A DNA stretch of 64,000 nucleotides, taken from contig NZ_CP065511.1 of NCBI RefSeq assembly GCF_022811925.1, positions 3,651,501 to 3,715,500 on the forward strand, in the 5' to 3' direction. Both the position numbers and the translations under genes were made by a program. Shown here piece after piece: positions 1 to 64,000 of this stretch. A model generated the notes under the pieces. It did no database searches, was not told the origin of the DNA, and worked only from the letters and a program-made list of their open reading frames with translations. This DNA is from Cytobacillus oceanisediminis. Its GTDB lineage: Bacteria > Bacillota > Bacilli > Bacillales > Cytobacillaceae. Positions within the stretch are counted from its first letter, which is position 1, and each line of letters opens with the position of its first letter.

Positions 1-2082
1 GTGCTAAGTACTATTGAAAGTCCTTTCTCAGCACTTCATACAGGGAACGGAGAGGTTTTGAAAATCGCTTCACAAACTGAAAAAGGAAAAAGGACGATAG
101 AAATGGATTCCAATGGAATGATAAAAAAGGAATCCTATGTTAAATATCCAAAGCCTTTTGAAGTAATCCGCCATGGTAATTCCAGCAAAAAAGAAATCGT
201 CCTTACTTTTGATGACGGTCCGGATCCAGCCTACACACCAAAAATATTGGACATATTGAAGAGGTATGAGGTAAAAGGCACCTTTTTTATCGTTGGAGAA
301 AATGCAATGATGCATCCTCAGCTGGTTAACAGGATTTATGATGAAGGGCACGAAATCGGAAATCATACCTTTACACACCCTGATATTACATCCATCACAC
401 CATCTCGTTTACGTATGGAATTGAATGCAACTCAACGCTTAATTCAAGGCATAACCGGTCATTCTATGACTCTTTTTCGCCCACCATACATAGCAGATAC
501 GGAACTGGGTACAAGAAACGAGCAGCTTCCTATTATGGAAGCTCAGAAGCTAGGCTATACCATGGTCGGCCAATCCATTGACTCTGGTGATTGGCAAGGG
601 TCTTCAGCAGATGAACTTGTAAATCGAACATTGGATCAGCTGTCCCAAGGTAACGTAATTTTGCTTCATGATGCTGGCGGTGACCGCTCCAAAACAGTGG
701 AAGCCCTTCCGATTATTATTGAAACACTTAAAAATCGCGGCTACACATTTACGACAACTGCTGGTTTAATTGGGAAAACTGATAATGAGATCATGCCTTT
801 TGCTGATCAGGAAAACCCTTATTCTGTTTATGATAAAGCGGTATTTAAGGTCATTAAAAGCTGGAACACTGGAATTAGCTTTTTGTTTTACTCAGCCATT
901 CTTTTAGGTATTTTTCGTATTATTTTTCTTGTTTTCCTGTCCAGGAAACAGGTCAAAAGGTATAAAGAGACCAAGATTGACCCTGGCTTTACTCCACATG
1001 TCAGTGTAGTAATTGCTGCTTATAATGAGGAAAAAGTCATTTGCAAAACCGTAGATTCAATTTTATCCAGTGACTATCCGGATTTTGAAATATTGATTAT
1101 AGATGATGGCTCAAAGGATCATACTGCTCGTGCAGTTGAAGAATCTTTTGCAGATAACCCCCGCGTGAGGTTAATTAAGAAAAACAATGGCGGAAAATCT
1201 TCGGCTGTTAACCTTGGATTTAAGGAAGCTAAGGGGGAAATAGTGATTGCTTTAGATGCTGATACCCTCATTGCAGAAAATGCCATTTCTTTGCTTGTTA
1301 GCCATTTTAAAGATGATCAAGTGGCTGCTGTTTCGGGTAATGTAAAGGTTGGCAATAAGGGGAATCTCCTAACGAACTGGCAGCATATTGAATATGTGAC
1401 AGGCTTTAACCTGGAAAGAAGAGCCTTTGCAGCTCTCAATTGCATTACCGTTGTACCAGGTGCCATCGGTGCATGGAAAAAGTCTGCAGTTGAAGAAGCT
1501 GGTTACTTTAGTGAGGATACACTTGCAGAGGATACGGATATCACACTTGCACTATTGCGCAAAGGGAAGAAAATTGAATTCGAAGAAAAGGCTTATGCTT
1601 ATACAGAAGTGCCTGAAGATATTAAAAGCCTGGCAAAGCAGCGCTACAGATGGGTATATGGTACTCTCCAATGCCTTTGGAAACATCGTGAGGCATTATT
1701 TAACAAAAAACATCATTCATTAGGCTATGTTGCTCTTCCTAACATGTGGCTCTTTCAATATGTTTATCAAACCATTTCTCCTATTGCAGAAATATTGTTT
1801 ATCTTTGCCCTTTTCAGCACAAAACCTGAAAAAGCAGCCATTGGATTTGTTCTTTTTTACTTGATGGATTTCTTTACCTCCCTATATGCTTTCAGGCTGG
1901 AGAAAGAAAGCCCTAAACCACTGGCCTCATTGTTTTTACAGAGAATTTTATATAAACAGCTGATGACCTATGTGGTCGTAAAATCGATATTCTCCGCCAT
2001 AAAAGGTGTAACCGTTGGCTGGAATAAACTTAAACGAAAAGGCAATGTAACCCAGGATAATTCTATTGTGAATAGTAAATGA
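1..2082 (+). CDS. Polysaccharide deacetylase / family 2 glycosyltransferase fusion (5' end cut by window)
   Basis: Membrane-bound cell-surface polysaccharide enzyme. The first ~260 residues are a NodB-type deacetylase with TFDDGP (69-74), the metal-binding H-x3-H of NHTFTHP (121-127) and RPPY (160-163). A membrane segment near 293-314 is followed by a GT-A glycosyltransferase with DDGSKD (368-373), DAD (419-421), the catalytic-base region AED (509-511) and QRYRW (547-551). C-terminal hydrophobic segments follow. This resembles PgaB/PgaC-type functions on one chain. The GTG at base 1 is only the window edge. Related Bacillus proteins carry an additional GH18-like N-terminal domain, so the true start is probably upstream. 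Polymer identity (poly-N-acetylglucosamine or similar) is inferred. Confidence 0.88.
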   Translation: MLSTIESPFSALHTGNGEVLKIASQTEKGKRTIEMDSNGMIKKESYVKYPKPFEVIRHGNSSKKEIVLTFDDGPDPAYTPKILDILKRYEVKGTFFIVGENAMMHPQLVNRIYDEGHEIGNHTFTHPDITSITPSRLRMELNATQRLIQGITGHSMTLFRPPYIADTELGTRNEQLPIMEAQKLGYTMVGQSIDSGDWQGSSADELVNRTLDQLSQGNVILLHDAGGDRSKTVEALPIIIETLKNRGYTFTTTAGLIGKTDNEIMPFADQENPYSVYDKAVFKVIKSWNTGISFLFYSAILLGIFRIIFLVFLSRKQVKRYKETKIDPGFTPHVSVVIAAYNEEKVICKTVDSILSSDYPDFEILIIDDGSKDHTARAVEESFADNPRVRLIKKNNGGKSSAVNLGFKEAKGEIVIALDADTLIAENAISLLVSHFKDDQVAAVSGNVKVGNKGNLLTNWQHIEYVTGFNLERRAFAALNCITVVPGAIGAWKKSAVEEAGYFSEDTLAEDTDITLALLRKGKKIEFEEKAYAYTEVPEDIKSLAKQRYRWVYGTLQCLWKHREALFNKKHHSLGYVALPNMWLFQYVYQTISPIAEILFIFALFSTKPEKAAIGFVLFYLMDFFTSLYAFRLEKESPKPLASLFLQRILYKQLMTYVVVKSIFSAIKGVTVGWNKLKRKGNVTQDNSIVNSK

Positions 2083-2086
2083 ATAT

Positions 2087-2119
2087 AAAGGCCTTTCCCA
2101 ATATTGGGAGAGGCCTTTT
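2087..2119 (+). terminator. Rho-independent terminator of the deacetylase/glycosyltransferase gene
   Basis: AAAGGCCTTTCCCA and TGGGAGAGGCCTTTT pair around an ATAT loop, five bases after the stop codon, and the 3' arm ends in a T run. Confidence 0.85.
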
Positions 2120-2147
2120 GCTAAATAATTTATAACAATGAAAGGAT

Positions 2148-2178
2148 AAAAGGATCACCTCCTAATGATGATCCTTTT
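2148..2178 (-). terminator. Terminator of the low-complexity surface protein gene
   Basis: AAAAGGATCA pairs with TGATCCTTTT across an 11-base loop. On the minus strand it follows the stop at 2187 and ends in a T run. Confidence 0.75.
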
Positions 2179-2186
2179 AGAAAGAT

Positions 2187-2804
2187 TTACAGATTCTTTC
2201 CATTGTTTTCTTTGTCTTCTTTTCCTTGGCTAGCCCGATTGCTCTCTGCTTTTTCTTTGGCGGCTTGGGAAACTTGCTGACCATGGTTGAGTGTTTTTGC
2301 AGCAGGACTTGTTGTGCTACTTCCTCCCGTGCCAGAGGCAGGTGTGCTTGGATCATTTGTGCTGGTCTCAGGTTTCGTTGCTTCATTTGTTGTCTTGCTT
2401 CCCGCAGGTGCAGAGGCTGGCTCCGGTGCTGATGGTTTTTCGTTTGAGGCAGATACAGCTTTTGAAACAGGATTTACAGCAGGTTTTCGATTGGATATTT
2501 CGGTATTCGTTTGAACAGCAACAATCATCTTATTGCTTTTCTCTTCCTTTTTTAATGATTCTTCAAAAGCAGGAGCATCTTCAGTAATCGGCTTTTGTTT
2601 CTCATTCTCTTGCGCAGCCAGTATTTTTGCTTCCCCCTTTTTGTCAATTTGTCTGTTTACTTCAGGTTTTTGTTGAATACCTGATAAAACAGAAGAGTGT
2701 TCCTCTGAAAAAAGTTTAGTAGCTTTCAGCATGCCATTGGCAACAGAAAACGTGATAGACCCTGCTATTACCATCGCAAGGGCTCCTTTAGCTGGTGATT
2801 TCAT
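2187..2804 (-). CDS. Secreted or membrane-anchored low-complexity protein, function unknown
   Basis: 205 residues. The N-terminus (MKSPAKGALAMVIAGSITF) is a signal peptide or single membrane anchor. The remainder is hydrophilic, rich in Lys, Glu, Ser, Thr, Pro and Ala, with a Pro/Ala/Ser/Thr linker at about 120-170 and a charged tail. There is no cysteine lipobox and no recognisable catalytic domain. The composition suggests an extracellular, largely disordered wall-associated protein. The ribosome site GAGGAG lies directly before ATG, and the gene has its own terminator. Overlapping plus-strand frames are shadows of this biased composition. Confidence 0.7.
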   Translation of the reverse strand: MKSPAKGALAMVIAGSITFSVANGMLKATKLFSEEHSSVLSGIQQKPEVNRQIDKKGEAKILAAQENEKQKPITEDAPAFEESLKKEEKSNKMIVAVQTNTEISNRKPAVNPVSKAVSASNEKPSAPEPASAPAGSKTTNEATKPETSTNDPSTPASGTGGSSTTSPAAKTLNHGQQVSQAAKEKAESNRASQGKEDKENNGKNL

Positions 2805-3059
2805 ATTTTTCTCCTCGTGACTTGTGTTTGATTATATTCAAAGAATACGAAGGAGAATCTTTATATTATGGGGGTATAATATAATAGTTTTTAGAGTTAA
2901 TTTCATTATTTGCTTACTTCTGAAAAACTGCCATTCCTTAAAATTTTTATGAGCTGCCTGGCAGTGAACTGCTGGAAATGTCGTAAAACAGTCAGACTTA
3001 TACAATATTTAAATTATGATGAGACTTGGCTATTTTGTCCGGACAATTACCTGTATTAG
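2805..3059. other. Intergenic region without a recognisable gene
   Basis: AT-rich spacer between the surface protein start and the disrupted terminator that holds the IS. It must contain the promoter of the minus-strand gene. No ORF with a ribosome binding site was seen. Confidence 0.5.
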
Positions 3060-3072
3060 AAAAGAACCATCT
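3060..3072. repeat. Left arm of a terminator hairpin split by the IS
   Basis: AAAAGAACCATCT here is the exact reverse complement of AGATGGTTCTTTT at 4556-4568. Without the IS and one copy of the AAT target duplication the two arms would flank a 9-base loop (GAATGATCA). Confidence 0.85.
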
Positions 3073-3116
3073 GAATTGAACTGTACCCCCATTTACGGAC
3101 AGTTTTAAAAAAGCGC

Positions 3117-3946
3117 CTATGCGGCTAGTAAGTGACCTCGGTATTGTACCGGGGTCATTTTATTTAAGCCCCATTGATAACGGTGATGATTATAATCTTC
3201 GATTACTCGCTCTACTTCCTTCGTTACATCCTTTAAATTATCCAGTGATTTATACTCTGCCAGATCTTTAAAATGTCCAAAGAAGCTCTCCATTGGTGCG
3301 TTATCCCAACAGTTTCCCTTTCGAGACATTGATTGAGTTAAGCCAAGCTCTTTCACTTTGCTTTGGAATAGAGGATGAGTGTAGTGCATACCTTGGTCAG
3401 AATGTAATATGGCTTCAGGGTGAAAATAATTGCCAACAGTGCCTCCAACTTTTTCAACGTCTTATAGACGATGTCCATATCTAATGACGTGGACAGGTGG
3501 TACGCAATAATTTCCCTTGTAGCTCCGTCCTTTACGCAGGATAAATATGCTCTTTGACCCTTTCCATAATAGAGATATGTAATGTCAGTAAGCAGGACTT
3601 TCCCTGGTTCCTCCTGATTGAATTCTCGGTTAAGCAGGTTCGGGCAGGTTCGATGTTCCTGGGTTGCCTTGGCCATCTTTCGATAAGGGTTGGCTTTCCT
3701 TACTTTTGTTTCAAGATTATATTTTGCCATCAAACGCCTAATCTTTTTGTGGTTCATTACAGCTGAATAATCATTCTCCAGGATCATTTTAATCTGGAGG
3801 GCACCTACTTTTTCTTTTTTGCTTATAAATATTTCTTGAATCAACTCTATGTCCAGTTCATCCTGCTCATCACGTTGTGCCCGTAAATGTGCAGCCTTCA
3901 ACCAATCATAGTAGCCACTTCTGCTAACACCTGCCAGCTCACACAA
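3117..3946 (-). pseudogene. IS3-family transposase OrfB (DDE integrase), frameshifted
   Basis: The upstream part (3946 to ~3430) carries the HTH_21-like N-terminus (ELAGVSRSGYYDWLKA) and the first catalytic Asp in VLLTDITYLYYGKG. The downstream part carries the second Asp (HSDQGMHYTH) and the Glu of NAPMESFFGHFK. The two parts are in different frames. One additional G at 3433-3434 would restore one integrase reading LLGNYFHPEAILHSDQG. OrfB lies -1 relative to orfA and its frame is open upstream of 3946 to the end of orfA, consistent with the OrfAB fusion made by programmed frameshifting in this family. As sequenced the DDE triad is split. Confidence 0.9.
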
Positions 3947-4017
3947 GTAGGAAACAGCTTTCTTTAACTGATGTATTCTGATGGTTTTCTCGATTAGAGA
4001 AAACTTTACAGCTGTCG

Positions 4018-4449
4018 TTAGAATCGTTTCTTCTTCAAGGCCTGCCTTTCTAGTTCTTCCAGCTTTTTTAAGAAATCATTCTCTGCCTCAAGGAATTTAA
4101 TCCTTGCCTCAGCCTTCCTTAGTTTCTCCTCAATGGAAAGTTGCTTTGAAGAAGGACGTCCAGTACTCCCTTTACCACGACGTTCCGTAAGGAGACCTTT
4201 CTCTCCATACCTTTCAAATGTTTCTCTCCAGCGCTGCAGGCAACGTTTGGGCTGTTCTTTGCCAATCATCTCAAGATCAAAGCCTTGTTCAATAAAGATT
4301 TGCGATGGTGGTTTTCCATTTTTGTAATCCTTAACTGCTTTTAGCTTAAATCCCGGACTATAGGAGATTGACCTTTCAGAAGCGTTCAAAACATTGGGAT
4401 TCTTCTCAAGCTCTTTAATTTGGAATTCATTATAAATATTCTTACTCAT
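4018..4449 (-). CDS. IS3-family transposase OrfA (helix-turn-helix)
   Basis: About 143 residues from the ATG at 4449, which is preceded by a good ribosome site (CGGAGGATTATC). The longer frame to 4491 lacks one. It contains an HTH region (YSPGFKLKAVKDYKNGKPPS...) and a C-terminal Leu/Lys/Glu-rich coiled coil (KLRKAEARIKFLEAENDFLK) like IS150/IS3 OrfA. OrfA binds the IS ends and, after -1 frameshifting, is the N-terminal part of the OrfAB transposase. The coding sequence is intact, but its partner orfB is broken. Confidence 0.88.
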   Translation of the reverse strand: MSKNIYNEFQIKELEKNPNVLNASERSISYSPGFKLKAVKDYKNGKPPSQIFIEQGFDLEMIGKEQPKRCLQRWRETFERYGEKGLLTERRGKGSTGRPSSKQLSIEEKLRKAEARIKFLEAENDFLKKLEELERQALKKKRF

Positions 4450-4555
4450 GATAATCCTCCGCCTATATTCATTAAATCTATTGAAACACAAAAAACCCCA
4501 GATAGGGGCACTTTTTTATCAGTGTCCGCTATCCGGGGTACAGTTCAAATGATCA

Positions 4556-4568
4556 AGATGGTTCTTTT
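4556..4568. repeat. Right arm of the split terminator hairpin
   Basis: AGATGGTTCTTTT is complementary to 3060-3072. It lies two bases past the stop codon of the DUF3189 gene on the minus strand, so the intact hairpin was probably that gene's terminator. Confidence 0.8.
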
Positions 4569-4569
4569 C

Positions 4570-5078
4570 TTATGCCTGAAACTCCTTATTATCAATTTTA
4601 ATTATAGCATCATTAGAATCCGCAGCAATTTTTTTCGTTTCATTCACTAGCTCCAGAATATTTCCGCAGCATTTCTGTGCTCCTTTAATAACCAGTGGAG
4701 TTCCTAACCTGTCCAGACCTAAGCCTTTGGATATGAATCTCCCGATAGTCATAGCAAGCGGGACTGCAGGTGAAGTATCAGAGAGGACGATTTTATCATT
4801 AATTCCTATATGGCTGTTTAATAAATGGCAAAAGTGATGCTTGTTTCAACTGCCAGCTTAGAAGATCTCCTTCCAAGGGTGTACACCTGATTTCCTTCGT
4901 CATCCTCACCATGAAAAATAAATTTTCCTGCATCCTTCTTTGTCAATTTATTAAAATACGGCAGCTCAATTATTTCTTCTTTTTCCAGTTTGCGGTGCTG
5001 AATGATTTTCAGATGGTATGCCGCTGCCAGGGATGTTGTATGAGTTCCCCCAAAATCATGGTAGATATAAATCATCAT
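4570..5078 (-). pseudogene. DUF3189 family protein, single-base frameshift
   Basis: Start ATG at 5078, after AGGGAGAGGAAG. The first part (MMIYIYHDFGGTHTTSLAAA...) is the conserved DUF3189 N-terminus and ends prematurely at 4818. The continuation (DKIVLSDTSPAVPLAM..., then a Gly-rich region and KGAQKCCGN) is in another frame down to 4570. One extra A in the A4 run at 4830-4833 would give one ~169-residue protein, the usual family size. The function of DUF3189 is unknown. The break may be real or a sequencing error. Confidence 0.85.
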
Positions 5079-5249
5079 CTTCCTCTCCCTATTCATCAGT
5101 CTTCCTCAATGCAAGGATTAATTATTAGCTCCTCTGCAATAAATTTTCCTGGACTTTATTCATATTTTACTCAATTAAGATTTTTTAATTAGTTAATGAG
5201 TATATTTCTCATAAGAACACCTGCAAATTTAACTATCTAAACAAGTAAA
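5079..5249. other. Short spacer, nothing recognised
   Basis: AT-rich DNA between the DUF3189 start and the terminator of the beta-glucosidase gene. No supported ORF. Confidence 0.4.
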
Positions 5250-5270
5250 GGCTGCCCCCAGGCAGCCATT
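5250..5270 (-). terminator. Terminator of the GH1 gene
   Basis: GGCTGCC and GGCAGCC pair around a 4-base loop, ten bases after the stop on the minus strand. The following T tract (TTTACTTGTTT) is interrupted. Confidence 0.65.
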
Positions 5271-5279
5271 TTGAGTTTG

Positions 5280-6743
<1,464 letters not shown>

Positions 6744-6889
6744 TTAATATTTGTTTAAATGGATTTTTTATGTTACCCGAAAAGGGATATAGAAGAAGCT
6801 TAAATCGATACAAGCTAAACCCATAAATTAAAGGTATTTTCCATTGTATGGAGAATATGTAAAATAAACACAATGAAAGCGGTGAGTAG

Positions 6890-7273
6890 ATGAAATCAAT
6901 TGCTTCCCCGATTGCAAGCAAAGTGAACAATGTTTTTATTCATGTCAGCGACCTGAAAAGGTCGGCTGAATGGTATAGCACACTGCTTGGATTGCCTTTT
7001 AATAAGGATACTGTAGAATCCCCGGTATACAACATTCCTGTCACCTCTGAAACCGGTCTTACATTGGATGACCACACCTTTGATCCATCATTCAGCCTGG
7101 ATCCTTCCGGTCACGTTTTATTTAATTTCTTCGTCCAGGATATTGATGAGGCATACACTTTTGTTAAAGATCAGGGAATCACCATTGTAAAGGAAATAGA
7201 GCGGATTGGAGATTTTGCTTATTTCAACTTTCAGGACTTAGATGGAAATGTATTGATGATCTGCAATTGTTAA
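6890..7273 (+). CDS. VOC (glyoxalase/bleomycin resistance) family protein
   Basis: 127 residues with a single-chain pair of beta-alpha-beta-beta-beta modules: VNNVFIHVSDLKRSAEWYST at the N-terminus and the typical end FQDLDGNVLMIC. Possible metal ligands are His17 and the late acidic residues. The family includes lyases, dioxygenases and drug-binding proteins. The actual substrate is not evident. It is divergent from the GH1 gene with a weak ribosome site (AAGCGGTGAG). Confidence 0.8.
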   Translation: MKSIASPIASKVNNVFIHVSDLKRSAEWYSTLLGLPFNKDTVESPVYNIPVTSETGLTLDDHTFDPSFSLDPSGHVLFNFFVQDIDEAYTFVKDQGITIVKEIERIGDFAYFNFQDLDGNVLMICNC

Positions 7274-7278
7274 TGATT

Positions 7279-7310
7279 AAATCTGTGGCTATATGGCCAT
7301 GGATTTTTTT
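7279..7310 (+). terminator. Probable terminator after the VOC gene
   Basis: An imperfect stem (AAATC with GATTT, TGGC with GCCA) is followed by seven T. Confidence 0.5.
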
Positions 7311-7409
7311 ATTTACAGCATTCTCCGCTGGACATCCCCCTGCACCTGGCGTATACTAGCCATATTTATGTAAAAGATTAACAGCTTCATAGAAAGAAAG
7401 GTGTTTAAC

Positions 7410-8645
7410 ATGATTCACAATCCCACTGGAAAAGAGAGGCTTGCGCTGGCTTTTCTTCTCAGCATGCTTGGAATTTTGGGACCATTCAATATTGATATGT
7501 ATTTGCCAGGCTTTCCAGATATCGCTGATGATTTCAGTGCCCGAGCTTCACTTGTTCAGATGAGTTTAACAGCCTGTTTGATTGGACTTGCGGCCGGACA
7601 GGTTATTGTCGGACCGCTCAGTGATTCGCATGGAAGAAGAAAACCTCTTCTAATCGGGATCTCTCTCTTTGCCGTATCTTCCCTTTTATGCGCCATTTCA
7701 CCAAATATTGCAGCCTTTATTGCAGCCCGCTTTCTGCAGGGATTAACCGCCTCTGCTGGAATCGTCCTATCCCGCGCTGTTGTCCGTGATGTGTTCAGCG
7801 GAAAAGAGCTCACGAAATTTTTTGCCTTGCTTATGGTCATTAATGCAACGGCTCCGATGATAGCGCCAATGACAGGCGGTGCCCTGCTTCTGATTCCTTT
7901 CGCAAGCTGGGAAACCATATTTTATTTTCTAAGCTTTTTGGGATTATTTATTACCATTGTTATCTATTTCCGATTAAAAGAAACCCTTCCTCCAGAAAAA
8001 CGGGTCCCAAGCTCCATTGGAAATTCCGTTAAAAGCATGGGTGGCCTTTTCAGGGACCGTTCCTTCATCGGGTATGCCCTTATCGTAGGATTCATACATG
8101 GCGGAAGCTTTGCTTATGTTTCGGGGACACCTTTTGTTTATCAGGGGATTTATGGAGTATCGCCTCAGGTGTTCAGCATCCTGTTTGGCATTAATGGATT
8201 GGCCATTATTACGGGGAGTTTCCTAATTGGCCGCCTGGCAGGTGTCATTCCGGAAAGAAGCCTGCTCCGGACAGCCGTCTGCATTGCCGTCAGTGCCACT
8301 TCTTTACTTTTAATCATGACCATCCTTAAAGGGCCGCTATTCATGCTTGTCATTCCGATTTTTATCTATATGACCTCAATGGGGATGATCATCACCAGCT
8401 CGTTTACATTGGCCATGAAAAATCAGGGGCACCGTGCTGGCAGTGCCAGCGCCGTTATTGGCATGCTTCCTTTAGTGCTGGGTTCAGCTGTTTCCCCTTT
8501 GGTGAGCATTGATGAAACCACTGCCGTACCAATGGGTGCCATCTTATTTATTACATCATTCATCGGCTTTGTTTTCTTCTTCACGTTAACGAAAGAAAAA
8601 ACAAAAAGAAGCAGACAGAACCTGAAGCTGCATGCGGAGGGATAA
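7410..8645 (+). CDS. Bcr/CflA-type MFS multidrug efflux transporter
   Basis: About 411 residues with 12 predicted hydrophobic helices. The N-terminus (FNIDMYLPGFPDIADDF) and the loop GPLSDSHGRRKPLLIG between helices 2 and 3 are characteristic of the Bcr/CflA drug:H+ antiporter subfamily. GRRKP is the MFS motif A. ATG at 7410 is preferred over the GTG at 7401 because the purine-rich AGAAAGAAAGG then has proper spacing. The likely role is export of antibiotics or other small toxic compounds; the substrate is unknown. Single gene. Confidence 0.87.
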   Translation: MIHNPTGKERLALAFLLSMLGILGPFNIDMYLPGFPDIADDFSARASLVQMSLTACLIGLAAGQVIVGPLSDSHGRRKPLLIGISLFAVSSLLCAISPNIAAFIAARFLQGLTASAGIVLSRAVVRDVFSGKELTKFFALLMVINATAPMIAPMTGGALLLIPFASWETIFYFLSFLGLFITIVIYFRLKETLPPEKRVPSSIGNSVKSMGGLFRDRSFIGYALIVGFIHGGSFAYVSGTPFVYQGIYGVSPQVFSILFGINGLAIITGSFLIGRLAGVIPERSLLRTAVCIAVSATSLLLIMTILKGPLFMLVIPIFIYMTSMGMIITSSFTLAMKNQGHRAGSASAVIGMLPLVLGSAVSPLVSIDETTAVPMGAILFITSFIGFVFFFTLTKEKTKRSRQNLKLHAEG

Positions 8646-8677
8646 TTCCCTCCGGCTCCCATGCCGATTATAAAACT

Positions 8678-9019
8678 CTAATCTTTTACTTCCTCGATAA
8701 TCGAATGACCTTCAGTCCCTTCATCATCCTGCCATTGCCATTTTTCATATAGCCTGATGCGGCCGTCCTGCAATATTTCAGGTTTTGAATGACATTTCCC
8801 GCCGCGTATTTCATTTTTGTTATTCACATGATTATATCTAAATTCTAAACTGCCATCTTCATTTACAATTCCAATAATTGTCCCCTGAATAATCTCTCCC
8901 CCGCCATAAGCAGCAGATATAATGTTTCCCTCCTGTTTATACTGAAAAAAGGTCTTTGATGATACTTCACCATTCTCTGTATTTTGAACAGAAACAAAGG
9001 TACGGCCATTGTAGTTCAT
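8678..9019 (-). CDS. Small conserved protein (Bacillus family sometimes mislabelled N-acetylglutamate synthase)
   Basis: 113 residues, mostly beta-strand-like: [20 protein letters not shown], then [30 protein letters not shown] and [16 protein letters not shown]. It looks like a small beta-barrel found in many Bacillus. The database label N-acetylglutamate synthase is not supported by any acetyltransferase motif here. Function unknown. ATG follows GGGAGGATATTTTA. Confidence 0.75.
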
Positions 9020-9087
9020 TAAAATATCCTCCCGGCGGATTGGTTTTTAAACTCAAACCCAATATGTATTCCAAAACTCCAGTGCTT

Positions 9088-9630
9088 CTACAAATCCCCT
9101 TTTAAAATAGAGTACATATACAAATCATCAAATTTTCCATTTGTATATTCATAATGCCTAAGCAAACCTTCTCTCGTGAATCCCTGCCTCTCAACCAGCT
9201 TCTGGGATGAGAGATTTTTAGGCTCTATCAGGGCTTCTATCCTTTCAAGCTCAAGGTGTTCAAATCCGAATTTCAAAACCCTCTCAAGGGCTTCATTGGC
9301 TATCCCTTTTCCCCAATGCTCTCTGCTTAGTTCATAACCGACTTCACTTCGGAAATGTCTGGGATTCCTATTTAGGAAACCGCAGCTCCCGATGACCTTC
9401 CCGGAATCCTTTAGGGTGATGCCCCAGCGCATTCCTGTGCGATTTTTATAAATGGATTTATACCATTCTATTTCACCCAGCACCTCTTCGACAGATTCAC
9501 AGGCCGAGATTCCCATATGCTTTACAACCATGTGATCTGACAGGTATACAAACATATCTTTTGCATCTTCTTCAGTTGCTTCTCTTAAAATTAATCTTTC
9601 TGTTTCAAGAATCGGAAATACTGTTTCCAA
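9088..9630 (-). CDS. GNAT N-acetyltransferase, RimJ/RimL-like
   Basis: 180 residues. It has the RimJ/RimL opening (LETERLILREATEEDA) and acetyl-CoA-binding motif A around SEVGYELSREHWGKGIANEAL, followed by the ERIEALIEPKN and GFTREGLLRHYEY segments of ribosomal-protein Nα-acetyltransferase relatives. It transfers acetyl from acetyl-CoA to an unknown amine. The start is TTG at 9630, with AGAGGAGG at ideal spacing. Confidence 0.87.
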   Translation of the reverse strand: METVFPILETERLILREATEEDAKDMFVYLSDHMVVKHMGISACESVEEVLGEIEWYKSIYKNRTGMRWGITLKDSGKVIGSCGFLNRNPRHFRSEVGYELSREHWGKGIANEALERVLKFGFEHLELERIEALIEPKNLSSQKLVERQGFTREGLLRHYEYTNGKFDDLYMYSILKGDL

Positions 9631-9775
9631 CGGATTGCCTCCTCTGCTTTATATCTTTCTTCAACTATACCAAATTGCTGTAAAAAAATCCTATCATATG
9701 GAAATTACTTCAAACCCAGCTTTATCCATGTTAAACTCTATTATTAGTAAAACTTAAACAAAGAGGAGAATTTCT

Positions 9776-11197
9776 GTGAAACGTTATGCTTTATGGCTGC
9801 TGTTTGCCGCATTGATTCTTTCAGCATGCAGCAATGACAAAGAGAAAGCGGCAGCTGATTTATCAGGTAAAGAAGAACAGAAACAAGAAGACAATAAAGA
9901 AAAAAAGCAGGAAAGCATTTTAGCAGAGTCTGAGAATATTAATTTAGAGATTTCTGAAGAAAGCCTGCTGAACTTGGCCCCTGGAACACTAATGGAAGGG
10001 CTCACATACGAAAAGGACATTGAGGCAATTGAATTTAATGTGCCTGAAACTGATCCTGAGCTTATAAGCAAGATGACCCCCAAACTGGAAGAGCTGACGA
10101 AAGAAGCCAAAGATACAGACTCGATTAAAAAAGGGCTTCTTTCCCTGCTGGCGAGTCCGAATTATAAAAACATCATTGAAAAGTCCAATGCCTACAAACC
10201 GGATTTTGAAGAGCCTTACCTGCCGGATCCCACTAAATCAGAACCTGGGGAAGAAGAAAAGGCATCAGAACAGGCCATTATTCTTCTTGATGCCAGCTCA
10301 AGCATGCTGCTGCAGGCAGGCGGCAAAATGAAAATGGATATTGCTAAAAGTGCCGTAAAGAGTTTCGCCCAAACAATTGGCCAAAGCAGCGAAGTTTCCC
10401 TTGTTGTATATGGCCATAAAGGCTCTGAAGCGGACGCTGATAAAGAAATTTCCTGTACAGGAGTAGAGGAAGTCTACCCGATGGGGAAATATTCCAAGAA
10501 GGAGTTCCACGAAGCCGTTGATTCATTTGAAAGCAAAGGCTGGACACCTCTTGCAGGTGCCATTCAAAAGGCTGCAGAAATGAGCAGCGGTTATGACGGG
10601 TCAACAACGATCTACATTGTCAGTGACGGTGCCGAAACATGTGATGGCGACCCCGTCCAGGCCAGTAAAAACCTTGTGAAAAACAACAGCAGCAATACTG
10701 TTAATATCATTGGGTTTGATGTAGATGGAAAAGCCGAGAACCAATTAAAAGCAGTAGCCGAAGCCGGCAATGGGGAATATTTAAAAGCGGACAACCCGGA
10801 TGAATTGAAAAACACGATCCAATACGAGTGGCTTCCTTCTGCAGGAGACCTGGCCTGGGCATTTACATTGTCGCCAAGCCCATGGGAAATGATGGATGAG
10901 TATGAACTGGGAGAAGTTTATCCCCGCCAAATATTTACGATCGGCAGGCGTGAAGCACATCGAATCCTTGATGCTGTTACAGTCATGGGAGACAATGGCT
11001 GGATCACTGATGAGCAGCGATCAGAACTTCGTGATTGGGGCTATGAACGAAGCGAGCAAATGAAGGACCTCTATTTAGAACTCTATGAAAAAAACCGAAA
11101 TACAGCTGATGCACAAAGTGATGAAATCAAGCAGAGAGTCGACGAATGGGTTGAAAAAATGAAGGCTCTAAAGAAAGAGCGCGGTGACATTTGGTAA
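9776..11197 (+). CDS. VWA-domain lipoprotein
   Basis: 473 residues. A lipoprotein signal peptide ends in the lipobox LSACS (Cys18 lipidated), followed by a Lys/Glu-rich linker. A von Willebrand A domain spans roughly residues 165-350 with the MIDAS motif DASSS in AIILLDASSSM and a later SDGAETC. The C-terminal ~120 residues form a charged helical region. It is anchored on the outer membrane face, presumably binding a protein partner through a divalent metal. The start is GTG with AGAGGAG upstream. It is a single gene with its own terminator; the partner is unknown. Confidence 0.87.
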   Translation: MKRYALWLLFAALILSACSNDKEKAAADLSGKEEQKQEDNKEKKQESILAESENINLEISEESLLNLAPGTLMEGLTYEKDIEAIEFNVPETDPELISKMTPKLEELTKEAKDTDSIKKGLLSLLASPNYKNIIEKSNAYKPDFEEPYLPDPTKSEPGEEEKASEQAIILLDASSSMLLQAGGKMKMDIAKSAVKSFAQTIGQSSEVSLVVYGHKGSEADADKEISCTGVEEVYPMGKYSKKEFHEAVDSFESKGWTPLAGAIQKAAEMSSGYDGSTTIYIVSDGAETCDGDPVQASKNLVKNNSSNTVNIIGFDVDGKAENQLKAVAEAGNGEYLKADNPDELKNTIQYEWLPSAGDLAWAFTLSPSPWEMMDEYELGEVYPRQIFTIGRREAHRILDAVTVMGDNGWITDEQRSELRDWGYERSEQMKDLYLELYEKNRNTADAQSDEIKQRVDEWVEKMKALKKERGDIW

Positions 11198-11217
11198 AAG
11201 ACTTATGAAATTAAGAT

Positions 11218-11248
11218 TGCTCAGGGCTAAATGCTCTGAGCATTTTTT
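11218..11248 (+). terminator. Terminator of the VWA lipoprotein gene
   Basis: TGCTCAG and CTGAGCA pair and are followed by six T. Confidence 0.85.
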
Positions 11249-11347
11249 GTTTGAACAAAGTTATAAAACTCTTAATATTGCAAAATTTGTCCAATTATGT
11301 GATAAAATGTAATGGTAAAAATTAACTCACCCAAGGAGGTCAGTGCT

Positions 11348-12304
11348 TTGTTCAGTGCAGGTGTTTTAGGTATCGGTGTAAACATACCACAAAATATTAT
11401 AACGAATGAGATGATTGCCAAACGTTTCGGTATTACACACGAAGAAATTTGCAGAAAAACGGGCATACTGGAAAGACGCTACGAATCTCCAGACTCATCA
11501 CTTACAGATATGTGCGAAATTGCTGGAAAACGTGCGATAGCAGACGCAGGGGTCAACCCGAAGGATATTGACATGGTGATTATTGGAACAAACACACATG
11601 ACACCCACATTACGGCTGCGCTGGTTCAGGACAGAATCGGTGCTGCACAATGTGCGGGACTGGACCTTCATTCAGGCTGTTCCAGCTTTATCACAGCCCT
11701 GGCAACCGGGGCCCAATTTGTTCAGACAGGATTGTATAAAAACGTATTAGTCATTGCTGTCGACAAATGCTCCTCCCTCTTGAATCCGATGGATAAAAAG
11801 ACGGCGCTGCTGTTTTCAGATGGAGCTGCTGCTGTTGTCTTAGGCCAGGTGGATAAAAGCAATGGTATTCTTGGCATCCATATGCAAATGGATGGAAGCG
11901 GGGGAAAATATCTTCATCTTGATGAAAACAAGCACATCAAAATGGACGGAAGAGCCGTTTTTGAATTTGCAGTAGACAGATTTCCCCAAGCGGTTCATAA
12001 AGTTTTGGAACTATCTGGCCTGAGCTTGCAGGAAGTCGATTTCATCATCCCTCACCAATCCAACTTGCGGATTATTGAAGCAGGAACAGCACGCCTGGGC
12101 TTTCCTATGGAAAAAGTTCATACCAAAACCATACAATATTACGGAAACTCTTCTGCACCTACGATAGCTATTGGTCTTCATGAAGAAGTGAAGGAAGGCA
12201 AAATAAAAGACGGGGATGTGGTTGTACTGGCTGGATATGGTGCAGGTCTCGGCTGGGGAGCCATTGTCATGCGCTGGGGACAAACATCGAAACAGCTAAT
12301 TTAA
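11348..12304 (+). CDS. Beta-ketoacyl-ACP synthase III (KAS III, FabH family), stand-alone paralogue
   Basis: 318 residues from a TTG start at 11348, chosen because AAGGAGGT (11333-11340) sits seven bases upstream. The longer ATG frame from 11312 has no ribosome site. The Cys-His-Asn triad is intact: Cys111 in HSGCSSF, His236 in IPHQSN and Asn267 in YYGNSSAP. These enzymes condense acyl-CoA with malonyl-ACP to begin fatty acid synthesis. It is not in a fab operon, so it is likely an accessory isozyme setting starter-unit (branched or straight) preference. Confidence 0.9.
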   Translation: MFSAGVLGIGVNIPQNIITNEMIAKRFGITHEEICRKTGILERRYESPDSSLTDMCEIAGKRAIADAGVNPKDIDMVIIGTNTHDTHITAALVQDRIGAAQCAGLDLHSGCSSFITALATGAQFVQTGLYKNVLVIAVDKCSSLLNPMDKKTALLFSDGAAAVVLGQVDKSNGILGIHMQMDGSGGKYLHLDENKHIKMDGRAVFEFAVDRFPQAVHKVLELSGLSLQEVDFIIPHQSNLRIIEAGTARLGFPMEKVHTKTIQYYGNSSAPTIAIGLHEEVKEGKIKDGDVVVLAGYGAGLGWGAIVMRWGQTSKQLI

Positions 12305-12327
12305 GGCCGCCTAAATGGGGCTTTTTT
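12303..12327 (+). terminator. Probable terminator of the KAS III gene
   Basis: AAGGCC and CC (one bulged G) pair with GGGGCTT. Six T follow and the stem begins at the stop codon. Confidence 0.5.
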
Positions 12328-12357
12328 ATTATTTTACAGCACCATAGAGGGGAGGAA

Positions 12358-12558
12358 TTAATCCTCTTTGGAAGCATAGCTGTTCATTAAAGTAAAATGC
12401 CTGTTCAGCTCGTTTTCATTTATGGAAATCCTGATCGATAAGTCTTTTGTTCGCAAAACATACTCTTTAATGCCAATAAATTCAGATTCAGCAATCAGGT
12501 AAAAGTGCGTTCCCTTCTTTAATCCTTTAAAATGATTCTTTAATTTATATTTTTTCAT
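12358..12558 (-). CDS. Small hypothetical protein (66 aa)
   Basis: Basic N-terminus (MKKYKLKNHFKGLKKGTHFY), then a beta-like segment and an acidic end. No family recognised. The nearest purine-rich ribosome site (TAGGAG) is somewhat far upstream, so start and expression are uncertain. It lies alone, convergent with the KAS III gene. Confidence 0.5.
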   Translation of the reverse strand: MKKYKLKNHFKGLKKGTHFYLIAESEFIGIKEYVLRTKDLSIRISINENELNRHFTLMNSYASKED

Positions 12559-12658
12559 GATCTTATCTTGGTGCTCCTATAGCTTTTCAGATTAGATGAG
12601 ATTGAATCTCTAGAATAGATATTATACACCTTTAAGCAGCAAATGTTCATGAAAACAG

Positions 12659-12685
12659 AAAAATGCGGCCATCCTGATCGGCCGC
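12659..12685 (-). terminator. Terminator of the membrane protein pair
   Basis: GCGGCC and GGCCGC pair across a 9-base loop. On the minus strand they are followed by ATTTTT. Confidence 0.75.
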
Positions 12686-12696
12686 CTAACTTTTTT

Positions 12697-13206
12697 CTAT
12701 TCTGCTGCTGAAAGCTGTTCTTTGGATTTGAGCACCTGGATATAAACTCCTGTCAGTGTTTGAGTCAGCAGAAAGATAGGAAATGAATGAGCGATCCGAT
12801 ACCCTTTCTGCAGCGTAATGATTCCCGCGGCAGTTAACACCCATTGAAAGAAAACTCCTAATAAAGCCCAGACCAAAACATAAATAATGAATGTTTTTTT
12901 CCCGATCTTCATTTTTTCATAAAAGTAAAAAAAGAAGTAGCCAAATGGGGCGAATAATAAATAATAAAGAACATCTGTCACTTCATAATTATTTAAATCG
13001 TTTATCTTATAAAAATCAGTCCTGCCTCCGCCTATTGTGAAATCATATAGAATACCGATGGACATTCCCCAAAGAAGGCTCAAGATTCTGATTTGCTTAG
13101 CCAGCTTATCCGGCCTTCTTATAAGTAAAAAATAAACAAAATAGGCAGCAGCAGTAGTTATTAAGAGAAAGAGCTCATTGCCGCCGAAATTTTCCCATAA
13201 TTTCAT
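12697..13206 (-). CDS. Multi-pass membrane protein, unknown function
   Basis: 169 residues with about five hydrophobic helices (ELFLLITTAAAYFVYFLLI, SLLWGMSIGILYDF, DVLYYLLFAPFGYFFFYFYE, FIIYVLVWALLGVFFQWVL and a last one). The pattern resembles CBO0543-like small integral membrane proteins of spore formers; that link is tentative. Its start overlaps the stop of the upstream gene by 4 bases (ATGA), so the two are translationally coupled and probably work together. Confidence 0.65.
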   Translation of the reverse strand: MKLWENFGGNELFLLITTAAAYFVYFLLIRRPDKLAKQIRILSLLWGMSIGILYDFTIGGGRTDFYKINDLNNYEVTDVLYYLLFAPFGYFFFYFYEKMKIGKKTFIIYVLVWALLGVFFQWVLTAAGIITLQKGYRIAHSFPIFLLTQTLTGVYIQVLKSKEQLSAAE

Positions 13207-13676
13207 GCTTCATTCACCCCTCTTGTTTTAAGCTGCCCAAAATGCTTCAGTAAGTATTGAACCACTAAATGCAGGAGAATTAGATAAATAATCTCATAGC
13301 CGATATTCCACTTTTTATATTCCACAATGTCAAAGTAAAGGGCAATCACCACAGCCACGACAAGGAACAAGACTGACAGGGTGGTTTTAAATAATTTTGA
13401 ACCAAAGGAAGGCGCTGTCCTGAATAAATTCATTGTAATAGCAACCGTGAGCGGAAGAGTTATGCTTCTATGTATTAAGAAAGCGGAATTATCTAAGATC
13501 TGCTGGGAAATCTTCGCCATATTTAATTCTTCATACACAATCCAGGTAAAATTGATATGAATGACTAATGCCACCAAATAGACGAAGGTATTTTCAATAA
13601 ATGTCAGCTTTTTATTCATTGATGTAAACAGCATTAGCACCAGCCAGGCTAAAGAAACTATAAGTACAAATCCCAT
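13203..13676 (-). CDS. Multi-pass membrane protein, first gene of a coupled pair
   Basis: 157 residues with about five hydrophobic helices, starting MGFVLIVSLAWLVLMLFTSM. No catalytic motif or known domain is visible. Length and topology resemble the downstream partner, which it overlaps by four bases. Its upstream side runs directly into a 52-bp repeat array, so its promoter lies in the 70 bases before the array or inside it. The ribosome site is weak. Confidence 0.6.
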   Translation of the reverse strand: MGFVLIVSLAWLVLMLFTSMNKKLTFIENTFVYLVALVIHINFTWIVYEELNMAKISQQILDNSAFLIHRSITLPLTVAITMNLFRTAPSFGSKLFKTTLSVLFLVVAVVIALYFDIVEYKKWNIGYEIIYLILLHLVVQYLLKHFGQLKTRGVNEA

Positions 13677-13783
13677 GTAACATCAGCCCCATACTTTTTT
13701 GTTAGTTTTGGCTGGGAGAAGTACAATTATTCTGGTGTTAGTTCTTGGGGTTTGGACTGGGTTCTATTGGAACGAGCATCGGG

Positions 13784-14460
13784 TTCAGTCTGGTTGTTTC
13801 AGAATTCATTTTCTCATATCGGAAGGTGAGCCAAGTTCGGACTCACTACCTCGAATTTCTTACTCTTCCGTCCGAAGGTGCGCCTAGTTCGGACTCATTC
13901 TCTCGGTTTTCTTTCTCTCCTGTCCGAAGGTGAGTCAAGTTCGGACTCACTCCCTCGGATTTCTTTCTCCCCTGTCCGAAGGTGCGCCAGGTTCGGACTC
14001 ACTCTCTCGAATTTCTTCTCCTCCTGTCCGAAGGCGAGCCAGGTTCGGACTCACTCTCTCGAATTTCTTCTCCTCCTGTCCGAAGGCGAGCTAAGTTCGG
14101 ACTCATTCTCTCGGTTTTCTTTCTCTCACGTCCGAAGGCGAGCCAGGTTCGGACTCACTCTCTCGGATTTCTTCTCCTCCAGTCCGAAGGCGAGCCAGGT
14201 TCGGACTCACTCTCTCGAATTTCTTCTCCTCCTGTCCGAAGGCGAGCTAAGTTCGGACTCATTCTCTCGGTTTTCTTTCTCTCCTGTCCGAAGGCGAGCC
14301 AGGTTCGGACTCACTCTCTCGGATTTCTTCTCCTCCTGTCCGAAGGTGAGCCAATTTCGGACTCACTCTCTCGAATTTCTTCTCCTCCTGTCCGAATGTG
14401 CACCGGCTTCTGACTGGTTCCATAGATACTCTCTTTCGCCTGTCCGATTTGTAACCATTC
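13784..14460. repeat. 52-bp tandem repeat array 1 (about 13 units)
   Basis: The word TTCGGACTCA or a close variant recurs at 13836, 13888, 13940, 13992, 14044, 14096, 14148, 14200, 14252, 14304 and 14356, with degenerate copies at 13784 and 14408; each step is exactly 52. Every unit also holds GTCCGAAGG, so GTCCGAA and TTCGGAC can pair across an 11-base loop. The plus strand is pyrimidine-rich. Units at 14044-14199 and 14200-14355 form two almost identical trimers (156 bp). There are no spacers, so it is not a CRISPR. Long ORFs here are an effect of the repeat lacking stops. Confidence 0.95.
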
Positions 14461-14493
14461 TGATTAGTGCCTTCGTTACTCAGAATCAACACA

Positions 14494-14520
14494 ACAAAAA
14501 GAACGGCTGGGATCAGCCGC
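14494..14520 (-). terminator. Terminator of the LacI-family regulator gene
   Basis: CGGCTG and CAGCCG pair across a 4-base loop. The minus strand continues TTCTTTTTG. Confidence 0.75.
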
Positions 14521-14536
14521 TTCAACCATCATTCTG

Positions 14537-15499
14537 CTATACGGTTTGCCGTTCGATCAGCTTCACCGATATCTCCTCATGTGTGTGCTTTTCACCATCA
14601 ATTGCTTGAAGAAGCAGCTGCCGTCCCATTTGAACCAGCGGTATTTCAAGTGTTGTAATGTGCATGATTTTGGCTATTGGCTGGTTATCAAATCCCATGA
14701 TTGCCAGGTCATCCGGAATATGGATGCCTTTTTCCCTGCAGGAGGTTACAATTCCGGCAGCAGCAAAATCACTTGTTACCAGCAAAGCTGTCGGTGGATT
14801 ATCCATGTTCGATAACCGGCGAACCACTTCTTCGCCATGCTCAAAATTCAGACACTCATAAAAGATATATTCTTCATAATACGGTTCGCCAATTCGTTTT
14901 AAAAAATCTGCATAAGCCTTTCCGCGCTGCCTGCTGTTGGCACCCGTCTTTCTTCCAATACAATACCCGATTTTCTGATGCCCTTTATTATGTAAGTACT
15001 CTAAAGCATTAGAGAAACTCAAGTAATGGTCGATAAAGGTAGAGGACACATTTTGATTCCTCGCATCTTCACAGAGAACAATGGGGCCATACTCCGTAAA
15101 CTGATTGATGACATCCCATTCGCATATTCTTGAACAAATGATTAAAGAGTCGATTTGTTTATGCTGCAGCATTTTTAGAGCTTCAATCTCCCTGTCTTCC
15201 TCGTAATTTGTTTGAAAAAGAACTAATTTATAGTTGTTTTTCATGGCCTCATTTGCAATCCCTTCTACAAGCAGGCCGAAATAAGGGTGATTGGTAAAAG
15301 GAACCACGACCCCTATAAGAAGTGTTTCCCCTTTGCTTAAATGAACAGCATTGATATTCCGCTGATAATTGAATTCCTCCATTGCCCGCAAGACAGCTTC
15401 CCTTTTATCCTCACTCACATAAGGATGATTATTCAGCACTCTGGAAACGGTCGTAACTGAAACTCCTGCCTTTTTAGCGATGTCTTTTATATTTGCCAT
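14537..15499 (-). CDS. LacI-family transcriptional regulator
   Basis: 320 residues. An N-terminal LacI HTH (NIKDIAKKAGVSVTTVSRVL) with hinge helix is followed by a periplasmic-binding-protein-like effector domain (~60-315), typical for the family. It binds a palindromic operator and releases it on sugar or other effector binding. No transport or catabolic operon adjoins it; the only divergent neighbour is a 58-residue membrane ORF. The target is therefore unknown and possibly distant. ATG at 15499. Confidence 0.88.
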   Translation of the reverse strand: MANIKDIAKKAGVSVTTVSRVLNNHPYVSEDKREAVLRAMEEFNYQRNINAVHLSKGETLLIGVVVPFTNHPYFGLLVEGIANEAMKNNYKLVLFQTNYEEDREIEALKMLQHKQIDSLIICSRICEWDVINQFTEYGPIVLCEDARNQNVSSTFIDHYLSFSNALEYLHNKGHQKIGYCIGRKTGANSRQRGKAYADFLKRIGEPYYEEYIFYECLNFEHGEEVVRRLSNMDNPPTALLVTSDFAAAGIVTSCREKGIHIPDDLAIMGFDNQPIAKIMHITTLEIPLVQMGRQLLLQAIDGEKHTHEEISVKLIERQTV

Positions 15500-15534
15500 A
15501 AAACCACCTAATTTTTTTCGCTTTTTTCTTGCTC

Positions 15535-15548
15535 TGAAATGCGTTTCA
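15535..15548. promoter_or_regulatory. Candidate operator for the LacI-type regulator
   Basis: TGAAATGCGTTTCA has matching half-sites TGAAA/TTTCA. It lies between the divergent lacI-type gene and the small membrane ORF, where an autoregulatory site is expected. The centre is not symmetric and it misses the CG centre of a CcpA site. Confidence 0.4.
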
Positions 15549-15588
15549 TAATTTAAGCTTTTTTTAACAACTAAAGGAGGTATCCTAT

Positions 15589-15765
15589 ATGTTCATTCTA
15601 ACTGGAATCTTATATCTGGTTCTATTATGCAGTTCGATTCTTGCCTTGTCATCTATTCCTATTTCTCTTTATCCGAGAAAAAAGGGTACAAACAAAGACA
15701 TTTATGTAAAAGATTATTACAGACTTCTCTTTGATGTCTATGGCGATGACTCATCACATAAGTAA
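15589..15765 (+). CDS. Small single-pass membrane protein (58 aa)
   Basis: Short ORF with an excellent ribosome site (AAAGGAGG at 15573-15580) and ATG at 15589. Residues 2-28 form one hydrophobic helix (FILTGILYLVLLCSSILALS). The tail is basic then acidic, ending DDSSHK. No family recognised. Divergent from the LacI-type regulator with a candidate operator between them, so it may be that regulator's target. Confidence 0.65.
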   Translation: MFILTGILYLVLLCSSILALSSIPISLYPRKKGTNKDIYVKDYYRLLFDVYGDDSSHK

Positions 15766-15882
15766 CTGGCAGGAGTTTTCCATTTTCCTGCTGTACATAT
15801 TTCTTTTAAAATTAACAGCCTCCCTTTTGATGAAATTTCCGTGTATAGTAACATGTATCCAAAAGCGAAAGGAAGGCATGGC

Positions 15883-16125
15883 ATGTTTTTAAAAATTACA
15901 AAAGAGCAGCAGCAAAAGATGATCGAGGATATCCAGATTTTTTTCTCTGAAGAAAGAGATGAGGAAATATCTGAGTTCGGTGCAGAAAGGGTGCTGGATT
16001 TTGTTAAAGAGTCATTGGCCCCGCATTTCTACAATGCAGCGATTTCAGATGTAAAGCATGTAGTGGAGCAGCAATATGCTTCAATGGAGGATGAAATCCT
16101 GACTCTCGAGCGTCCTATAAAGTAA
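15883..16125 (+). CDS. DUF2164 family protein
   Basis: 80 residues from the ATG at 15883, which follows AAAGGAAGG. The longer frame from GTG 15841 is less likely. The sequence (FLKITKEQQQKMIEDIQIFF, EERDEEISEFGAERVLDFVK, PHFYNAAISDV) matches the small helical DUF2164 family. Function unknown. Confidence 0.8.
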   Translation: MFLKITKEQQQKMIEDIQIFFSEERDEEISEFGAERVLDFVKESLAPHFYNAAISDVKHVVEQQYASMEDEILTLERPIK

Positions 16126-16160
16126 TTGATTGTTGAAGTTTCAATTTATAGCAGTCTAAC

Positions 16161-16226
16161 GGGCATAAGACTCCCTCATCAAGACTCAAAGGTTTCGAAT
16201 GAGGATGTACGGGAGTCCAACTGCCC
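16161..16226. other. Nested inverted repeat, candidate structured RNA
   Basis: Three nested stems: GGGC (16161) with GCCC (16223), GACTCCC (16169) with GGGAGTC (16211), and CTCAT (16175) with ATGAG (16199). It lies in a 160-base gap between the DUF2164 gene and a small minus-strand ORF and has no T tract on either side. It matches no riboswitch I recognise. Confidence 0.45.
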
Positions 16227-16284
16227 ATACAGGTCTGATTGGTTCAGCTAACATTCAATCTTAAACATCGGATTTATTCTCAAC

Positions 16285-16413
16285 CTATTTCTTATCATTA
16301 AATACGTCATTCACAAACATGGCAGAGTTGCCGCTCGAATCAAAAAAGATTGTCCACAGCAGAATAAACGGAAAAGCAGCGACCCATACTGCAAATTTGA
16401 ACATTTTCTTCAT
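16285..16413 (-). CDS. Small membrane protein (42 aa)
   Basis: ATG at 16413 with GGGAGGATGGGGG upstream. The peptide begins MKKMFKFAVWVAAFPFILLW, one membrane helix after a basic start, then a short polar tail ending NDVFNDKK. It is below the usual ORF size cut-off. No family recognised. The ribosome site and helix make it plausible. Confidence 0.5.
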   Translation of the reverse strand: MKKMFKFAVWVAAFPFILLWTIFFDSSGNSAMFVNDVFNDKK

Positions 16414-16620
16414 TATTACCCCCATCCTCCCACGTCCAGTTTCTTACATTATATCAAGATTCCACCTTATTTTCTAATAATTCCAGTTATTCGAAATGAT
16501 AGCGTTACCAGTGTAAATAAACTTTAATACTATGTCATCTGCTTGTTATTTTTCTGAAATTGTTCAGTGATATGATGTTTTTGACTGCTAAAAAGATTTT
16601 ATAGAGAGTGAGCATGAAGG

Positions 16621-17109
16621 ATGAACATTATTGATGCTGTGGCACAATTACATAAAGCTGGAATAAAGGCGAATGGCGCAGACGTTGAGCGCTGGATAGA
16701 AGAAGGAAAAATTAAAGCGGAACGAAGTCCGAGGAGGCAAATCAGCTACACAATAAAGACGAAGGATCTCACTGATTTCATCATCAAAAAACAAGAAGAG
16801 CTTTATCAGCAAAAACTCGAAGGGATCCTCCTGCAAGTTAAAGATCTTAAAGGACAAATGGAGATCCTGAATACCCGTGTCCAAATAGAGGAATCCAAAG
16901 TTAAATCATTGAAGAAAATGATACAAGCACAGAACTTGATCGCCGATGAAGAAATCAAGCCTGCGAAGCTTCTTGGCCTGAAACCTGATGAGGATATGCA
17001 ATTGATCCGAAAAGAATTCAAGAAACTTCTAAAAGCCCTCCATCCAGACCGGGGTGGTGATGAAAGGCTTTTTAAGGTGTTTACTGAACATTATAAAAAC
17101 ATCTTCTAG
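16621..17109 (+). CDS. HTH-coiled coil-J-domain protein
   Basis: 162 residues. Residues 1-50 resemble a MerR/excisionase-type winged HTH (ADVERWIEEGKIKAERSPRR). Residues 55-105 are Lys/Glu-rich coiled coil. The C-terminus (~113-162) is a J-domain with the HPD motif at 141-143 (LLKALHPDRGGDERLF). J-domains stimulate the ATPase of Hsp70/DnaK through HPD. The unusual order (J-domain last, no Gly/Phe or zinc region) suggests a specialised co-chaperone recruiting DnaK to DNA or to an HTH-bound client. Single gene. Confidence 0.78.
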   Translation: MNIIDAVAQLHKAGIKANGADVERWIEEGKIKAERSPRRQISYTIKTKDLTDFIIKKQEELYQQKLEGILLQVKDLKGQMEILNTRVQIEESKVKSLKKMIQAQNLIADEEIKPAKLLGLKPDEDMQLIRKEFKKLLKALHPDRGGDERLFKVFTEHYKNIF

Positions 17110-17113
17110 AATT

Positions 17114-17623
17114 CTAAACGTTTGATATGGAATATACATACATCTTATTTCCGGCTCTTAGGAATGTTTTTTCCTTTTTCATGCCAGCTTTTTCTGCAAC
17201 ACGGATAGAAGCAAGATTTTTCACATTTATAATGGAAACCAGCTTTTTATATTTTAAGCTTTTAAACCCATATTCTTTACAGGCTAATGCCGCTTCCGTC
17301 GCATAGCCTTTTCCCCATTCACGCCTGGTAAACAAATAGCCAATCTCCATTTCTATAATGCCCCCTGTATCCTGAGGGGTAATTCCGCACTGCCCCAAAA
17401 ACCTGCCGGATGTTTTTTCTTCAGCAATCCAAAGGCCCACACCATATGTCCGATAATCGTGCAGGGTCCAGCTGATCCAATCTTCGGCCTGCTCTCTCGT
17501 TTTTGTTGAGCGATAAAATCTCATGGCCTCCGGGTCAGAAAAGATTTCCATTAAATAAGACAGGTCGCTACTTTTCATCTTTCTTAAAATTAATCTGTCT
17601 GTTTTTAATATAGGGATGGACAC
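17114..17623 (-). CDS. GNAT N-acetyltransferase, RimJ/RimL-like
   Basis: 169 residues. It has the usual opening LKTDRLILRKMKSSDL and motif A in EIGYLFTRREWGKGYATEAA, then LVSIINVKNLASIRVAEKAG. The substrate is unknown. GTG start at 17623 after AAAGGGG. Its stop is five bases from the convergent J-domain gene, with no terminator between. It is unrelated in detail to the similar enzyme at 9088-9630. Confidence 0.85.
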   Translation of the reverse strand: MSIPILKTDRLILRKMKSSDLSYLMEIFSDPEAMRFYRSTKTREQAEDWISWTLHDYRTYGVGLWIAEEKTSGRFLGQCGITPQDTGGIIEMEIGYLFTRREWGKGYATEAALACKEYGFKSLKYKKLVSIINVKNLASIRVAEKAGMKKEKTFLRAGNKMYVYSISNV

Positions 17624-17720
17624 ACGATCTTTCCCCTTTCATCATTGCTCGCTTTCATTAAAACTCAATTCTGGACCCTCTGCCATTGATTTATCACTTT
17701 CATACATTTTTGTGCAGAGT

Positions 17721-18194
17721 TCACCGTAGTAAGCAATCATTCATCTCCCCCTCCATGCTTTTATATCTTATCCCTTCCTCGACAGCCCAGATGTGGTGCT
17801 CGTGAACAAGTACTTCTGCTAATCTTCGAATTTCAATCCACTTCATTACATGGTCTTCTTCAGTCGGCTCTTGTATTTTATCCGCCAGACCAGCCAGATA
17901 AAAATACCCGTCACTTAGCATTGGCCTTTTCTTGGTCTGCGGCAAATAGCTCTTTGCATTACCGATAAACAAGAAATTTGAAATCTCATAGCCGGTCTCT
18001 TCCAGCACTTCTCTTTTCAGGCATTCGATTTCACTTTCACCTTTTTCTATTCCTCCGCCTGGCAGAAAGTAATGGCCAGACTGAGTTTGCACAGTTAATA
18101 CCTTTTCATTTTCTGAATTGAAAATTACAGCGTAAGCACCTTTGCGTATTTTATAATCAAGTTCTTTTATTTGGTTCCCGAATACATTGTTCAT
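17721..18194 (-). CDS. Nudix hydrolase
   Basis: 157 residues with a complete Nudix box (G-x5-E-x7-REUxEExGU) in GGIEKGESEIECLKREVLEE followed by TGYE. Nudix enzymes hydrolyse nucleoside diphosphates linked to another moiety, such as oxidised dNTPs or nucleotide sugars. This length fits MutT/ADP-ribose-type members. Substrate undetermined. ATG at 18194 after GAAGGTAAGAGA. Confidence 0.88.
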   Translation of the reverse strand: MNNVFGNQIKELDYKIRKGAYAVIFNSENEKVLTVQTQSGHYFLPGGGIEKGESEIECLKREVLEETGYEISNFLFIGNAKSYLPQTKKRPMLSDGYFYLAGLADKIQEPTEEDHVMKWIEIRRLAEVLVHEHHIWAVEEGIRYKSMEGEMNDCLLR

Positions 18195-18406
18195 TCTCTT
18201 ACCTTCTTTGTATAATGGCTGCTTGTATCAGTAATTCAGTCTTGCTTTCAAAGTTTCACCAATCATTTATTCCACATTCTTATGTGATTATCCTTTATAA
18301 AGAATGCCAAAATCAGTAAATAAAAATCTGAATTTTCGTATTGCGAATTAAATTCAAAATTTTTAAAATAAAACAGAAAACATCTTTGAAAATTAGGGAG
18401 ACACAC

Positions 18407-19627
18407 ATGAACCGTAAAATTTTTCTGTATGTAAAAGCTTTTTCCGATTTGGGTACGTTCATGGACCTGATTGCCATTAATGTGCTCATGTATGCGGCCA
18501 CCGGAAGCTCTGCCTGGCTTGCAGCGACAATGGCCATCAGGACACTTGGCGGCGTTTTATCAAGTCTTTTCTCAGGGGTTCTGGCCGATCGCTTTGACCG
18601 CCGAAAAATTATGATTTGGACGGATGTATTCCGTGCTGTCATCATTTTAGGCTTAATACCTTTTCCAAATCCAATCATGATTCTCATTGTTTGCTTCTTT
18701 ATCGGATTGACATCAAGCTTTTTTGCAGTTAGCTACAGCGCAGAAATTCCTCAGATTTTTGGCGAGGATAAAGTACTGGAGACGAATGCGTTAATTTCCC
18801 GATTAACATCTGTCAGCCTGGTGTTTGGTTTTATCGGGGCTGGAGTTATAACTGATTTCCTCGGATACCAGGTAACTTTAATCATTGATGCCACAACCTA
18901 CGTCATTTCAGCACTCGTTCTATTAAAAATGAAATGGCAAACCTCGGAATCAGCCGTAAATAAAAGGATCAGCAGCGGCTTTAAAGAGAAACTTGCCAGC
19001 ATTAGCAGAGATTTGAAAGAAGTTTATTCCTTTATTTTGCTGAAGCAGATGCTGCTTCTTGTCAATATTGTCTTCCTAATTGGGGCATTCGCAGGTGCTT
19101 CGCATAATTTGGGGATTCCGCTGCTGGCCGAAAATATAGATAGCAGCAAACAAAGTTTTTACTACGGGTTAATCTGGGGTGTATGGGGAATTGGATCAGT
19201 ATTAGCAACCATGATTCTGCCAAAATTGAAAAGCCTCCGGGAAAACCGCCTTTATTTTGCATGCTTTGTATCCGCCATGCTTATGTCCGCAGGTTTTATC
19301 ACCTTCCTGTCCAATCATAGCTTATGGATCATTCTGCCGTTTGCCTTTTTAACTGGTATTTTTGATGCGGGTTTCACGACTCTGCATGCCACAATCCTGC
19401 AAAAGACAGACAACCATATCAGAGGCAGAATTTTTGGAGTAGGAATGCTTTTAAAATCATTGGGCTTTGCACTTGGATTTGTTGCCGCCCCTCTTGTACT
19501 GGAAGTATTCTCATTAGCTAAAATGGTTTGGCTCTTCCATAGGACATTAATATCTGCAAGCATTCTCGTCCTGATTTTTGCTGCGGGGAGCCATAAAAAA
19601 GTTAAGAGAATGAGTCAAGGTGTATAA
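18407..19627 (+). CDS. MFS transporter (drug or macrolide efflux-type)
   Basis: 406 residues from ATG 18407, which follows AGGGAG. The upstream in-frame stretch from 18341 is AT-rich leader without a ribosome site. About 12 hydrophobic helices, and MFS motif A between helices 2 and 3 (GVLADRFDRRKIMIW). The sequence resembles MefA/YfiS-like exporters. Substrate unknown. Confidence 0.85.
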   Translation: MNRKIFLYVKAFSDLGTFMDLIAINVLMYAATGSSAWLAATMAIRTLGGVLSSLFSGVLADRFDRRKIMIWTDVFRAVIILGLIPFPNPIMILIVCFFIGLTSSFFAVSYSAEIPQIFGEDKVLETNALISRLTSVSLVFGFIGAGVITDFLGYQVTLIIDATTYVISALVLLKMKWQTSESAVNKRISSGFKEKLASISRDLKEVYSFILLKQMLLLVNIVFLIGAFAGASHNLGIPLLAENIDSSKQSFYYGLIWGVWGIGSVLATMILPKLKSLRENRLYFACFVSAMLMSAGFITFLSNHSLWIILPFAFLTGIFDAGFTTLHATILQKTDNHIRGRIFGVGMLLKSLGFALGFVAAPLVLEVFSLAKMVWLFHRTLISASILVLIFAAGSHKKVKRMSQGV

Positions 19628-19633
19628 GTTAGA

Positions 19634-19662
19634 GCCCAGTTCATGAACTGGGCCAGCTTTAT
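19634..19662 (+). terminator. Probable terminator of the MFS gene
   Basis: GCCCAGTTCATGAACTGGGC is a perfect 20-base palindrome seven bases after the stop, followed by an interrupted T tract. Confidence 0.55.
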
Positions 19663-19700
19663 TTTGCATGAACTTAGATTGACGAGGTGCAAACACGTAC

Positions 19701-20447
19701 TTAACCAAAAAGGTAAACCTCATCCCCTGCCGAAATTTCACCTATTTTCTTGACTGAGGAATACACACCAAAGTGATTATCCCTTTCTCTAATAACCTTT
19801 TTATGCAAACTTGGATCCCTCTCCCCGCTCTCAGGATCTACAGTAATAATCATACACCGTTCGCAATGCCGCTTAACTTTAATCTCCGCACTTCCAATTT
19901 TCATTGTCTTCCCAAACCATTTATCCTCAGCAAAAGGATCATCCTTTATCAGGGAAATGACTAAATTCGGGCGAAACCGCTGGAAGTCCAGCTTCTCTTT
20001 GCCCCACATCTCTTTCATTTTTTGCAGGGACGCGTCTGTCACTAATAGAATATTTTCCTCTTCAATTGCCCCTTCAGGTACATGGGCAGGACTATATTTC
20101 ACTGGAGTGATTTTTCTGGAAGAATGGTCCTCAATTTCTTTTAACAATTCTTCATCATCCCAGGGGATCCGTCTGCCGTCCGGGGTAGTAATACTTACTG
20201 GAGGAAATAGGTTCTCATTTTCCTCTCCCATAAACCCTGCTTTATACCTGACCATTTCCGGATACTGAGTAATCGTTAAATATTTCCCTGGCCTTGATTC
20301 ATCCAGGTAGGCATGGCTGCGATCCCCATACAGTCCATAATCCATTACCTTTGTTTTTACCACACTTTCCCCGTGAAAGCTTTTCACCGGATAGCGGACA
20401 ATCTCTTTAACATGTCCTATTAGCACCTTCCATTCCACTCCCTTCAA
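19701..20447 (-). CDS. MOSC-domain protein (YcbX-like)
   Basis: 248 residues. The N-terminal beta-barrel part (VKEIVRYPVKSFHGESV, YGDRSHAYLDESRPGKYLT) is followed by the MOSC domain with RFRPNLVISL and the conserved Cys pair of RHCERCMIITVDPESGERD. MOSC proteins carry sulfur or molybdenum cofactor; YcbX-like forms reduce N-hydroxylated bases. The start is uncertain: TTG at 20447 is the longest frame, and GTG at 20426 (giving VLIGHVKEIV) has a purine-rich AAGGGAG upstream and may be the true start. Confidence 0.82.
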   Translation of the reverse strand: MKGVEWKVLIGHVKEIVRYPVKSFHGESVVKTKVMDYGLYGDRSHAYLDESRPGKYLTITQYPEMVRYKAGFMGEENENLFPPVSITTPDGRRIPWDDEELLKEIEDHSSRKITPVKYSPAHVPEGAIEEENILLVTDASLQKMKEMWGKEKLDFQRFRPNLVISLIKDDPFAEDKWFGKTMKIGSAEIKVKRHCERCMIITVDPESGERDPSLHKKVIRERDNHFGVYSSVKKIGEISAGDEVYLFG

Positions 20448-20456
20448 CCAATAGAA

Positions 20457-20491
20457 ATATCCATGACAGCGGGTTCGGCTGTCATGGATAT
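20457..20491 (-). terminator. Strong hairpin ending the DUF2187/37-aa gene pair
   Basis: ATATCCATGACAGC pairs perfectly (14 bp) with GCTGTCATGGATAT over a 7-base loop, just past the stop at 20495. The T tract is poor (TTCTATT), so it may also act as a 3' stabiliser. Confidence 0.6.
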
Positions 20492-20494
20492 CAT

Positions 20495-20608
20495 TTACTG
20501 CGGCCGTTTTGTTTGTCGCTTTGCTTTTTCATTCCTGTCCGATTGAATAATCTTTTCACGGACGTCAGGAGGTATGGACGCAGATGTTCGTTTTGGCTCA
20601 GATTTCAC
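20495..20608 (-). CDS. Small basic hypothetical protein (37 aa)
   Basis: GTG at 20608 preceded by AGGGAGGG. The peptide starts MKSEPKRTSASIPPDVREK and ends KRQTKRPQ; it is strongly basic and lacks hydrophobic segments. It lies 16 bases after the DUF2187 gene and before a hairpin, so probably in the same transcript. Function unknown. Confidence 0.5.
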   Translation of the reverse strand: MKSEPKRTSASIPPDVREKIIQSDRNEKAKRQTKRPQ

Positions 20609-20624
20609 CTTTAACCCTCCCTCT

Positions 20625-20834
20625 TTATTTAACGACTTTATAGCGCTTATGGCTGATCACCGTTTTTATGGGCTCATCCTTTTTCGGATTAATTCCAAGC
20701 TCCACAATGACTGAGTTATCCCGTACCACGATTACTCTGCCTTTTTTCCCTTTTTCGGAACCGCTTAAGATGCTAATCGTATCGCCGACATCTGCTTTTT
20801 TTCCTTTGCTTACCTTTTCTGTTTCTTCAGCCAT
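20625..20834 (-). CDS. DUF2187 (YkvS-like) KOW-motif protein
   Basis: 69 residues: a charged start, then a KOW-like beta fold (ADVGDTISILSGSEKGKKGR, VIVELGINPK, VISHKRYKVVK), the Bacillus DUF2187/YkvS pattern. KOW motifs bind RNA or ribosomal partners; no role is established. ATG after AAAGGAG. Confidence 0.75.
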   Translation of the reverse strand: MAEETEKVSKGKKADVGDTISILSGSEKGKKGRVIVVRDNSVIVELGINPKKDEPIKTVISHKRYKVVK

Positions 20835-20946
20835 CTCGATTCTCCTTTAAAAAATTATAATTTTTTTGCCGATTTTCACTATGTCGCTAGTATTGCCGTT
20901 TCCCTCTTCTGCAAAACCATAATATTTAAAATGAATGGACGTTTTC

Positions 20947-21675
20947 TTAAGAAAAATGATCAAGCACCAATGAAGCCAGCAAACCGATTGCTGCAATAAA
21001 TCCGGTCATCGGACCGCTGTCCTCAAAGGCTTCAGGCATCATCGTGGATGCAACCATGGCAATAATCGCGCCACCTGCAAATCCTGCAATTCCTGACAGG
21101 ACCTCTTTTGAAGCTTCAGCCAAAAATATGTATCCAGCCATCGAAGCAATTCCCGAAATGACAAATACCGAACTCCAAAGGAGGATGATTTTCTTTTTTG
21201 AATAGCCGCTTTTTTTCATTCCCGAGGTACTGGAAAGGCCTTCTGGAAAATTGCTGATAAAAATGGCTGTCACCAAAAGGAAACTCACCTTACCTCCTTC
21301 AAGCAGGCTTGTTCCGATCATGATTGATTCTGGTATGGCATCCATTATGGTTCCCGTAAAAAGGACTATTCCGCTGCTGGCTGCTGCTTTATGGCTGGAT
21401 CTTTTCCGGTTCTTAGCCCCCTTGTTTGAAATCATGATGTCAAAAAGGGTAAAGATAATAGCTCCAGCCACAAATCCAATGCCAGTCGGCAATAAGCCGC
21501 CGTTATCGACTGACTCCCCGAGAAGTTCATATGAGGCTGCACCAATCAGGACACCTGTTCCGAATGCCATAATGTATCCGATCATTTTTTTCCGGATGGG
21601 CAAAAACATAGCTGCCAATGCGCCTAAAAGGACTGCTGATCCAGAGACCCCTCCCCATAGTGCAGCATTCCACAT
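20947..21675 (-). CDS. ZIP-family divalent metal transporter
   Basis: About 242 residues with eight predicted helices. The metal-path motifs DAIPES (helix 4) and SNFPEGLSS (helix 5) are those of ZupT/ZIP proteins that import Zn, Mn, Fe or other divalent ions. ATG at 21675 is preferred because GGAAGGGGTG precedes it; the frame runs six codons further. It follows no visible metal operator. Substrate not determinable. Confidence 0.87.
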   Translation of the reverse strand: MWNAALWGGVSGSAVLLGALAAMFLPIRKKMIGYIMAFGTGVLIGAASYELLGESVDNGGLLPTGIGFVAGAIIFTLFDIMISNKGAKNRKRSSHKAAASSGIVLFTGTIMDAIPESIMIGTSLLEGGKVSFLLVTAIFISNFPEGLSSTSGMKKSGYSKKKIILLWSSVFVISGIASMAGYIFLAEASKEVLSGIAGFAGGAIIAMVASTMMPEAFEDSGPMTGFIAAIGLLASLVLDHFS

Positions 21676-21757
21676 CAAGTTCACCCCTTCCATTTTGTTT
21701 TGTCTTCTTTAATTATTTCCTTTTGGTCCTTCCTAAAAACCACTATTCAGAATAAGA

Positions 21758-21788
21758 TTAAAAAAGCAGAACCTCGAGGGTTCTGCTT
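21758..21788 (-). terminator. Terminator of the catDE-FMN reductase operon
   Basis: AAGCAGAACC pairs with GGTTCTGCTT (loop TCGAG) and the minus strand continues with TTTTTAAT. Confidence 0.85.
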
Positions 21789-21792
21789 AACT

Positions 21793-22332
21793 CTATCTAA
21801 TGGTTTTTAATGCACCGCTCCAGGATATCACCTGGTCAATCATTGCATTCACATTATCGAGATGAAGATCTTGAGGTTTAAATACTGTACCATTTTCAAA
21901 ATCAGTAAATAAAGACAATGTTGGATGTGTGCGCACATCAGCAATCATCAATTCACCCATGATTCCGCGCAGGTGTTCAGCAGCTCTCGCACCGCCAGTT
22001 GATCCATAGCTTACAATTCCTGCAGCTTTATTGTTCCAAGGTTCACGAGCTAGATCAAGTGCATTTTTTAATGCCCCTGTAATACTGTGGTTGTATTCTT
22101 GGACGATGAATATGAATCCATCCAGACTGTTAAGCTTCTCATTCCATTCAGCAATTCCCGGTGAATCTGCTTCACCTAAGAATGGCAATTTGAAATCAGC
22201 TATATCAATAATCTCATAATTGGCATCCCCGCGTCTATCGGCAATCTCTTTTACCCATGAACCGACCTGAGGGCTAACTCTCCCCTGACGTGTGCTTCCT
22301 AAGATAATCCCAATGTTTAATTTCTCGCTCAT
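21793..22332 (-). CDS. NADPH-dependent FMN reductase (azoreductase/quinone reductase-like)
   Basis: 179 residues from ATG 22332, with AAGGAGG eight bases upstream. An in-frame ATG at 22383 adding 17 residues (MGFFNQLFGRK...) also has a ribosome site, so both starts are possible. Flavodoxin-like fold with the FMN phosphate loop GSTRQGRVS and the QEYNHSITGALKNALD segment (PEYN in relatives). It catalyses NADPH-dependent two-electron reduction of flavin, quinones or azo compounds. It is the third gene after catD and catE, fitting quinone detoxification in one operon. Confidence 0.88.
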   Translation of the reverse strand: MSEKLNIGIILGSTRQGRVSPQVGSWVKEIADRRGDANYEIIDIADFKLPFLGEADSPGIAEWNEKLNSLDGFIFIVQEYNHSITGALKNALDLAREPWNNKAAGIVSYGSTGGARAAEHLRGIMGELMIADVRTHPTLSLFTDFENGTVFKPQDLHLDNVNAMIDQVISWSGALKTIR

Positions 22333-22406
22333 TGTTTGTTCCTCCTTAGATTTTCTTCCAAATAATTGATTAAAAAAACCCATGACTCACACCACCTGAT
22401 GATAAT

Positions 22407-23255
22407 TTAAACTCCTAAAATAATTCGATTCCCTGAAGGGTCTTCCGTAATCACCTGATTATTTTCAACAGATACAGCCGCACCTATCTTTTTCAAATTT
22501 TCCACTGCCTGATCTATGGCTGCTTCATTTTCAAAAATGAGCTTGAAGGATTGAAGCCCAACACTATTGGCTGAAGGCTGCGGTGCTCCTACTCCATTCC
22601 ATGTATTCAAACCAATATGGTGGTGATATTTTCCACTCGAAATGAACAGTGCCTGTGTGCCATATCGGCAGACTGCTTCAAATCCCAGCCCCTCTGTGTA
22701 AAACGTTTCGGTATCCGCCAGTTCTGCCACATGCAAATGGATATGCCCCATGACCGTACCGCCAGGCAGGCCTCTCCAGGACTGCTGCTGCCCAATTGAC
22801 AGCAGGTCAGGGAAGTCCAGAGGATCAACGGTCATATTTACTTCCCCGTTTTTCCATGTCCATTCGGAAGGATTACGGTCAGTGTAGATTTCTATCCCAT
22901 TGCCATCCGGATCTGACAGATAGAGTGCTTCGCTGACAAGGTGATCAGATGATCCAAATTGCAGCCCAATCTCGACGAAATGGCGCACTATCTTAGCCAA
23001 ATCAGAACGCTTTGGAAGGAGCAGGGCGAAATGATACAAACCTGTTGTTCTTCCCGTTGCTGGTTCAACATTTTCCGGCTGTTCGATGGTCAGTAATGCA
23101 GTTTTGCCATCAGCTGTCAGCTGGGCTGTTCTTTCTGTTTTTGTTAACACTTTAAATCCGATTACTTCTTTATAGAATGCTAGAGAACGTTCCAGATCCT
23201 GTACTTTCAGATTAACCTGAGCTACAAAAGTTATAGGTTTTTGGTGAAAATTCAT
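22407..23255 (-). CDS. catE: Catechol-2,3-dioxygenase-type VOC protein (CatE)
   Basis: 282 residues, two VOC modules in tandem. The N-terminal module begins VNLKVQDLERSLAFYK. The C-terminal one holds probable Fe ligands His in GHIHLHV and in GKYHHHIG, plus a late acidic residue. B. subtilis CatE (YfiE) opens catechol rings by extradiol cleavage and protects against catechol and quinones. It lies 16 bases after catD, with the same gene order as B. subtilis catDE. Confidence 0.88.
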   Translation of the reverse strand: MNFHQKPITFVAQVNLKVQDLERSLAFYKEVIGFKVLTKTERTAQLTADGKTALLTIEQPENVEPATGRTTGLYHFALLLPKRSDLAKIVRHFVEIGLQFGSSDHLVSEALYLSDPDGNGIEIYTDRNPSEWTWKNGEVNMTVDPLDFPDLLSIGQQQSWRGLPGGTVMGHIHLHVAELADTETFYTEGLGFEAVCRYGTQALFISSGKYHHHIGLNTWNGVGAPQPSANSVGLQSFKLIFENEAAIDQAVENLKKIGAAVSVENNQVITEDPSGNRIILGV

Positions 23256-23271
23256 GTGAATTCTCCTCCCA

Positions 23272-23676
23272 TTAGTTTGTATTTGATTGTGTTATTTTGC
23301 TCTCTAGAGACAGTGGTGATTCCTTAGCTAATACAAAATAGATCGATGCAGCAAGCAAGATTAAATCTAATTCATATCCCGCCATTTGACCGTTCCCCAG
23401 CAGGCCTGCGGACAGCTTAGCAGTAAAGATAGCTCCCAGCATGATGAAAGCAAATAGTACAGAAACAATTTTGGTGCCAATACCTAAAATAAGCGCTATG
23501 CCTCCTGCCAGCTCGATTACGGCAACGGCATAAGCCATAAAACCAGGAATACCGATACTATCGAAGAAACCGGCAGTATTGCTTATGCCTCCCTGAAATT
23601 TTGATAATCCATGAATAAAGAAAATAAATCCTAAAATTACACGCAGAATGAAATGGCCTAATTCGTTTTTGTTCAT
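23272..23676 (-). CDS. catD: DoxX-family membrane protein (CatD)
   Basis: 134 residues with four hydrophobic helices (GHFILRVILGFIFFIHGLSK, then helices around residues 45-62, 68-86 and 100-117), the DoxX/YfiD pattern. It is the partner of the CatE dioxygenase in B. subtilis; its role there is unclear, possibly thiol/quinone redox balance at the membrane. First gene of the operon, with promoter and operator directly upstream. Confidence 0.87.
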   Translation of the reverse strand: MNKNELGHFILRVILGFIFFIHGLSKFQGGISNTAGFFDSIGIPGFMAYAVAVIELAGGIALILGIGTKIVSVLFAFIMLGAIFTAKLSAGLLGNGQMAGYELDLILLAASIYFVLAKESPLSLESKITQSNTN

Positions 23677-23702
23677 GTTTTCCTCCTTGAATATTACGTT
23701 AG

Positions 23703-23723
23703 TTACTTACTTTATGTAAGTTA
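23703..23723. promoter_or_regulatory. Operator for the CatR/YodB-type regulator
   Basis: TTACTTACTTTATGTAAGTTA: half-sites ACTTAC/GTAAGT around TTTAT. It lies immediately downstream of the -10 of the catD promoter, where bound repressor would block initiation. YodB/CatR boxes in B. subtilis have the same TTAC...GTAA form. Confidence 0.75.
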
Positions 23724-23751
23724 GTATATTATTGATATTTGTTTTCGTCAA
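23723..23751 (-). promoter_or_regulatory. Sigma-A promoter of the catD operon
   Basis: Minus strand -35 TTGACG (23746-23751), 17-base spacer, -10 TATACT (23723-23728). It is near consensus and overlaps the operator edge. Confidence 0.8.
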
Positions 23752-23823
23752 GTAATTATTTTATAAAAAGTGATTTAATTATTTCCGGTTTATGACTATA
23801 ATAAGAAACAAGGAGTGATTATT

Positions 23824-24129
23824 ATGGAAAAGTCGCTAATTTGTCCAAGATTTGAAAAAGCCATTGGCATATTGAGCCAGCGCTGGACCGGATTGATCAT
23901 TTATCAATTGCTTAACGGGCCACAGCGGTTCTGCAGTATAGAATCCTCTATCGGGATAAGCGGCAAAGTTCTTTCAGACCGGTTAAAGGACCTGGAGAAT
24001 GAAGGGGTCGTAAAACGCGAAGTTTACCCTGAGACTCCTGTAAGAATCGAATATTCCCTGACAGAAAAAGGCCTGGCCATGGAGCCGCTAATGAAAGAAA
24101 TCGAAAAATGGTCGCAGAACTGGTTATAG
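23824..24129 (+). CDS. catR: HxlR/DUF24-type MarR regulator, redox-sensing (CatR/YodB-like)
   Basis: 101 residues. ATG 23824 has AAGGAG upstream; the GTG at 23815 lies too close to it. A winged-helix HxlR domain (QRWTGLIIYQLLNGPQRFCS, ISGKVLSDRLKDLENEGVV). The single N-terminal Cys7 (MEKSLICPRFEKA) corresponds to the cysteine that CatR and YodB use to sense diamide and quinones by alkylation or disulfide formation. Divergent from catDE with the operator between, so it probably represses catDE until oxidised. CatR is preferred over YodB by context. Confidence 0.86.
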   Translation: MEKSLICPRFEKAIGILSQRWTGLIIYQLLNGPQRFCSIESSIGISGKVLSDRLKDLENEGVVKREVYPETPVRIEYSLTEKGLAMEPLMKEIEKWSQNWL

Positions 24130-24152
24130 GCTTAATTTATATATGAATATCA

Positions 24153-24187
24153 AAAAAGAGTCTTCCCTATTTGGAAGACTCTTTTTT
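24153..24187. terminator. Bidirectional terminator after catR
   Basis: AAAAAGAGTCTTCC pairs with GGAAGACTCTTTTT over a 6-base loop, with A and T runs on both sides. Confidence 0.9.
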
Positions 24188-24235
24188 GCGTTATCTCTTT
24201 GATCGTGTTTATTCCTATTTTGACTGGGGAGCGAG

Positions 24236-24830
24236 TTCGGACTCATTTTTTCTGATTCTTGAATCTTCTGTCCGAAGGTGCCTCGACTTCGGACTCAATT
24301 CCTCGGATTTATCCTTACCCTGTCCGAAGGTGGTCTGTGTTCGGACTCATTCTCTCGGAATCTTGCTTCTTCTGTCCGAAGGTGCCTCGACTTCGGACTC
24401 AGTTCCTCGGATTTATCCTTACCCTGTCCGAAGGTGGGCCGTGTTCGGACTCATTCCCTCGAAATCTTGCTTCTTCTGTCCAAAGGTGCTCCGACTTCGG
24501 ACTCAATTCCTCGGATTTATCCCTACCCTGTCCGAAGGTGGGCCGTGTTCGGACTCATTCTCTCAGAACTTGCTTCTTCTGTCCGAAGGTGCCCCGACTT
24601 CGGACTCAATTCCTCGGATTTATCCTTACCCTGTCCGAAGGTGGGCCGTGTTCGGACTCATTCTCTCAGAATCTTGCTTCTTCTGTCCGAAGGTGCCCCG
24701 ACTTCGGACTCAATTCCTCGGATTTATCCTTACCCTGTCCGAAGATGGTCCTTGTTCGGACTCATTCTCTCGGATTCTTACTCAGCTTGTCCAAGGGCGC
24801 TCCCGGATTCGTCCTTCTCATGTCCAAATA
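24236..24830. repeat. 52-bp tandem repeat array 2 (11 units, two alternating types)
   Basis: TTCGGACTCA recurs at 24236, 24288, 24340, 24392, 24444, 24496, 24548, 24599, 24651, 24703 and 24755; steps are 52 apart from one 51. Units alternate between a type continuing ATTCCTCGGATTTATCC and a type continuing TTCTCTCGGAATCTTGC, so the higher-order period is 104 bp. The core GTCCGAAGGTG...TTCGGACTCA is shared with array 1. The ends decay (24781-24830). It lies between two convergent genes. All three forward frames stay open, but none has a start with a ribosome site. Confidence 0.95.
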
Positions 24831-24844
24831 AGGAAATAGCCAAT

Positions 24845-25714
24845 TTACTTTCCTTTTATCTCTGAAATATACTGTTTTACAACTTCATACACATAATCCT
24901 GGTTGGCGGCCGCAGTGTTGGGATCGTATTGGCCTCCGTTTGTTTTGTTATTAGAAAGAATACGAATTCCCAGGAATGGAACATCGTATGCTCCGGCAAT
25001 CTGCGCTGCTGCGGCGCCTTCCATTTCTTCTACTGATGTTCCGTAGTTTTCATGAAACCATCGGATGCGGTCAACTTCGTTATTCCATAGGTCCGCTGAA
25101 CCGATTGTCCCCTCGACTACTTTGCCTTTCTTGTGCTTATCTTTTACTGCTTTGGCAGCAGCAAGAAGATTTTCATCTCCCTTATAATAACGAATCTTTT
25201 CTGCATCAGGGTCTTCACCGGCACTTCCCTCAGAAGCCATCAGGTCCATTGGAATCCAATTCGTTGGTTCAATCCCTTCCCCTTCTTCCAAATGACCAGT
25301 CTTCAATGATCCGATATTAACTGTTCTTTCTCCTAAAACGATATCATACACATTCAAGCTCGGATCATGGCCGCCTGAAGTCCCCTGATTGATGATGGCG
25401 GCTGGATCATACTTTTCAATAGCGATTGCTGTGGCAGCCGCTGTATTTTCCATGCCTTTTCCGGTTTTAGCAACAATAACTGGGTACTTGTCCAGCTTTC
25501 CTTTATAAAAAACAAAGTTCCCTGATTTTTCAACTTTAACTTTATCTAATCGTTCAGCAAACTTTTCGGCCTCGATTGGCATTGGCCCTTGGATAAGAAT
25601 TGGCTTTTGGGCACCTTCAGCCTCTGTTTCTAATTTTGTGGCCGAAGAGCATCCTGCAAGCATCGCTGCAGACAGTGCTGCAATCGCAGCGAGTGAAGCT
25701 AATTTCTTTTTCAT
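24845..25714 (-). CDS. Exported nucleosidase/nucleoside phosphorylase-fold lipoprotein (MTA/SAH nucleosidase-like)
   Basis: 289 residues from ATG 25714, which follows GGGGAG; the frame extends 17 codons upstream without a ribosome site. Lipoprotein signal peptide with lipobox LAGC (Cys22). The PNP/UDP fold is visible as NQGTSGGHDPSLNVYDIVLG and the nucleoside-binding VEEMEGAAAAQIA; Asn replaces the usual catalytic Asp region in ILSNNKTNGG. Acting outside the membrane, it would release purine base from nucleosides for uptake. It is controlled by an upstream guanine riboswitch, which argues for purine salvage rather than methionine recycling. The exact substrate is unproven. Confidence 0.85.
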   Translation of the reverse strand: MKKKLASLAAIAALSAAMLAGCSSATKLETEAEGAQKPILIQGPMPIEAEKFAERLDKVKVEKSGNFVFYKGKLDKYPVIVAKTGKGMENTAAATAIAIEKYDPAAIINQGTSGGHDPSLNVYDIVLGERTVNIGSLKTGHLEEGEGIEPTNWIPMDLMASEGSAGEDPDAEKIRYYKGDENLLAAAKAVKDKHKKGKVVEGTIGSADLWNNEVDRIRWFHENYGTSVEEMEGAAAAQIAGAYDVPFLGIRILSNNKTNGGQYDPNTAAANQDYVYEVVKQYISEIKGK

Positions 25715-25767
25715 TGTACGTTCTCCCCTTTTCTTGTTGTCTAATACACCCGAAGTTCTGATCATAG

Positions 25768-25809
25768 AAAAAGGCCTGTAAAAGCAGAATGGTTTCTACC
25801 TTCCAGACC
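25768..25809 (-). terminator. Riboswitch-controlled terminator before the nucleosidase gene
   Basis: On the minus strand GGTCTG pairs with CAGGCC (one G-U), with inner GAAGGT/ACC-TTC pairing, then TTTTT. It is the expression platform of the purine aptamer. Confidence 0.65.
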
Positions 25810-25857
25810 ATAGAGTTAAAGCAGCTGCAATAAACTTGCAGTTATTCCTATACTTTA

Positions 25858-25928
25858 ACCCGTAGTCCGGTTCTTTCATTGGGAACCAGGTAGAAACACT
25901 CAGACCATATTACCGAGCATATACGAGT
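25858..25928 (-). promoter_or_regulatory. Guanine-class purine riboswitch aptamer
   Basis: Reading the minus strand: P1 ACTCGTA/TACGGGT; P2 CTCGG/CTGAG; the J2/3 core TTTCTACC; P3 GGTTC/GAACC; then GGACTACG. The pyrimidine that pairs with the ligand (position 74 of the xpt numbering) is C, the guanine/hypoxanthine type. It precedes the exported nucleosidase. Confidence 0.93.
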
Positions 25929-25954
25929 GATGAAATTAGTAAGATTACAATGCC

Positions 25955-25983
25955 AATATAACAAATATCTTGTGGGAATTCAA
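25955..25983 (-). promoter_or_regulatory. Probable sigma-A promoter of the guanine riboswitch transcript
   Basis: Minus strand -35 TTGAAT (25978-25983), 17-base spacer, -10 TATATT (25955-25960), about 25 bases before the aptamer. Confidence 0.6.
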
Positions 25984-26047
25984 CAAAAATACGAACAATT
26001 AGTACATATTCACTATTTAATATTCGTAATTAGGTAATATAAATCCA

Positions 26048-26078
26048 TAAAAAAACCTCCAGTTTAAAACTGGAGGTT
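26048..26078 (-). terminator. Terminator of brnQ
   Basis: AACCTCCAGTTT pairs with AAACTGGAGGTT around one base; a T run follows on the minus strand. Confidence 0.9.
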
Positions 26079-26085
26079 GCAATGA

Positions 26086-27438
26086 TTATGCTGCTTTTTT
26101 GGCTTCAGCAGAATGCGATTGGCTGTTATTCTTTATTGCTGCAGCAGCCAAACCGATCAGACCACCTGCGATAGCAGGAACAATCCAGCCTAACCCAACA
26201 TCATATAAAGGAAGGATCGCACTGAATAGGTCATTGATTGGCGCAAACGTAATGCCTGCTGCATTCAAACCATCAAACAAACTTACCACAAATGTGAAAA
26301 GCATGCTTCCCTGGTAAACTTCTTTCTTGCCTTTAAAAATCGGATGCAGGAAAGTAAGAGCCATCAATGCAATGGCCAATGGATAGATTCCCACCAATAC
26401 AGGTACGGAAATCGCGATAAGCTGGCTTAAGCCAAAGTTGGCAAATACCGCACTGAAAATAGATAAAACAATTACGAACATTTTGTATGAAACTCTTGGC
26501 ATCAGTTTATTGAAGTATGAAGAACAAGCTGTAATTAAACCGATACTGGTTGTCAAACATGCTCCAAAAACAATGACACTTAAAAGCAGCGCACCAAATG
26601 AGCCAAAGTAATGAGAAGATGCACCTGATAGAACAGCACCGCCGTTATCCAATGCTCCAAGACCGCTGACACTTGAAGCCCCAATAAAGGAAAGCGATGT
26701 ATAAATAACTGCTAATAAACCAGAAGCAATCACACCTGCCTTCGCAATGGATACCATGATATCCTTCTTGGTTACTGCGCCTTTTTCTTTAACAGCATTT
26801 ACAACGATAATACCGAATACAAATGCTGCCAGTGCATCCATTGTCAAATAGCCTTCCTGGAACCCTTTAAAGAACGCACCATTCATATAGGCTTCAGTCG
26901 GAGCCTGGAATGTACCCATTGGATTAAAGAATGCAGCGCCAATTAAAACTGCGATTACAATTAGAAGAATCGGTGTTAAATATTTTCCTACGATATCAAC
27001 AATCTTTGAAGAATTTAAAGAGAAAAAAGCGGTAATTCCAAAGAAAATAATTGAAAATACGATTAAGCCAACTGATCCGCTTCCTTCTGATAGATATGGC
27101 TTAATTCCGATTTCGTATGACACTGTAGCTGTTCTCGGAATGGCAAAAAGCGGTCCAATTGATAAGTATAGGGCCACTGTGAAGGCCAGTCCGAACAATG
27201 GATTGACACGGCTCGCCAGTGATTGCAGATCACTTTTTCCCGAGAAGCCCAAAGCCAGTATACCAAGAAGAGGCAAACCTACACCTGTCATGATGAAGCC
27301 AGCGTTCGCTGACCACACATTCGTTCCTGCTGATTGCCCAAGCATCGCAGGGAAAATTAAGTTTCCTGCCCCAAAAAATAAGGCAAAGAGCATAAAACCT
27401 ACTGTCACAATATATGAGAATGGTATTTTGCTTGTCAT
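26086..27438 (-). CDS. brnQ: Branched-chain amino acid:cation symporter BrnQ
   Basis: 450 residues with about 12 hydrophobic helices. The opening (VGFMLFALFFGAGNLIFPAM) is the BrnQ/LIVCS signature. It imports Leu, Ile and Val with Na+ or H+. ATG 27438 follows TAGGAGG. No T-box leader is visible; instead the divergent GntR-type gene and a cluster of inverted half-sites in between suggest direct repression by that regulator. Confidence 0.92.
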   Translation of the reverse strand: MTSKIPFSYIVTVGFMLFALFFGAGNLIFPAMLGQSAGTNVWSANAGFIMTGVGLPLLGILALGFSGKSDLQSLASRVNPLFGLAFTVALYLSIGPLFAIPRTATVSYEIGIKPYLSEGSGSVGLIVFSIIFFGITAFFSLNSSKIVDIVGKYLTPILLIVIAVLIGAAFFNPMGTFQAPTEAYMNGAFFKGFQEGYLTMDALAAFVFGIIVVNAVKEKGAVTKKDIMVSIAKAGVIASGLLAVIYTSLSFIGASSVSGLGALDNGGAVLSGASSHYFGSFGALLLSVIVFGACLTTSIGLITACSSYFNKLMPRVSYKMFVIVLSIFSAVFANFGLSQLIAISVPVLVGIYPLAIALMALTFLHPIFKGKKEVYQGSMLFTFVVSLFDGLNAAGITFAPINDLFSAILPLYDVGLGWIVPAIAGGLIGLAAAAIKNNSQSHSAEAKKAA

Positions 27439-27549
27439 TTCAATTCCTCCTATTTAATCTGTCCGTCTTAAATGATTCACTTATTTTGTTAAATTTAAAT
27501 TTTCTGAATAATTATAGCGCTGTAACATTATTATTTTTGTACGCTAGTA

Positions 27550-27633
27550 ATATATTGCATAACTCAAGATAACATATTCAAAATACTTATGCAATATATC
27601 GCACAAAAGTTTTTGTCGAATCATGCGATATAT
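27550..27633. promoter_or_regulatory. Operator cluster between brnQ and gntR-type gene
   Basis: ATATATTGCATAA (27550-27562) is the exact reverse complement of TTATGCAATATAT (27587-27599). Overlapping the latter, ATATATCGCA (27594-27603) is the reverse complement of TGCGATATAT (27624-27633). The repeated core ATGCRATATAT in both orientations fits a dimeric GntR/FadR-type regulator. Confidence 0.7.
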
Positions 27634-27733
27634 TGAATTTTCCAAGATACTTCTATATACTAAATTTATAATCTATTGGAAATAACTATAATTTCACAGA
27701 TAAATTGCATGAAATGAAAAGGTGGTTACAGCT

Positions 27734-28393
27734 ATGCCGATACCCTCCAATTATTCATCACCTACCCGTGTGTCAGCCAAGGATCGCGCCTTCTCCCAAA
27801 TCCAGGAATGGATTATTGACGGCACACTCCAGCCGAAAGAAAAATTGAATGATGCCGATCTTGCCAAAGCATTAGGCGTCAGCCGAACCCCCATCAGGGA
27901 AGCTCTTCAGCTGCTGAATGTTCAGGGGTTTGTCGAAATGTTTCCCGGAGTTGGAACGCAGGTCACTTCAGTTAATCCTGAAGATATTAGTAAAATCCTG
28001 CCCCCATTAGGCGTATTGCAAGCACTTGCTGCAGAATTGGCTGCTCCTGTTATCAGCCAGGAAACGATTAATATACTTAGGGATATTAATCATAAATTCG
28101 CTAAAGCTCTAATTGCAGGAGATACCTTCACAGCTTTGAAGCAGGATGAGAAGTTTCATAATATTATTATAGATCTTGCTCAGAACCCTTATATTTCGAA
28201 TACAGCTTCCATGCTTCAGGCTCATGTCATGCGGCTTTACTACAATAAAACAATTATTTTGAAGGAACGTTCTATAGAAGAACATGAAGATATATTAAAA
28301 GCTTTTGAACAAAAAGACAGAGAAAAGGCCGGACACATTGCACGCGTCAACTGGCTTCGGGCAATTGACGAGTACTACTCTGAGGAAAAATGA
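27734..28393 (+). CDS. GntR-family (FadR/FCD-type) transcriptional regulator
   Basis: 219 residues from ATG 27734 after AAAGGTGG. N-terminal winged HTH (LAKALGVSRTPIREALQLLN) and an all-helical FCD effector domain (~85-215) with potential metal or ligand residues in DEKFHNIII and the C-terminal EEHEDIL...HIARVNW segment. FCD regulators respond to organic or amino acids. Divergent from brnQ with a repeated operator between, so it probably regulates brnQ and itself. Confidence 0.87.
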   Translation: MPIPSNYSSPTRVSAKDRAFSQIQEWIIDGTLQPKEKLNDADLAKALGVSRTPIREALQLLNVQGFVEMFPGVGTQVTSVNPEDISKILPPLGVLQALAAELAAPVISQETINILRDINHKFAKALIAGDTFTALKQDEKFHNIIIDLAQNPYISNTASMLQAHVMRLYYNKTIILKERSIEEHEDILKAFEQKDREKAGHIARVNWLRAIDEYYSEEK

Positions 28394-28401
28394 TCAAACG
28401 G

Positions 28402-28436
28402 AAAAAGCAGCCTCCATCGGCTGCTTTTTCTTTTTT
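28402..28436. terminator. Bidirectional terminator between gntR-type gene and clpP
   Basis: AAAAAGCAGCC pairs with GGCTGCTTTTT over a 6-base loop, followed by a T run. Confidence 0.9.
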
Positions 28437-28437
28437 T

Positions 28438-29019
28438 CTAGCTTTTATAGATAATTTCATCGATAATCCCGTATTCCTTTGCTTCTTCGGCAGTCATGAA
28501 ATAATCGCGGTCCGTGTCCCGCGCCACTTTTTCTGCAGGCTGGCCAGTTCTTTCTGCAATAATTCCATTAATATGCTCCCTCAGTTTTAAGATCCGCTTC
28601 GCCGAAATTTCGATTTCGGTTGCCTGGCCGCGAGCACCGCCCAGAGGCTGATGAATCATGATTTCACTGTTCGGCAGACTGTAGCGTTTCCCTTTTTTCC
28701 CTGCCAGAAGGAGCATCGCACCAAATGACGCGGCCATTCCTGTGCAAATTGTTCTCACATCAGGCTTTATATATTGAATCGTATCGTAGATGGCAAATCC
28801 TGCGGTTGTCGAACCGCCCGGACTATTAATATAAAGGGAGATATCTTTTTCAGGAGATTCTGCTGCAAGAAAAAGCAGCTGGGCAATCACACTATTGGCA
28901 ACCACATCATTTATTTCTTCTCCTATCATGATAATCCTGTCTTTTAACAGCCGTGAGTAAATATCATATGAACGTTCTCCCTTGCTTGACTGCTCAATAA
29001 CATATGGTATTGCTGTCAC
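28438..29019 (-). CDS. clpP: ClpP-family ATP-dependent protease proteolytic subunit (paralogue)
   Basis: 193 residues, normal ClpP size. Ser98 (GMAASFGAM), His123 (MIHQPLGG) and Asp172 (DRDYF) form the triad. [15 protein letters not shown] and INSPGGS are standard. Phe replaces Met after the catalytic Ser. It forms the peptidase chamber for Clp ATPases in the cytoplasm. GTG at 29019 after TGGAGGGA, 26 bases behind a sigma factor gene, so co-transcribed. Main ClpP is usually in another context, which suggests a second copy. Confidence 0.9.
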
Positions 29020-29045
29020 CTGTATCCCTCCAGTTCATTGCGGAT

Positions 29046-29720
29046 CTATGCCGCCATGCAGAGAGTATTAGAAGGAGATGGAACTGGCAGTACAGGCTTC
29101 TGGGCATGACTTTCCAGGGATCGCAGGAAAGGTATGGTTTTTACCAGGATGGACGGATCTTCCGCAGCCACTGATTGCTGCAGCAGATGAAAAAGCTTTT
29201 CTTCTTCATCATTTGCAAAAGAATCCTCAGTCTCATCTTCAACTGGGAGCTGAAGCTGCTTCCGTGCACGGTTCAGCGAGGACTTCACTGCAAATTCAGT
29301 GGTCTGCAGGATATCCGCAATCTCTTTTGTTTTGTATCGAAACCCTTCCTTCAGCGTAAAAATAACAGCCTGCTTTAATGTCAGACGGTTAATGAGATGG
29401 CTGATTGCTTCTCCTCCATTGGTGCTGGAATTCTTCTTTTCACTTTCAGGCGACTCTTCCAGCTGTTCCCGCTTTCTGTTTCGAAGAATGTCCATCCAGC
29501 AATTATAGGCAATCTTCTTCAAAAGAGCCTGATTGATTTTCTCCGGAGAATAGCTTTTATAAGCGCGGATGATTGCCTCATGGGCAAGATCGTCCCCGTC
29601 CCAGCTGTTCTGTGCAAGAAACCGGCTATAACGCTGCAGTGAAGGATAGATATCTGCAATACAGCTTTCCTTCTGCTTTAAGAAATCCCTTGATTCAGCC
29701 TGAACTTTCTCTTGCTTCAT
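29046..29720 (-). CDS. RNA polymerase sigma-70 family (ECF-like) sigma factor
   Basis: About 224 residues from ATG 29720 (AAAGGAG 11 bases upstream). Region 2 lies in DGDDLAHEAIIRAYKSYSPE...NCWMDILRNRKRE; region 4 in LTLKQAVIFTLKEGFRYKTK...EIADILQTTEFAVKSSLNRA. A ~70-residue acidic C-terminal extension (LFHLLQQSVAAEDPSILVKT) resembles a shortened SnoaL-like tail of some ECF groups. No anti-sigma gene is adjacent; the partner downstream is clpP, which may affect turnover of a regulator. Confidence 0.82.
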   Translation of the reverse strand: MKQEKVQAESRDFLKQKESCIADIYPSLQRYSRFLAQNSWDGDDLAHEAIIRAYKSYSPEKINQALLKKIAYNCWMDILRNRKREQLEESPESEKKNSSTNGGEAISHLINRLTLKQAVIFTLKEGFRYKTKEIADILQTTEFAVKSSLNRARKQLQLPVEDETEDSFANDEEEKLFHLLQQSVAAEDPSILVKTIPFLRSLESHAQKPVLPVPSPSNTLCMAA

Positions 29721-29863
29721 AAACCTGTTCACTCCTTTAATACATCTCTGCTTCTATAACGGAATAAGAGAACTAAAAGATACGGGGTAATTATAATTTA
29801 TTATCATTTTATTCTAAGGATAGCTGATATTATCCTGCTCATATACCTTTTTTGATTTCAGTC

Positions 29864-29898
29864 CAAAAAAAAGCCCCAATCCCATTGGAATTGAGGCT
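29864..29898 (-). terminator. Terminator of serA
   Basis: AGCCCCAATCC pairs with GGAATTGAGGCT (one wobble/mismatch); eight T follow on the minus strand. Confidence 0.85.
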
Positions 29899-29904
29899 GC
29901 AGTT

Positions 29905-31104
29905 TTATATAATTCGTGACGTAACAATGCCTTCAATTTGATTGATCTGTTCAAGCAGTCCAGGGACCACTTCGCCATTGACTTTATTATCGATATCGAT
30001 CATGGTATACGCATATTCACCGCGGCTGCGGTTCACCATGTCTGCGATGTTCAGCTGGTAGCTTGAAATGGCAAGCGTGATTTGGCCGACCATATTTGGG
30101 ATGTTTTTATGAAAAGCAGTGACACGCCGCTTGCCTGTGTAAGGAAGAGCAGCATTTGGGAAGTTCACTGAGTTTTTAACATTGCCTGTTTCAAGGAAGT
30201 GTTTCACCTGTCGTGCTGCCATGACAGCGCAGTTTTCCTCAGATTCTTTTGTTGAAGCGCCAAGGTGCGGAATTGCCACAGCGTTTTTCATTTTCAGGAC
30301 ATTTTCATTTGGGAAGTCTGTAATATACTTGCCCACTTTTCCGCTTTCAAGGGCAGCTGCCATATCTGATTCATTCACAAGCTCTCCTCGTGAGAAATTC
30401 AAAATGTGAACACCATTTTTCATCATGCTGAATGTAGCTTCATTGAACATTTCTCTTGTATCATCGGTTAATGGAACATGTACAGTGATATAATCGGATT
30501 CTGCAAACACCTGCTCAATGGTCATGGCACGCTGGACATTGCGGGACAAGTTCCAGGCAGTGTCAACAGAAATAAATGGATCAAAGCCTACGACATCCAT
30601 ATCAAGTTCAAGTGCATCATTGGCCACAAGTGCCCCGATTGCTCCCAATCCGATGACACCGAGAGTTTTCCCTTTAATTTCTTTTCCGACAAATTGCTTT
30701 TTCCCTGCTTCAACAAGCTTTGGAATCTGGTCTCCTTCATCTTTCAGCGTTTTGGTCCAGGCGATGCCGGCAAAAAGATTGCGGGATGACGCCATTAAGG
30801 AAGTAAGCACCATTTCTTTCACTGCATTCGCATTGGCACCAGGTGTATTAAAAACAACAATTCCCTGCTCAGTGCATTTCTCCACCGGGATATTATTCAC
30901 ACCCGCGCCTGCACGGGCAATAGCTTTTAATCGATCGCCCAATTCCATTGAATGCATATTAAAGCTGCGAAGGACAATGGCATCCGGATTGCCGCTTTCA
31001 TTATCGATTGTAAATTGATCCTTGTTAAACACCTCAAGACCGCTTGGCGCAATCGCATTCAACGTTTTAATCGTCTTTACTCTGTCTAAAGTCATGGTAC
31101 TCAC
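29905..31104 (-). CDS. serA: D-3-phosphoglycerate dehydrogenase
   Basis: 399 residues. NAD-dependent oxidation of 3-phosphoglycerate, first step of serine synthesis. Rossmann motif GVIGLGAIGALVAND, substrate residues around ARAGAGVNNIP, catalytic His in AIPHLGAST, and a C-terminal ACT-like domain (NMVGQITLAISSYQLNIADM) that binds serine in related enzymes. GTG at 31104 after AAAGGGGAG. The leader holds a ZTP riboswitch with its terminator, tying serine supply to the one-carbon/purine state. Confidence 0.92.
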   Translation of the reverse strand: MSTMTLDRVKTIKTLNAIAPSGLEVFNKDQFTIDNESGNPDAIVLRSFNMHSMELGDRLKAIARAGAGVNNIPVEKCTEQGIVVFNTPGANANAVKEMVLTSLMASSRNLFAGIAWTKTLKDEGDQIPKLVEAGKKQFVGKEIKGKTLGVIGLGAIGALVANDALELDMDVVGFDPFISVDTAWNLSRNVQRAMTIEQVFAESDYITVHVPLTDDTREMFNEATFSMMKNGVHILNFSRGELVNESDMAAALESGKVGKYITDFPNENVLKMKNAVAIPHLGASTKESEENCAVMAARQVKHFLETGNVKNSVNFPNAALPYTGKRRVTAFHKNIPNMVGQITLAISSYQLNIADMVNRSRGEYAYTMIDIDNKVNGEVVPGLLEQINQIEGIVTSRII

Positions 31105-31141
31105 TGGATTCTCCCCTTTTCAACTAACTTTGTCAGATTTT

Positions 31142-31178
31142 AAAACAGAAAGAGGCAAGGGTAGAATCCCTTACCTCT
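31142..31178 (-). terminator. ZTP riboswitch terminator in the serA leader
   Basis: On the minus strand AGAGGTAAGGG pairs with CCCTTGCCTCT (one wobble), then TTCTGTTTT. The stem begins at the end of the aptamer. Confidence 0.85.
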
Positions 31179-31248
31179 GCCCAGGCGAACGGCTTCGACA
31201 CTATGTGCTCCCTCGCGGTGATCCGCGTCTCGCCAGTTACACATAGCC
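31178..31248 (-). promoter_or_regulatory. ZTP (pfl motif) riboswitch aptamer upstream of serA
   Basis: Minus strand: P1 CTATGTG/CACATAG, the conserved AACTGGCG, hairpin CGCGG-ATCA-CCGCG, then GGGAGC, and the pseudoknot end CGCCTGGGCA. These are hallmark elements of the pfl/ZTP motif, which senses the purine intermediate AICAR phosphate derivatives ZMP/ZTP and turns genes on when 10-formyl-THF is short. Confidence 0.92.
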
Positions 31249-31263
31249 TTTTCGGTTTTTTAA

Positions 31264-31292
31264 ATCTTATCAAAGTCTTCTGAAAACTTCAA
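31264..31292 (-). promoter_or_regulatory. Sigma-A promoter of serA
   Basis: Minus strand -35 TTGAAG (31287-31292), 17-base spacer, -10 TAAGAT (31264-31269), giving a start just before the aptamer. Confidence 0.65.
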
Positions 31293-31296
31293 CCCT

Positions 31297-31311
31297 TTAA
31301 AGCGCTTACAT
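31297..31311. promoter_or_regulatory. Possible CcpA (cre) site near the serA promoter
   Basis: Minus strand ATGTAAGCGCTTTAA differs from the WTGNAARCGNWWNCA consensus only at one 3' position and lies directly upstream of the -35. Confidence 0.45.
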
Positions 31312-31455
31312 TAATAAAATTAATTTTTATTTTTCTACAGTATATTTTTCTTATTTTGTACACTATGCTTTAAAGTGGAATTGTTTTAATCACGTTATAT
31401 AAATGAAAAAACATGTTAAACCTATTAAGTATCCTGATGTCTGTGGGTGAAGCAA

Positions 31456-31668
31456 ATGCGTACTTTATTCGGTCTTTTATCACTCTTAGCCGGTACAATC
31501 GGCCTGATTGTGTTTCTCGATTATCTTCAAGGCCATTCACTTTTCGAATCCTGGCAAAGCATAAAAATTGTTTTTTCTTCTGCAAAAGGTGAAGATTATT
31601 TTCTTTTAGTTACTTTTATTTTGGGGTTATTCCTTTTATTCTGGCTGCATGTAAAAAAGAAAAAATAG
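31456..31668 (+). CDS. Small membrane protein with two helices (70 aa)
   Basis: Hydrophobic helices at about 3-22 (LFGLLSLLAGTIGLIVFL) and 45-64 (YFLLVTFILGLFLLFWL), separated by a polar loop, ending VKKKK. ATG 31456 fits the ribosome-site-like GGGTGA better than GTG 31447. Convergent with the germination operon. Function unknown. Confidence 0.6.
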   Translation: MRTLFGLLSLLAGTIGLIVFLDYLQGHSLFESWQSIKIVFSSAKGEDYFLLVTFILGLFLLFWLHVKKKK

Positions 31669-31674
31669 TTGCTT

Positions 31675-32778
31675 TTAAATTTTATGCTCTTTCCATTTAC
31701 GCCGAATTACAGCCACTATAAGCAATAGGATAGGAATGGCTAGTTGGAAGGCAATATGTAAAGTATACGGAACGATTTTCAGTCCTTCATCCAGATGGCT
31801 TTGATAGCTTGGTGCAATGATAATGGAAGAAAGACATATTATTCCCCCGACAAAATAGGATGTAAAAGCATTCGGCTTTAGCTTAAAAAGGTTATTCATT
31901 CCGATTACTGCACTATAGAAGAAAACTCCAACTTTAATAAATCCCAGAAAGACAATCAATAGTATGATTAGGGGATCAAGACGCTGAATAAATCCCGCAA
32001 TTTGAATATAGCCTACTGCAGCCAATGCCGGGAAAGCCGACCGGTCAAGAAGATCGGGCCCAAGAATACAAATTAATGTAATGGTATTAATGGTTAAGTA
32101 AAGACCAACAAATCCAATTGCCAAACTTCCAGCCTTCATAATTTTTGTTTCCCGTTTTATTAAAGGAAAGATCATAGAAAATAGGACCAGTTCTCCATAA
32201 GGAACTGTCATATTAACCGGAAAAATCTCTTTGATTATAGGCTTCCACCCATTTGCCAGGACAGGTCTTAAATTTTCTGCGTGAATCAAATCACTGATCG
32301 CATAGAAGATAATGATCAGGAATAAAGTGACTGAAATGATTGCAAAGCATATAACCCCTGCCTTCGCAAACACTTCAAGGCCTAAATTAACTGCATATAT
32401 CAACGCGAATACCATACAAATACCCAGCGTAATAATTGATGTCTTTGCATAAGGAGAACTGATCAGCAATTCTTCAATATCACGCAATACTCTTGAGGCT
32501 ATATAAATGAAATAAATGATGTACATATAACTTATGATGCTTCCCGGGTATTTCCCTAGAATTTTTTTCACATACTCTGTTAATGGTAAAGCCGGATACT
32601 GTTTGTAAAGACGGTAATAGACTGCAAATAATAATAGTCCTGTAACCGGCGAAAGAATGGTAACAATCCAGGCATCCTGCTTTGCGCCGCTGCCGAGATC
32701 CAAAAAGACAGCAGTGCCAAACATAAATAAGACCATCAGGCAGAACAATTGTATTCCATCGATCTTCTCTTTCGGCAT
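31675..32778 (-). CDS. Spore germination receptor B subunit (GerAB/GerKB, APC superfamily permease)
   Basis: About 367 residues with ten hydrophobic helices, in the GerAB/ArcD/ProY permease family that binds the germinant in the spore inner membrane. ATG 32778 is taken as the start; TTG at 32796 also opens the frame and lies one base from the preceding stop. Third gene of an A-C-B operon, the order seen in B. subtilis gerK. Confidence 0.88.
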   Translation of the reverse strand: MPKEKIDGIQLFCLMVLFMFGTAVFLDLGSGAKQDAWIVTILSPVTGLLLFAVYYRLYKQYPALPLTEYVKKILGKYPGSIISYMYIIYFIYIASRVLRDIEELLISSPYAKTSIITLGICMVFALIYAVNLGLEVFAKAGVICFAIISVTLFLIIIFYAISDLIHAENLRPVLANGWKPIIKEIFPVNMTVPYGELVLFSMIFPLIKRETKIMKAGSLAIGFVGLYLTINTITLICILGPDLLDRSAFPALAAVGYIQIAGFIQRLDPLIILLIVFLGFIKVGVFFYSAVIGMNNLFKLKPNAFTSYFVGGIICLSSIIIAPSYQSHLDEGLKIVPYTLHIAFQLAIPILLLIVAVIRRKWKEHKI

Positions 32779-32797
32779 AACCACTTCACTTCCCAAA

Positions 32798-33967
32798 TTA
32801 TTGTAGTTTATATGGATCTGTCAGCATACCTGAGTTAGATATATTGGCCTCTACATTTACTTCTATTTCTGCATTGCTGAAAATTGTATTCCATTCTTTT
32901 TCGTGTTTTTTCCAATACCTTGAATCATCTTTTGATAGCTCTTTACCAAAACCAAATACATCTGCTTCCAATTCCTGTGCCTTGGTAATCGTTTCCCTAA
33001 TTTGGTTTTCCGCCTCCTTTTCCAACTTCTTTTCAAGCTTTATCAATTCTTCATTATTACTGATTTCCAAATAACATTCTAATTCAGAAATCTTCCCGCT
33101 TAACTTTGCATTGACAATTAAAGTCGGTTCCGGTTTTAACTCTGTCTTAATGTCACTCTTTATCCCCTCCGTTGTAATCGTCATATTCTTTTTCCCTTTA
33201 CAAGTCAGCGGAAATGATGTACTTTCAACGGCAGATGTGATCAAATGGGCTGTCCTTGCGAATTCCCCGTCAAACCAGCCTGCCAGTTGATCTTTCTTAA
33301 ATATTGCCAAACCGCTTACCTCAACAATTGAAGGCTTAATATTCTGCAGATTGGCAGTTTGATCATCGGATTTTAAGGGATGACTTAATTTTACTCCTGA
33401 AAGCATAAGGTTTTGGCCTTCGCCTGATAAAAGGGAAATGGCCCTGTAGATAGGGATTTCTTCTGAAATGGCGTACATTTTTTGATTATTTTCGCTTGTG
33501 CTTATGATGCTTTTTGTTGGGTTGGATTCGAGAGGCTCCACTACGCCCAGAACTTCTTCAGCAGTAGAATCTCTTGCAATAAAAACAGGAAATGTGGAAC
33601 GTGACTCCCCTCTTTCAAACACATCAAATATGAGCCCCATCCCTTCTCTCGCAAAAGCTTCCCCTATGATAATCAGGGAGAGGTGAGTTACCCTGTTCTC
33701 CCTTGGAATGATGACAGACGCCATGCGATATGCTTCAATAAACGTTTCAGCTTCTACTGTATAATTAATAACAGGAAGGCTGCCGCCACCAGTTTGTGAA
33801 AAGTAGCTCGGATTTATTACTTGATATGTGACCCGATAGCCTGTTTCCCTTTCCTTTGGCAGGTCAATGCCTATTGCAACGATTAAACCAATCTCATTTA
33901 ACTCTCTATAATTGGAACAGCCAGATAGTAAACCAATAATCAACAGTACTGAAATGATTTTGCTCAT
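32798..33967 (-). CDS. Spore germination receptor C subunit (Ger(x)C lipoprotein)
   Basis: 389 residues. Lipoprotein signal peptide with lipobox LSGCS (Cys17), then the conserved GerAC start NYRELNEIGLIVAIGID. The middle (YTVEAETFIEAYRMASVIIP, THLSLIIIGEAFAREG) and the C-terminal third are typical of the family. It sits on the outside of the spore inner membrane with the A and B subunits. It lies 17 bases behind gerA-type gene and ends next to the B gene. Confidence 0.9.
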   Translation of the reverse strand: MSKIISVLLIIGLLSGCSNYRELNEIGLIVAIGIDLPKERETGYRVTYQVINPSYFSQTGGGSLPVINYTVEAETFIEAYRMASVIIPRENRVTHLSLIIIGEAFAREGMGLIFDVFERGESRSTFPVFIARDSTAEEVLGVVEPLESNPTKSIISTSENNQKMYAISEEIPIYRAISLLSGEGQNLMLSGVKLSHPLKSDDQTANLQNIKPSIVEVSGLAIFKKDQLAGWFDGEFARTAHLITSAVESTSFPLTCKGKKNMTITTEGIKSDIKTELKPEPTLIVNAKLSGKISELECYLEISNNEELIKLEKKLEKEAENQIRETITKAQELEADVFGFGKELSKDDSRYWKKHEKEWNTIFSNAEIEVNVEANISNSGMLTDPYKLQ

Positions 33968-33984
33968 TGTAGATCCCTGCTCTT

Positions 33985-35466
33985 TTAATTGACTTTATTT
34001 GATCGATTGGACCCGCTTGGACGTTTCAGTAAAGAAGGGGACCCTATCCGGATTAAACTGTCTTTTAAATCACTGAATCTTACCGGTGAAAATGGAGCAA
34101 AATACGGGACTCCTACTGACTTTAGGCTGCACAGGTGCAGAATAATGCATAATGAAACTAGGATAATACCGTAAAAGCCTATAAAAGCAGCTGCAAAAAT
34201 AACGATAAAACGCAATCCGCGTGCTGTATTCACAATATTGGGGTTTGGCAGTGTGAAGCTGCTGATGGCAGTAGTTGCCACGATAATCACTATTGCAGCT
34301 GAAACAAAACCTGCTTCGACTGCCGCCTGACCTAATATAAGCGCTCCTACAATGGAAACAGCTGGACCAATTGCCCTTGGCATTCGAATCCCGGCTTCCC
34401 GTAAGACTTCGAAGGCAAGTTCCATCAGCAGTAATTCAACGATAGCCGGAAAAGGAACCTGTTCTCTTTGAGCCATAAGTGTCACCATCAATGTAGTTGG
34501 AATTAAACCATGGTGATGCGTAATAAGCGCCAGATAAATGGCCGATGCATACATGTTTACGTAAAATGAGCCAATCCGAATGATTCTTAAAAATGAACTC
34601 ACCAAGTAGTTGGCATAGTAATCTTCAGGAGAATGAAAAAATTGTATTAATAAAGCAGGCAGAATTAAGGCAAATGGTGTTCCCTGTATGATAATCGCTA
34701 TTTTGCCTTCTAAAAGGTTAGCGGACACCACATCTGGCCTCTCTGAACTTTGGAATAGGGGAAATATGGTTTTCCTATTGTCCTTTATTACTTCTTCCAC
34801 ATAATTTGTATCGAGGATACTATCTATGTCGATTTTACTAATTCTCATCTTCACTTCCCTGACAATGTCTTTATCTGCTATCCCTTCCATATATAAGATG
34901 CCTATATTGGTTTTGGTCACTTTCCCTGCCTTTGTCTGTTCAATTCTTAATTTGTTGTTTTGAATTCTTGAACGGATTAGAGAGATATTCGTTCCTAAAT
35001 TCTCTGTAAAGCCATCCTTTGGTCCTTTAATCACCGTTTGCGTGGTAGGTTCTGTAATTGACCTAGATTGAATTTTTCTCGTTCCCGCAATAATTGCCTC
35101 TGAATGCCCCTCAATCAAAATTACTGTGTCCCCGCCCAGCAGATTATCCACTATTTCCGGCCATTCATTCATTAAATTGATTTTAGACACTGAAATAATT
35201 TGAGTAATTTCTTCAGGCAATTTCCCAGAATGTACATATTTCTTTTCATAAATAAAGGCCAGGATTGGATGCAGAACATTGTCATGCAAGCTTTGTTCGT
35301 CAACAATCCCCTGGATATGTATGATGGCTGCATTTCCATGCTCAGCTATGGTTAAATTTCGAACAGATAGATCTGAACTGTCGCCAAACTGCTCTTTTAA
35401 GTATTGAATATTGAAATGAACACTCTTGCTTACCTTTTTATGCTGGCTATGATGTTTCCTGAACAC
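33985..35466 (-). CDS. Spore germination receptor A subunit (GerAA family)
   Basis: 493 residues. N-terminal cytoplasmic domain (~1-280, with NIQYLKEQFGDSSDLSVRNL and DTVILIEGHSEAIIAGTRK), then membrane segments from about 290 to 460 and a short basic tail. GerA-type A subunits form a channel with the B and C subunits and respond to nutrients. GTG 35466 follows AAAGGAG. First gene of the operon; a sigma-G-like promoter lies upstream. Confidence 0.9.
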   Translation of the reverse strand: MFRKHHSQHKKVSKSVHFNIQYLKEQFGDSSDLSVRNLTIAEHGNAAIIHIQGIVDEQSLHDNVLHPILAFIYEKKYVHSGKLPEEITQIISVSKINLMNEWPEIVDNLLGGDTVILIEGHSEAIIAGTRKIQSRSITEPTTQTVIKGPKDGFTENLGTNISLIRSRIQNNKLRIEQTKAGKVTKTNIGILYMEGIADKDIVREVKMRISKIDIDSILDTNYVEEVIKDNRKTIFPLFQSSERPDVVSANLLEGKIAIIIQGTPFALILPALLIQFFHSPEDYYANYLVSSFLRIIRIGSFYVNMYASAIYLALITHHHGLIPTTLMVTLMAQREQVPFPAIVELLLMELAFEVLREAGIRMPRAIGPAVSIVGALILGQAAVEAGFVSAAIVIIVATTAISSFTLPNPNIVNTARGLRFIVIFAAAFIGFYGIILVSLCIILHLCSLKSVGVPYFAPFSPVRFSDLKDSLIRIGSPSLLKRPSGSNRSNKVN

Positions 35467-35500
35467 AGTAAATCTCCTTTGGGAAGATGATATTGTTTTT

Positions 35501-35530
35501 TAGTGTGCCCGGTACAATTTGGATTATTGC
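35501..35530 (-). promoter_or_regulatory. Candidate sigma-G promoter of the germination operon
   Basis: Minus strand GCAATA (35525-35530), 17-base spacer, CACACTA (35501-35507), close to the forespore sigma-G pattern (GNATR...CATNHTA). Germination receptor operons are normally sigma-G dependent. Confidence 0.45.
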
Positions 35531-35540
35531 CGATAACATA

Positions 35541-35568
35541 AAAAAACCTAACCAATCTGGCTAGGTTT
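35541..35568 (-). terminator. Terminator of the YhbD/bactofilin pair
   Basis: AACCTA-CC and GG-TAGGTT arms pair across AGAT; the minus strand continues with seven T. Confidence 0.8.
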
Positions 35569-35574
35569 ACCATC

Positions 35575-36294
35575 TTAAATTAATCGGAATTCTTTTACTT
35601 CCGAATCAGGGGCACATTCATAATCGCCAGAATACTCGACAAGTCCAATCTCGCAATTTTTGCCGATTTTTACATTTTTCCCTCTTACGACAAGAGCTGC
35701 TGTGCCTTCGAGTTCGATGTCATCCCCTTCAATTAAATCCGCCTCCAGCTTCAAGGGAAAGATGGATTTGATTAATTTAAATAGGGTTTCTCTATGCTGT
35801 ACCACCTTAATTTTTCTGCCGCCAATCTCTTTCGCTTTACTGTCTCCAAAAAGCTTAATATCAATCGTCTCTGCATTCAGTAAACCATCTACCGAAAAAG
35901 ACCCTTCTGCACGGAAAACCTCCGCTTCACAGTCTCCTTCAATCGTTACTTTCCCATTCACAACCATTACTTCGCATTTTACAGAGCCTCCAATCGAGGA
36001 TTTCCCAGCGACCTCAAGCTTTTGGCTGCTGACAGCTTCAGAAATCCCAGCAGAGCCATTGATAATCAGGGATTCAGCTTTAACAGCTCCATGGATTTTT
36101 GCTGCACCACTGATCTTTCCCTTTTCGGTTTTGACGTTTCCATGGATAGTGCCCGTACCGTTACAATGGAATCTCTCGCATTCAATATCACTGTTTACAG
36201 TTCCCTTGCCATTTAATTCAACCTTTTCAAATGAACCTCCATTAGACGATCCAACTCCATTAATAATTAAGTTCCCTAGCGTTTTCATATTCAC
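35575..36294 (-). CDS. Bactofilin-like polymer-forming protein (YhbE/YhbF-type)
   Basis: About 239 residues dominated by a right-handed beta-helix: repeated short strands such as GNLIINGVGSSNGG, KVELNGKGTVNSDIE, GTGTIHGNVKTEKGK, AAKIHGAVKAESLIINGSAG. Bactofilins self-assemble into filaments that scaffold cell-wall or surface enzymes. The GTG at 36294 is favoured over the longer frame because GGGGGA precedes it and it clears the upstream stop. It follows a YhbD-like regulator gene as in B. subtilis yhbDEF. Confidence 0.82.
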   Translation of the reverse strand: MNMKTLGNLIINGVGSSNGGSFEKVELNGKGTVNSDIECERFHCNGTGTIHGNVKTEKGKISGAAKIHGAVKAESLIINGSAGISEAVSSQKLEVAGKSSIGGSVKCEVMVVNGKVTIEGDCEAEVFRAEGSFSVDGLLNAETIDIKLFGDSKAKEIGGRKIKVVQHRETLFKLIKSIFPLKLEADLIEGDDIELEGTAALVVRGKNVKIGKNCEIGLVEYSGDYECAPDSEVKEFRLI

Positions 36295-36308
36295 AGCAAA
36301 TTTTCCCC

Positions 36309-36932
36309 CTATGCCAATTTGGATTTTAATTCCTCTGCACAATGCTCTATCGATAAAGTGGCTGCCACTTTTGTTCCTTTTTCAAGCAGGACTTGCTCCC
36401 CGTTAACCGAAACCAGGCAGCTGGACATTCCAAGTTTGCGAATAAAGCAGATAACAGCTTTTGGCTGCTGCAGGATACTTTGATGATCGTTCAATAACTG
36501 AAGGAGCATTTTCCCTTCCTCTATATGGATATCTCCCGATTCAAGCAGGATGGAAAGTATATAAAGCTTCAAAATCTCATGGTAATTGTATTCCTTAAGC
36601 TCCCCCTGTGTTTCGAGAAAGATATTCATAACCGGTTCAGAAGCTATCCCTTTAGCAATCAGACTTTCCTTTGTCAGCTTCAGATGTGAAGCATTAAGAG
36701 AAAACACATCTGCCAGCTCATCCAGCGAAAGGCTATCCTTCATCTTTTGTATTTTATCGACCCGCTCCAGAATTTTCTCTTTTGGGAAAAAAGTCTCCTG
36801 TCCTGTAAAAGTTGATTTTCTGACAAACCAATCCTCCGGTATCAGGCTTTTCCTTTTCCACCGATAAAGCTGCCCATAAGAAATACCCGTTAAATCCAGG
36901 ACTTCTTTTTTTGAAATTAATTCATCGCTCAA
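36309..36932 (-). CDS. YhbD-like MerR-type HTH protein (DUF4004)
   Basis: 207 residues from TTG 36932, eight bases after AAAGGAG; the ATG frame at 36968 has no ribosome site. The N-terminal HTH (ELISKKEVLDLTGISYGQLY, RWKRKSLIPEDWF) is followed by a helical domain and a C-terminal beta/helical part (KAVICFIRKLGMSSC). Found with bactofilin genes in Bacillus, it is probably their regulator or assembly partner. Confidence 0.8.
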   Translation of the reverse strand: MSDELISKKEVLDLTGISYGQLYRWKRKSLIPEDWFVRKSTFTGQETFFPKEKILERVDKIQKMKDSLSLDELADVFSLNASHLKLTKESLIAKGIASEPVMNIFLETQGELKEYNYHEILKLYILSILLESGDIHIEEGKMLLQLLNDHQSILQQPKAVICFIRKLGMSSCLVSVNGEQVLLEKGTKVAATLSIEHCAEELKSKLA

Positions 36933-36961
36933 TTCCAGGACTCCTTTCTGGTGGTACCATT

Positions 36962-36979
36962 GTAACATAACACTGTTAC
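36962..36979. promoter_or_regulatory. Palindrome upstream of the YhbD-type gene
   Basis: GTAACA and TGTTAC flank a 6-base centre, 30-47 bases before the TTG start. A plausible binding site for the gene's own HTH product. Confidence 0.45.
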
Positions 36980-37094
36980 GTTAAGAATATTATTTTATTC
37001 ATTTTTTCCTGAGTTTTTTCGACAAAATCCTGGTTTTGCACCATAAAATCAATCCTGGATGCACTCCCCTCAACAAAACAATGTTCTATTGACA

Positions 37095-37124
37095 CAAAAA
37101 GACCTGGCTCTCTATAGAACCAGG
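37095..37124 (-). terminator. Terminator of the GNAT gene
   Basis: CCTGGCTCT pairs with AGAACCAGG over ATAG; TTTTT follows on the minus strand. Confidence 0.8.
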
Positions 37125-37131
37125 CTTCTCT

Positions 37132-37890
37132 TCATTCGTATATTTTTAAAAGGTTATACTGTTTTCCAAGATACTGATAATTTTGCCTGCGGTACATTTC
37201 CTTTGGAGTATCTTCTCCATCTGCAACAAGAATGATGGTTTTATCCTTAAACTGATCCATTACAGATTTCTGCAGACGGCTTCCTATGCCCTTTTTCTGA
37301 AAATCCTCATGGACCATCAATCCATCAATTTCAGCTGTGTATTCCTTGATAACCACATCTACCGATCCGGCAGCTTTCCCTTTATAAAATGCAATGAACT
37401 GCTTAATACTTTCATCGTTAAAATTCCTTAAATGCTGATCTTTCTTTTTCTCGGCATAATTAATCCCGTAAACCGAATCCTGCTCATGCTGGAATTCAAG
37501 ATAATCATTCCATGTTTTATCCGTAACATTTTCAACTAAAATTTCTTCTTTATCCTGAACATCAGGAAAATCACCTGGACGAATCGCAAATAACTCTAAG
37601 TAACCAACTGAATAATCATCATCTTTCTCAAAAAAGGCCAGAAGTTCTCCAGAAAGCTCCTCGTCATCAGGAAAATAAAATCTTACATGCTTTTGGCCAT
37701 ATTTTTGATGAAAATCTCTTAAATATTGATGTGCCTCCTCAAACTCTTGAACAGAAGGCATTCTTTTAAAAGCAAGAAAGTTGCTGTCATACTGCAGGAG
37801 CATGTCAGGGTTATGGCTGTGAATAAAAAGTTCATTTTCCAGAACAATGTGTCCCGGTTTATGGATATTATTAAAAGTGATTTTTTCCAT
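37132..37890 (-). CDS. Two-part GNAT-family acetyltransferase
   Basis: 252 residues. The N-terminal ~115 residues are a degenerate GNAT-like half with conserved aromatic/acidic segments. The C-terminal half contains acetyl-CoA motif A in EIDGLMVHEDFQKKGIGSRL and the end MYRRQNYQYLGKQYNLL. Some Bacillus GNATs have this paired architecture. Substrate unknown. It is 26 bases from the upstream MEDS-domain gene stop and may share its transcript. Confidence 0.78.
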   Translation of the reverse strand: MEKITFNNIHKPGHIVLENELFIHSHNPDMLLQYDSNFLAFKRMPSVQEFEEAHQYLRDFHQKYGQKHVRFYFPDDEELSGELLAFFEKDDDYSVGYLELFAIRPGDFPDVQDKEEILVENVTDKTWNDYLEFQHEQDSVYGINYAEKKKDQHLRNFNDESIKQFIAFYKGKAAGSVDVVIKEYTAEIDGLMVHEDFQKKGIGSRLQKSVMDQFKDKTIILVADGEDTPKEMYRRQNYQYLGKQYNLLKIYE

Positions 37891-37916
37891 CGGCTTCTCC
37901 TAAAATAGCAAACACT

Positions 37917-38474
37917 TTAGTTTTGCAAAAATTTATATTCTTTATCTGTAATTAGCACATCGTGACAGCGCATTAAATTATTCTTTAATTCCAGAGGGGT
38001 ACTGCTGTTTTCATAAGCACACAGGGAAATCATGCCATGTTCAGAAATTACCTTGTCAACTTTCTTTTCATACGCTTCCACTAACGGAATATAGTCCTTC
38101 ACATTTCCCCATTCAACCAGGCCCCATGTGAAAATCTTTGCACCGCTTTCCAAATAAGGATGTATGTTTTGGAGAAAAAAATTCAACACTGTTTCAGGAT
38201 TAAAATCCCCGTTCGAATAATAAAAATCAAAGTTATTCGCGAAGTGGACTCTCTTTAATTCCTCGTTGTTTAACAGCTTTCTTATCTCTTTATCGATATG
38301 AAGGAAATTACGGTCATTTTCCACAAATAAAACATGTCCGCCGCTTTTGGCACCTGCAGATATATAAGAGACTGCATTTTGAAGATAGCAATCTATTTGA
38401 TCGAATTGATAAAGAATATGGCCGCCGTTTGAACTTTTAAGATCACCTATTAAATCAATTAACCATTCATTCAT
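37917..38474 (-). CDS. MEDS-domain protein (DcmR-like sensory domain)
   Basis: 185 residues. The pattern GGHILYQFDQIDCYLQNAVS, then GGHVLFVENDRNF and GAKIFTWGLVEWG matches the MEDS domain, a P-loop-derived sensor first named from methanogen/methylotroph regulators. It is found alone in Bacillus as a putative signalling protein. No output domain is present; function unknown. Probably transcribed with the downstream acetyltransferase. Confidence 0.72.
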   Translation of the reverse strand: MNEWLIDLIGDLKSSNGGHILYQFDQIDCYLQNAVSYISAGAKSGGHVLFVENDRNFLHIDKEIRKLLNNEELKRVHFANNFDFYYSNGDFNPETVLNFFLQNIHPYLESGAKIFTWGLVEWGNVKDYIPLVEAYEKKVDKVISEHGMISLCAYENSSTPLELKNNLMRCHDVLITDKEYKFLQN

Positions 38475-38565
38475 TAAAATTACCCCTTATAACTCAAAGA
38501 TGTTTGATTTATTATACCACCGTCACTAAAATCATTTTTGATTATTATTTTGAGATATCCTTTCT

Positions 38566-39057
38566 CTAATCTTTATCAAATATTTCATCAATTTTGTCTG
38601 CATAAAAGGTAATTGCTTTTTTATATTGCAAAACTTCTGGGTCATCAGAGGTTTCGGCCACACACTTTAAGAGCAGCTCCATTGCTTGGCTATGCTGGCC
38701 TAAATTATGGAGCGTCATGGAATAAAAAACCTGGATTGCACGATTAGCCGGAAACTGGGAGATTCCTTTCTGGAACACCAACTTTGACTTTTCATATTCC
38801 CCAAGTGTCCGGTATGTGCTCCCAAGACCCAAAATAGCGCCTGGCAGATCTGATTCAGGCAGCCCAAGTTCGATCGCTTTTTCATAATAAGAAACAGCTT
38901 TCGATTCCTCCCCTAAAACGTCAAAACTCCAGCCGCACTGATAATGAATGACTGGGTTTACAGGATACTCTTCAGCCAATTTTACAAGCAGAAGGTTGGA
39001 ATCTTTGTATTTTCCGAGATTGCGAAGTACAATCACTTTTTCTAAGTCCGTGCTCAT
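38566..39057 (-). CDS. Tetratricopeptide repeat protein
   Basis: 163 residues with about three TPR units: NPVIHYQCGWSFDVLGEESK, PGAILGLGSTYRTLGEYEKS, AIQVFYSMTLHNLGQHSQAM. TPR units mediate protein-protein contacts; no catalytic domain is present. Its partner is unknown. Confidence 0.82.
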   Translation of the reverse strand: MSTDLEKVIVLRNLGKYKDSNLLLVKLAEEYPVNPVIHYQCGWSFDVLGEESKAVSYYEKAIELGLPESDLPGAILGLGSTYRTLGEYEKSKLVFQKGISQFPANRAIQVFYSMTLHNLGQHSQAMELLLKCVAETSDDPEVLQYKKAITFYADKIDEIFDKD

Positions 39058-39148
39058 AGGTACCTCCGATCACCGCTTTCTTTCTATTATATCTAAAAAT
39101 TGAAAATAACGGGTATGGTAAGGCTTCAACTTTTCTGCAAAAATGGAA

Positions 39149-39502
39149 TTAAGGCTCTCTGCACTGTTCTTTCACTTCAACCGAAGTTATTTCGTCAAAC
39201 ATGACCTTCTCAAGAAACCCATCTTCCAATTCCAGATAAATTTTTCTGCTGATGCCATCCAGCCTGTTTACCCTCCCTGTGTATTCGCAGAAAAATCCTC
39301 CACGCCAGACTTTTACTTTTAGAAAGAAGGCAAATTCCATTGCATAGTTAATTTTGTTTTCATAATCCTCCAATTCATATTCATCAATAAGCGGCCTGTT
39401 TTGTGCCATTTGTTCAGTTTCCAATTTTCTTAGCATCGCCCGGTGTTCCGGCATGAAGTGGGCTGGCTGCCATTTTATTTTCCCTCTGTCCTTTAGCGGC
39501 AT
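39149..39502 (-). CDS. YolD-like protein, LexA-controlled
   Basis: 117 residues from ATG 39502, after GGAGGG. The YolD-like domain is visible as DRGKIKWQPAHFMPEHRAML and the later KVKVWRGGFFCEYTG...ISRKIYLELEDGF. YolD proteins are usually encoded beside Y-family polymerases (UvrX, PolY2) and are thought to control them. Here it stands alone. A LexA box overlaps the promoter, so it belongs to the SOS response. Confidence 0.85.
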   Translation of the reverse strand: MPLKDRGKIKWQPAHFMPEHRAMLRKLETEQMAQNRPLIDEYELEDYENKINYAMEFAFFLKVKVWRGGFFCEYTGRVNRLDGISRKIYLELEDGFLEKVMFDEITSVEVKEQCREP

Positions 39503-39527
39503 AGTAAATCCCTCCATCCTCTATTAT

Positions 39528-39541
39528 AGAACATTTGTTCT
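39528..39541. promoter_or_regulatory. LexA (SOS) box upstream of yolD-like gene
   Basis: AGAACATTTGTTCT matches the Bacillus GAAC-N4-GTTC core. It lies between the -35 region and the minus-strand -10 TATAAT (39523-39528). Confidence 0.8.
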
Positions 39542-39644
39542 GTTTTTAAACCTGTAAAGCATAAAACCTCAAGCTGGTTCATTTGGATAATAAAAGTACG
39601 AGTGGTAAAATGATCTTTAACTCTCTGAAAAGATTGGTGAAACA

Positions 39645-41825
39645 ATGAAGCAGTTTCCTATAAAACACCGGTGGCTCGGACGTTTGCTGGCATCCGATCC
39701 CGGGCTTATCCGATTTCAAAAAGCTGGACGGGCCACTTTAAGTTTAATGGCTTCAGTCTTTACGACTTTGTTCATCATGCAATTGGCTGGTGCTGATGCT
39801 GCTCTCACTCCGGCGATAGTGTCTGGAATGGCAGGCATGCTTGGCATCATGATTGTGATGGATGACTCAAAAAAAGGTAAAATGCTCACAACTGGCTTAC
39901 TTGGACTTTCAGCCATGGCAGGGGTATCGATCGGTTCCCTATTGGCGGGAAGCACGGTCTTTGTCGATATTACAATGGTTCTGTTAATCTTCTTAAGCTT
40001 TTATTTGACCCGCTTTGGGGTGCGATATTTTTCTCTATGCATGATTGCATTCATGACACTTTATTTTTCATCTATTCTAAAGTTATCAGGCAGTCAGCTT
40101 CCATCCTTTTACTTCGGCATCTGGATTGGGGTCGCGTATGCTTTTCTGTTCAATTTCATCCTTTTTCAGGACACCGCGAAAAACCTGAAAAGAAGCATTC
40201 GCTCCTTTCATTTCCAAAGCAATTTTACGTTCAACCTGTTAATTGAGGGGATGCAAGCCAAGGAAATGACTCCTCAACAACGGGAGGAATTGCAGAGAAA
40301 CGTGCTGAAGCTCAGGGATTATGCTGTCATGGTTTCGGAGTATGTAAATGATGAAGATGTTCAAAAATTATGGCCAGGGCTGACCTCTACTCAGCTGAGG
40401 TTATATATATTTGATGCAGGTATGCTGATTGAAACACTGACAGACTCAATTCGAAGCTTAAAAAAAGCGAATGCCCTTGAAATTGATGAGCTGAGAAAAC
40501 TCCTGGTTTGGGTAACCCGTTCTCTTCGTGATGCTGAGGTTCTTGCCCAACAATATGAAGAACAAAATCTTCGTGAAGCAGAGCTTGCTGTACAGGCCCT
40601 TCGCCTGCTTATTATTGATTTGTTCAACCGGGAAGACAAACCTGCAGGATGGCTGTTTTTGATCAGGCGGATCGAGTCCATTGCGAACCATGTCATCGAG
40701 GGCGGCATAACCATACAGCAGGCACTTCATAAAGTGAAAGACAATGAGATTAAATCATCCGAAGAGGCAGCTGAAGGCGAAACTGAAGATGAACCATCTG
40801 AAGAAGATAAGGGCATCAAACCTTCCACCAAAAAAGCTTTTCAGGCATTGACTGCTGCAATCATTTCCATCATTGCCGGCCAGATTCTTTCGCCTGACCA
40901 GCCTTATTGGGTTCTTTTAACAGCTTTTATTGTTTTGCTCGGAACGGAATCGATCGGGCGCATTTATACGAAAGGTTTTCAGCGTTCGGTTGGAACAATT
41001 ATTGGAGCAGTAATTGGATTTACACTTGCAAGAATGGTCAGCGGCCATTCCGTCCTGGAAATTACGCTGATTTTTGCAGCGGTTTTTTTCGCCTTTTATT
41101 TGTTTGAGGTCTCCTATACGTTAATGAGCATGTTTATAACGATGCTGGTTGCTTTTATGTATGACCTTTTACTGGGAGGAATTACATTTTCCCTTATCAG
41201 TGCAAGAGTTATCGATACAATTGCCGGTGCCGGCATTGCATTCGGAGTTTCCTTATTTATTTTCCCAAAGAAAACGAAGGAAAAAGTGGCGGATACCATA
41301 AATGATTACCTTCAAGAACTGAAACCGTATGTCACTGAGTATGTGCGAAGCTTCCGGGAAGATGTGAACGTTAAGGAGCTTTCAGGCAAAGGCTTCTTAT
41401 TGGATCAAAAACTTAAAACTATAAATGTTGAAGCGCAATCCCTGATAAAGAAACCCGGATCCCCGCGCCATGCTGATGTTAACAGATGGATTACACTATT
41501 TTCAGCCATCAATTACTATGCAAGACACCTTGTGGCTTCCTCCTACCGAAAAGGATTCGACTATCCCGATGAGCTGGTCGATGTTTTTATAAGGATTGAA
41601 GAAAAGCTTGAATTAAATATTGAGACATTAATGGATCTCATTAAAGACAGCGGAGACGGCATGCTTGTCTATAGTCTTGAAAATGAAAGGGAACAAATTG
41701 AACGATTGGCACCAGCAAGGCAGCAATCCCAGCGTGATTTGATTCATCACCTATATTTCATCTGGAGAATCAACAAAGCGATTATCGAATTGGCAGAAGA
41801 TCTGGGTGCAGGGAAGGAGCAATGA
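39645..41825 (+). CDS. FUSC-family integral membrane transporter
   Basis: 726 residues. Two membrane modules (about residues 25-175 and 400-545) are each followed by a cytoplasmic helical domain, the FUSC/aromatic acid exporter architecture. An acidic linker around 365-395 separates the halves. Related to fusaric acid and aromatic acid efflux proteins; substrate unknown. The stop codon lies in the loop of the terminator hairpin. Confidence 0.85.
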   Translation: MKQFPIKHRWLGRLLASDPGLIRFQKAGRATLSLMASVFTTLFIMQLAGADAALTPAIVSGMAGMLGIMIVMDDSKKGKMLTTGLLGLSAMAGVSIGSLLAGSTVFVDITMVLLIFLSFYLTRFGVRYFSLCMIAFMTLYFSSILKLSGSQLPSFYFGIWIGVAYAFLFNFILFQDTAKNLKRSIRSFHFQSNFTFNLLIEGMQAKEMTPQQREELQRNVLKLRDYAVMVSEYVNDEDVQKLWPGLTSTQLRLYIFDAGMLIETLTDSIRSLKKANALEIDELRKLLVWVTRSLRDAEVLAQQYEEQNLREAELAVQALRLLIIDLFNREDKPAGWLFLIRRIESIANHVIEGGITIQQALHKVKDNEIKSSEEAAEGETEDEPSEEDKGIKPSTKKAFQALTAAIISIIAGQILSPDQPYWVLLTAFIVLLGTESIGRIYTKGFQRSVGTIIGAVIGFTLARMVSGHSVLEITLIFAAVFFAFYLFEVSYTLMSMFITMLVAFMYDLLLGGITFSLISARVIDTIAGAGIAFGVSLFIFPKKTKEKVADTINDYLQELKPYVTEYVRSFREDVNVKELSGKGFLLDQKLKTINVEAQSLIKKPGSPRHADVNRWITLFSAINYYARHLVASSYRKGFDYPDELVDVFIRIEEKLELNIETLMDLIKDSGDGMLVYSLENEREQIERLAPARQQSQRDLIHHLYFIWRINKAIIELAEDLGAGKEQ

Positions 41826-41839
41826 TGCTCCTTCTTTTT
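41814..41839 (+). terminator. Terminator overlapping the 3' end of the FUSC gene
   Basis: AAGGAGCA pairs with TGCTCCTT; the 4-base loop ATGA contains the stop codon, and CTTTTTT follows. Confidence 0.85.
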
Positions 41840-41924
41840 TATATGAATGAGTCGCTGCTCTTTCAGGATCAATAATAGATTAATTTGTACATTCGCATTC
41901 TCAATGTACCTCCAAAAAAAGAGC

Positions 41925-41950
41925 GATGCACTAAATGCATCACCCTGAAT
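41925..41950 (-). terminator. Terminator of a vanished minus-strand gene
   Basis: GATGCA pairs with TGCATC over 5 bases; seven to eight T follow on the minus strand. The only coding trace upstream is the remnant at 41955-42017. Confidence 0.65.
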
Positions 41951-41954
41951 ATGT

Positions 41955-42017
41955 TCATTTTTTTATTTTGAGCAGCCGTAAACTATTCAGGGTTACCCCA
42001 GAAAAATTATTCAGACA
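41955..42017 (-). pseudogene. C-terminal remnant, probably a heavy-metal P-type ATPase
   Basis: The minus strand reads FSGVTLNSLRLLKIKK before a stop, and an in-frame stop lies 20 codons upstream. The LNSLRLL end is typical of the last helix of CopA/CadA-type ATPases, and the terminator at 41925-41950 fits a gene end. The rest of the gene is gone. Confidence 0.45.
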
Positions 42018-42036
42018 TTAATTTGAATATTGTATG

Positions 42037-42070
42037 AAAAAAGGAATCGGATTGCATGCTCCGATTCCTT
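42037..42070 (-). terminator. Terminator of the DUF1450 gene
   Basis: AAGGAATCGGA pairs with TCCGATTCCTT; a T run follows on the minus strand. Confidence 0.88.
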
Positions 42071-42340
42071 TTATTTCTTTACTTCTTCTTTCAGTTTTAT
42101 CAATAATTCATCCGAATTCTCCGCTGCAATCAGTTTCCCGTCTACCAGGGCATAGGGTGATTGCCTGCATTCTTTGCATCTGCTCTGGCATTCGTATTCT
42201 TTATAGTTAATATTCTTCTGGCTCAGAAATTGATTAAATGCAGCAAAACTTTCTTCTTTTAAAAATTCATCCAGATTCCGCTGACAAAATTCAACCGAAG
42301 CCGTTTTTTGCTTTGAGAATAGTTTGTTGATGAGTTTCAC
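42071..42340 (-). CDS. DUF1450 family (YuzB-like) protein
   Basis: 89 residues with the family pattern VEFCQRNLDEFL, then ECQSRCKECRQSPYALVDGK and DELLIKLKEEV. Three to four cysteines (C-x-C-x2-C) suggest a thioredoxin-like [2Fe-2S]-ferredoxin-type fold. Function unknown. GTGA-type ribosome site upstream of ATG 42340. Confidence 0.8.
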   Translation of the reverse strand: MKLINKLFSKQKTASVEFCQRNLDEFLKEESFAAFNQFLSQKNINYKEYECQSRCKECRQSPYALVDGKLIAAENSDELLIKLKEEVKK

Positions 42341-42344
42341 CTGA

Positions 42345-42505
42345 TCAAACTTCCTTCTGATTTTTCTTTAAAAACTCTAATGGCAGTATATATTGCTTTC
42401 CCTTCCCCTTCCTGCATATTTCGGGGACTTCATAATTATATCGAATCTGCTGCCCCTCTGTCGTCTTTATTGCTTCATTTCCAACAATTTTAAATAAAGT
42501 CTCAT
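42345..42505 (-). pseudogene. Small conserved-looking ORF with one-base frameshift
   Basis: ATG at 42505 reads MRLYLK, then the frame breaks. Adding one base in the run of four T at 42488-42491 (plus strand) joins it to a second frame (IVGNEAIKTTEGQQIRYNYE, then VPEICRKGKGKQYILPLEF and KKNQKEV) that ends just before the DUF1450 start. The predicted 53-residue protein is unidentified. A TATAAT lies upstream. Confidence 0.45.
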
Positions 42506-42647
42506 ATGCAAACCTGTTAGTAATTTATTATACTATTATTAATGAAGGAACTGAATCGATTTACCTGGTAATTCAGATGGTTCAAATGTTTAAATTGCAC
42601 ATAAACTGATTCTCTTTAGAGTGCCGTTTTAAATTCTTATAGATTCC

Positions 42648-42751
42648 ATGGCGACCGTTTTCTTTCCGCTCCTCTCATTTTCGGCTTCATGACAACCTCA
42701 TGGCGACCATTTTCCCCTCGCTCCAAGATTTTTCGGCTTCAAGACCTTCAC
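42648..42751. repeat. Two-unit 52-bp direct repeat (array 3)
   Basis: ATGGCGACC occurs at 42648 and 42700, TTCGGCTTCA at 42680 and 42732, both exactly 52 apart; the intervening bases are partly conserved and pyrimidine-rich. The sequence is not that of arrays 1 and 2, yet the period is the same. Confidence 0.75.
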
Positions 42752-42784
42752 AAAAAAACAGGAAGAGCATCCCACTCTATCCTG
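42752..42784 (-). terminator. Terminator of the MarR-type gene
   Basis: CAGGA..GAG pairs with CTC.TCCTG and seven T follow on the minus strand. Confidence 0.75.
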
Positions 42785-42804
42785 CACCGGCCACAATCTT
42801 AATT

Positions 42805-43239
42805 TTAATTTTTACCCTCCACATTTCTTCTCATTTTCGTTAAAACATCGTCAACAATTCTCAGCTCTTCCTTCGTAATACCCGATGTGACGATCGAGTG
42901 AAATTCCTCTGTGATTGGATATACATGCTCACTGAGATTTTTGCCGCTTTCAGTTAGATAGACATTCAGAGATCTGCTGTCTTCCTTATTCATGCTTTTT
43001 TTGATAAACCCTTTCTTTTCAAGACTGCTCAGCATTCTGGTAATGTTGGATTTATCTTTATCCAGCCGCCTGGAAATTTCGTTTTGGCTTAATCCGTCTT
43101 CTTCCCAGAGAAGCATAAGAATAAGGTTCTGCTCAGGGGCAATATTTAAGTGGGCTAATTTAGTCTTAATATAGCTTGTTAAGTTCAGGTCTGTTTGATG
43201 GATCTTAATGCTTATATAGTCATTAAATCTGGTTTTCAT
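42805..43239 (-). CDS. MarR-family transcriptional regulator
   Basis: 144 residues. Winged HTH in LSQNEISRRLDKDKSNITRM, LSSLEKKGFI and the DSR wing loop KSMNKEDSRSLNVYLTESG. No cysteines are placed for redox sensing. It is a single gene; the regulated target is unknown. Confidence 0.88.
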   Translation of the reverse strand: MKTRFNDYISIKIHQTDLNLTSYIKTKLAHLNIAPEQNLILMLLWEEDGLSQNEISRRLDKDKSNITRMLSSLEKKGFIKKSMNKEDSRSLNVYLTESGKNLSEHVYPITEEFHSIVTSGITKEELRIVDDVLTKMRRNVEGKN

Positions 43240-43312
43240 TTAAAATCCCCTATCCTCTTTATGGTGGCATTTTATTGAAATCTGTCTAATACACCAGATA
43301 ACTTTCCTTCAC

Positions 43313-44683
43313 TTATCCAATCATGATTTTTTCTTCAGCATATTTAAAATTAGCTTTCTCTCTTCTTCTGGCAAGTGCGAAAGCAAGAGTTAAAGGACCC
43401 ACCCTGCCTGCAAACATCATGAAAGAAATTAATGCCTTGCCGAGTGTACTAAGTTCCGTGGTTAATCCAAGAGACATCCCAACAGTGCCGAAAGCAGAAA
43501 TCACTTCAAATAGAAGCATATTCAGCGGTGCATTTTCTGTTAAAGAAAGAAGAAATAGAACCAATGCTATTAATCCCATAGAGTACACTGTAATCGTAAA
43601 GGCCCGAAAAATTAATTCCTTCGGGATTCTTCTGCCCATCAGATTAACTTCTTCATCTTCTTTAATGAGAGCTCTGACAGCAAGCAGGATCAAAGCAAAG
43701 GTTGTTACTTTAATGCCTCCTGCCGTTCCGCCTGATCCTCCGCCAATAAACATTAGAAGCATGGTTATAAGCTGAGAGCCCATTGTCAGCTCACCTGTAT
43801 TAAGCGAATTAAAGCCAGCGGTTCTTGGAACGACTCCATGAAAATAAGATCCTAAAAGTTTTTCCTTCATTCCCAAGTCACCAATTGTCGCGGGATTATT
43901 GAATTCTAAAAGAAATATGAAAACTGTGCCTAAAATATTTAGAATCAGTGTCATCAGCAAAACCAGTTTCGTATGGAGAGAAAGTTTCCGTAAGCTTTTA
44001 TTGATTTTTAAATCAAGCAGCACGATATAGCCAATCCCCCCGATGATAAACAGCGAGCTTAACGTCATAATGACAGTAAAGTCCCCTGCATAACCCGTAA
44101 CACTGCTAAAGTCGCCCATAATATCAAACCCGGCATTATTAAAAGCTGAGACCGAATGAAAAGCCCCATAATATAAAGATTGCGGAAATCCAAAATCTTC
44201 AGCCCAGCGAACAGCCAAAATGATGGCACCAATTGCTTCTACAATCAGAGTAAAAGCCACTACGAATTTTACGAGTCGGACCATCCCTTCAATTGTAAGC
44301 TGATTTAATGATTCCTGTATCATCAGCCTTCCTTTTAAGCCAATACTTTTCCCAAGCATAATGGCAATGAGAACTCCAAAGGTCATAAAACCAAGTCCGC
44401 CTATTTGTATAAGAGCCATAAGAACTACCTGGCCAAAAACAGTAAAAGTTGTTTGTGTATCCACGACGACTAAACCTGTTACACATACAGCAGAAGTCGC
44501 TTCAAATAATGCATCAATAAACGATAAATGATGCCTGTCACTAGTCGAAAAAGGCAGCATAAGCAGCAGGGTGCCAATGGCTATTAGAATTAAAAAGCCA
44601 ACAGACAAAGCCTGTGCAGGATTCATCCTGATCCATGCGCTGGGGCGCTCAATTCTTCTTGTCCTTCTGGTTTCTTTGTACAT
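43313..44683 (-). CDS. ktrB: Ktr potassium uptake, membrane subunit (KtrB/KtrD, TrkH family)
   Basis: 456 residues from ATG 44683; GAGGAG precedes it, and the ATG at 44701 would put that site inside the gene. Four repeated M1-P-M2 modules; selectivity-filter glycines occur in TSAVCVTGLVVVDT, FNNAGFD, PRTAGFNSL and SAFGTVGMS. It carries K+ (Na+-coupled) together with the KtrA ring encoded 50 bases upstream. The sequence looks closest to KtrD while the operon form is that of ktrAB. Confidence 0.9.
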   Translation of the reverse strand: MYKETRRTRRIERPSAWIRMNPAQALSVGFLILIAIGTLLLMLPFSTSDRHHLSFIDALFEATSAVCVTGLVVVDTQTTFTVFGQVVLMALIQIGGLGFMTFGVLIAIMLGKSIGLKGRLMIQESLNQLTIEGMVRLVKFVVAFTLIVEAIGAIILAVRWAEDFGFPQSLYYGAFHSVSAFNNAGFDIMGDFSSVTGYAGDFTVIMTLSSLFIIGGIGYIVLLDLKINKSLRKLSLHTKLVLLMTLILNILGTVFIFLLEFNNPATIGDLGMKEKLLGSYFHGVVPRTAGFNSLNTGELTMGSQLITMLLMFIGGGSGGTAGGIKVTTFALILLAVRALIKEDEEVNLMGRRIPKELIFRAFTITVYSMGLIALVLFLLSLTENAPLNMLLFEVISAFGTVGMSLGLTTELSTLGKALISFMMFAGRVGPLTLAFALARRREKANFKYAEEKIMIG

Positions 44684-44733
44684 GGTCCATAATCTCCTCA
44701 TTAAAATGGTAATGGTAACATCATTGAAAAAGC

Positions 44734-45390
44734 TTATACTCCATGCCTCTCAAATCTGCCAATTCCTTTATTGTGTCCCATTACAATCAGGACGTCTCCC
44801 TTTAAAATAACCTCTTCAGCTGGCGGAGTAACGATTATTTCCTTCCCGCGCTGAATCCCCACGATATTACAGCCATACTTAGCCCGTATATTCAATTCTG
44901 ATAGGGATTTATTGGCTATTTTATCTGAAGCCACTATCTCTACCATACTGTAATCTTCAGACAGCTCAATATAATCGATCATTTTTTCCGAAACAATATG
45001 GTGGGCAATCCGCTTTGCCATATCCCGCTCCGGATGGATAACACGATCGACGCCAATTTTATCGAGCACCCTGGCATGGTACTCATTATGTGCCTTTGCC
45101 CATACCTTCGGAATCCCCATTTCTTTTAATAACAGGGATGTCAATATGCTGGATTCAATGTTTTCACCAAATGAAACAAAAGCGTGATCAATATTTTTTA
45201 TCCCTGATTGCTTTATCGCAGCTTCATCAATACCATTGATTTGAACCGCATATGTCACAAACTGTGCGTATTGATTCACTTTCTCCTGATCGACATCAAT
45301 TGCGAGCACTTCCACTCCCAATTCATGAAATTCCTTTACGAGACTTCCGCCAAAGCGGCCTAAACCAAATACAGCATACTGTTTTTTCAT
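44734..45390 (-). CDS. ktrA: Ktr potassium uptake, regulatory subunit (KtrA, RCK domain)
   Basis: 218 residues from ATG 45390 after GAAGGGA; the longer frame to 45468 runs into the riboswitch terminator. RCK_N Rossmann fold with GLGRFGG (nucleotide binding), acidic AIDVD, then a C-terminal RCK_C/TrkA-C domain (YGCNIVGIQRGKEIIVTP). The cytoplasmic octamer ring gates KtrB in response to ATP/ADP and c-di-AMP. A c-di-AMP riboswitch precedes it, as for B. subtilis ktrAB. Confidence 0.9.
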   Translation of the reverse strand: MKKQYAVFGLGRFGGSLVKEFHELGVEVLAIDVDQEKVNQYAQFVTYAVQINGIDEAAIKQSGIKNIDHAFVSFGENIESSILTSLLLKEMGIPKVWAKAHNEYHARVLDKIGVDRVIHPERDMAKRIAHHIVSEKMIDYIELSEDYSMVEIVASDKIANKSLSELNIRAKYGCNIVGIQRGKEIIVTPPAEEVILKGDVLIVMGHNKGIGRFERHGV

Positions 45391-45422
45391 TGAAGAAATT
45401 CCCTTCTTTTTGAAAATGAACA

Positions 45423-45451
45423 CAAAAAAACCACTCTTAAAAAAAGAATGG
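45423..45451 (-). terminator. c-di-AMP riboswitch terminator before ktrA
   Basis: CCA-TCTT and AAGA-TGG arms pair, then seven T on the minus strand, between the aptamer and the ktrA ribosome site. Confidence 0.8.
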
Positions 45452-45469
45452 CCAATGGTTTCCATCAAC

Positions 45470-45600
45470 CCTTCTCTCGATTCGGCTTACGGAGTTAGCT
45501 GTCGGATTAGGGATTGAGAGTATCCCTTCTTAGCTTTAATATGCTAAGATTCACCCCAAGATAAACAAGGTTTATCAAAATTGGTTCCCCCGCTCTTAAT
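45470..45600 (-). promoter_or_regulatory. c-di-AMP riboswitch (ydaO-yuaA motif) upstream of ktrA
   Basis: Minus strand blocks in the correct order: GCGGGGGAACCAA, GGGGTGAATCTT, AGGGATACTCTCAATCCC, CCGACAGCTAACTCCGTAAG and GAGAGAAGG. These are the invariant parts of the ydaO motif, which terminates transcription when c-di-AMP is high. Confidence 0.96.
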
Positions 45601-45691
45601 GATTCAGCAAAAAGGTTTACTATGAAATTAATAAATATAAATTACTCCCATGGTAATCTCTTGTCAATCTTTTTTTACATAGCAGGTAAAA

Positions 45692-45724
45692 TAAAAAGCA
45701 CTTCCCTGTAACGGAAAGTGCTTT
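45692..45724 (-). terminator. Terminator of the secreted nuclease gene
   Basis: AAAGCACTTCCC pairs with GGAAAGTGCTTT (one mismatch); TTTTTATTTT follows on the minus strand. Confidence 0.8.
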
Positions 45725-45732
45725 CCCTATGA

Positions 45733-46896
45733 TTATTCCCAAATCGCTGTTGCCCACTCGGGATGATCTATAAATGGATTGCGGTTATGCTGGTAATCAG
45801 AATAGATGATTTCGTTTCTTCTCCGCTCGTTATCGTCTACTGGATCTTCCTTATGCCATTGAAGCAGGACAGACATTTTGCCATGATAAGGAGCAGAGCC
45901 ATTATTGACCTGATTGTTTAGCTCCAGATCCACTTCTCCGCTGTCTCCTTCATAACGGACAGCCATATAAAAAAGCATCCTCGCAACATCGCCTTTTACT
46001 GCATCCCTAGGTTCCCAGGAATCTGAATCATAGTAGTTTCCCAGTGCCTCTGAATGCTGGGTGCCCCCATGGTCAAAGTCAAGATTCCCTCTCGAGCTAT
46101 TTACAGAAGCATCTGTTGGCCGCAAATGATGCAAGTCTGTTCCCGCACCCATCGCTGTACCAAAATCCCCATGCGATTTTGCCCAAACATGCTCCCTGTT
46201 CCAATCATTGACGCCAGAACCATTGGTGAATTTCCCCTGAGAGCGGCCAGTATACAAAAGAATGACGTTATTGGAATTGGCAGGATCTTCATCGGTCTCG
46301 CGCAGTGCTTCCCATACATTCGAATAGGAAATTTCCGTGTGGTCATCAATGATCGTATGGAGGGCTGTTTTTAAAGCCTTTCCTGTTTTTCCGTTTGCAG
46401 CATCATAATATCCTCCTGGTTCAGGGCCGGGATCGGCTGTTCCATCACCAGCTTGTTCGAAGGCCGTCCCATCTTTTAGCCCCGGATGAGAAAAATAGGC
46501 GGTAAGCGTTCCGGTTACCTTGATTTTTTCTCCAATCAAAGATGGATTGGATTTTAAGCCGAAAGCTGAGCGAAACGTGAAAGGAATTTGAACATAAAGC
46601 ATCCTAGCTGTGCTGGTCTCTGATGGACTATCCGCCAGGGCCAAAGCATAGTCATTTGGAAACCCGCTGGAAATAACTGTATTTGCCGCAGTCGGCTGTC
46701 CAACCACATAGCCTTGAACCGTTTTGGAAGAGCTGTTTTGAGTATTGATTCCCTGTGAAACGGAATAAGGTGATGACCAGGAGCCATCCCCGGCAGCTGC
46801 CCTGGTTATTGAATTTTGAATGGGCTGCATCACGGTCAGAATGACAGTAACCAGAATAAAAGTTAACAACAGGCCTTTTTTCTTACGATTCAGCAT
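45733..46896 (-). CDS. bsn: Secreted endonuclease I family nuclease (Bsn/YurI-like)
   Basis: 387 residues. Sec signal peptide (GLLLTFILVTVILTVMQPIQ), then a beta-rich OB-like domain (~35-155; WSSPYSVSQGINTQNSSS, GYVVGQP, IKVTGTLTAYF), a Gly/Pro linker, and the endonuclease I domain with NREHVWAKSHG (HNH-like His), DLHHLRPTD and RGNLDF. It degrades extracellular RNA/DNA, like B. subtilis extracellular ribonuclease YurI. ATG after GGAGG. Longer than YurI through the N-terminal domain. Confidence 0.87.
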   Translation of the reverse strand: MLNRKKKGLLLTFILVTVILTVMQPIQNSITRAAAGDGSWSSPYSVSQGINTQNSSSKTVQGYVVGQPTAANTVISSGFPNDYALALADSPSETSTARMLYVQIPFTFRSAFGLKSNPSLIGEKIKVTGTLTAYFSHPGLKDGTAFEQAGDGTADPGPEPGGYYDAANGKTGKALKTALHTIIDDHTEISYSNVWEALRETDEDPANSNNVILLYTGRSQGKFTNGSGVNDWNREHVWAKSHGDFGTAMGAGTDLHHLRPTDASVNSSRGNLDFDHGGTQHSEALGNYYDSDSWEPRDAVKGDVARMLFYMAVRYEGDSGEVDLELNNQVNNGSAPYHGKMSVLLQWHKEDPVDDNERRRNEIIYSDYQHNRNPFIDHPEWATAIWE

Positions 46897-47057
46897 TCAG
46901 TCGCCTCCATATTTTTTTGAAAGGACTTATGAATAATCAGAAAAGTCGCAATCATCTCCAAGTATAAATGAACACCTTCGGCCATAGCATGAGGTATTGG
47001 TCCCAAAACTTTACAGTTTTACAATACTTAACAATGATGCAATTTATTTTAAAGTGC

Positions 47058-47582
47058 TTACTTTTTTAAAATGCCCAAATACTCAATCCAAGGACCAACA
47101 TCTGTCCTGTACCTATTTGCCAATACTCTTGAAATCTGTGAAATATGCGTAAGGTCATGCACAGCCCAAGTGGAAATCAATTCCCTGACTCTTACTGGAC
47201 CAAATGCCGGATGAAGCCCTTTCTTTTCGAAATGAGTTTCCAGATCAGTTATACCTCTAAGTGTGGCCAAATTCTTCATTCTAAGGGTCTTAAAGACTTC
47301 AAGCTTTTCTTCAAGTGATAGATCCTCTGACACATTTAAATGAGCAAAACGGTCAAATGGAGGAAATGGCTTGCTTTCCCCTTCCTGCAGAATAAATTTC
47401 AGTCGAGGAATCCAATTTTTCTCCTCCCCATCAATCAAATGATCAACCACTTCGGCTGCATTCCACGTGCCATCCCCTTCATTGCCATTAAGCCATTCCG
47501 AAGAAAGACCGCTTAGTATTGCAACTAGCGTATGGGGTGTACGTTCAAGAATCTCAATAGCTTCTCTTAAATTAAAATTCAT
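47058..47582 (-). CDS. DinB-family protein
   Basis: 174 residues, four-helix bundle. The three-histidine metal site typical of DinB/YfiT is visible as His in [12 protein letters not shown] and the two of [15 protein letters not shown]. Members act as metal-dependent thiol transferases or are uncharacterised. ATG 47582 after AAGGGAG. Confidence 0.84.
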
Positions 47583-47658
47583 ATAGCACTCCCTTTTAAA
47601 CAGATTAGATCAGATACAAACACTGCGCGTCTGTATAGGTATATACATCTAACCTTCT

Positions 47659-48678
47659 CTAAAAGTCTTTTTCGATCTCTTTCATTATAGTAAAGGGGCC
47701 ATATGATTTATTTGATGGCACCACAAGTGTTATCCCGCTTTTAGGATAATAGGCAGAATGAAAGCTGACTCCCGGGTCATAGCCCATGAGGTGATATTTG
47801 AAGATGGCTTCGTTATTCTTGCTGATCCATAATCCGTAGCCGTAATACTCATTCTCATCTGCTTTGGCATGCGGAGTCATTAGCTTTTCTGTATACTCCT
47901 CGCTCAGAAGCTTATCATTACACAATGCTTCCCAAAATAAGATCATATCCTGAGCAGTAACATAGGCTCCTCCGTCAGAACCGCCTCTGATGGGCAATGA
48001 ATAAATATTGGTTCTCCATGTCCCACCTTCTTCATTATCTATATATCCAATTGCTGTATTTTCAGGAAGATTGTCAAATCGGAAAAAGCCTGAATCCTTC
48101 ATTCCACATGGTTCAAAAATATGGGATTGGATATAATCCTGGAAACTCATTCCTGTCTTCTTCTCTATAATCAAACCCAAAAGTATAAATCCGGCATTAT
48201 TATAATGAAATTTCTCCCCCGGCTTGAACATCATCTTTTTATTCTGGAACATAGGAAGAAAATCTCTAAGATGATTTAATAGGTACATTGGCCTTTCTTT
48301 CCACAGGTCCTCAAAATCCTCCATAACTGACTCATCAAAATAGTCAGGCACTCCAGAAGAATGGGTTAACAGGTGATGAATGGTAATTGTCTCATCAAAG
48401 AAGGGAAAAACATCCTCCAATACATCTTTAAGTCTTGTTTCGAATGATATGAATCCATTCTCGACCAATTGACAAATGCCAACCGCCGTAAAAATCTTAC
48501 ATCCGGAGGCGATGCCAAACCTGGTACCTGGATTATTGGGGGTTTCATTTGCTCTATCAGCATCCCCCTCTGCTAATTGAAGGATTATATCCTCCTTTTC
48601 TTTAACAAGTATGACACCAGAAAAACCAACATCTTTAATTACAGAACTTAACCTTTTATCATCATTCCTAATTAACAT
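47659..48678 (-). CDS. Serine hydrolase, beta-lactamase class C-like (Pfam Beta-lactamase)
   Basis: 339 residues. The nucleophile Ser and Lys occur in GIASGCKIFTAVG (S-x-x-K), the Tyr motif Y-x-N in FHYNNAGFILLG, and HHLLTHSSGVPDYF is typical of penicillin-binding/esterase-like members. There is no signal peptide, so it is probably a cytoplasmic esterase or peptidase rather than an antibiotic-resistance enzyme. ATG after AAAGGGGAG. Confidence 0.86.
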   Translation of the reverse strand: MLIRNDDKRLSSVIKDVGFSGVILVKEKEDIILQLAEGDADRANETPNNPGTRFGIASGCKIFTAVGICQLVENGFISFETRLKDVLEDVFPFFDETITIHHLLTHSSGVPDYFDESVMEDFEDLWKERPMYLLNHLRDFLPMFQNKKMMFKPGEKFHYNNAGFILLGLIIEKKTGMSFQDYIQSHIFEPCGMKDSGFFRFDNLPENTAIGYIDNEEGGTWRTNIYSLPIRGGSDGGAYVTAQDMILFWEALCNDKLLSEEYTEKLMTPHAKADENEYYGYGLWISKNNEAIFKYHLMGYDPGVSFHSAYYPKSGITLVVPSNKSYGPFTIMKEIEKDF

Positions 48679-48826
48679 GAGTACTCCCCTTTAAGGTATT
48701 ATTCCAATGACCTAAAGCAATTGCGGGACAGTAATAGCGGACTTTATAAAAACATATCACAAATTTCCATATTTTTGTTAAAAATAGCGATTCTTCCAAA
48801 CAGAAGTCGCTTAACCATTTAGTATT

Positions 48827-49276
48827 TTATAAATATTTCTCAAAAGCAGTAATAGTCAGTGATTCATTTATTTCAATTTTCTCAAGCTCTTTAAAACCAT
48901 TCTTTATATAAAAAGCGACAGCAGGGGTATTCTTAGAGCCTGTTGTGACAATCATTTTTTCAATCTTCGGCCTCAGTTCAATGAAGTTCAGCAGCTTTTG
49001 TGCAATTCCCTTTCTAAAATGTTCAGGATGTACAATCAGTCTATGAATATCTAAAATATTATTATCCTCTTTAAACGATATCGCACCGCATAATTTTTCA
49101 CCAATAAAATACCCAAAGAAGGTCTCTCCGGTTATTCGCAAGGCATCAGCCGTATCCTTCAAAGGCGGTAAATCAGAACATCCAATGATTTCAGCTTCAA
49201 TTTTATACGCGGGAAGCTGTACGCCTAGAACCTGCTCAGCAGCTTTTCGATCTTTAATATTTATTTCCTTAATCAT
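48827..49276 (-). CDS. GNAT N-acetyltransferase
   Basis: 149 residues from ATG 49276, which follows AAAGAGGGA; the frame extends 80 codons upstream into the next gene without support. Motif A in DIHRLIVHPEHFRKGIAQKL (V-x-P...R-x-G-I-A), then IVTTGSKNTPAVAFYIKNGF. Substrate unknown. Its 5' side faces the divergent GNAT at 49395. Confidence 0.83.
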   Translation of the reverse strand: MIKEINIKDRKAAEQVLGVQLPAYKIEAEIIGCSDLPPLKDTADALRITGETFFGYFIGEKLCGAISFKEDNNILDIHRLIVHPEHFRKGIAQKLLNFIELRPKIEKMIVTTGSKNTPAVAFYIKNGFKELEKIEINESLTITAFEKYL

Positions 49277-49394
49277 TATGGTCCCTCTTTTTATATTAGT
49301 TTTATAATTAATTTCTCTATCAAAGATAATTTCCCTTTTTTTTGGACGAATGAAGGCATTCCAATATAAAATCATAACTAAAGGGGTGAATTGG

Positions 49395-49919
49395 ATGAAT
49401 TTAAAATATGAAGTGATAACAGAAGACAAAATCAGCCTTTGCAGGGATTTATGCAATGAGCTGATGGCTTTCCAGAAATCTAAGGCACATATAACACCTG
49501 AGCGCTTTGACAGCATGAATTTTGAAACAAGAATGATTCCATCCGTAAAATCTGCTATACATAATTATATTGTGATTGTTAAGGACGATGAAGAAATCGT
49601 GGGCTATGTCTATTCCAATGTTTCTCCTAAAGAAGCCTACTCCAATGATTTCGCCACTTTTTTTGATTTAACTTCAGTCGGAAAAGACAATGTTGGCTGC
49701 TTATCACAATTCTATATAAAAGATGGCTATAAACAATATGGAATTGGATCAGTGCTTTTTAACATGTCGATGGAATGGTTAATTCAATTTAAAGATGTTG
49801 AAGATTATTTTATTTATGTGTCAAATGGGAATACAGAGGCCCTTCAATTTTATACACGCAAAGGATTTACTGTTAGTCACGATATTCTGGACGGCTTTAT
49901 TACAGTTTTGCGCAAATAG
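49395..49919 (+). CDS. GNAT N-acetyltransferase
   Basis: 174 residues from ATG 49395, with AAGGGGTG upstream. It begins LKYEVITEDKISLCRDLCNE. Acetyl-CoA motif in LSQFYIKDGYKQYGIGSVLF and the end YIYVSNGNTEALQFYTRKGF. Substrate unknown; divergent from another GNAT gene. Confidence 0.82.
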   Translation: MNLKYEVITEDKISLCRDLCNELMAFQKSKAHITPERFDSMNFETRMIPSVKSAIHNYIVIVKDDEEIVGYVYSNVSPKEAYSNDFATFFDLTSVGKDNVGCLSQFYIKDGYKQYGIGSVLFNMSMEWLIQFKDVEDYFIYVSNGNTEALQFYTRKGFTVSHDILDGFITVLRK

Positions 49920-50013
49920 GAAATACCATTCCCCCAGAAGCTGACAACAGGAAAAGACCTTTCCAATAATTAATAAGCTGCCGAACCAATTGGATAAATG
50001 CAGAAGCGAATAT

Positions 50014-50043
50014 AATCCAGCGGAAATCTTAGCTGGATTTTTA
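50014..50043 (+). terminator. Terminator after the GNAT gene
   Basis: AATCCAGC pairs with GCTGGATT over 10 bases, followed by TTTATT. Confidence 0.7.
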
Positions 50044-50107
50044 TTATGCATATTTTCAACAGCAAATTCCCCATAACCCATATACCCATAATCCTTAAAA
50101 ATAATGG

Positions 50108-50135
50108 TGGACATTATAATAAATCTTGTTATAAT
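50108..50135 (+). promoter_or_regulatory. Probable sigma-A promoter of the 61-aa gene
   Basis: -35 TGGACA (50108-50113), 16-base spacer, -10 TATAAT (50130-50135), 33 bases before the ATG. Confidence 0.6.
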
Positions 50136-50167
50136 TCAATAAGAAATTACTTTGAAAAGGGTGCTTT

Positions 50168-50353
50168 ATGGGAAATACATGCAGATATGTTGTAAGTGCC
50201 ACTGGGAAGAACGGCGAGACTTATTATACGCAATGCAAGGATAAAGAAGAGTTAAAAGAGTGGCTGGCCGAACATGAAGACAAGCTGAATAAGAAGGAAC
50301 TGAAAGTGAAGGACAAAAAAAGACATCCTCTTTTAAGCTGGCTTAACTTCTAA
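50168..50353 (+). CDS. Small hypothetical protein (61 aa)
   Basis: Starts MGNTCRYVVSATGKNGETYY, then a charged Lys/Glu-rich helix and the end HPLLSWLNF. Promoter and ribosome site (AAAAGGGTG) are present, so it is probably expressed. No family recognised. Confidence 0.65.
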   Translation: MGNTCRYVVSATGKNGETYYTQCKDKEELKEWLAEHEDKLNKKELKVKDKKRHPLLSWLNF

Positions 50354-50497
50354 CCTTATTGCTCAAAAATCAAATTGACCTTTCCTATTAAATTACTATT
50401 TTAATTATAGTAATCATAGATAAGAAAATCGTATGATTTACAACTTTTATGATTATTATTAATATATTAAAAAAACATTTATAATTTTTCGCTTAAT

Positions 50498-50622
50498 CTT
50501 AATTGAGCGGGGGAACCAACTGTACTTTTTTAATAAAAGTACCTGGGGTGAATCCTTTTACAGGTAGGGTACTCTCAAGACCCGAACCCGACAGCTAACC
50601 TCGTAAGCGTGTTGAGAGGGAA
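50498..50622 (+). promoter_or_regulatory. Second c-di-AMP riboswitch (ydaO-yuaA motif)
   Basis: Blocks in order: GAGCGGGGGAACCAAC, GGGGTGAATCC, AGGGTACTCTCAAGACCC, CCGACAGCTAACCTCGTAAG and TTGAGAGGG. It precedes a dicarboxylate/amino acid symporter and is a separate copy from the one at ktrA. Confidence 0.95.
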
Positions 50623-50636
50623 ACACTGCAAAAATG

Positions 50637-50665
50637 CACAGTGGTTATTACCTCTGTGTTTTTTT
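50637..50665 (+). terminator. Expression platform of the second c-di-AMP riboswitch
   Basis: CACAG-GG pairs with CC-CTGTG over TTATTA, then seven T. An alternative pairing of CACTG (50624-50628) with CAGTG (50639-50643) uses the terminator's 5' arm and could be the antiterminator. Confidence 0.7.
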
Positions 50666-50774
50666 GTTGCCATTTTTAGTTAGGTTTACGTTTTTTGGGG
50701 GTAATATAGGAAAGGCAAAATATTTTTTTGTGCTTAGTTTACATTTTTTTACATCATTCATTGGAGGAACGTGT

Positions 50775-51998
50775 ATGAAATTATCTACTAAAATTATTCT
50801 TGCTCTAATCGCCGGAGGAATTACAGGTCTTTTGATTAACTTATTTGCACCTGGCATTTTCCCCGAGCTTGACAAGTTTTTATTTACTCCGCTGGGAAAA
50901 ATCTTTTTAAATCTCATCAATATGCTGGTTGTTCCGATCGTCTTCTTTTCCATCACTCTTGGGACAGCAGGCCTCGGTGATCCTAAGAAGTTAGGAAGAA
51001 TCGGGATTAAGACAATCTCCTACTTCCTGGTTACCACCAGCATTGCAATCGTCATCGGTCTTGCTTTGGCAGCAGTTTTCCAGCCAGGGAACGTTGGTGA
51101 ATTTGACGTTACAAACGTGGAGTACGAATCAAAAGAAGCTCCTCCTGTCTCAGAGACACTATTAAATATTATTCCAACCAATCCGGTAAAAGCCTTTACG
51201 GAAGGGAACATGCTTCAGATTATCACTTTTTCCATTTTTGTCGGATTTGCATTAACCATGCTTGGCAATAAAACAAAAGGCATATTAAACCTTATTGAAC
51301 AAGGCAATGACATGATGATGTACCTTGTTAACCTGGTTATGAGGTTTGCCCCTTATGGAACGTTCGGACTCATCGTTTCTGCTGTAGGCAGTCAGGGTCT
51401 AAGTGCCATTAAAGCTATGGGACTTTATATGATCGTAGTTCTTCTTGCATTATTTATACATGCGATCTTAACCTATGGAGGTTCTATTGCTTTACTTGCA
51501 AAGAAAAACCCACTATGGTTCTTTAAAGGCTTTGCGCCGGCCATGGGTGTTGCTTTCAGTACATCAAGCAGTAATGCGACACTGCCGATTTCCATGAATA
51601 CTGCCCAGAAAAATCTGAAAGTTCCTGAATCAATCAGCAGCTTTGTTCAGCCTCTCGGTGCAACCATCAACATGGATGGAACAGCCATCATGCAGGGTGT
51701 TGCAACTATTTTCATTGCACAGGTATATAATGTTGATTTAACATTGACACAGCTAATCACGGTTGTCCTTACTGCCGTTCTTGCCAGCGTTGGTACAGCT
51801 GGTGTGCCTGGTGTCGGTTTGATTATGCTTGCGATGGTCCTTAACTCTGTCAATCTTCCTGTCGAAGGTATCGCATTAATCATTGGTATTGACCGTCTGC
51901 TTGATATGACCCGAACAGCAGTCAATATTACAGGTGATGCTGCATGTGCGGTGATTGTAGCGGAAACAGAAGCAAAGAAAGAGGCTGTTAAAGCCTAA
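50775..51998 (+). CDS. Dicarboxylate/amino acid:cation symporter (DAACS, GltP/GltT-like)
   Basis: 407 residues from ATG 50775, after TTGGAGG; the 47 codons upstream in frame lie in the riboswitch leader. The eight-helix/two-hairpin fold of GltPh is marked by the substrate loop SSSNATLPISM (HP1) and NMDGTAIMQGVATIF (TM7), and GTAGVPG in HP2. It imports glutamate, aspartate or C4-dicarboxylates with Na+ or H+. Regulation by c-di-AMP ties glutamate, the counter-ion of K+, to osmotic control. Confidence 0.9.
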   Translation: MKLSTKIILALIAGGITGLLINLFAPGIFPELDKFLFTPLGKIFLNLINMLVVPIVFFSITLGTAGLGDPKKLGRIGIKTISYFLVTTSIAIVIGLALAAVFQPGNVGEFDVTNVEYESKEAPPVSETLLNIIPTNPVKAFTEGNMLQIITFSIFVGFALTMLGNKTKGILNLIEQGNDMMMYLVNLVMRFAPYGTFGLIVSAVGSQGLSAIKAMGLYMIVVLLALFIHAILTYGGSIALLAKKNPLWFFKGFAPAMGVAFSTSSSNATLPISMNTAQKNLKVPESISSFVQPLGATINMDGTAIMQGVATIFIAQVYNVDLTLTQLITVVLTAVLASVGTAGVPGVGLIMLAMVLNSVNLPVEGIALIIGIDRLLDMTRTAVNITGDAACAVIVAETEAKKEAVKA

Positions 51999-52004
51999 AT
52001 GCAA

Positions 52005-52035
52005 AATAGCACCGGTTATCCGGTGTTATTTTTTT
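52005..52035 (+). terminator. Terminator of the symporter gene
   Basis: AATA-CACCGG pairs with CCGGTG-TATT over TTAT; T run follows. Confidence 0.85.
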
Positions 52036-52146
52036 GTGGAAATCTCTTCCTCCCTGCTTGCTTCTTTATTCAAATTCATTGATTTTCTATTATTTTTTAG
52101 TATAATTAGTTTCATAACCATCACGTAACAGTTTGGAGGAATCCTC

Positions 52147-52547
52147 ATGGGGCTGAGAAGTTAAGAATAGGAGAGTTGGCTGAAAAAGCAAAGGTTACTA
52201 AGAGAACGATTGATTACTATACTTCACTTGGCCTGCTAAAAGCAGAACGTTCCCCTTCAAATTATCGCTATTATGATTATTCCGCCATCGAACGTATTGC
52301 TTTTATCGAAAAATGTAAAGCGGATGGTTTGTCGCTGGAGGAAATAAAGAAAAAAGTTATCAGCCGATTTTCTGAAGAGGTAGATGTTCTTGAACTAAGG
52401 CTCAAAATTCAGGATCTGGAGGAAGATGTGACAAAAGCACTTTCTCAGCTTAAAAAATCTGATCCCGAAAAATACGAATATGTCAAAAAGAATATTTCAC
52501 ATGAAAGCTTATCATTAATTCAGACATTGCTTTTACTGCTCAACTGA
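52147..52547 (+). pseudogene. MerR-family regulator with frameshifted N-terminus
   Basis: The reading frame (MerR HTH: AEKAKVTKRTIDYYTSLGLL, then a coiled coil with KIQDLEEDVTKALSQL) lacks its normal first residues. A strong ribosome site (GGAGGA) leads to ATG 52147, which stops after five codons. One additional G in GGGG (52149-52152) would produce MGAEKLRIGELAEKAK, the expected MerR opening. As sequenced only a TTG at 52176 could start, losing the first HTH residues. Effector unknown. Confidence 0.8.
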
Positions 52548-52647
52548 TATCCTGTGCCAAAACTGTTTTTTTGGTTTTTTGGAGCATTATGGATATCTAT
52601 TTGGGCACAATTTAAGTAGTGAACTTTATAAGGGTTATTACCATTTT

Positions 52648-52685
52648 AGGAGGTGTATGTCTTACTTTAGTAAGACTGCTCGTTG
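52648..52685 (+). promoter_or_regulatory. Shine-Dalgarno, hairpin and TTG start arrangement
   Basis: AGGAGGTG (52648-52655) lies 27 bases from the TTG start (52683). Between them GTCTTAC-TTTA-GTAAGAC (52659-52676) is a perfect stem. If folded, the effective spacing becomes about nine bases. A nine-codon ORF (ATG 52657, stop TGA 52684) overlaps the TTG. Confidence 0.6.
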
Positions 52686-53993
52686 ACAACCATAAATTTA
52701 TTACTGATTGCACTATTAATAGCATTAACCGCATTCTTCGTAGCAACTGAGTTTGCGATTGTAAAAGTACGTGTTTCCCGAATTGATCAGCTGATTGCTG
52801 AGGGCAATAAAAGGGCTATTGCAGCTAAGAGAGTCGTCACTCACCTTGATGAGTATTTATCTGCCTGTCAGTTAGGTATTACCATTACCGCATTAGGTTT
52901 GGGCTGGCTTGGTGAGCCGACAGTTGAAAAATTATTGCACCCGGTATTTGAAAGATTTGAAATCGCCGAATCGCTTACCCATATTTTATCCTTTGGCATT
53001 GCCTTTGCTTTAGTCACCTTCCTGCATGTGGTTGTAGGGGAGCTTGCACCAAAAACCGTTGCCATTCAAAAAGCTGAGGCAGTTACAATGGCGTTCGCAA
53101 CACCGATTATTTGGTTCTATCGTTTGATGTTCCCTTTCATTTGGTTCTTAAATGGATCTGCTCGGGTACTGGTTGGCATATTTGGTTTAAAACCGGCTTC
53201 TGAGCATGAAATCGCCCATTCTGAAGAAGAACTGCGAATCCTTTTATCCGAGAGTTATAAAAGCGGTGAGATCAACAAAAATGAGTTAAAGTACGTGAAC
53301 AATATCTTTGAATTTGATGAAAGAATTGCGAAAGAAATAATGGTTCCGCGTACTGAGATGATTACGATTTCCTCGGATGATACACTGGCAGATATTATGC
53401 AAACCATCCAAACAGAGAATTACACGCGATATCCAGTTGAAGATGGGGATAAAGACAATATTCGAGGGTTTATTAATGTAAAAGAATTTCTGACGGCCAG
53501 TCTTACAAACAAGATCACCCCGGAGAATCTTGAGCTTGACTCGTTTATTAACCCGGTTATCCATGTAATTGAAAGCATTCCGATTCATGACCTGCTTGTA
53601 AAAATGCAAAAAGAACGCATCCATATTGCCATTTTAATGGATGAATATGGCGGAACTTCCGGATTAGTTACTGTTGAAGACATTCTCGAAGAAATTGTCG
53701 GAGAAATTCGTGATGAATTTGATGAAGACGAAGTTCCTGAAATTAGAAAGCTAAACGATAACCATTATATTCTGGATTCTAAGCTTCTTATAGACGATGT
53801 CAATAATCTGCTTGGCACAGATTTTGAGCATGAAGATGTTGATACAATCGGTGGCTGGTTCCTGACACAGCATATGGAAGCAGAGATAGGAACAGAGATT
53901 GAAGCTGATGGATTCACATTCAAGGTCCACGAAAAAGATGGGCACCAGCTTCATTATCTGGAGGTTTTTAAAAGCAAGCCCCTATTAGCCTAG
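52683..53993 (+). CDS. CNNM/CorC-HlyC-type transporter (hemolysin C family)
   Basis: 436 residues from TTG 52683. Four N-terminal helices form a CNNM/DUF21 domain (~1-190; [49 protein letters not shown]). Two CBS domains follow (~215-340; [40 protein letters not shown]), then a CorC-HlyC domain. B. subtilis relatives (MpfA/YhdP) export Mg2+. The start is unusual because a hairpin sits between ribosome site and TTG. Confidence 0.87.
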
Positions 53994-53996
53994 GAA

Positions 53997-54036
53997 AAAC
54001 GGCGGCTCCGATTTCGGCAGCTGCCGTTTCTTTTTT
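53997..54036 (+). terminator. Terminator of the CNNM gene
   Basis: AAACGGCGGC pairs with GCTGCCGTTT (one mismatch), then TTTTTT. Confidence 0.8.
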
Positions 54037-54120
54037 GCATGTCTATATAAATACTTGATTGTTTTCCTATTACCCGTTAGACTGACTTATGTACGTTTTA
54101 TATCTTTGAATTTCGTGAAC

Positions 54121-54182
54121 TGTCTAGCGCAAGCACCTACCCCCTCGAGGTGTCGGGGGTGAGCAAGGCGCTTGCGCTTTTC
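54121..54182. repeat. Short palindromic intergenic element
   Basis: AGCGCAAGC (54126-54134) pairs with GCTTGCGCT (54170-54178), with inner CCCCC/GGGGG near a CTCGAGG centre and a TTTTC tail. It resembles the TGTCTAG...GCGCTTGCGCTTTTC short dispersed elements common in Bacillaceae intergenic DNA, from memory. Confidence 0.6.
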
Positions 54183-54207
54183 TTATTAATCAACAGGATG
54201 TGTGGCT

Positions 54208-54813
54208 ATGTCAGAAATTATCATCAGCTTTATTGATTTCTTAAAACAGTTTTCTTACTTTGGAATTTTGCTTTCATTATGCTTTGAATTTATCCCGGCA
54301 GAAGTGGTTCTTCCTTTGGCAGGCTTTTGGGTCTTCCAGGGAGACTTTAATTATTATTTAGTCGTATTAGCAGGTACAGTGGGAGGAACGATTGGACCGC
54401 TGACATTATATGCATTGGGCCGATATGGCGGCCGCCCAATGGTTTTAAAATACGGAAAATATTTCTTAGTTTCGCAAAAACAGATTGATGCTTCGGACAA
54501 GTTTTTTGAAAAATATGGCGCAGGGGTAGCTTTCTTCGCCCGTTTTATGCCAGTTGTCCGTACAGCGATATCCATTCCATGCGGGATGGCCAAAATGAAT
54601 GTGTGGAAGTTCTCTACCTATACATTCCTGGCAATGCTGCCGATTACCGCATTCTATGTTTATTTGGGATACAAACTGGGCCCTCATTATAAAGAAGCAG
54701 AGGAAATCTTTAATAGCTATGCCTTGCCGCTAGCCCTGATCATTATTGCCGGAATCATTATTGTGTTCACTTACAAATATGTAAGCAAGCGCAAGAAGAG
54801 CCAAAGCATATAA
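54208..54813 (+). CDS. DedA-family membrane protein
   Basis: About 201 residues from ATG 54208; GTG 54202 is an alternative. The DedA/VTT pattern is visible: EFIPAEVVLPLAGFWVF, then GTVGGTIGPLTLYALGRYGG, and ARFMPVVRTAISIPCGMAKM. DedA proteins act as lipid scramblases/flippases for carriers and phospholipids. Single gene. Confidence 0.88.
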   Translation: MSEIIISFIDFLKQFSYFGILLSLCFEFIPAEVVLPLAGFWVFQGDFNYYLVVLAGTVGGTIGPLTLYALGRYGGRPMVLKYGKYFLVSQKQIDASDKFFEKYGAGVAFFARFMPVVRTAISIPCGMAKMNVWKFSTYTFLAMLPITAFYVYLGYKLGPHYKEAEEIFNSYALPLALIIIAGIIIVFTYKYVSKRKKSQSI

Positions 54814-54823
54814 ATATAAAAAC

Positions 54824-54853
54824 CAACGGCACTGAATCGACAGTGCCGTTTTC
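54824..54853. terminator. Bidirectional terminator after dedA
   Basis: ACGGCACTG pairs with CAGTGCCGT over six bases; T-rich on both strands. Confidence 0.85.
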
Positions 54854-54863
54854 TATTTATGTT

Positions 54864-54959
54864 TTATACAAAAAACTTTGAAGCCCAGGCAATGTAATAC
54901 GCACCAGGTATAAACATGATTTGTGCAAGGACTGTTCCAATCAATCTGGAGGTAACCAT
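54864..54959 (-). pseudogene. C-terminal remnant of an unidentified membrane protein
   Basis: The minus strand reads SRLIGTVLAQIMFIPGAYYI and AWASKFFV before a stop, followed by the shared terminator. The hydrophobic end and the terminator suggest a true gene end whose 5' portion was lost; the open frame continues a little upstream to the PTS operon terminator. Family not recognised. Confidence 0.35.
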
Positions 54960-54996
54960 CAAAATACCTAAAAGGTCATATATTTTTCAGAAAATA

Positions 54997-55034
54997 ACCA
55001 TAGTCTCAAATATTCTTTCTTTTAAGACTATGGT
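54997..55034 (-). terminator. Terminator-like hairpin after the PTS operon
   Basis: ACCATAGTCT and AGACTATGGT are perfect inverted repeats with an 18-base A/T-rich loop, 15 bases past the last operon stop; TTATTTTC follows on the minus strand. Confidence 0.6.
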
Positions 55035-55048
55035 ACCTTATGTGAAGA

Positions 55049-56104
55049 TTACTTGTTTAGTTTTTTACTTCCTAATTTCTGATGAAACTTTGGATCTTTT
55101 GGAATACTGGGATCCACGCCTCTTAGTGGTGGAATTATTGCACACATTAACTGAATCGGGATAATATATTCATAGGTTTTATAATAAAGGTGGTTAATAA
55201 ACTCAGCATTCATATTTCGAGAGTTTTCATCAGACTCGCATCCAATTACATAGATATTTTCAGTCCAGTCAGATAGAACCTCTATCATTTTCTTTACTCG
55301 TTTTTCTACACCAGTATCTAAAATAATAATAGTAGAATCTTCATTGACCGCATTATAAATACCATGAATAAATTCTTCGAACTCGTACCCAGATACCGGA
55401 ATTCTTAGTGTTTCTAACAACTTCAGGGCACTTTCTAATGTATCGCCATAGATTTCACTTGTCCCAATAACTCGAATTTCTTTAGCATTAAATAATTTTT
55501 CTTTATTCGCTTCAATCCATTTATAAGACTTATCGTATGTCTTCAAAAACTGATTTGCGCTCTTCTCTATTTCAATGATTTCTGCATTATATTCTGCGGA
55601 TGTAATTTTATTTGTTTCTCTTGCAAGTTGCAGTGCAAATAGAGTCAGGTTTAACTTAGTTGTGTAAAATCCTTTTGTTTTTGCTCCTGCTGTTTCCTCA
55701 CCACATTTAACTGTCAGGATAAAATCCGCTACCTCATCAATTAATGCATTTTCTTGCCCAGCCATAGAAGCTATAATACATCCTGATTCTTTTGCTAGTT
55801 TCATAGCATTGTAAGTTGAGTAACTGCTTCCACCTTGTGATATACCAATTAATATTGTTTTTGAAGAATCCCCTATGAAGGTTTCTCTGCTAATAGCAAA
55901 TGGATAATAGACATCTACACGAACACCCATTAAGGACTGCATTAACTTTTGTACTTGGAGGCCAGAATGATAACTTGTACCCGAGCCGGTAACTACAACA
56001 CGGTCAATTTCTTTATTTTTTACTTCAGCAAATAATTGATCTGCACCTTGAATAATCTCTCTCATTTTTTCCGGGGTTTCTTGCATGTAATCTTCAATTT
56101 TCAT
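55049..56104 (-). CDS. SIS-domain sugar-phosphate amine deglycase/isomerase-like protein
   Basis: 351 residues with two SIS domains: VVTGSGTSYHSGLQVQKLMQ and IGISQGGSSYSTYNAMKLAK in the first, VIGTSEIYGDTLESALKLLE in the second. The GlmS-isomerase/FrlB-like fold binds phosphosugars through Ser/Thr loops. Last gene of a mannose-type PTS operon. By analogy to gfr/frl systems it would split or isomerise a phosphorylated amino-sugar or sugar-amine conjugate made by the PTS. Exact substrate is inferred only. Confidence 0.82.
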   Translation of the reverse strand: MKIEDYMQETPEKMREIIQGADQLFAEVKNKEIDRVVVTGSGTSYHSGLQVQKLMQSLMGVRVDVYYPFAISRETFIGDSSKTILIGISQGGSSYSTYNAMKLAKESGCIIASMAGQENALIDEVADFILTVKCGEETAGAKTKGFYTTKLNLTLFALQLARETNKITSAEYNAEIIEIEKSANQFLKTYDKSYKWIEANKEKLFNAKEIRVIGTSEIYGDTLESALKLLETLRIPVSGYEFEEFIHGIYNAVNEDSTIIILDTGVEKRVKKMIEVLSDWTENIYVIGCESDENSRNMNAEFINHLYYKTYEYIIPIQLMCAIIPPLRGVDPSIPKDPKFHQKLGSKKLNK

Positions 56105-56125
56105 TTTTCACTCTTCCTCTCTCTA

Positions 56126-56935
56126 TTAAAGTAATCCAATCCAATGCAGAAGTATTCCGACAACGATAATGCCCAAGGTTAGTTTGGTAATACTAACTTT
56201 TCTTTTCATTAAGCCATATATGACAAAAGTAGCTATTAAAGGTAGCATATTTGGTAATATTTGATCCAATATATCTTGAAGAACTACCTTTGCCCCGTTA
56301 ATGTCAAATTCGAGTGGGGTTGTCAGCTTTAACATGGTTGCGACCATTCCTCCAACTACCATTAACCCAACAGTAGTGGTCATCGCCATAATCTTTTCCA
56401 TTAAACCTTCTTTTTGTATTCTTTCAAGGGAATTTACCCCAACACGGTATCCCAGTTTTAACCCAGCAATTCTTAAAAAGAGGTGGGGAATGTTAAATAA
56501 TATCAAAAACAAAATAGGTCCAAAAATGTTCCCCTGTGTTGCAAGAGAAACACCAATCCCTGCTGCAATAATTCGGAAGGTCCCCCAAAAAAGCGAGTCA
56601 CCAATCCCAGCCAGTGGACCCATAAGCGATGCTTTAACCGCATTTATTGAATTCGAATCAAAATTGGAATCGTTAGCATTTTGCTCTTCCATGGCTGCGG
56701 ATATCCCCATAATGGTTGTTGATACAGCTGGGGTTGTATTAAATATCTCTAAATGTCTATTTAGGGCTTTTACCTGGTCATCGTGCTTGTCATATAATTT
56801 CTTGATGACAGGAATCATAGCATAGGCATATCCTAAGTTTTGCATCCGTTCATAGTTAAAGGCTCCTTGAAGGGCAAAGGATCTCCAAAACACTTGACGT
56901 AGTTCTTTTTTAGTTATTTTTTTGGGACTACTCAA
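56126..56935 (-). CDS. PTS mannose/fructose/sorbose family IID component
   Basis: 269 residues. Typical IID opening (KKELRQVFWRSFALQGAFNY, ERMQNLGYAYAMIPVIKKLY) and the conserved GPLAGIGDSLFWGTFR. With IIC it forms the sugar channel. Overlaps the IIC stop by 8 bases, indicating coupled translation. Confidence 0.92.
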   Translation of the reverse strand: MSSPKKITKKELRQVFWRSFALQGAFNYERMQNLGYAYAMIPVIKKLYDKHDDQVKALNRHLEIFNTTPAVSTTIMGISAAMEEQNANDSNFDSNSINAVKASLMGPLAGIGDSLFWGTFRIIAAGIGVSLATQGNIFGPILFLILFNIPHLFLRIAGLKLGYRVGVNSLERIQKEGLMEKIMAMTTTVGLMVVGGMVATMLKLTTPLEFDINGAKVVLQDILDQILPNMLPLIATFVIYGLMKRKVSITKLTLGIIVVGILLHWIGLL

Positions 56936-57728
56936 AGTCGATCTCCCCTTCCGTTAAGTTATTGTTGTTACCCTTTTGGTCATTAGCTTGATTATTACTG
57001 TTATTATTAATAACAAGATTAACGATAATAGCTATACATGCCCCAAATAACGCAATGGCTGTGATATTTAAGTCTAAGAAAGAGGCTGCTAAGAACCCGA
57101 GGAAAAAGTAAACGCCCATCTTTTTAGAAAACAGCATATCGAGTAGTAAAGCAAAACCAACTGCAGGTAATAATTTTCCAGCAACCTCTAACCCGCCAAG
57201 AATCGTTTCAGGAACTGATTCAATCATATTTTTTACTTGCTCGGCCCCTAGGATAATGGCTAAGACGGTTGGAATAAAAACACTTAAGAAAAACAAAATT
57301 GGAGGAATCCACATCATTATTGTTACTCCCCGGAAGTTTGCTTTTGCAGCATAGTTGTCAGCCCTATGCATAAAATAAGTATTAATAATCCTTACCAATA
57401 CACCAAGCGATTGAGCCAAAACGGCAATCGGAACAGCTAGGACCAGTGCAACTTCAACACCTTGACCGGATATAATCGCAAATGCAGTTCCAAGTACCCC
57501 GCCTGTTACAATGTCAGGAGGAGTTGCTGCACCAATTCCGGCAATACCCATCCAGATTAATTCAAGCTGTGCTCCAATGATGACACCTTGCTGAACATCT
57601 CCTAAAACCAAGCCTACTAACAGACCCAGAACTAAAGGACGTTCTAGCATTAGTACTCCAAAAATCCGGCTATCCAATATTCCAATTCCAGCAATAATTC
57701 CCAACATAATTGCTTGAGCTGCCATCAA
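56928..57728 (-). CDS. PTS mannose/fructose/sorbose family IIC component
   Basis: 266 residues with several helices; the signature GLVLGDVQQGVIIGAQLELI and WMGIAGIGAATPPD is that of EII-Sor/Man IIC. It carries the sugar-binding channel. The C-terminus is Asn-rich. Between the IIB and IID genes. Confidence 0.92.
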   Translation of the reverse strand: MMAAQAIMLGIIAGIGILDSRIFGVLMLERPLVLGLLVGLVLGDVQQGVIIGAQLELIWMGIAGIGAATPPDIVTGGVLGTAFAIISGQGVEVALVLAVPIAVLAQSLGVLVRIINTYFMHRADNYAAKANFRGVTIMMWIPPILFFLSVFIPTVLAIILGAEQVKNMIESVPETILGGLEVAGKLLPAVGFALLLDMLFSKKMGVYFFLGFLAASFLDLNITAIALFGACIAIIVNLVINNNSNNQANDQKGNNNNLTEGEIDFE

Positions 57729-57748
57729 AAACCCCTCCTTTTATCCTT

Positions 57749-58228
57749 TTAAATCATATCCTTTAGCCCCTTCTTCTTATCACGAGGCAGCATTCTAAAT
57801 TCGAGTTCTATTCCCATCTCTTCCATTTCCTTTAAATTTGCAAGATCTTGGTCATCTACTGCTACTAAGTCTGTTAACTTTCTTTTACCTTCTGAATAAC
57901 GCAATCCGCCAACATTTACCTCATTGATAACCCCTTCTGAAAGCCTTGCAAGTTCAACGGCATCACTAGTATTCTTCACAAGAACTAGAACCTTACTTTT
58001 TTGTGATTGTGAAAATTTTTGTGCAATCTCTCCGGATTCTTGAACCCCTCGAATATACAGTTTTACGTTGGAAGGCTTGGCTAGATTAAGTGCCATCGCT
58101 TTCATTTGGTCATTTTTAGCTTCATCATTAACGACGAGTATTACATTAACCCCGAGAGCTGAGGTCCAGCCATATGCTACTTGACCGTGAATTAGGCGAT
58201 CGTCAATCCTTAATAGTGAAATCATCAC
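57749..58228 (-). CDS. PTS mannose/fructose/sorbose family IIB component
   Basis: 159 residues. His14 in LLRIDDRLIHGQVAYGW is the phosphorylated residue. It passes phosphate from IIA to the sugar at IIC/IID. ATG 58228 after AAAGGAAG, overlapping the IIA gene by 26 bases. Confidence 0.93.
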   Translation of the reverse strand: MMISLLRIDDRLIHGQVAYGWTSALGVNVILVVNDEAKNDQMKAMALNLAKPSNVKLYIRGVQESGEIAQKFSQSQKSKVLVLVKNTSDAVELARLSEGVINEVNVGGLRYSEGKRKLTDLVAVDDQDLANLKEMEEMGIELEFRMLPRDKKKGLKDMI

Positions 58229-58643
58229 TCATACTTCCTTTCTGGGATTTTAGTAAGTTATTAATATGGATAATTCCATTCTGTGCCGCGCTTATACCTT
58301 CTGCAATTGTATCTGCAACGCTTTTTTCCTCGCCTGCCAAGATCATAGTGAGTATCATTGGCAAGTTTAAGCCAGTGATTATGTCAAAATCATCCATTTC
58401 AAGAAGCAGTTCGGTACAAAGATTTGTAACACTACCGCCAAACACATCTGTCAATACAATAAAATGCTCGCCCTCTTTTTTGGTGCTTAATATGTCTTTC
58501 AATTCCTCTTTCGCCATATCTCCGGACTTAAGTTTTGTCATCCCAAAATATGAAACGTTCGTCTGCTTGCCAGCAATCAGCTCTACAGTTTCGATAAATG
58601 CTTGAGATAACTCTCCATGAGTGGCGATTAAAAAATGTTTCAT
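58203..58643 (-). CDS. PTS mannose family IIA component
   Basis: 146 residues. His9 in LIATHGELSQAF is phosphorylated by HPr; the C-terminal GGSVTNLCTELL segment is also typical. First gene of the operon, behind a sigma-54 promoter. Separate IIA and IIB chains are like LevD/LevE rather than fused ManX. Confidence 0.92.
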   Translation of the reverse strand: MKHFLIATHGELSQAFIETVELIAGKQTNVSYFGMTKLKSGDMAKEELKDILSTKKEGEHFIVLTDVFGGSVTNLCTELLLEMDDFDIITGLNLPMILTMILAGEEKSVADTIAEGISAAQNGIIHINNLLKSQKGSMSDDFTIKD

Positions 58644-58678
58644 ATACTATCCCCCTTAATTTATTTATCTTTTAATAA

Positions 58679-58694
58679 TGCAAAAAGCATGCCA
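58679..58694 (-). promoter_or_regulatory. Sigma-54 (-24/-12) promoter of the PTS operon
   Basis: Minus strand TGGCAT (58689-58694), five bases, TTGCA (58679-58683), against the consensus TGGCAC-N5-TTGCW. It sits between the LevR-like activator gene and IIA. Confidence 0.85.
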
Positions 58695-58709
58695 ACTAGT
58701 GACATGCTT
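58685..58709 (-). terminator. Terminator of the LevR-type gene overlapping the sigma-54 promoter
   Basis: AAGCATG pairs with CATGCTT over 11 bases; TTTTG follows on the minus strand. The 3' arm shares bases with the -24 element. Confidence 0.6.
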
Positions 58710-58727
58710 GAAAAATATTTTTATATT

Positions 58728-61499
58728 TTATACTAATTCTTTGTTGCGCGGCACATTAGGCTTGATAATATTGTAGATATAACCTATCTCTGCCATCGTC
58801 ATTTGCACACTATAATTATCTTCCAGCACACTAAATGCACTTTTGATCCACTTAATTTCCTTAGTGTGATTATTTAGAAATTCATCTAAATTTGGATATT
58901 CAGATATCGGTGCTTTTCTTATTAATCGCTCAATCATACAGCTTACATGAACAAATAATGCTATTTTTTTGTCATTTGGTAGATTCTTCCCTATCTGTTT
59001 TTCAAGTTGATTTATTCCGTATTCTACTTTACGAATAATTTTTTCAGTATCAAGGATAGTCAAGGAATCAATAACTCTGCCAAGAGAAAAGTTCATGATA
59101 ATTCTATCGTTTACTTTACGTATTGTGTCGGCATCGGCTATTTTATCGAATATTCGAAACACATCACCTTCTCCCTTACCAGAAATAATATCTTCTAATG
59201 AAATAAAATTAACTTCCTCTATTTCTGGATTTTCTGTTCCGACTATAGCTAATACTTCATAAATTCTTAAGGGCGCCTCATTCATTCCGTTTTGTTTCAG
59301 CCGGTCAAAATCATGTGCTATCACTTTAATATCTAATAAATCTCCAATGCTTTCAGAAAGAAGTTGTTGAATTTGTGTTGCCGTCCCAATTCCAGTAAAG
59401 CAAGAAGTTACAATAGCATATTCTTTCCCATTTGTAGGGTAATACAGATTAATACTTGGTTTTGCAGACTTTTTAAGAGGTTCTACCATTTCCTCTATGG
59501 TTCTTCCCTGTATTACATAATTTCCAATTTCCAAAGCAGCTGGTGTCGAAACTTGGTCAACAAAAAGAAGTGGACCATCAATCTTATCTTTTATATGGTC
59601 ATGGATTAAACTCAATGAGCCCATATCGACTAAAACAACTAAACCCGTCGAAGTATCCTGTTCCTCCATATATTGAAGCATCTTTTCTGTAATATCTCTC
59701 ACGGTTGCATCAACAGGCATATCAATAGAATCAAAGACATTTACCCCTAATAAACGATTGCATACATTTGCTATGCTGCTCGCAGTTGCATAGCCATGGG
59801 CAATAATCATAGCTTTTATCCGGTTATGGAAATGGTTTATTTTCGCCTTACATAAAAATAATGTCATCATTATAATATCTTCAAAATATAAATGAACGTC
59901 CATGCGTTTTTCAATAAATAACATCACTTTAGAAACAATTGAGTATTCCATTTTATAATGATCTTTAATGAATTGAAGTATGCGTTGAGATAGAAGCTGT
60001 TCCTCTTTCGATAACTGAAAAGGATTAGATTTAAAGAATAAATAGGATGACAATGTATAGACACTGTTACCATCATATTTTACATAATAATTCAATTCCA
60101 AATATCTAAAGATATCCTGCATCGTTGAAAGAATAATTTCCATCATTAAATTATTTGATTCGTTAGGTCGCTCAAATATTAACCTATCCATCATTGCCGT
60201 TATCTCATCAGTACATTTTTCGATAAATACCGATTCTTCGAATTGATTATTTTCAAATTTCAAAAAATACTTTAAACAATTCTGGTAGGTTTGTTCAATA
60301 AGAGTAATTTTCATTTCATTTACATGGCTGAAAAACTGCTTACTACTTGGTGAAAAAAGCACACTTCCTTCCCTCGTAGAGTAGTTATTAAAGAGAGAAG
60401 ATGAGTTCTTGAAAATATGCTTAGGTAAATCCTGCAGGGTTACAAAAATCTTATCCATTGTTTTCGACTTCTTAGAGAAAGCAAATCCGCAAGCATATTT
60501 TACCGTATTCTTACATTCACCGATATTGCCGCTATAATGATATTTACTTAATAAATCAAGAGTCTTATTGGTCACCTCAATCGGTATACCAAGTAATTTA
60601 CTCTCTTCCATAAAGAAATGGTGAATAAACTGTTTTTTCTCATCCGGACCACGATCTTCAAGACTAGGTATATTTACTTTAATTGGGATTCTCCTTAAGA
60701 AAGTCTCTAAAAAAACGGACAAACTTTCGGTAGTTGCGAACACCAATCGTACCTTGGACTTTCTAACTATATTCGTTTCACCTAATCGAGTAAATGTCCC
60801 CTGGTCCATAAAAGTAAACAGCTTCTCTTGACCTTCTTTATTCAAACGATGGACTTCATCCAAAAACAAGATACCATTATTCGCTTGTTCAATAAGACCC
60901 ACCTGGTCCTTCAAGGCGCCTGTAAAAGCCCCTTTAGAATGTCCAAATAAATAGCTTGATAATAGTTCTGGATTATTTGCATACTGAGCACAATTAAATA
61001 CAAAAAAAGGAGCCTGATCTTCAATGATATTTTGCGTTCGTGAATAATCATATATAAGCTTTGCGAAAAATGTTTTCCCTACTCCAGTTGGTCCTAAGAG
61101 TAATAAGGGCAAACCCATACTTGGATAGTGAATGGCCGTTTTGACTTGCTCAATAGACTCTTTCAAACTCTTCTCATATCCAATTAGCTTTTTAAAAATC
61201 TCCTCTGGTTTGGGAATAAGCTCTTTTTCTATCGATTGCAAACTATCATAAACAGTATGTTTCAAACTCCCGTATTGTTTTTCTAACGTTTCTCTATGTA
61301 TAAAACAAACGGGGCGAGTATTTATTTTTAATAAGATACCATCTTTAGAAAGCTCATTTAATAACCTGCTTGCTCTTGTACGATCTATCTCAAAATGAAC
61401 CGCTACTGCCTCTGTTTGATATGGTTCAAGGCAGCTGTCCTTTTTAAATGAAAACCTGCGAGTGACCTCTTTCATATAGATTACAACCTCATTTCTCAT
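58728..61499 (-). CDS. LevR-family sigma-54-dependent transcriptional activator with PRD and PTS-type domains
   Basis: 923 residues. N-terminal HTH (~20-65); AAA+ domain with Walker A GPTGVGKT (136-143) and the sigma-54-contacting GAFTGA (190-195); then PRD, EIIA-Man-like (VVLVDMGSLSLIHDHIKDKI), EIIB-Gat-like (VTSCFTGIGTATQI) and a final PRD (ALFVHVSCMIERLI). Such proteins are phosphorylated by HPr and their IIB to tune sugar-induced, catabolite-controlled transcription. Upstream of the operon in the same orientation. ATG after GAAGGGGG. Confidence 0.92.
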   Translation of the reverse strand: MRNEVVIYMKEVTRRFSFKKDSCLEPYQTEAVAVHFEIDRTRASRLLNELSKDGILLKINTRPVCFIHRETLEKQYGSLKHTVYDSLQSIEKELIPKPEEIFKKLIGYEKSLKESIEQVKTAIHYPSMGLPLLLLGPTGVGKTFFAKLIYDYSRTQNIIEDQAPFFVFNCAQYANNPELLSSYLFGHSKGAFTGALKDQVGLIEQANNGILFLDEVHRLNKEGQEKLFTFMDQGTFTRLGETNIVRKSKVRLVFATTESLSVFLETFLRRIPIKVNIPSLEDRGPDEKKQFIHHFFMEESKLLGIPIEVTNKTLDLLSKYHYSGNIGECKNTVKYACGFAFSKKSKTMDKIFVTLQDLPKHIFKNSSSLFNNYSTREGSVLFSPSSKQFFSHVNEMKITLIEQTYQNCLKYFLKFENNQFEESVFIEKCTDEITAMMDRLIFERPNESNNLMMEIILSTMQDIFRYLELNYYVKYDGNSVYTLSSYLFFKSNPFQLSKEEQLLSQRILQFIKDHYKMEYSIVSKVMLFIEKRMDVHLYFEDIIMMTLFLCKAKINHFHNRIKAMIIAHGYATASSIANVCNRLLGVNVFDSIDMPVDATVRDITEKMLQYMEEQDTSTGLVVLVDMGSLSLIHDHIKDKIDGPLLFVDQVSTPAALEIGNYVIQGRTIEEMVEPLKKSAKPSINLYYPTNGKEYAIVTSCFTGIGTATQIQQLLSESIGDLLDIKVIAHDFDRLKQNGMNEAPLRIYEVLAIVGTENPEIEEVNFISLEDIISGKGEGDVFRIFDKIADADTIRKVNDRIIMNFSLGRVIDSLTILDTEKIIRKVEYGINQLEKQIGKNLPNDKKIALFVHVSCMIERLIRKAPISEYPNLDEFLNNHTKEIKWIKSAFSVLEDNYSVQMTMAEIGYIYNIIKPNVPRNKELV

Positions 61500-61844
61500 T
61501 GCTTTTCCCCCTTCCGTACTTTCGATGAATTGTTAATGCTTGCAAAATTTCAAATAAAACTTTTTTAATTATAACTTAATTTAATCTATTTTTTGCAGCT
61601 GGTTTTTGTATGTAATACTAATTAATTTATTTCTACAGTTCTACAGTAGGATGTTAACATTTTGCTCACATAGAGGATTTTAACGGAGGCTTCTCATAAG
61701 TTGAGCAAACTTGTGTGATGCTTCTATTTTTACTTTTTGTGTTAAAATGAAGATAAAAATTTTTTTCTGAACAAAGCAAAGAATTTGTCTCTAAGCGTCT
61801 TAATCCAATGATATCGGTCATTAATTGTTAATTGATGTTACCGT
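61500..61844. other. AT-rich spacer upstream of the activator gene
   Basis: No ORF with a ribosome site was seen. It presumably holds the activator's promoter. A weak hairpin (AAGTT-GAGCA-AACTT) lies near 61700. Confidence 0.4.
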
Positions 61845-61872
61845 AAAAAACGGATAGATGACCCCGTTTTAA
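61845..61872. terminator. Isolated terminator-like hairpin
   Basis: AAAACGG and CCGTTTT pair over ten bases with A/T runs on both sides. No intact gene ends here on either strand. Confidence 0.5.
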
Positions 61873-61955
61873 ATAACATTCAAAGGTTAACGACAGAAAA
61901 TATTATTGATGATGCTTTTTCTTCTAGTGTATTGAAGGGAGCGTGAGCGGAAAAA

Positions 61956-62371
61956 ATGTACACTGTTCTTACATATTTTGTTTCCCTTTTTGTCATTGTG
62001 ATATCAGTATTTATTACACTTTTTATCAAGAATGAACTAGAGCGAATGTTTCGAGAAAAAATAATATGGTCCCTTTTCATATATGTAATGTGCTTATTAC
62101 CTTAATGGTTTCTTTTGCAAGACATGCTGTAATAACTATTTATATCATTGGGAATGAACTCAATTGGATACTACAACTTGTAATCCTCATGTTCATTATC
62201 TTACCAATTTATATTTTAGGGCACTTTGCATTTGAAAAATATAAATTAGTGTATCAAAAATACATAACCGCTGAGAGCGGGAAAGTTATTGTACTTAACG
62301 AAAAGTACTTAAAAAAGAAAAAGTGGCCTTCAAAATTCAAAAATTATAATGACTTTTCTAGGGAAAAGTAA
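61956..62371 (+). pseudogene. Three-helix membrane protein broken by a frameshift
   Basis: Frame 1 from ATG 61956 (MYTVLTYFVSLFVIVISVF, then FREKIIWSLFIYVMCLLP) stops at 62105. Frame 2 continues LMVSFARHAVITIYIIGNEL, then a third helix and the basic end KKKKWPSKFKNYNDFSREK to 62371. One extra T near 62102-62103 would join them into a ~138-residue protein. Family not recognised. Purine-rich GAAGGGAG lies upstream of the ATG. Confidence 0.6.
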
Positions 62372-62462
62372 ATCAAGGGAATATAAAAAAAGAGTTTTTT
62401 CTTGGGTTAAGTAAACCCAGGGAACCTTTTAGGTATTTTATCGAAGGATTGGAGCAATAAAG

Positions 62463-62978
62463 ATGAAAAATGAGCAATATTGGGTTTCAAAACTTGGATT
62501 AACTCCCCATCCAGAAGGCGGATATTATAAAAGAACGTTTGAATCAGAGGAATGTACTTCTGATCAAGAATTGTCTGTGAATTTTGTGGGAACACGTAAG
62601 CTCTATACAAGCATTTATTTTTTATTAACGTCTAATGATGTGTCCCACTTTCATCGATTGAAATCGGATGAATTATGGTATTTTCACGCTGGAAGTCCAT
62701 TAACCATTCATGTCATCCATGAAAATAGTGAATATGAAGAAATTAAATTAGGAATAAACCTTGATAATGGAGAAGTACCTCAAGCTTTAGTTCCGAAAAA
62801 TTCAATCTTTGGTTCGTCTGTTATGGAGGAGGATACATTCTCACTAGTAGGTTGTATGGTTTCTCCAGGCTTTGAATTTCAGGATTTTGAAATGTTCACA
62901 CAAGCCGACCTTTTATCAAAATATCCTCAATATAAGGAAATTATTTTAAAGTTAGCATATGAAAAGATTCCTGAATAG
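62463..62978 (+). CDS. Cupin-superfamily protein (DUF985)
   Basis: 171 residues. DUF985 cupin pattern: LGLTPHPEGGYYKRTFES, STIYFLL-like TSIYFLLTSNDVSHFHRLKS, DELWYFHAGSPLTIHV, and GCMVSPGFEFQDFEM. A double-stranded beta-helix; some relatives are sugar-related epimerases or isomerases, but the function is unproven. ATG with GGAG upstream. Confidence 0.86.
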   Translation: MKNEQYWVSKLGLTPHPEGGYYKRTFESEECTSDQELSVNFVGTRKLYTSIYFLLTSNDVSHFHRLKSDELWYFHAGSPLTIHVIHENSEYEEIKLGINLDNGEVPQALVPKNSIFGSSVMEEDTFSLVGCMVSPGFEFQDFEMFTQADLLSKYPQYKEIILKLAYEKIPE

Positions 62979-63013
62979 AGGTTAAATGTATCCCGTATTA
63001 ACTGGCAGTAAGA

Positions 63014-63044
63014 CGCCTACTCTCAAGGATTAGAGAGCAAGGCG
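63014..63044. other. Hairpin in an eroded intergen, possibly an IS end
   Basis: CGCC (63014) pairs with GGCG (63041) and the inner CTCTC with GAGAG. Placed after the cupin gene. Subterminal hairpins of this sort occur at IS200/IS605 ends, but no tnpA or tnpB is present. Confidence 0.3.
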
Positions 63045-63173
63045 AAACAGCTCTGTATATCCAATAAACGTTGGTGTTTATAGGAAAGAATAGACCAAAT
63101 TAGTAGGTTTCTTTTTCTTAGCCTCTATGGGTTGGATAATGTGGAAAAACAAACCCGAAAGCAATAACAATAA

Positions 63174-63222
63174 AAAAAGTGCCCAACCCAGATGTTATAA
63201 AGGAAAAAGGCACTTTTTCTAT
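63174..63222. terminator. Terminator shared by cupin side and helicase remnant
   Basis: AAAAAGTGCC and GGCACTTTTT pair across a 25-base loop with A and T runs on both flanks. Confidence 0.7.
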
Positions 63223-63225
63223 TTT

Positions 63226-63560
63226 TTATTCTCTATCTAATAATCCTCCAAGGTCCTCAGCCACTCTTAATACTCTTCCAGACGAAACATTATTATAAGT
63301 TCTTGTTCGCTGCAATCGCCATTTAAAGTAAGCATTCAACTAAGGGTCAGTACAAAATACAAAACATCCTTTTTTGTCCTCTGGTCATAAGAGTCCGGTA
63401 AGTATTGCGTATAATTTGGTCAGCTGCTGCTTGTGCTTTCTTAGAGTCTTTTTTGCTATAGTTTTAATGCCACTTAAAGATTGACCTGTCTTGGCACGTG
63501 GATTACCTTGCCACTCTCATTAGTTAAGTCGGAATTAATGATGACACAGCATACTTAAAC
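63226..63560 (-). pseudogene. Remnant of a DUF2075 (schlafen-group-like) DNA/RNA helicase
   Basis: Minus-strand fragments in shifting frames: VIINSDLTNESGKVI, then NPRAKTGQSLSGIKTIAKKD, DQIIRNTYRTLMTRGQK, then LNAYFKWRLQRTRTYNN and RVLRVAEDLGGLLDRE before a stop. The NTYRxLMTRGxKG block is the helicase motif VI region of DUF2075 proteins. At least two frameshifts and a nonsense codon separate the pieces, so it is decayed. Confidence 0.6.
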
Positions 63561-63675
63561 AATTCTCAAGGAACCTTTTACACTATTTCATGCCAAAATT
63601 CCTATTCAACTAATTGCCCGAGTCCTTTAAGATGAAATAGAAGAAAATGGAATTTACAATGTGGAGCTGATTCTA

Positions 63676-64000
63676 TTGAAGGTATTAGAAGCAGATTCCT
63701 TGCTTGCAGGAATCAACGAGACGAGCAATCAATTATCTATCCTTAAAAATCATGTAAATCAAGTTCAGATATCCATCCAGGAGCTGGTGTCTCTGGAAGA
63801 TGCTTTTAAAGGGCAGGGCGGCCAGGCTATACGTGCGTTTTACCAGGAATGCCACCAGCCTTTTCTGCAATTCCTTGAATCCTGGATTGACGAGTATCAA
63901 TCCTATTTAAAAAGTTTCATAGGTTCATTGCGGGATCTTGAACCCTCCCCATCAGGCTTTATCCGCCAGGAATTCCTGGAGCATGAGCTCAAACAGGGGC
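63676..64000 (+). CDS. LXG-domain protein, type VII secretion toxin N-terminus (3' end outside window)
   Basis: TTG start at 63676 with GGAG ten bases upstream. The 108 visible residues (MKVLEADSLLAGINETSNQL, SLEDAFKGQGGQAIRAFYQE, CHQPFLQFLESWIDEYQSYL, LEPSPSGFIRQEFLEHEL) match the LXG helical targeting domain that directs polymorphic toxins to the WXG100/T7SS secretion machine. The toxic C-terminus, and normally an immunity gene, lie beyond the window. No stop before the end. Confidence 0.88.
   Translation, partial: MKVLEADSLLAGINETSNQLSILKNHVNQVQISIQELVSLEDAFKGQGGQAIRAFYQECHQPFLQFLESWIDEYQSYLKSFIGSLRDLEPSPSGFIRQEFLEHELKQG

Follow-up and report, generated by a model that had tools for sequence, protein, structure and literature searches.

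Two arrays of 52-bp tandem repeats were identified in a 64,000-nucleotide stretch of the Cytobacillus oceanisediminis chromosome (NZ_CP065511.1, positions 3,651,501 to 3,715,500), which is called the window here. The arrays and the genes and hairpins beside them are as follows.

13203..13676, minus strand: small membrane-protein-like gene on one flank of array 1 (named from sequence character only)
13784..13835, plus strand: degenerate edge unit of array 1, in register (4 of 10 core positions mismatched)
13836..14396, plus strand: array 1, 11 exact 52-bp units (TTCGGACTCA ... GTCCGAA), from the sequence and TRF
14044..14355, plus strand: two tandem 156-bp trimer blocks (14044-14199 and 14200-14355) differing at 6 of 156 positions
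14397..14460, plus strand: degenerate edge unit or units of array 1, in register (3 of 10 core positions mismatched at 14408)
14502..14521, minus strand: terminator-like hairpin and T run of the lacI-type gene, between this gene and array 1
14537..15499, minus strand: lacI-type regulator gene on the other flank of array 1 (typed from the first-pass annotation and sequence character), the anchor for orthologous sites of array 1
23815..24129, plus strand: open frame flanking array 2, probably an hxlR-type regulator gene judging from its sequence
24152..24187, plus strand: terminator-like hairpin (AAAAAAGAGTCTTCC ... GGAAGACTCTTTTTT), from the sequence, between the hxlR-type gene and array 2
24236..24779, plus strand: array 2, 11 exact TTCGGAC in 52-bp steps (one step is 51), grown by 104-bp dimers, from TRF and the sequence
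24845..25765, minus strand: open frame flanking array 2, presumably a nucleosidase-like gene (judging from its sequence), the anchor for orthologous sites of array 2

The hairpin finder returned one hairpin in the region of 14502..14521, where 1.5 were expected in shuffles, and the hairpin at 24152..24187 was missed by the strict terminator finder and recognised from the sequence. Open frames traverse both arrays (13878-14609, plus strand, 243 aa; 24171-24839, plus strand, 222 aa) and are very likely spurious. Six database proteins resemble the frame at 13878-14609, so that array DNA is probably being annotated as protein. Riboswitches above the Rfam gathering score were also detected in the window, namely two c-di-AMP, a purine and a ZMP/ZTP riboswitch (50480-50625 on the plus strand; 45469-45619, 25843-25946 and 31172-31250 on the minus strand).

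The sequence TTCGGACTCA is present exactly at 11 positions of array 1, from 13836 to 14356, at a constant step of 52 bp, and the layout of an exact unit is TTCGGAC-N27-GTCCGAA-N11. The first-pass annotation had listed 13 core positions at this step; the step is indeed exact, but 11 of the cores are, those at 13784 and 14408 being degenerate. TRF reports 13822-14396 with a period of 52 (11.1 copies) and with a period of 156 (3.7 copies). Units three apart are the most similar (identity 0.894), compared with 0.862, 0.857 and 0.848 for units one, four and two apart, respectively. Together with the 6 differences between the two trimer blocks, this bears out the earlier claim of trimer growth, and array 1 as the product of a recent trimer duplication is supported. 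The GTCCGAA and TTCGGAC inverted repeats described before are present as 11 copies of each, and AGGAGGAG, said to lie on the minus strand of every unit, was found in only 5 of 13. The window contains 46 copies of TTCGGAC, both arrays included, compared with 4.5 expected in shuffles. Array 2, which is absent from the first-pass annotation, lies about 10 kb from array 1 and has the same core.

A search of the genome and its relatives for the core at 52-base spacing had been suggested. It yields about 20 dispersed arrays in the 5.58-Mb source genome (G000) and the pattern in relatives. The palindrome GTCCGAA-N8..14-TTCGGAC occurs 122 times in G000, whereas the reversed pattern occurs twice. Within 20 fetched array regions (L213-L232) lie 120 of the 122 palindromes, so the core is not spread aperiodically through the genome, the outcome that had been named as fatal to the array concept. 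The three-half-site pattern GTCCGAA-N11-TTCGGAC-N27-GTCCGAA was detected in 16 of 36 genomes of the genus (and is absent in 20) and in 86 of 193 genomes and 14 of 25 genera of the family. In the order sample it is present in 28 of 397 genomes, 16 of which lie outside the family, in six other families. The two carriers among 398 genomes of the phylum sample are G000, which the family, order and phylum samples all include, and one more member of the family. The reversed-pattern control gave 0 in every row shown. Record titles among the matches listed include Cytobacillus, Neobacillus, Mesobacillus, Robertmurraya, Peribacillus, Evansella, Aquibacillus, Texcoconibacillus, Calidifontibacillus, Natronobacillus, Pullulanibacillus and Ammoniphilus. 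Records titled Chryseobacterium sp. ISL-80 (L188, L194) also carry arrays, and very likely represent a mislabelled Bacillaceae genome. The core pattern gave 0 matches in viral contigs, and array 1 gave no blastn match in plasmid and phage collections, a search that would miss arrays having other spacers; spread via phages or plasmids was rejected on these two results.

Tandem repeats of 52 nt are a printed and unexplained class in Bacillus (Subirana & Messeguer 2021, PMC8161180). In the parts of that paper used here, the class has a constant unit of 51-53 nt, at least four repeats, several families per genome and a non-coding nature; no sequence conservation and species-specific signals are reported, the 52-nt arrays of B. 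coagulans are reported as transcribed, and a protein polymerising on DNA, or small RNAs, had already been proposed. Array 1 is a member of this published class. The arrays described here match it in period, host group, non-coding nature and species-variable sequence; unit length and repeat number agree, and the roughly 20 arrays have different spacers and are intergenic where placed. The printed oceanisediminis family 79_52_5 carries both halves of this core, and the printed alkalitelluris family 71_52_7 contains TTCGGAC with GTCTGAA (PMC8161180). The earlier statement that no described family has this core is thus incorrect. The absence of sequence conserved between species, which is a description in PMC8161180 rather than a criterion, does not extend to the present core, found in 14 of 25 genera and in six other families. 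Beyond the parts of PMC8161180 used here, the arrays have a core dyad common to many genera, fixed N11 and N27, an average phasing of 10.4 bp, persistence at orthologous sites and a placement next to terminators.

The core is a rigid dyad, GTCCGAA-N11-TTCGGAC-N27. Its geometry was determined in 80 of 116 named loci and in the 20 regions of the source genome, which together supplied 99 arrays; two of the 20 regions (L214, L216) hold no array with at least four exact half-sites. TTCGGAC starts 18 bases after GTCCGAA in 512 of 517 consecutive pairs from the 80 named loci and in 119 of 122 pairs from the 20 own loci. For the other gap, the value is 34 in 491 of 530 cases from the named and 128 of 132 from the own loci; among the 530, it is 33 in 15 cases and 35 in 10 cases. 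As the former distance is near-constant and the latter has variants of 33 and 35, N11 is rigid and N27 tolerates one base. Several N11 spacers of G020 (L267) have a length of 10, compared with 11 in its close relative G019 (L268), which may be due to assembly indels rather than biology.

Both halves are exact in 624 of the 887 units. Neighbouring units (725 pairs) differ at a rate of 0.04-0.12 per core position compared with mostly 0.12-0.34 in the spacers, a contrast in which core conservation is partly by construction because the arrays were found through the core. The exception among the spacer positions is one A/T base adjoining the core, with a rate of 0.08. An A/T base lies directly outside the half-site on both sides in 97 of the 99 array consensuses, and the two bases immediately inside the dyad are coupled (T..A in 41 of 99, G or C with G or C in 50 of 99; z 9.4). 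Half-site mutants comprise 132 with a single changed half and five with both changed. C>T or G>A changes at the central CpG of CCGAA/TTCGG account for 72 of the 132 single-half mutants (L097-L176, L213-L232), compared with 14 at other core C/G positions listed among the top 20 classes; the excess reflects either tolerated letters or a deamination hot spot. The spacers recur within arrays, with a mean identity of 0.75-0.78 at lags 1-6, and a CRISPR array was rejected because they are not unique.

The 7-bp inverted repeats, and the reported transcription of the B. coagulans 52-nt arrays (PMC8161180, in the parts used here), would suit transcripts of the repeats that function through their hairpins as small RNAs or protein sponges, as Subirana & Messeguer proposed, and 62 of the 132 single-half mutants retain a G-U pair on the strand read. 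However, none of the five double mutants is compensatory, and the one 215-nt stretch folded is no more stable than its shuffles, whichever strand is taken (z 0.57 and 0.92). An RNA does not need a loop of fixed length but free sequence, and a terminator-like hairpin lies ahead of the array at 34 of 85 gene ends. The best Rfam hit scored 19.2 bits, below its cut-off of 81, and nothing exceeded the threshold. We consider this reading quite improbable. A structured RNA family was rejected in view of the lack of an Rfam match above threshold, of a covarying stem and of excess folding of the 215-nt stretch.

A 27-bp dyad with rigid inner spacing resembles the core site of a recombinase. Tyrosine-type recombinase sites consist of inverted arms around a short overlap, and units gained or lost site-specifically at such sites would explain copy changes in whole units. 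Homogenisation should then be strongest in the overlap, but N11 (0.229) and N27 (0.221) differ about equally between neighbouring units (725 pairs), and the A/T phasing across N27, described below, is left unexplained, which makes recombinase sites a very improbable explanation.

BIME/REP elements, palindromes to which gyrase binds or which a REP-associated transposase mobilises, are similar to the present arrays in having regularly spaced alternating palindromes, an extragenic position and a high copy number (PMC2817692, in the part used here). The inverted motifs of the arrays alternate with a short and a long linker, and the 122 palindromes of G000 would fit such an element, as would the link of BIMEs to chromosome organisation described in the same source. 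In the arrays, however, the linker length is fixed rather than variable and complementary mutations number 0. PF01797 (Y1 transposase) gave 0 matches in G000, G007, G014, G020, G032, G034, G085 and G089, although the last seven of these genomes hold 24 to 156 pattern matches. A BIME/REP element with a RAYT-type gene was ruled out on the 0 PF01797 matches in G000, and we regard a BIME/REP-like element in general as highly unlikely.

Two other known systems share single features with the arrays. The parS/sopC centromere of the F plasmid is likewise composed of tandem repeats (twelve of 43 bp) with inverted repeats bound by ParB (PMC6238139, PMC9178275, as given in the parts used here). It is, however, one plasmid locus downstream of the par genes, whereas about 20 arrays are dispersed on the chromosome here; an inverted repeat in each tandem unit is common to both, a single locus next to parAB is not, and no par-type gene was found beside the arrays among the 25 largest neighbour clusters. 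The PurBoxes of Bacillus PurR also contain CGAA with an inverted TTCG. They are 14-bp boxes with a spacer of 16-17 bp, which by our reckoning puts CGAA and TTCG about 30-31 apart, compared with 15 and 37 in the arrays (PMC8789054, in the part used here), and a pair of PurBoxes was rejected on this spacing.

The mean A/T profile of the unit about the dyad has its largest component at harmonic 5, which corresponds to 10.4 bp (z 13 against within-spacer shuffles, a value that, like the other z values, is inflated by the shared ancestry of the arrays). The A/T content thus forms five patches per 52-bp unit on the array average. When the core is masked, harmonic 5 is still the strongest (z 19), and others rise too, up to z 9.8 for harmonic 7, because only parts of the unit are then visible. 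Averaged over the 99 arrays, power reaches 0.73 for harmonic 5, followed by 0.41 for harmonic 9. Of all 26 harmonics, the fifth ranks first in 27 of the 99 arrays and within the top three in 58. All 17 own arrays agree in the sign of its phase, as do 112 of 117 named arrays and 38 of 40 others (L056-L096, which include some genomes of the own and named sets), compared with 158 of 312 control windows; by this measure, harmonics 6 and 7 are as large as harmonic 5 in the own arrays. A/T patches in helical step are a feature of bent or wrapped DNA. The first-pass annotation had pointed out that 52 bp is close to five helical turns, and an A/T peak per 10.4 bp agrees with this as a family average, but array 1 alone has a weak harmonic 5 (rank 19 of 26). 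In array 2 alone, harmonic 5 ranks fifth.

The arrays occupy particular gaps between genes. Gene calls were simple longest open frames, and 74 gaps with arrays could be assigned, 25 arrays being left unplaced at locus ends or beside doubtful small open frames. On this basis, convergent gaps make up 24 of 74 array gaps compared with 43 of 301 other gaps (p 0.0006), and divergent gaps 7 of 74 compared with 68 of 301 (p 0.01). The 34 of 85 array-facing gene ends that have a terminator-like hairpin between gene and array, compared with 1.2 expected in shuffles, include that of the lacI-type gene of the window. No fitting gene family recurs beside the arrays in the 25 largest clusters of open frames that flank them; the cluster found at the most loci (12) is presumably transporter-like, judging from its sequence character.

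Seventeen genomes have a close lacI orthologue (79-100% identity), and in 14 of them an array lies downstream of this gene. Of the remaining genomes, G016 and G022 have a short gap and no three-half-site pattern genome-wide, and from the site in G009 both the array and the neighbouring gene are missing. Of 19 nucleosidase orthologues (43-100% identity), 13 have two or more half-sites of array 2 beside them. Copy number and spacers vary from species to species at orthologous sites, and GTCAGAA has replaced one half-site of the lacI array in one clade of Cytobacillus, where the period is unchanged.

In G000, the arrays cluster toward the origin and terminus (second harmonic p 0.005), with the same result when the origin is placed by dnaA. 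Among the positions listed, those of G007, also a Cytobacillus genome, have a similar trend (second harmonic p 0.007); in Neobacillus sp. PS3-12 (G577) arrays lie around the origin (first harmonic p 0.0006), and the positions listed for Bacillus sp. FJAT-27251 (G574) have no trend (p 0.33 and 0.86). Because of the last result, chromosome position is not used as an argument here. The purine run of the spacers largely follows the replication arm (p 0.004), the arms being assigned via dnaA and flank skew. In the own arrays (L213-L232), the purine-rich N27 strand has values of 0.48-0.80 in five arrays of the right arm and below 0.5 in 10 of 13 others.

Array 1 may represent a phased binding row for a putative dimeric DNA-binding protein that likely coats or wraps DNA, a reading of its anatomy to which we assign a probability of about 0.48. 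The rigid spacing with free letters, the base-specific half-sites, the dyad, the helical period common to unrelated units and the scant evidence of RNA pairing suggest a dimer that reads double-stranded DNA. Such a protein would bind cooperatively along the row of 52-bp units and would likely coat or wrap the DNA in five-turn (52-bp) steps. Binding would shape the nucleoid locally instead of controlling a single neighbouring promoter, and the position of the arrays beyond genes argues against a promoter operator. Copy number would shift in whole units by unequal exchange or slippage, and units out of phase would be lost. The Bacillus proteins LrpC and RemA, for which binding or wrapping of DNA by oligomers has been proposed, in the case of RemA at repetitive regions (PMC8481266, in the part used here), give a picture of what a partner could look like and have no known link to this dyad.

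The main rival is a selfish or neutral satellite that changes by slippage and unequal exchange and spreads between genes, its core and period being kept as an aid to amplification or to the pausing of forks and bringing the host no benefit. Fast turnover of copy number and spacers, freshly duplicated trimers and dimers with degenerate edges (arrays 1 and 2), different spacers in dispersed arrays and a location where insertion does least harm are all expected of such an element. It is the weak phasing of array 1 and the patchy distribution (86 of 193 family genomes) that keep a plain satellite in this place. Slippage alone, however, selects neither a 10.4-bp A/T period averaged over unrelated units nor a rigid N11 with freely changing letters, and persistence at the two orthologous sites (14 of 17 genomes for array 1, 13 of 19 for array 2), 0 core patterns in viral contigs and the lack of a blastn match for array 1 in phage and plasmid collections also speak against it. 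We regard the satellite as possible, though doubtful. Of the three functions offered in the first-pass annotation, the protein-binding platform ranks best and structural RNA is disfavoured; slippage alters copy number but leaves the constraint on core and spacing unexplained. For the two proposals of Subirana & Messeguer, the anatomy as read from sequence favours a protein polymerising on DNA over small RNAs.

Phasing is also present in 52-nt units with other cores. In 22 such units (16 from Table 1 of PMC8161180 and six detected by TRF in fetched loci), only harmonic 5 is raised among harmonics 1 to 10 (power 0.694 compared with 0.245, z 9.3), and it is the largest of 26 in seven of the 22. 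Harmonic 5 is again the most raised in 22 fresh rows (power 0.548, z 5.8), where harmonics 9 and 10 rise less (z 2.5 and 3.2). These rows come from stretches of five genomes, including G010 and G033, which lack the pattern of this core, and they contain one array twice and many from one family of G495. Random windows of the loci of the first 22 units have a power of 0.256, and 20,000 draws of 22 windows reach at most 0.508, compared with 0.694 and 0.548. Units without phasing are cellulosilyticus_61, alkalitelluris_72 and indicus_7 among the 22 other-core units and L299, L313, L315 and L365:10117 among the fresh rows. The printed alkalitelluris unit with this core has a weaker phasing, largest at harmonic 9. 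Since G010 and G033 contain five arrays of 52 nt in 400 kb, absence of the core is not absence of 52-nt arrays.

The combination GTC-N19-GAC, which was noticed by eye before all cells were ranked, is the top of 2,816 three-base/spacing cells and occurs in seven of 31 other-core units (two of them alike), whereas shuffles gave at most four in any cell. L099, a unit of the other-core sets, may be a decayed copy of the present core. Six of the seven units with GTC-N19-GAC are 52 nt long; they have the same A/T phase sign as the arrays with the present core, and in five of the six, harmonic 5 exceeds the others among the first ten. GTC-N19-GAC is found in three of the 22 fresh rows, where it is not the top cell. 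A significant dyad was detected in 16 of the 22 fresh rows and is base-centred in 14 of these, as it is in all nine other-core units chosen as significant. Dyad spans vary, from about 19 to 37 in the fresh rows, and only the base-centring stays common.

All bacillar 52-bp satellites could belong to one system, in which fast-changing dimeric wrapping proteins would act in five-turn steps on base-centred dyads (often GTC-N19-GAC) in DNA pre-phased for bending at 10.4 bp per turn. We consider this generalisation unlikely as it stands. If true, the constant 52 would be the step of a protein-DNA fibre, and the arrays would correspond to nucleosome arrays, in a bacterial form programmed by sequence. 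It is a puzzle in print that repeats of many bacilli stay at exactly 52 bases while the letters change, and phasing offers a testable answer, since 52 is five turns at 10.4 bp and an A/T patch per turn is, on average, common to the 52-nt units with unrelated cores analysed here. Array 1 is a member of the printed class and hence not a new kind of element; its value is that it makes the constant 52 testable. A list of satellites would thereby become a search for a protein and possibly for a new kind of bacterial chromatin.

Other unit lengths were observed in G071. A 3.6-kb array (L298:10163-13782) consists of 34.8 copies of a 104-bp unit with only six exact core half-sites. The stretches L286-L305 of the same genome contain many arrays of 20-21 and 40-42 nt beside those of 52 nt, which correspond to two and four helical turns, respectively.
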